NCBI GenBank assembly: GCA_010093515.1
Contig: MU001715.1
Span: forward strand, 1 to 21,343
Reading direction: 5' to 3'
Source of the DNA: Lineolata rhizophorae
Taxonomy: Eukaryota > Ascomycota > Dothideomycetes > Lineolatales > Lineolataceae
DNA: 21,343 bases
The notes under the pieces were generated by a model, which saw only the letters and a program-made list of their open reading frames with translations, had not been told where the DNA came from and searched no databases. Made by a program: the position numbers and the translations under genes. This document shows positions 1 through 21,343 of the stretch, piece by piece. The stretch's first letter is position 1. Each line of letters opens with the position of its first letter.

Positions 1-164
1 GAGGTGCTGTCGCGTTGTGGAGTGGTTCCAGCCATCCTGCGAGTGACGGTCTTTTTGCTGACTGAGAACGCGTCAGCAGCTGCTCTGATGCTCCGAAACT
101 CCTTGGTTTCGATGGATTTGATGGCCAAATTGACTTTGGCTTCGTACGAGAGCTCTTCAGCCAT
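1..164 (-). CDS. Transposase N-terminus (HTH psq, pogo/Fot1-like), partial
   Basis: An open frame starts at ATG 164-162 on the minus strand and stays open for 54 codons to the window edge. It begins MAEELSYEAKVNLAIKSIE and continues with IRAAADAFSVSKKTVTRRM. This is the helix-turn-helix (psq/CENP-B-like) DNA-binding region that opens fungal pogo/Fot1 transposases: an acidic/aromatic start, an Ala-rich first helix, then a Ser-x-x-Thr-(Val/Leu)-x-Arg-Arg recognition helix. The DDE catalytic domain would lie to the left of position 1. No stop or frameshift is visible in this piece, so the copy may be younger than the decayed elements beside it. Function is from family resemblance. Activity cannot be judged from this fragment. 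Confidence 0.75.
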   Translation of the reverse strand, partial: MAEELSYEAKVNLAIKSIETKEFRSIRAAADAFSVSKKTVTRRMAGTTPQRDST

Positions 165-242
165 AGGTGGTGGAGAAAATTGAGATGTAAGTTGATGGGC
201 GTGTCAGGATGGCTGGGTGGGCCACTATGTTGTGTGGGCCAC
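1..242 (-). mobile_element. End of a pogo/Fot-type DNA transposon, cut by the window edge
   Basis: The element runs off the left edge of the window. Its visible part holds the N-terminus of a transposase gene on the minus strand and an untranslated leader of about 78 bp. The outer end, read on the minus strand from 242, carries GTGGCCCAC twice about 16 bp apart, an internally repeated terminal repeat of the kind found in pogo/Tc1-mariner elements. The dinucleotide TA lies just outside at 243-244, which fits the TA target preference of this superfamily. The sequence outside TA is a Ty3/gypsy RT relic read on the same strand, so this element appears to have inserted into that older copy. The second terminal repeat is outside the window, so the boundary at 242 is inferred. 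Confidence 0.7.
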
Positions 243-244
243 TA

Positions 245-603
245 GGTGGTGGATTACGTTAAGCTATTTAGAGCCCTCTTTAATATATATCTTGTTAAAT
301 GCATACATAATATCGAGCTTGGTAAAGTGCTTCGCTTTAGAGAGGTAATCGAGTATCTCACGGACCTTGGGGATAAGATACCGGTTCTTAACTGTAATAG
401 TATTCAAGGTGCAGTAATCTATGTAAAATCACAAGCCGCTACCTAGTTTCCTTGTAAGTAAGACTAGTAAAGAGGTAGTAGAGATACTAGGGCGAATAAA
501 TCCTTTAGCGAGGTACTTATTGATATACTTCTTGTATACTATAAGCTTGTCTAGCAATATCAGTCTAGCTTTAAGGAATAGCGATATAGAGTTGGGTTCT
601 AGA
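245..603 (-). pseudogene. Ty3/gypsy reverse transcriptase relic
   Basis: Read on the minus strand from about 603 to 245, the frame gives LEPNSIS, then YLAKGFIRPS, then a catalytic-core start (YIDYCTLNTITVKNRY), then FTKLDIMYAFNKIYIKEGS. These match the fingers/palm start of Ty3/gypsy RT, whose typical wording is GFIRPS, (C/V)DYRALN, TVKNRYPLP and F(S/T)KLDLR.AYH. The frame carries stops where the family has other residues: TGA where Arg (CGA) is expected before the YIDY motif, and TAG where Trp is expected near 263. Both are C-to-T or G-to-A changes, as RIP produces. Gag, protease, the rest of RT and integrase are not recognisable. The copy ends at the pogo insertion (TA at 243-244). Non-functional. 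Confidence 0.75.
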
Positions 604-703
604 TAGATATCAGTCTATTAGTCAGTATACCTATAGTAAATACTTAGGAGTTTCTCCTTTATTTCGTCTTCTATTAGATATGCTTTTATTGTCACGGAGT
701 GAC

Positions 704-827
704 ACTGCGCACCCACCATACTGTTGTGTGCGTAACTGGTTGACATGGCAACAGTCGCCTAGGCGACTGCGCACCCACCATACTGTTGTGTGCGTAACTG
801 GTTGACATGGCGACAGCCGCCTAGGCG
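704..827. repeat. Two 62-bp tandem repeat units with palindromic core
   Basis: Unit 1 is 704-765 and unit 2 is 766-827, with a period of 62 bp and only two differences between them. Each starts ACTGCGCACCCACCATACTG. Unit 1 contains the perfect 16-bp palindrome AGTCGCCTAGGCGACT across the unit boundary. In unit 2, GGCGACAG and CTGTCGCC flank a shorter palindrome, so the end of the array can form a hairpin. The stretch CCATACTGTTGTGTG in each unit resembles CCACTATGTTGTGTG in the pogo terminal repeat at 222-236, so the array may derive from related transposon ends. Confidence 0.8.
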
Positions 828-1767
828 ACTGTCGCCAACCTTTTCTTCGCACGCACGCCGACTTGTAGATAGTTCTTCACGCAACGTCTTGTTAATTGAG
901 CACCCTTTCATCGCGAATCAGTCTAGTTAGCGCGGCTGAGCGCTCTTCATCAGCGACTTACGACCGCTTCTACCGCTTTCGTGACAGGAAGCTGACCGAC
1001 CAAGGGGTCTGACCGACCAGGGGGTACTACACGTTATATCCTCTTTAGGGCTCTTTCTAGAGCCTACTTTACTTCTTCGCATTTAGGTTATACCTCTTCG
1101 TACCTATATTATTCCTCTTTCTATACGCTCTTTATAACCTCGCGCTAGCCTTACTCCGTGAGATATAGTACTTTCTAATTAGGCGAGGGCTAAGCTATAC
1201 TATCATAAGGCTAGAAATAGTGGGATATGCCGGTGGGGATTTTTGCTTACTATAGACTGTATTAGGACTAGCGTACCCTAGCCTATAGCTAACCAACTTG
1301 GCTAAAAGACTGGCATAGTACTATACTTCAGCGCGATGCTGCTGGCTAGGAACTATATATATGCTAACAGGCGGTCCGGTCGAGACTGTAAACATGCGGT
1401 GGAAACTGTGAGGTTGAAGGGCGTCACCCCTGATCGCACAAGCGCGCTAGGCAGGCTGGGGGCCCCGGCGCCGAACGCCCCCGAAAGGCGCGCCGGCCTC
1501 TGTCACCGGCCCGGCGCCCGAGGCCCCTGCCGCCGCAGCACCACCACCACCACGAGCACATGGCGACGCCGCGGACAACAAGCAGCTACAATCTGACAAT
1601 GAGGGATCTGTCGGAATTCCGCTGGGAATCTGGAATAGGTAGGCCAAGTCTGTTGGCAGCACTGAAGAGCGCCGTTTATCCACGGCTATCAGCTGTTAGC
1701 CATATCGGTGCACTCGACCGTTTTGCCAGCAAGTTTTTTTTTTTTTTCACAAAGATCCTATTTGTAT
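828..1767. other. No gene seen: AT-rich transposon debris, then a GC-rich stretch
   Basis: From about 1030 to 1330 the DNA is rich in TA dinucleotides (runs such as CTATAG, TATATATA), without a convincing long frame. This is the look of RIP-mutated repeats. A 17-bp direct repeat (CTGACCGACCAAGGGGT, then CTGACCGACCAGGGGGT) lies at 992-1025. On the minus strand a possible LTR could run from TGTAGTACCCCC near 1033 to TGACA near 690, but there is no second LTR to compare. From about 1440 to 1560 the DNA turns GC-rich, with short Ala/Pro/Gly-type frames that do not look like a protein. A run of 14 T occupies 1734-1747. Confidence 0.5.
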
Positions 1768-3529
1768 CTAATTCATATCTAACTCTTGATAGATCGCCTT
1801 TGCCCTTGCGAGAAGTGCTTTGGCCGGCAGAAAGAGGCTCCGAGACATGAGTGAACCGAGTACTGGATTTGCAACTACAGGGCCGTCATCTTCCTCCTCA
1901 CCATCGTCACCGTTATCGTTCTTGACATCGCCTCCACCAACGCCATGTTGAATGGCATTCGCACATGCAATCGCGGCGCTCCGCTGGGCTTCGGTCCATG
2001 CCTCGGCATTCCGAAAGGCCGTCTAGAACGCTGATTCGGAGGCAGGGCCATCGTCTTCCTCCTCGCAATCGTCACCGTTATCGTTCTTGACATCGCCTCC
2101 ACCAACACCATGTTGAATGGCATTCGCATGTGCAATCGCGGCGTCCCGCTGGGCTTCGGTCCATGCCTGGGCATTCCGAAAGGCCGTCGCTCCTTTCAAA
2201 AAGGTCTCGAGATCGCCCAACATTGCCCAAGCCCCAAGCTGGTTCATGTAGTACTCTGGTTCGGAGCCAGGGCCATTTGGCTGACCGAGGTGGTGGGCGA
2301 ACATCTTCAGTTGACCAAAGTTGTATTCAGCTGAGATGGTATACGCGTTGTTGTCGTACGTCGGCACCTGCTGCCCGTACGTCTGGAGTTTGTGCATCGC
2401 TCTCGCTCCAATAGCGCCTTCGATACACGGCCGAAACGTAGCGGCCCTAGCTGGAATGGTTGGAACCTTGGTATTGAGAAAGAAGTTTGGCACACATGGA
2501 CGGGAGTCGTTGCTTGAAGGCACGATGTATCGGCTGAGTTCGTCGCGGATTTCACGATCGAGTTGCTCTGGGCGTGCGCCGTAGTAATAGCTTGGCTTGA
2601 CCTGGCAGCCGCTGATCGTGCCTTTCCTGCTTCCGTCTACCCCAAGCTTGACGTCGATTGGGAACATGTTGGCAATATTGTCAAAAAGAATGTTCCTGCC
2701 AACTCGGTCCGTTTGTCCGCTCACACCTTGCATCTGCGAAACTACTCGCTCTATCGCGTCGGCCTTGCGGCGATACTGAAGGCCTACTTGCGCGAGCTCT
2801 TCGAACCGCTCCTCGGAGAAGACGGTGGCGAGAGCGACGGCCGGTGCTCTGCTAGCATTTGCCGAATCTCCTTCCAATTATTTGGCTTTGGCAGAAACCG
2901 ACCATCTGGGTGATAGATACTATTGTTGATCATGCGCTGGCGGAAGTTTGGGTTCCCGATTCCACTCGACGTGGTGGAGCTTGTAGACGAGGTTGACGTG
3001 GAGTCAGGCTTGTTGCGTTTACGTTGCCGAAAGGACCGGGCAGAGCTCAGCGTGCAGCGAGTTGTGTGGGCAGGTCCGGGATGCTACATTACGTTAGCCT
3101 TTGGCAGCGGGTCTGGAAAGAAACGAGGGTACGTACTCCTCTCAAATCTAGAAGATCTGGGCCGCCGTGTTCGGAGAAATGCCTCAGCTCCATAAGGGTG
3201 TCCGGCGTGCAGTGATGCAAGAAATCGGACGCAGGCGTGCGTGTCGAATGAATCCTGCTTCGCAACTCGCTGTGAAAGCGTCGAGTAAGAGGTCGGCGAC
3301 CTTGTGGTCGATGTCGATAAGTCGGTTTGATCCAGTTAGTCCTTCGATTGAGCTCTCTTAGAGCTCCACTGGTTAACCAAATCTTCGAAAGAGGATCCAA
3401 ATAGTGCAGCGGGCGTCCCGACGGCGAAGGGTTGCTGCAGCGCTTCAGTCCCTCGGATTGAGGTGCTGTGGCATCATCCACAGAGTACTGTGAAAGTGAG
3501 CTCTCCCAGGAGACTCCCGATTGAGACAT
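1768..3529 (-). pseudogene. Fungal protein of unknown function (DUF7924-like), broken
   Basis: Exon 1 is 3529-3137 (ATG at 3529). A 53-bp intron at 3136-3084 has donor GTACGT, branch CTAAC and acceptor TAG. Exon 2 starts at 3083 in phase 0. Exon 1 holds LSKIWLTSGALRELNRR, RRPLTRRF and HGGPDLLDLRG, and exon 2 opens with NPNFRQR and HRPSLSP. I recognise these as landmarks of a large fungal family I believe is DUF7924. After HRPSLSP (near 2824-2827) the frame must shift by one base to reach VFSEERFEEL and KPSYYYGARPEQLD; one missing base explains it. As I recall the family, it has D in KPDYYYG and E in FFLEAKG, a PD-(D/E)xK-like pair. Here these are S (2590-2592) and N (2473-2475). A TAG at 2025-2023 stops the frame inside a duplicated tail, and reading in the same frame continues to TAG at 1770-1768. 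Two breaks plus lost key residues point to a pseudogene; a sequencing error could explain the frameshift alone. The family name needs a search. Confidence 0.65.
1881..2189. repeat. 165-bp in-frame duplication of the gene tail
   Basis: The stretch 2046-2189 recurs at 1881-2024, offset by exactly 165 bp (55 codons), with roughly 95% identity. On the minus strand it encodes the segment starting TAFRNAQAWTEAQR and ending in an acidic Asp/Glu run. Because 165 is divisible by three, the duplication kept frame. A TAG at the junction (2025-2023) now ends the frame before the second copy. The second copy still reads openly and ends at 1768 after a short basic/hydrophobic tail, probably the original C-terminus. 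Confidence 0.8.
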
Positions 3530-3657
3530 GTTATCAAGCACCGTGTTGCGTCGAGCGTCACAGGGTCATCCGGTATTAAACTTGTTAAATTGAGTGTTTG
3601 TCGTGGACGTTGTGTTAGAGCAGCAGTCGCCACGTGACGCTCTGGGACAAAGGCATA

Positions 3658-3703
3658 GCACGACAAAGACGCGGAGACAGGCACGACAAAGACGCGGAAA
3701 CAG
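3658..3703. repeat. 23-bp tandem duplication
   Basis: GCACGACAAAGACGCGGAGACAG, 23 bp long, at 3658-3680 is followed directly by a second copy at 3681-3703 with one change (GGAAACAG). It lies in non-coding DNA upstream of the DUF7924-like gene. No function is apparent; replication slippage is enough to explain it. Confidence 0.75.
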
Positions 3704-4104
3704 GCCTTCCGGTTGCAGACAAGCCAAGATGCGCTTGTGGCACGGGGGACCAAACAGCATGCCATATCCTTTGCGCGGGAATGCGCAGCAAGGACGAGGG
3801 CAAATAAATCTTCGGACCCTGTAAGGATGCCGGGCAGCCCATCTGGGTCTATCTGGGCCCAGTCTCTAAGAGAATTAGAATCCAGCCCGCAATCTCCGTC
3901 CGCAGTTCTATCTACAACCGCAAGGCTGCCAATGAAGCATCGGTTGAGCATGAGCTATCTGTTGGCGGGCCAAGCGAGACCCAAGCGCGAATGAACAAAT
4001 GCTGCAAGGAGGCTGTACCACGTATGACGTGATTGCCTTGTGCCAGGGAGCCTTTCCCTATGCGGGAAAGGACCCACGTGGTATGGCTCAGTACCATCGC
4101 AACA

Positions 4105-4464
4105 CTATCTGAGCAGCGATATGAAGCAGTCTCGGTCAAGAGCGAGGTACGCCGCCTTGTCCCTCAGCTTGAAGTTCTCACGCTGGCCAAGCTTGGAGAT
4201 GATATCCGCAACTGTAGCAACACGACGGCCATCTAGCAGAAAGCTGGCCGAGCAGGTTGCCAGCTTCTCTTATCGGATCCATGAAGGCCGGCTCGCCGCA
4301 GCATGTGTAGTGCAGAAGATCTCGCCTGCAGCTACATACCTCCCTTGGGGTCTCTCTGGAAGAGATTCTAGCTCGAAGTAGAACAAAGAAGAAATCAGGC
4401 GACGCTCAATGTGATTGCTCAATCCTCGGTTTTGATGAGTTTGGTTCGTCCGTATTTTGTCCAT
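4105..4464 (-). pseudogene. Possible decayed coding sequence, unknown
   Basis: Read on the minus strand, an ATG at 4464 opens a 64-codon frame that includes SLPERPQGRYVAAGEIF and stops near 4270. In the same general direction a second open stretch follows, with LLDGRRVATVADIISKLGQ, then KLRDKAAYLALDRDCF, ending in TAG near 4105. The amino-acid texture (charged helices, few low-complexity runs) looks like real protein, unlike the other frames here, but no family is recognised and no clean splice model joins the pieces. Chance open frames are the alternative. Confidence 0.25.
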
Positions 4465-4852
4465 GGTTGCTCAAGTTGGAATCTCGTGAAAGCGCACGGC
4501 AAGACATGCTGAGGCCGGTTGGGGATTTGGCCCAAGGTTTGAAACTGGGGCCGGGCTGTATTTCAAGTCTCCTCTACGACATCTAGGGCCGTCTCAACGG
4601 ACGACGCCACTGGTGCCGCGACATTGGCTTAGCTCAACCCACCAGGAGGGACGAGAAGGTTGGGGCAAGCGAGCGAGGCTATTTGCGGATCATTTGGGAC
4701 CTAAGATATTGGCCCGGTCACCAACATCTAATAAAACCCCGAACCCCCGCGTCTGTGGCCAAAACACCCTTCACAAACATTTCGAAGCTACCAAACCGCC
4801 TGGCATATTCGACAAGCTAACTGTCTCTTTGGGACGTTCACTGCCGATCTCC

Positions 4853-5515
4853 ATGGAAACCAGAAAGGTGCTTGGCGTTAATGCCATCTCGGCCTTGAAA
4901 GAGCAGGTTCGCAGATTCGAATCGATGTCGGTGTGCGTCGCCAGCAGGCCGGATCTCGCCATGAGCCAAGCCGAGGACATTGCTGAATTGACTGCTAAAT
5001 TGATCGATGTCTTGACCAAAATCCAGCGAGACACACAGTGCGACACTGCGGCGTCTCGGGAACTTGTACGAGCCAAGATTCGTCGTCTCAGAGCCCAGGC
5101 GGAATCAAGAAAGCGAAAGGTATTGGACAAAGATGCATTGGGCTCTTGGCGGACCATAACGGCAAACTTTCGGTTGATATTCGGACCGCCCAGAGAGGCG
5201 GAACAAGTCAGCAGGAGCACCAGACATGCGCGCGCAACCAATCTCCAGAGAGTTAACGTCATCCGCGGTTTGTGTTATCACCACCCTCACGGAGTGATCG
5301 CATTCTCACTGGCCCACCCCTCCAAAGATTGGGTTGAGTCAAGCCGGGAAATTTTCAACGGTCTCGTCAGTGGAATAAAACATGAGACAAAACAGGCTTG
5401 GCCAGAGGACATAGTCGACCTCATGGACAAACTGGAGCGGGAAATGCAAATGAGTGCCGAATTCAGGCTGCTTCGTGGTATGATCCATTTCCTCCTATCA
5501 CGGAAGTCCGGCTAA
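4853..5515 (+). CDS. Protein of unknown function with helical, coiled-coil-like centre
   Basis: I do not recognise this protein. The frame is open from before 4613 to TAA at 5513-5515. I chose the first ATG (4853, context CTCCATGG), giving 220 aa, because the upstream part reads as non-coding. Residues 10-85 are rich in Leu, Ala, Arg, Glu and Gln (for example AEDIAELTAKLIDVLTKIQR and LVRAKIRRLRAQAESRKRK), suggesting a helical or coiled-coil region with a basic patch that could bind nucleic acid or act as a nuclear signal. The C-terminal half holds NVIRGLCYHHPHGVIAFSLA and a helical end (LMDKLEREMQMSAEFRLLRG). No signal peptide or membrane segment is visible, and no intron is needed. It stands alone between gene-poor stretches. 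It could also be a fragment of a larger decayed gene. Confidence 0.45.
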   Translation: METRKVLGVNAISALKEQVRRFESMSVCVASRPDLAMSQAEDIAELTAKLIDVLTKIQRDTQCDTAASRELVRAKIRRLRAQAESRKRKVLDKDALGSWRTITANFRLIFGPPREAEQVSRSTRHARATNLQRVNVIRGLCYHHPHGVIAFSLAHPSKDWVESSREIFNGLVSGIKHETKQAWPEDIVDLMDKLEREMQMSAEFRLLRGMIHFLLSRKSG

Positions 5516-6975
5516 CTTGTGAACAGCAGCAGTGTTGGAGGATAAGCACCAATGCCGATGGCCAGTGCATACTTTTGGCCTGCAGCTGCCACCCATTAGA
5601 GGTTCGTAGCACTCCTTCTGGACAATGATCCCCATGTGCAAACCTGAAACAGAACTAATTGGCTGCAGTCCAACCACAGCTTAGCGGGTATGGTCCGAGT
5701 TCGACCGGTCGATATGGAGTCTTCGAGGTACACAGTGAGCGACGCGAGAGCGCCCGTCCGGCAGAATCTAGATCTGGCTCCTTCCGTCCTTGGTAGACTG
5801 CAACCATCAAAGACCTGCTAGACCTTGAACCTATCACAAGTTAATGCTGGGTCAGCCGAACAAGTTTTTTTTTTTGAAACCTCCAAAAGATGCAGGCGCA
5901 GTGCCGTTGGGGAGACGTAAGCGAGACAAGACTCCATAGTACGCTAGAATTGCATCGACAATGGAGCTTGTAGGAATCGAATAGAGACACTTTTTGGCGA
6001 ACTTTTGCCCTCTACCTCCAGAGCAGCACACAGTGGAGGTGAGCCTCAAGGACCGGGACCAAGCTATCTCGGTAGACATTTGGGTGGGATTTGAGGGCGG
6101 AACACAACTGCGAAAAGATCTCCAGCGGAAAGCTGTACCCGGGCAGGAACATCGTGCGATGCGTATCTGTTCTTCATGTTCCCAGCGTGCCGGGGAGCTC
6201 CTGTCTTTGCTCGGATCGTGTGTATGTATCAAAACCAGCCAGATGTCCACGAACCGCTGTAGACATGACCGTTTCGCCGAACTCGACAGCGCGTGGTCGA
6301 ACACGTTCTAGCGGGACCGATCGCTGACGAAGTGGCGGTGCGGGCGATTTCACACGGAGGCCGAGAAGGCAGCACGCGGCCGGAGGCGCGGCGGACCGAA
6401 GGCGAACGACAAGTCAGCTACTGCGCGAGGGAGACATCTGTCAGCTCCCGGCAGCAAAGGAATCCCCCGCACGTTGCGCAACAGGCATCTTCCCACGTGC
6501 TAGCGATTTAGCTGTGCAGCTGTCCACAAGATGCATGTAAATGCGCCTCCTCGGGTACGCCCCGAGCCGTGCTCGCCGGCACTCGGCGTCTTGCGCTCGT
6601 AGTCGGGATCGACGTCGGCGAGAGGGCATGTAGCACTTGCGCGCGGGATGTTGCCAGTCGTTTTCACGATGGAATGTCGGACGACGTGTTGGTGTTGTTC
6701 TCTCCCGGGGTTTACCCGCCCCCACCGCGTCGCCGCACCGCCTGACCAAAATACCTTGGTTCTGGCGGCCACGCCCTCATGACAGGTTGCCACGGCCGCA
6801 GATATTCACGGCGATGTGTTGTTGATATGGCCTTTTTTGTCTTTCCCAAAGTTCAGATCGAGGTTGAGATGGATTCATGCTGAGTTAAGCGCTGCAAGGC
6901 GTTCTTGCCGCGCTTACGTTACTGTATTGGTTCGGCGGCGGGTCTTCATCCTTCCAACAACATGCTACGCCGCAG
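5516..6975. other. No gene seen in about 1.46 kb
   Basis: Both strands hold only short overlapping frames, in different phases and without domain-like texture. A run of 11 T occupies 5865-5875. One plus-strand stretch near 6020-6160 (VEVSLKDRDQAISVDIWVGF and on) looks slightly protein-like, but has no supporting splice sites or family match. The right end probably includes the promoter and first exon of the zinc-finger gene that follows. I could not place that exon. Confidence 0.4.
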
Positions 6976-8135
6976 AAGCCCGGGCTTGGCACCGACACTG
7001 CGACGAGATCATCTTCGAGTTCGTCCGCAAAGCCTCTCCACTCCCGCCCGCCATTCTTAGCATCTTGAAAACCTATCACTGCGGGGCATTGGCTCCGCGT
7101 TCGCCATGGGTCCGCACTGCGGAGAGTGCGAGCACGACGTCTGTCACATCTGCCGCCGCAGCCCGTCGAGCCCACGACGAGTAAGTCGGCCGACCTGCGT
7201 TTCGTCGCGACGTGGAGAAACAAGCTGACGCCGAGCTGCTCAAGTGCCTCTCGCCGGTGGCCGATTCAGACTTCAGCCTCGCCCCCTTCTCCTTGGACGG
7301 TTTCGATTTCGACCCCGACCTGGACCCCCTTCCCGTAGTCCCTTACGACTTCGGACGCGACACGATCTGGCCCTCATCCCACCCGGACTCGGGCGACTTC
7401 GCCGACCTGGCTGACCGATCGCCTTCGGCAGCATCGTCGTACGGCAGCACTTGCGCGGGAAAGGTGGTTGTCGATATTACCCACGCCGAGTTCGCCACGC
7501 GAGCGACCAAGGAGCCCGCCGAATCGAATTCACCGTCGTACGTCGAGCCTTGGACATTATCTAGGGATACAAATATCGGCGACGAGGAGGAGGAGGAGGA
7601 GGAGGAGGAGGAGGAGGAGGAGGAGGAGGCGGATCCCAAGCACGCTCGGGTTCACCCGATGTATCAGACCACGCTTGGAGAGGACGAGCTTTATCACTGC
7701 CCGTTTGAGGGCGGGCATCAGTGCAAGCACAAACCAACAAAGCTCAAATGCAACTACGAGTAAGTTGGCTTAAACAGATGCATGCCACAAAGGTCCTGAC
7801 TGTGCGACAGCAAGTACGTGGACTCGCACCTCCGGCCGTTCAAGTGTAAGAACGCTGCCTGCTCCGGCGCTCGGTTTTCTTCCACCACTTGCCTCCTCAG
7901 ACACGAGAGAGAAGCCCATGGCATGCACGGCCACGGCTCGAAGCCCCACCTTTGCATCTTCCCCGGCTGCGAGCGCGCCGTGCCGGGAAAGGGATTCCCC
8001 AGGCGCTACAACCTGTTCGACCACATGAGGCGAGTCCACAATTACACGCGCCGGGCCCTGCCGTCCGAGGCCGAGTTGTCGGGTTCCAGGGCCGGCGGCA
8101 AAGGAGCGCGCCGAAAGCGCAAGGCGCTTGGGTGA
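6976..8135 (+). CDS. C2H2 zinc-finger protein, 5' end unresolved
   Basis: The secure part is a frame open from 7185 to 7759, a 51-bp intron at 7760-7810 (donor GTAAGT, branch CTGAC, acceptor CAG; the codon GA|C is split), and a last exon 7811-8135 ending in TGA. The C-terminal half has a Cys-x7-Cys pair before the intron (YHCPFEGGHQCKHK), then CKNAACSGARF with LLRHEREAH, and CIFPGCERAVPG with LFDHMRRVHNY. These are two C2H2-type fingers that most likely bind DNA in the nucleus. A basic tail (KGARRKRK) could be a nuclear signal. The middle is acidic, with 15 Glu in a row. Upstream, 6976-7180 in the same frame reads coding-like (HRHCDEIIFEFVRKASPLPP), preceded by a CGCAG acceptor at 6975. This part is separated from the rest by TAA inside GTAAGT at 7181. 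A 96-bp intron 7181-7276 would keep frame but removes protein-like sequence, so the start and first splice are open. A broken gene is possible. Confidence 0.65.
7584..7628 (+). repeat. (GAG)15 microsatellite coding for poly-Glu
   Basis: Fifteen uninterrupted GAG codons follow GAC at 7581-7583, inside the acidic region of the zinc-finger protein. Pure trinucleotide runs change length by slippage without breaking frame, so the acidic tract length probably varies between strains. Confidence 0.9.
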
Positions 8136-8809
8136 TTGGAAGGCCGGGAGCAGGCTCGCCTTGGGCCGTAGGCAAAAAGCCTGGTGTACATATATAACCC
8201 GCACTCGGCCACCAGCGTGGCGTCGTCGTGATTGGACGCAAAGACAGACGCAGCCGCTGCAGACGCCCGACGGCGCTGTCGTCGCTTCTTGGCCGGGCAT
8301 TCGCTTTGTAGCAGGGCAGACGTGGGCTTTCAAGGCGGCTGGCGTGCGCACGTGAGCTCGCGTGGTGAGCCGGGTGCCGGCGCCGCCGTGCAATGGCGGT
8401 GGGCTTGGCGGGGGGCTGTGCCTGGTCGTGAATGGTGCGTCCGCCTGCCCCACCCGACTGCGCCGCACCGCCACTGCGCCGCACCGCCACCGTGTTACCG
8501 GCGCCGCCGCGCAACGCGGTCGCGTCAAACGGGCCAAGCACACGCGCCGGCCGCCAGCCCCAACACCATCAGCGCCGTCCGCGATCCGCTCTTTCCCCTC
8601 CGCCTGTCGCGTCCATCGTTCTGCCGTCGCGGCGCAATGCAAAAGGCGAAAGCCCGTCCCGCGTCGGCGATCCGGTGTTGCCTGTGCCCGTACCTGGACC
8701 GACGTTGTTCTGCGGCGCACCCGTCCGCTGCTTCTTTCCATCCCGTCTTCCCGGCTTGCATAGCTATCTTCCCAGTTCTTCACAGGCCGTCTTCTAGCCC
8801 GCCGTCATC
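8136..8809. other. GC-rich intergenic region, promoter of the FunK1 gene
   Basis: This 674-bp gap lies between the zinc-finger stop and the FunK1 start. It is GC-rich with CGCCGC/CACCGC repeats (for example around 8458-8515), which is why long open frames appear on both strands without protein character. A pyrimidine-rich stretch at about 8757-8800 precedes the FunK1 start (context GTCATCATGG), as is common in fungal 5' leaders. No TATA box is obvious. Confidence 0.5.
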
Positions 8810-11379
8810 ATGGATCAGGCCATACTAGAGATCATCCGCACCAACCCTATCGGAAAAGGGCTGCATTCCTTTCGCGATTCTTTTGCTTCGTTTTGCGAGG
8901 ACAGGGGTCTTCCTGACGGCGTCGGCTCGCTGGATCAAACTGAGGATAAAGGTAGAGTGAATTGCTTCGAGACTTCGTGATAGGAGGATAGCTAACGAAT
9001 GCAGGCCTACAGAATCTGATGCTCGACCTTGTGCTCGCGCTGCAAGCCCTTCCGGCATGTCGTTCGCTACCTTCTAGAACGGGCCGTGGTACTCTTTTTC
9101 GCGACCTCTCCAGATTATATGGCGTGGTCGACTCTGACGGCTACATGAACATTGGACCCATCACCCCTCTCTTGAATGCAGTTCTCAGCAACGAGTCGGA
9201 CGAGGTGGTCTGGGACAAAGTCTACGCCGCGGTTACCCCGTCTACACCTCCCCAGGCCGTGCCATGCCTCGATCAAACCCCGCACATGCGCAGCCTCGTC
9301 AACACGAGCGAATACCGGACGCAAACGGACAGCGTGCTAAAAGAGGAGCTGGGTGGGCTCTACGCCGGCATTCCCGACTTCTATGAAAAGTTTTTCGGCG
9401 AGGTACCGGGCCTTGACGTAGCAGCTGCCGGCGTTTTCGCCAAATGCAAGGAGGGCGATAATCCGCTATACAGCAAAGGCGGCTGGCGTGGCTGGCCCAA
9501 GCAAGCAGGAGAGACCGACGTCTTGAACTGGTTCTCCGACGTAGTTAAACAGTTTGTGCGCTTCGCAGAACGCGATCTTACAGACCGAATGTTCTTCTGG
9601 TCGCCTCGCCAGAATATACGCGGATCGAGGGCGAAGCGCACGGTGAACGCAGGCTTCGGACGATCCTACGTCGACTTCGGACGACCCGGCACCGAAGGCG
9701 CGAAAACTCACTGGATCCAGGTCCTCGTTCCTGGAGAGCTAAAGAGCAGCCTAGACGAAGATAGACCGTCTGCAGCGTGGCAGGATATAGGGAGATGCGT
9801 AAAGAAGATATTCGCCGTCCAGGATACACGCCACTTTATCCTAGGTTTTACGCTTTGCGGGTCTATGATGCGGTTGTGGGAGTTCGACCGCGTAGGCGGT
9901 ATCGGGTCGTCGCCGTTTGATATTAATGAGAAGGGGCTGAAGTTCGTCTCGACGGTACTAGGGTATCTCTGCATGAACGAAAAGCAGCTCGGGTTCGACC
10001 CTACAATTCTAGAATCGGACGGCAAGCGGTACGTCGAGGTCGAGCGCGACGGTCGGATGGAACGTCTTATTATTGACGGGCTTATGGGGCGCGCGCGCGG
10101 CGTTGTGGGTCGGGCGACGACCTGCTGGAAGGCGCACCGCGAGGGGGACGACGAATCGCCTCTTGTTATCAAAGACTCGTGGCAGTACCCGGAACGTGGA
10201 GAAGAGGGCGAATTGCTTCGCGAGGCGACGGAGAAGGGCGTTGTTAACGTCGCACGACACTTCTACCACGAAACGGTTCACGTGGATGGGCGAGTCGACG
10301 ACGTCCGCCATAATATCCGCAAAGGGCTGGATGTTACGAAAACCGCCAATTACAAGCCGAAAAGCTTGATGTCGCCTCCGAGCACGTCAATGTCGCCTCC
10401 GAGTATATCGATGCCGCCTCCGAGCACAGCCAGCGCGTACAACAGGAGCACAAGTAAGGGGCAGAGCGACGGCGCCGCTAGAACAAAGAGGTCGTTTAGC
10501 AATACGGACGCGGCGCTACCGCTACCCAAGCGCCTCTGCTCGAGCTCTCCGACCAAAGTTCAACCGATTCAGAATCGGGTACACCGTCGGGTTATCGTCC
10601 GCGACTACGGGAAGCCGATCTATACAGCCAGCTCCCGGCTCGCCCTCCTCGCCGCGCTGGAGGCCTGTATCGAGGGATACCAATCGTTGGTTGAGCGCGC
10701 TGGTCTGCTCCAAGGCGATATCTCGCCAAATAATCTCATCGTGGACGAAAGCGATGGAAAGCTACGCGCATTCTTGATCGACCTCGATCTTGCGATTAGA
10801 GAGCAACGGAAGGGGCCCTCGGGTGCACTAAACAAGACTGGTACGAGGGTGTTCATGGCAATCGAATTGCTCCTAGACGAGAAGCACTCCTTCGTACATG
10901 ATCTTGAGTCGTTCTTCTGGGTGCTCTTCTGGATATGTGTTCACTTCGATGGGCCGGATAAAGATATTGGGCCAACCGAGTTTGAGAGTTGGAACTATGT
11001 AGACAGCATGTCATTGGCCGAATTGAAAATTGGGCTGGTGAATTCCGAAAGGCATTTCCTTAGGCGCATAACTACGATCTTCACACCTTTCTACCAGCCA
11101 TTAGTACCATGGGTTAATAGGCTACGGAAAGTTGTTTTTCCTACGAGCGAACCAACGGAGAAGGAGGACAGAGCTTTATTCCCGAATGAAGGAGGTACTC
11201 CGGGCGGCACAGGCGGACCCGGAGGTGTTGAAAAGGTCATAAGTTCTAGTTCTGAAGAGTTCTTAAAACCTCGATGTGACGGGCCAAAGGAGTGGAAAAA
11301 AGCAGATGTCAACGAACAGTTTTCCTTCCACCAAAGCCGCAACGAACATTTCTGGAAATTTCGAGGTTGTAAGCGCTAG
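8810..11379 (+). CDS. FunK1-type fungal protein kinase
   Basis: The model is exon 1 at 8810-8951, a 53-bp intron 8952-9004 (GTAGAG, branch GCTAAC, GCAG), and exon 2 at 9005-11379, giving 838 aa. Exon 1 (MDQAILEIIRTNPIGKG...) precedes the 786-aa frame that is visible without splicing. Kinase landmarks are the beta-3 lysine in PLVIKDSW (Lys ~437), an alpha-C Glu candidate in EGELLREA, the catalytic loop QGDISPNNLI (Asp ~619, Asn ~623), and the metal-binding LIDLDLA (Asp ~640), which is the FunK1 counterpart of DFG. The catalytic loop has Gln-Gly-Asp instead of His-Arg-Asp; Asp and Asn are kept. A low-complexity insert rich in Ser, Pro and Lys, with three heptapeptide repeats, separates N- and C-lobe parts. 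FunK1 kinases are expanded in filamentous fungi and substrates are mostly unknown. No signal peptide or membrane segment is seen. The Gly-rich tail after about residue 720 may hide an unrecognised intron. No defects are visible, so the gene is probably intact. Confidence 0.85.
10369..10431 (+). repeat. Three 21-bp repeats coding for MSPPSxS heptapeptides
   Basis: Units start at 10369, 10390 and 10411, each ATG(T/C)CGCCTCCGAG followed by variable bases. They encode MSPPSTS, MSPPSIS and MPPPSTA in the low-complexity insert of the FunK1 kinase. The Ser-Pro pairs could be phosphorylation sites for proline-directed kinases (inference). Confidence 0.85.
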
Positions 11380-11533
11380 TGAGAAGGTTCCGTGGTAAAA
11401 TGTTTTCCCGTCGCCCGATGAGCATGGTGAAGCCTCTTAGGTCTCGCTCCTGCCCACTCACCGCTGCGCGAGTCCACACTCATCTCTCGACTCCCGTTGA
11501 GCTTGAAACGAAACCTCTCTCAAAGGTACGAAG

Positions 11534-11731
11534 TCAGAGATTGCTTCCCTTCACAGTATGGTTTCTGACAAGAAATTCAGCCCGTCGTTGACATTCTCCA
11601 GGCACAGGGTTCTTTGGGTTCCACAGCTCCCCGAGCAGGCTCCAGACGTCGTCGCTGGGGTCTGCGGCCGGCATACATCCTTGAATCCATGGTTTCATGA
11701 CAGCGGGTGGCCACAAAATATCCCACGTCAT
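11534..11731 (-). CDS. Small hypothetical protein, doubtful
   Basis: On the minus strand an ATG at 11731 opens 65 codons to a TGA at 11534. The frame is also open upstream to 11848, without ATG. The peptide MTWDILWPPAVMKPWIQGC, followed by a stretch with DDVWSLLGELWNPKNP, is Trp-rich and looks somewhat protein-like. Upstream on the same strand is a CA-rich stretch (a GT run at 11886-11908 on the plus strand) and leader-like sequence, which could be a 5' UTR. No family is recognised. It sits tail-to-tail with the FunK1 gene and may instead be part of a 3' UTR or a longer spliced gene. Confidence 0.25.
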   Translation of the reverse strand: MTWDILWPPAVMKPWIQGCMPAADPSDDVWSLLGELWNPKNPVPGECQRRAEFLVRNHTVKGSNL

Positions 11732-12209
11732 AATGTCGGCTCCCTGTTCATGACCGGAGGTTGGTTCCTGGTCCTCTTGTTCGGGCGTAACTGTACCTTT
11801 TGAGAAGGAGTGAAAGTGAAGGTGTTCCAAGTGTTTGATGCAAGGCAACTTGATTGTATAAAGGGTAATAGTATGTTGATGCTATTGTGTAAGTGTGTGT
11901 GTGTGTGTAAGGCAAGTGAACCAAGGAGAGAGTTAAATGCATTTAGGGAAGGTGGTGGGAGTAGAAAGAATAAGGAGGGGTCCCTGGCCGTCTGCCGGAA
12001 GCCTGCCGCCGCATCACGCCTATACCCTGTGTCGTGGCACGTATAACAGAAAGGTCTGGAATTTTTCATTTCTGATTCTATCCCGTCCTTCTACATGGCT
12101 ACTGCTCAGAACGCTTGCTGTATCAGTATCGACGACGACAAGCGCCCTACGTTCCACGCAACTTTTTCGCCTCATGAGAAGCTTGCGGCTCCCCGGAAAG
12201 CCCATCTGC

Positions 12210-13542
12210 TCATGCCAGACCGAACCACCTCATGTCGTCGTCCCCCCGAATCGGCACGGTGTGCCCGACGCCCTGCGCGTAGATGCCCTCCAGCTTCGGC
12301 CCGTACACCGTCGTCGTGTACCCGTTCTGCGGCGTGTTCTGCTCCGTGGCCTCGGGGCTGCCGTACTCGTAGCCGAGCACGTCGGCCCACTGCTTCATCG
12401 TCTCGTCGTAGTTGGGCGGCAGCAGCGTGCCGTCGGCCGAGCCGTGGTAGATCTGCATGGCCGGGTACGCGCCCTCGTAGCCCGGGTCCATGGCCCGGGC
12501 CGTGTCGCCCCAGACCTGCGGCGACGCCTGCACCTGCCCGTTGGCGCACGAGTTGTTCCACCCGTCCACGGCGCCCGACTGCGAGTAGAAGCAGCCGGCC
12601 GGGACGCCCGAGTAGACGGTGCCGGCGGCGAAGAGCTCCGGGTAGGCGGCCGCCATGACGTTCTGCCGTGGGGGCGGAGAGCGAGGTTAGCGGAGGCGGT
12701 TCCTTGCCGTTCAAATCTCCATTGTCACTCCCCCCCTGCCCCCCTTCCCCCCCCTCAAATCTACCCCCTCGGTCACTCCGCCAGTTGAAAAATGAGTGAA
12801 AGAAAAAAGAAGAAGAAAAGGGAACAGTTGGGGATTCGCTCCGGAAGAAAAAAAAAAAAAAAAGAAAGAAGAGGGGAAGGACACGTACGGTCATCATGGC
12901 GCCGGAGCTGCTGCCTGTGACGAACACCTTGGCCGGGTCCGCGCCGTACTGGTCCAGGGTCCACGTCACCATGTTGGCGATGGAGTTGGAGTCGCCGCCG
13001 CCGTTGTGGGCCAGCGTCTGCTGCGAGCTCACGTCCCAGCAAGTGCCGCTGTGCGGGCTGCTCGGGTAGATGGCGATGAAGTTGTACTGCTCCGCCAGCT
13101 GGGCGTACGGCGAGCCGTTGTAGTAGGCCTGCGCCGTGCCGGTGCAGTAGTGGCTGGGAGGAAGGGAAAAGTCAGCTTTGCGTTTTGTGTGTGCCGGGGG
13201 GGAGGGGGGTGGGGGGTGGGGTTGGTGTGTGAGTGAAAGGATTTATCCTGGATGGTGACAAATACGGGGCCCTTTCGAGCGTCTCCTTCTGACCAAGGTG
13301 CATTTGTTGACGGGGGCAAGTTGGAACGGTTTCAAACGAGAGACGTACATGGCGACCACGATGGCCGGGCTGTCGCCGAGGCTCCTCGGGACGTAGATGT
13401 ACATGGGCACGCCGGCCGGATTGTCGCCATAGTTTTGGACCTGCTGCAGGGACCCGGCGGCGACCTGGCGGCTCTGGATAGAAGCCGAGCCGGCCACCAG
13501 GGCGAAGATGGCCGAAGTGAACGCGGTGAGGAGAGCACGCAT
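12210..13542 (-). CDS. Acetylxylan esterase, carbohydrate esterase family 1
   Basis: The model is exon 1 13542-13349, intron 13348-13154 (195 bp), exon 2 13153-12889, intron 12888-12663 (226 bp), exon 3 12662-12210, encoding 303 aa. Both donors are GTACGT and both acceptors CAG; the first intron splits the codon AT|C and the second is phase 0. Residues 1-20 (MRALLTAFTSAIFALVAGSA) are a signal peptide, so the enzyme is secreted. The alpha/beta-hydrolase nucleophile Ser lies in VTGSSSGAMM at the end of exon 2. The catalytic His is in GVGHTVP near the C-terminus, and an Asp candidate lies in between (HGSADGT or the PNYDE region). IHYCTGTAQAYY, SGTCWDVSS and the ending DDDMRWFGLA are typical of fungal CE1 acetylxylan esterases. 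These remove acetyl groups from xylan in plant cell walls and help xylanases. No carbohydrate-binding module follows, so this is the single-domain form. A feruloyl esterase or PHB-depolymerase-like specificity is the alternative. Intron 2 has a run of 16 A (plus strand). Confidence 0.92.
13196..13221 (+). other. G-quadruplex-type run in intron 1 of the esterase gene
   Basis: The plus strand reads G7-A-G6-T-G6-T-G4. Four G runs separated by single bases are an ideal quadruplex motif. The gene is on the minus strand, so the G-rich strand is the template and the transcript is C-rich here. Confidence 0.7.
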
Positions 13543-13656
13543 TTTATTTTCCGCCCCTTTTTTCTTTTGTTTAACGAAGGAAAAACCACGGAACTTTCCC
13601 AGCCTTGGCTTTCTTCACTCGTTTGTCCCATAAGCGCAAACGGGATGCTAGGTGCT

Positions 13657-13665
13657 TATTATATA
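13657..13665 (-). promoter_or_regulatory. TATA box of the esterase gene
   Basis: On the minus strand the sequence is TATATAATA, about 115 bp upstream of the esterase ATG at 13542. Distance and wording fit a TATA box. Between it and the start lie pyrimidine- and T-rich stretches, typical of fungal leaders. Confidence 0.5.
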
Positions 13666-13856
13666 CGCCAAGATCCAGGCTCCTCTCATTCTTTCTCTCT
13701 ATCTGGCCTGCAGAGGGCGCTAATTGCGTGGAAATGAGGTTTCGCGCACTCTCCGGAGAAAAGGAGCTGATTCCACATGTTTATTCTGTTGTCAAACCGT
13801 TGTCGAAGTCCACGTGCTAGCGCTCGTCACGTCACGGTAACTCGACCAAATCGTAG

Positions 13857-13889
13857 CTAATTGCGGTCTAATTGCGGTCTAATTGCGCT
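13857..13889. promoter_or_regulatory. Three 11-bp tandem units in a divergent promoter
   Basis: CTAATTGCGGT occurs at 13857-13867 and 13868-13878, then CTAATTGCGCT at 13879-13889. The period of 11 bp is about one helical turn, and it places two CGG triplets eight bases apart on the same face. CGG direct repeats are typical targets of fungal Zn2Cys6 regulators. The units lie between the esterase (minus) and the 600-aa gene (plus), so they could act on either. That they are operators is inference. Confidence 0.4.
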
Positions 13890-14311
13890 CAAGGAGCGCG
13901 GGAAAAGGCGGGGAGACGCGCGGGCCTGCGCCTGGCACCCACCCACTCTAAAATAGATTGCGATGAAGAATGAAGAAGAGGGGAAACCCGCCGCTTCTCC
14001 GCGTGGCCGGTCCTCGCCTGCTAGTCTTTTGTTCGGATCTACGCTCTCGAAACAGGGCAAGAACTTCTATATTGCTTTGCGATGGAGTCTGCGGCCATGC
14101 GCGGGCATCGCAGGCTCCCGGGCGTGCGCGGCGCTCGGCTTCAGCTCGTTCGCGATCGGATCAGCGGGAAAACATCGGCAGGACAAGGGCTGATGTGGGC
14201 GCTCGCTTGCCTTGGCCCTCCAACAAGGAATGTTCCTTCGCCTCCCCGGTCTTCTGCGATCTGCCCACGACGCTGTTCCTCGCCACTCGAGAGCTAGCTT
14301 CGCGCGCCAAG

Positions 14312-16263
14312 ATGAGAACTACGCTTTACTATTGTCTGCGAGAAGATCGATGTGGCGGCTGCCGGTACAAGCTAGAGGAAGGCGAAACGATATTTACGGG
14401 TTAGTTGGCTTGCTGTGCTCACGCTTGCCTGCTAATCGACGTAGCATCTCAAAATTGTGTCCACTCTGCCGAGCTCATGTTCGTCCGATACCGTACATAC
14501 CACGACGAGGAACTCAACATGAGTTTCCACATGTGCTGTAATCCCTCCTGCCAGTTCCGTGACAGCAGCATGATAGGCATCCATCGCAGATGCCGCAAAC
14601 TCATGACAAATTTCTCGTCTCGCCGGTTCAACATGACCCGGCACAGCCTCCATCCTCCGGTTGAAATAGACACGCGACGTCGCCAACGAGCTATACAGCT
14701 ACTGCCGCGCAGATTGAAGGAAGATGCGCTATTCGAAGAAGCTGCTCGGCTACTGCCTCGTGAGCTCCTCGACCAGGTGGTGTCACATCTTCTTTGCGAA
14801 AGCGCCGCTGTGAGCATCGAAGCCCAGGTCCTCAACAGCTCATTGTTGGTGCAAGCGCACGCTTCCGACAATCTACAGTACAACACAGTCAATCTAGGCC
14901 GCGATATCGTTGCCGATCTTGTCTCTTTCGAAGGAGTCCAATACGTTCAAAATCTTCGCAATTCCACCGTGATGCAAGCCGTTGACTCAGAACTGCTCCT
15001 TCTAAATACCCGAAAGACACCACTCCCGGAGAGATTATACGTTGCAGAGGATCATCTAGGTGTTCGAATGGCCATCTTTGGCCGCCCGGATAGACCCCTG
15101 CCTGATGCTTGCATGTCGCAGGGACTATGGTGGAGAACGCTGGAGATCAACGCTGACACGAGACTCGAGGTTCAAAGCGATGTAAGATCAACCTCGCCCA
15201 TTTATTCATGCTGTTAACGGGACCGGGGCATGAAGCTTCGACGTGTCAAATTGACGGATCCAAATATGGCTCTTCCACCTCTGTGGAGTAAGCCAGTAAC
15301 GGACTACAGCTTAATCAACCTTGAGCACCCTCTGGCAAACCCAAGTCGTCTTCCTCATCGTCTTCGGATGCGAGGTTTCAAGTGTAACGCAAGAGGCATC
15401 AGAGGTTATTCAGCCCTCGTGACTCGCTCTGGAGTAGATGCGATATTTGCTCACGAAAACAACAACAATGACAAAGAGTTGTATCGAGACACACCCCCAG
15501 GATCGCGCATCCTGTACATGCCGATTGGCCCCAATGAGCATGTCATTTCTATCTGGGCCGTGTCGTTTATAGCATTTCCAGATCTCAACGGCCTCGCCTT
15601 ACTGGCAAGTGACCTTTTTGACTTGTTAGTCTGTCAACTAATCATCTAAAACAGTTCGAGACCAATCAAAAGATCGCCTGGTTCGGCCGCCATCTCGTGG
15701 ATGCCGCAATCGCTCCCTACCGAATCCATCTACTTTCGCGAAACGAAACGAACATCTTCTACAACGTGCGGCCCGGCGGAATCAGGTTCTTGGCTTCTGA
15801 GCATCAACTACATCCGTCCCATGAAAAGCTGCCAGATGCGACGGGCTCGGTCTCCATCCCCTTGGATATACCTTCCCAGCCGTGCTTCCAGTCTTCCTGC
15901 AGCCTTGACGGTGCTTGTTTCATCACTCTGTGCAGAGACATGTCTGTGGAACATCGACCAATTATTGGGATGCTGATTACCGACACCCATCAACGCGAGT
16001 TTTGCTTAGGACAGTTTCGATTCGATCGCAAGCTGGAGCGTATTCAGCTCAACTATAGCAGACTCTTGCGATTCGCCGCAGCGAGGACGAATAAATCGTT
16101 TCTTTACGTGATGGACGTTTGGGGAGAAGGGCCAAGGCCGAGCAGTCACGATCCAAACTTCCTGCTGAGCATGCCTTTGGAAGGGACATTAGTCTGGCGT
16201 TTCTCACGTCACCACACCGAGCTGTACCACAGCAGCCTGCAAGGATTTTGGCGTCCATTATGA
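14312..16263 (+). CDS. 600-aa fungal protein of unknown function, Cys-rich N-terminus
   Basis: The model is exon 1 14312-14399, intron 14400-14444 (45 bp, GTTAGT...GTAG), exon 2 14445-15181, intron 15182-15235 (54 bp, GTAAGA, branch GTTAAC, GAAG), exon 3 15236-15604, intron 15605-15654 (50 bp, GCAAGT...ACAG) and exon 4 15655-16263. All junctions keep frame and total 600 aa. The third intron uses a GC donor; no GT donor nearby keeps frame. The start MRTTLYYCLRED leads into a likely zinc-binding region: Cys14-x2-Cys17, Cys34, then FHMCCNPSC and IHRRC. LPRELLDQVVSHL at about residue 133 resembles an F-box or similar short helical motif. DHLGVRMAIFG and GLWWRTL (Trp ~258-259) match wording I recall from a large group of uncharacterised ascomycete proteins. 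No signal peptide or membrane segment is visible. A role as adaptor or ubiquitin-ligase substrate receptor is speculation. The acceptor GAAG is weak but is the only AG between the branch point and the coding resumption. Confidence 0.75.
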
Positions 16264-17339
16264 GACAGAGATATAAGAGCCATCATCATCTTGGCCAGCC
16301 GCTGATGGGGTGTGGTTGAAATTTGCGCCGCTTCTGGAGAGCAATAGGACGTTCGAAAGGTAAGAGAATCTGGAGAAGCGAGACGAGGCCTTTGCTAGGC
16401 TTTTTCTAGTAGAGTATATAAGCATCGATAGCTATGGTGCCTGCCTTAAAGGATGCTAGGCGTCAGCCCCAATCGACGAGAATAGCGGGGTAACGTGTGT
16501 CCTATTGGTCCGATTCCAATGGCGCGGGATTGGATGCTTGTTAGAGGCCCTTGTCCGCAGAAATATTATTGCCACATAGAGAAGCTGTTTGGTGAAGTCC
16601 CTGCTATGCAGCAACTCCTTCGTGCGTCATGCTTAATCTGTCGCTGAGTTGGCAGCCGAGGTTTAGCTTCAGGATGAACATCGGCTGCTTTAATTCACGC
16701 GCGGCATCTAAATGCGGGAACTGCTGTCATAAGCGCTGGCGAAAGTTGCCTCTTGAAAATAAACAATAGGGAGGGATTATCTTGGCCCGGAGCTAGCTTA
16801 TAAATGGTTTAGCGCTAGCCCCTATATTGCAGGGGTAAACGGCGCGCTGCGCATGTCATGTGACGCCAGTCTTATCGATACAGGGCTGTTTGTTTACGCC
16901 CAGCGCTGGTCGGAAAATCAAAAACCCCGCCGCGTTTATCTTAACCCCACCTGCTCTTCTGCTCCCCATCAATCGTCATCTACTCGAGTCTGTCTCCCTC
17001 TCCCTCTCTCTCCAGGCATGAGGTGCGCGCAACCACGCGTGCGGCGGTGAGGGCCAACTTCCGCTCGCTTCGTCGCACAACCAATCAATCATACCATTTC
17101 CAACAATGTGCGCCAGCAGGGAGGGCGCGCCGACCCGTTATGAACCTGTGGTGGATGTCATGCATGGCGGCAGCAGCCACGTGACGCCCGGGGCCAAGTG
17201 ATGCCGGCCCCGGTTCAGCGCACAGCGTACGTAGATTGCAGAGTGCAGGTTTACCTACACTCTGCAACCTCGACCTCGATCTCACCGTGTACACTCTGTG
17301 TGCCACCGTATACTCTGTGACGCTCTTTGCTCTATTGCA
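16264..17339. other. No gene seen in about 1.08 kb
   Basis: The first part (to about 16840) is AT-moderate, with TATATAAG near 16415, without a coding frame. A pyrimidine-rich stretch (CTCCCTCTCCCTCTCTCTCC region, about 16992-17013) just before ATG at 17020 looks like a fungal promoter leader, but the frame behind it stops at once. This may be the promoter of a gene disrupted by the LINE-derived sequence to the right. Short frames at 16853-17050 and 17085-17306 show no protein character. Confidence 0.4.
17236..17267. repeat. 32-nt near-perfect palindrome
   Basis: TTGCAGAGTG, then a central AGGT-TT-ACCT, then CACTCTGCAA: 14 of 15 pairs match across a TT loop. Behind it, related pieces (TACACTCTGTG at about 17289 and TATACTCTGTG at about 17310) repeat the arm. 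It sits about 70 bp before the first recognisable LINE sequence. Confidence 0.7.
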
Positions 17340-17654
17340 GTGTACCCGAGCAAGAAAAGCGAGGCGGATGCAGCGCTAGAACATCTGGAAATTGGCGGCA
17401 TACTTGCCCGAACCTGCCCATACGAGAATCGAGCCGGACCGAGGTGTTGCTACAAATGCCAGCAATTCGGCCACATCGCGTCACGGTGTAAGAACGAACT
17501 GACATGTGCGAACTGTGCAGACATCGGACACGAGGCGACGACCTGCCCCCAGGAGCAGCCGAGATGCGTTAGCTGCGGTGATGCCCATCGAGCGACTGCC
17601 AGAGGGTGCCCAGAATATGCAAAAGCGCTGGACCAAGCACGTGCACGCCAATAA
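17340..17654 (+). pseudogene. LINE ORF1 (gag-like) C-terminus with three zinc knuckles
   Basis: Recognisable sequence starts with VYPSKKSEADAALEHLEIGG. The knuckles are CYKCQQFGHIASRC and CANCADIGHEATTC (both CX2CX4HX4C), then CVSCGDAHRATARGC (CX2CX3HX6C), the triple arrangement of Tad/jockey-type ORF1 proteins that bind the element RNA. The frame ends in TAA at 17652-17654. The N-terminal part of ORF1 is missing; an open frame upstream to 17298 does not look related. Confidence 0.85.
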
Positions 17655-18900
17655 TGAGTACGGCTGATCAAGTTTCACGCAGAGAACAGTTCAACATGCT
17701 TTCTTACAACGTAGCGAAGAGGAGAGAGCCGCAGCTCAGCCTGCTGAATGATGAGTCCATCAGGGACTTCGACTTACTACTCATGCAGGAACCCCACTGC
17801 TTCACCTCGCCGTCCAGGCAAGTGACGGCGGTCCCCAGACGCAACAGTAACTTAGCGCAGGTCCTACCCTCGCGCAGTGTCCCGGACATGTGGCGCATCC
17901 AATCGATAATCTAGGCCCGGAACCGCCTAGACTTCAGGCTGATCCCGATCGGCTCTCATGACATTACCGCGGTGCTTACCAAGACGGAAGAAACAACCAT
18001 CTTTGCGACGTCGGTGTACATCCCGACGAAAGAGGGCAGCACAGAAGAACACCGAGACAACGTGGCAGAAAAGCCCCGACTCCTGGAGGAAGCCATTAAC
18101 AGGACCTCGACCGCCCAATCGAACCCCGTGGAACTTCTGATCGCGAGGGACTTCAACCGACATAACCAGCTCTGGGGAGGCGACGCGGTCGCAGAGACGG
18201 CCCGCCAGAATGAAGCGGACGAGATTGTCGAATTCCTTGAGGCCTTCCAGCTGTCGAACCTGCTCCGCCGAGGGAAGCTAACATACAATGGATCCGGAGG
18301 CAGCAGCATGATCGACCTTGTGCTCGCTACGCCAACGCTCGCGGACAAGCTTGTTCGATACCAATTTCGCGGCAATGAGCACGGCTCCGACCACCGGCTC
18401 GTACGCACGACGCTCGAACTCACCTCGCAGCAGGAACGGAAGGCACCGCGGCGACTCTTTAAGAACGCCGACTGGGCGCATATCTGCAGGGAGGTAACGG
18501 CTGCCAAACGACCGCAACCGCCCGACCAGCCAGGAGAGGGGGTGGACGACATGCTCGATCGAATAATGAAACTGGTCGGCCCGGCGATTGAGAGGCATGT
18601 GCCGATGGCCAAACCATCTCCCTTTCAGAAGCTGTGGTGGACGCCTCATCTCGCCCGTCTTTGTAAAGAGTACAGGTGCATTCGAAGACTGCTCTGTCGG
18701 GAGGTAAAGGCCAACTGATGGACCGAAAGGACAAACGCCGAGACACACCACAGGCTCCAGGGCATCCGGAGGGAGGCAACGGCAGCTGAGAGCACATACC
18801 ACAGAGCGATCAGATAGGAGAAGAGCCAGCACTGGAAAGATTTCGTGGATGACCCCCAGAACGTGTGGAAGGCGGCGAAGTACCTGCCGACGACTCTGCC
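17654..18900 (+). pseudogene. LINE ORF2 N-terminus: APE-type endonuclease and linker
   Basis: The ATG at 17654-17656 overlaps the ORF1 stop (TAATG). The frame runs through three stops (TAG 17912-17914 where Trp is expected, TGA near 18716, TAG near 18817) to about 18900. Endonuclease landmarks are LSYNVAK (Asn), MQEP (Glu), ARDFNRHNQLWGG (DFN, with Ala-Arg in place of the usual Gly), GSSMIDLVL (Asp) and GSDHRLV (the SDH motif). They make up the nick-forming domain that starts target-primed reverse transcription. The linker ends with DDPQNVWKAAKYL, where family members lead into RT. There the plus-strand homology stops. Confidence 0.85.
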
Positions 18901-18904
18901 TCGT

Positions 18905-20995
18905 ACACCTGATCGCTGCCGATCTTAGCCGGATCTCTTGCGGGATGATGGCTCCTCTAGCCGTGCTTTGTTTCGCAACCTTGTCTGCCGCCTCGTTCCC
19001 TCGAATGCCGGATTGTGCCGGGACTAATCGAAGGACTACCGTAATTCCACGTCGCTGTAGCTGCTCCGTGTTGGAGAGGATCTTTCGAATGATGCACTAC
19101 CTGGACTGTTGTCTAGGCTTGCGGATGCTCTTGAGAGCGCTCTGATTGTCAGAGAAGATGTGACGGCACGAAGCGTCGGTCTACCCGTCCTGGCCAGCTA
19201 GGCCGAAGCTATCTGTATTGCTTCCAGCTCGGTGGCATAGACATTGCAGTTGGCCACAGACCCAGTCGTGGCGTGCTCCTCGATCCTCGTCCTCTCCCCG
19301 TCGGGTACCACATAGACGATGCCTATGCTAAGCATACCTGCTCTGCAGGAGCCATCGGTGTAGCAGTGGACTTCCCAGGGATGCTTCGGTAGCTTGTGGC
19401 GCTGTTTCGTGGTCTTCAATAACAACCTCCGAGCCTGGTATCCAGGGCGCTTTCGCGAATGGTGTCACCGTCTCGAGCTTCGACACATCGATCGTGGCAA
19501 AGCGGTCCGCCAGCCGCCCGAGGGAGGAGCGCAGCTTAATCGATCGATGCACTGATCGAATGCTAGATCTCAGTAGGTGCCGCTTCGGGAGGGTGTTCAG
19601 CTTCACCTAGAGCCCAAGCCACTTGTCCTCGTGCCGCTACGGGAACGTCTCGATGGATGCCTCCGACTGTGAGATGGACAGCGCTGTGGTACGAAAGCAG
19701 CCTGTGATGGCTTGAGCGCCCCGCCGTTGGTGTCGCTCGAGCAGGCGGACGTTCTTGCGGTTCAACGCTAAGGCCCAAATAGACGATGCGTAGTCTACCA
19801 TCGCAGCCACCGTCGCCGTGAACAGCTAGCGAGCTTGCTTTGGTCGCAAATCCCGCAGTCGCCTTAGATGGTCTGCCCCCGCATTACCCCTCTTGACCGC
19901 CCTAGCTACATGCGGATAAACTTGAGTTTCTAGTCGAGTATCACGCCCAGGATCTTGACCGTCTCGCTCGGGTAGACTACGCGACCTTCTACTCGGGCCG
20001 GTATGTCAGACACCCTCTCTGCGCTTGGTGTGAAGTGAATGAACTGGGTCTTTTCGATTGGTGTGAAGTGAATGAACTAGGTCTTTTCGAGATCGAAGGC
20101 GGCTCTGCTGCACCGCGCCCAACGCTCAGCGTTCGGTATGACTACGTTTTGCAGTGCTCGAGTGTTTTCTTCGGCGTTGACCCCGGTCACCCAGACCGAG
20201 TAGTCGTCCACGTACGCAATCGAGCCCCGATGGTGGGTGATCTTGCTCTCCACTAGATCGGTGTTGAAGAAGATATATAGGACGGGCGAGAGCGGCGAGC
20301 CTTGCGGGATTCCCGGAGAGGCTATCGCTTGCTCTACGCTCGTCGGTCCGTTGACCTGGATCGAGGCTCGTCTGTCCGAGCAGAAGGCTTGGATCTATCT
20401 CACTATTCCCTCGGGTATTTGTCAACTCCTGAGTCTGGCTAGCAACACAGCTTTGTTGCCTCCGTTATATGCCCCTTGACGTCGAAGCTGACCAGGCTCA
20501 GCACCCGGCACTTCCTCCGCGCTTGCTGGATCCGGTCCGTGAGGAGAAGGAGTACCTGTTCGGCGCTCCTCTGCTTCCGCGCTCCATTGTGAGGGGAGCT
20601 GCCCTGCGAGATAGACGCCTGGAACAGCGCGGTGGTCTCGTCCTGGAGTACTGGCTACAGATGCTGCCATACCAGCGCAGGCAGCCCGTTAGGTCCGGCC
20701 GCCTTGCGTGTTTTCATCCCATGATGGCCTGCTCGACCTCTCCTTTTCCAATCGGAATGGACGGCAGCTGTGGCCTTGGCGATCTTGTCGGTGTTTCTGC
20801 CTCCTCCGTTACCTCGGTTGCCTGTGGAAAGAAGGCCGCTAGGAGTGCTGAGCCGATGTCGCTCTTGTCTTCCGATCTTCGTGAAAGAGGATGCGCCTTC
20901 CGGATTGAGGTGAGACAAACCGTCAAAGAGGGAAGCTTCACCAGATCTATCGACGCCGCCATCCTAGGACGGCATACAAGAGTCATGTGATGCAC
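18905..20995 (-). pseudogene. LINE reverse transcriptase and RNase H, inverted
   Basis: Read from 20995 down: SHLNPEGASSF (pre-RT linker), a frameshift, LLAAFFPQ, TRKAAGPNGLPALVWQHL with TAG for Trp after it, QRSAEQVLLLLTDRI, SLVSFDVKG, then AYNGGNKAVLLARLR one base out of frame, then IPQGSPLSPVLY, then AYVDDYSVWVTG (YVDD at 20214-20203). The thumb follows (RRGAQAITGCFRT), then RNase H with CYTDGSC (19366-19346), ATELEAIQIAS, FSDNQSALKSI and GIRGNEAADKVAKQ. These are all RT and RNase H core motifs of a Tad-type LINE. About a hundred residues seem deleted near 20590, between the LPSQW and RSAEQ motifs. Stops (TAG for Trp) and shifts make it non-functional. Confidence 0.88.
20025..20090. repeat. 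33-bp tandem duplication in the RT region
   Basis: A 33-bp unit starting TTGGTGTGAAGTGAATGAAC at 20025 is repeated at 20058 with one change. As 33 is divisible by three, it adds 11 codons on the minus strand without shifting frame, just downstream of the YVDD region. Confidence 0.85.
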
Positions 20996-21003
20996 AATCC
21001 TAG

Positions 21004-21343
21004 GCCAAATCACGGTTCCTCGCCTGGCTGCGAACGGAGCAGTGCCTACTAAACAAGTAGCTGCATCGTATTAGAGAAGCCGCGTCACCGCTGTGTAACG
21101 AATGCGGGGTGGAAGAGAACGTGCAGCACTTCCTGTTAGACTGCAGGAAATAGACCGAGCATCGGAGGCTCTTGATAGAAGCGACGCGACCCGAAGTGAT
21201 CTATCCTTCCTACTAGGAGGCCGCTCAACCAGGACGAATCTCGACGTTCATTCACCAACCTCCGGTGAACGGTAAGTATGCCTTTCGAGTTTGTTGCTAT
21301 TAGGAGTTATAACCGTTCCTATCAGGGTATGACCCGCCCTCAG
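21004..21343 (+). pseudogene. LINE C-terminal CCHC domain, partial
   Basis: The plus-strand frame gives FLAWLRTEQCLLNK, then LHRIREAASPLC, then CNECGVEENVQHFLLDC (CX2CX7HX4C), followed by a TAG where Trp is usual. This is the zinc-binding C-terminus that follows RNase H in Tad-type LINEs. It is on the opposite strand to the RT/RNase H next to it. The sequence after about 21180 decays, and no poly(A) or simple-repeat tail is reached before the window ends. Confidence 0.75.

Follow-up and report, generated by a model that had tools for sequence, protein, structure and literature searches.

The window corresponds to one complete contig, C46 (21,343 bp), of a genome that comprises 30,968,845 bases in 48 contigs, and its right-hand end carries a LINE whose ORF2 is divided between the two strands. 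This raises the question of whether the locus holds one element with a segment turned round in place, two elements, or a block that was joined the wrong way round during assembly. The original prediction favoured the first reading, placing the endonuclease (EN) and the CCHC-containing end on the plus strand and the reverse transcriptase (RT) and RNase H on the minus strand. Intact two-ORF LINEs at other loci of the same genome served as references, with residue numbering taken from the ORF2 of the C26 copy (1329 aa), in which the Pfam domains run from EN through RT to RNase H. This element and its two-ORF fungal relatives are putatively Tad-like LINEs.

The genome contains 15 LINE matches to the endonuclease and 12 to one RT piece, with the window included in each count. 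A search for relatives among prokaryote genome contigs, as possible contaminants, yielded 107 stretches that fit a pattern; none of them encodes a relative, and the idea was discarded. ORFs six to nine of locus L048 are not genes, being N runs translated as X. Long LINE ORFs are found on C19, C22, C25, C26, C27, C35, C36, C44 and C48, most of them less than about 13 kb from a contig end, with C24 as an exception; no tandem TTAGGG (telomeric) repeats were detected in the window or in the nine LINE loci scanned.

When long ORFs from nine other LINE loci were compared back to the window by tblastn, all nine ORF2 queries gave a plus-strand match for EN and a minus-strand match for RT, and six of the nine also matched the C-terminal part on the plus strand. 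Among the three queries without a C-terminal match, the C22 ORF stops at a contig end, the C24 ORF is shorter, and C44 gives none at E 1e-3. With the C26 query, the EN match (Table 1) has an E value of 2e-58, residues 496-533 and 593-1127 match minus 20705-18962 (E 7e-6 and 6e-68), and residues 1167-1247 match plus 20931-21174 (E 1.6e-6). The same picture emerges when the window is aligned, with frameshifts tolerated, to a profile built from four relatives: residues 29-417 fall on plus 17678-18886 (score 372) and residues 446-1127 on minus 20860-18962 (score 724). Both methods bear out the predicted strands, and the reversed RT/RNase H part is confirmed as a real feature of the sequence.

Table 1. 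Features of the LINE at the right-hand end of the window (residues as in the ORF2 or ORF1 of the named reference copy)
Feature	Position	Strand	Evidence
ORF1 C-terminal part with CCHC zinc knuckles	17382..17651	+	tblastn with C22 and C26 ORF1; Pfam zf-CCHC E 3.7e-4
ORF2 endonuclease, C26 aa 21-417	17648..18886	+	tblastn; profile alignment; Pfam Exo_endo_phos_2 E 4.1e-21
Proposed left joint, ACCT	18882..18885	+	firm bracket 18886-18962; 18886-18926 with C44 alignment
Inverted block, RT and RNase H, C26 aa about 418-1166 (firm 446-1127)	18886..20907	-	tblastn; profile alignment
Proposed right joint, AGGT	20908..20911	+	firm bracket 20860-20931
ORF2 C-terminal part with CCHC-type motif	20912..21309	+	tblastn, C26 aa 1167-1247 and C27 aa 1300-1362
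End of multi-copy repeat	21310..21343	+	38 non-self own-genome matches, each within 21301-21343

The individual domains vary in how easily they are recognised. The ORF1 remnant matches ORF1 sequences of its own genome at 30-50%, and its zf-CCHC match barely passes the Pfam cut-off (20.9 versus 20.8 bits). Upstream, a search of 13000-17382 for the remainder of ORF1 gave nothing better than E 0.1, save gapped extensions of the remnant match to 17211. The ORF2 endonuclease is of the APE type (Pfam Exo_endo_phos_2). RT is 49% identical to the C26 RT over minus 20478-19918, with an RVT_1 match (E 3.8e-5, 23.9 bits) that falls below the curated cut-off of 29.6. RNase H is assigned by alignment to C26 residues 804-1127, where Pfam finds RNase_H at E 2e-10 in C26 itself; Pfam gives no RNase H match in the window pieces alone.

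In its zinc-knuckle ORF1 end and its ORF2 domains, the window copy thus resembles a two-ORF fungal LINE (APE-type EN, RT, RNase H, CCHC), but it is a broken copy in which RT and RNase H are encoded on the other strand. Its domains do not follow one another in one order on one strand, EN and the C-terminal part being on the plus strand and RT and RNase H on the minus strand. By contrast, EN and RT share a strand in all 10 of the other loci that hold both domains (11 loci with the window), and each joint occurs only once in the assembly. The split strands are read as probably marking a rearranged copy and not another kind of element.

Whether the three pieces come from one element was addressed by aligning them to a full-length LINE of the same genome, as had been proposed. 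The C26 intervals (21-417, 446-1127 and 1167-1247) are complementary, with the middle one reversed, and no ORF2 segment is represented twice. Reference codons without assignment at the two joints number about 28 and 39 only. An independent fragment would be expected to end so near the flanks at both ends with a chance of about 0.003 (57/1329 x 79/1329, if ends are uniformly distributed). The predicted single element with an in-place inversion is therefore favoured by the complementary intervals, and the reading as a single LINE, inverted reciprocally over about 2.0 kb of its interior, is supported.

The competing reading involves two LINE copies, either one nested within the other in opposite orientation or two adjacent fragments. 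A different history for the block would also fit its frameshift density, which is unlike that of EN (5 in 617 aligned codons versus 0 in 380). However, in addition to the complementary intervals, an inserted copy would be expected to carry its own 3' end, and EN and RT share a kinship order: identity to the window in EN is 37% for C26, 33% for C22 and 23% for C27, and in RT 53% for C26, 49% for C22, 40% for C44 and 34% for C27. The order is reversed in RNase H (C22 37%, C26 33%), and separate EN, RT and RNase H trees do not resolve the place of the window copy in any of the three parts, so that the subfamily comparison appears weakly consistent with one element. A nested copy or a block from another subfamily, which the original prediction had kept as alternatives, finds no support in the complementary intervals or in the like kinship order of EN and RT, and two copies are very improbable.

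For a single inverted element, the next matter is where the joints lie. The best placement of the block gives it 2,022 bp. On the left, the C44 tblastn alignment carries the block to 18926, and the joint is blurred, with the plus-strand EN match of the C22 query continuing to 18919. On the right, the weaker match of a short motif (minus 20912-20874) extends the block out to about 20906, and a C-terminal motif starts at plus 20916, which puts the boundary near 20907-20916. The inversion originally placed at 18890..21010 (about 2.1 kb) stands as an inversion, but its right end is revised to about 20907 and its size to about 2.0 kb. The peptide named as the start of the block, HLNPEGASSFTKI, is indeed present as this motif, but it matches relatives weakly: when all six frames of the window are scanned, the C26 motif scores 24 here against 23 at the next best site, and with the C22 and C44 motifs this site is not in the top four.

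Reading registers provide a further view of the joints. Those of RNase H and the C-terminal part agree across the proposed right joint, and those of EN and the block start agree across the proposed left joint, the latter agreement depending on the weak motif match; agreement at both has a chance of 1 in 9. Between the firm alignments the window holds 145 bp (about 48 codons), as against 28 + 39 = 67 codons in C26. Because it is about 19 codons shorter over both joints, small losses or ordinary length variation may have occurred there.

Several candidate signals at the joints were tried and rejected. The 4-bp inverted match ACCT/AGGT was equalled in 2222 of 5000 random 16-bp pairs drawn from the element, and microhomology that is no better than chance does not serve as a mark of mechanism. 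Long inverted repeats driving the inversion can be set aside as well: of 14 pairs in 18600-21343, the longest is 24 nt at 71% and none has an arm at each joint. The octamer ATCCTAGG, which had been remarked on as a pair near the right breakpoint, does occur at 20961 and 20997, and again at 9838 (three in the window versus a shuffle mean of 0.47, with 0 of 100 shuffles reaching three). Yet neither of the two right-hand copies is at the joint. Both are about 50-95 bp outside it, within the plus-strand C-terminal part, and the octamer was dropped as a breakpoint signal.

The proximity of the right joint to the contig end, only about 435 bp away, raises the possibility of an assembly or cloning artefact in which an ordinary genomic LINE had its block joined in reverse. 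The contig also ends in a multi-copy repeat, other copies of which hold N runs. The right side of the LINE meets this 34-36 bp repeat at 21310-21343, and it has 38 other matches in the genome. These often occur in pairs of opposite orientation spaced by about 1.8 kb, as at C20:532143 (plus) and 533942 (minus), where the inner part reads as N, and the repeat starts after TA; by its look it may be the terminal inverted repeat of a DNA transposon. The contig stops at 21343 because a multi-copy repeat breaks there, and the repeat itself therefore accounts for the contig end. C17, which has the same repeat end at its start, was rejected as a continuation of the LINE, with ORF2 matches in C17:1-6000 at E 0.17 or worse. 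Against an artefact, neither joint lies in repeated DNA, the inverted matches spanning both joints amount to just 4 bp, the window contains no N, and the other block copy reaches at most 69% over 156 bp (one match). Since the window lacks N and the block lacks a close second copy, repeat-driven misassembly at the joints is unlikely, and an artefact of assembly or cloning in general is also considered unlikely.

At the other end of the element, a repeat of about 180 bp occupies 17143-17325, and its homology stops at about 17325, just before the ORF1 remnant. It overlaps at least 46 of the 47 other DNA matches of a query covering 17001-18890 (40 of 92 candidates scored).

How the inversion of this single element arose can be considered in light of the known ways in which LINE copies are rearranged. 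Twin priming gives an inverted 5' part (PMC12016303, PMC12350158, PMC10415145), and in human L1 insertions 5' inversions are described for 21.9% of the somatic and 18.4% of the germline ones (PMC12016303). The window copy resembles such twin-primed insertions (Ostertag and Kazazian 2001, cited in PMC12016303 and PMC12350158) in having an inverted part, but as those sources describe them they consist of two pieces with the 5' one inverted, whereas here there are three pieces with the middle one inverted. The expectation that twin priming would not yield an internal inversion is borne out: the 5' piece, comprising the ORF1 end and EN, is upright, and a twin-priming product with an inverted 5' part and an upright 3' part was rejected.

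Inversion during insertion could also involve extra internal or three-part priming, or a template switch on one LINE RNA, in target-primed reverse transcription. Human L1 insertions do carry 5' inversions (PMC12016303), and among 5,523 non-canonical human insertions 2,916 are described with internal rearrangements (PMC12350158), some of them possibly made at integration, with the authors in their account also allowing later structural change as a cause. Those rearranged copies share with the window copy multiple internal breakpoints beyond a standard insertion, but as presented there they are human polymorphic insertions, and the window copy is old, diverged and single. Set against an insertion-time origin are the middle-only inversion and a target duplication that is unreadable, the 5' end having been lost and the 3' end running into another repeat; such an origin is quite improbable, less so than two separate copies and more so than an artefact. 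Were it correct, it would represent an outcome beyond twin priming in a fungal LINE and would bear on how LINE cDNA is completed, although the evidence is not in its favour.

The account we prefer, and probably the correct one, is that a fungal-type EN-RT-RNase H LINE inserted here and decayed, and that at some point an ORF2 segment of about 2.0 kb (about 18886-20907) was freed by a break at each end and resealed at the same place in the reverse orientation, presumably through two double-strand breaks and end joining after insertion. This route needs no special assumption and is the best explanation; it corresponds to the later rearrangement that had been offered as one option, with twin priming not fitting and a nested copy lacking support. 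In the literature searched, no in-place internal inversion of a fungal LINE was found, which is not evidence of absence. As a single, clean case of a LINE reciprocally inverted in its interior, the window copy probably matters little more widely, and it offers a caution for annotation, where it would be called two LINE fragments on opposite strands.

The copy is extensively damaged. EN shows no frameshift across its 380 aligned codons, two of which are stops, and carries a further TGA at 18716-18718; the block has, besides its five frameshifts, 10 stops and a 59-codon RT deletion at about 20592; and the C-terminal part has one frameshift near 20985-21004 and at least three stops. With these frameshifts and stops, the RT deletion, the inversion and an undetected N-terminal ORF1, the element is, as judged from its sequence, a dead copy. 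The inversion parts RT and RNase H from the rest of ORF2, and the full protein could therefore not be made by this copy. Repeat-induced point mutation, for which the TpA/ApT threshold is about 0.89, was rejected as the cause of decay, with ratios of 0.58 in ORF1 and EN and 0.80 in the block. A tendency in that direction is confined to the final 435 bp (20909-21343), with a ratio of 1.04 and a GC content of 0.526, the former higher and the latter lower than in the rest of the element in what is a short sample. A 33-bp tandem duplication, 88% identical, is present at 20016-20081 inside the inverted RT block.

The remainder of the contig contains genes and other repeats. A fungal protein kinase gene is represented by an open frame of 795 aa at 8992-11379 (Pfam Pkinase_fungal, E 2.3e-133). 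An esterase gene lies in exons on the minus strand at 12210-13614, and its 12210-12686 part matches acetylxylan esterase A (5x6s, E 1.1e-63) and feruloyl esterase (8iy8). Two direct repeat copies of 146 bp, 93% identical and 165 bp apart, are located at 1878-2188. Finally, two tandem repeat copies of 62 bp, 97% identical, are found at 704-827, with related sequence on C11 near 14,320-14,400.
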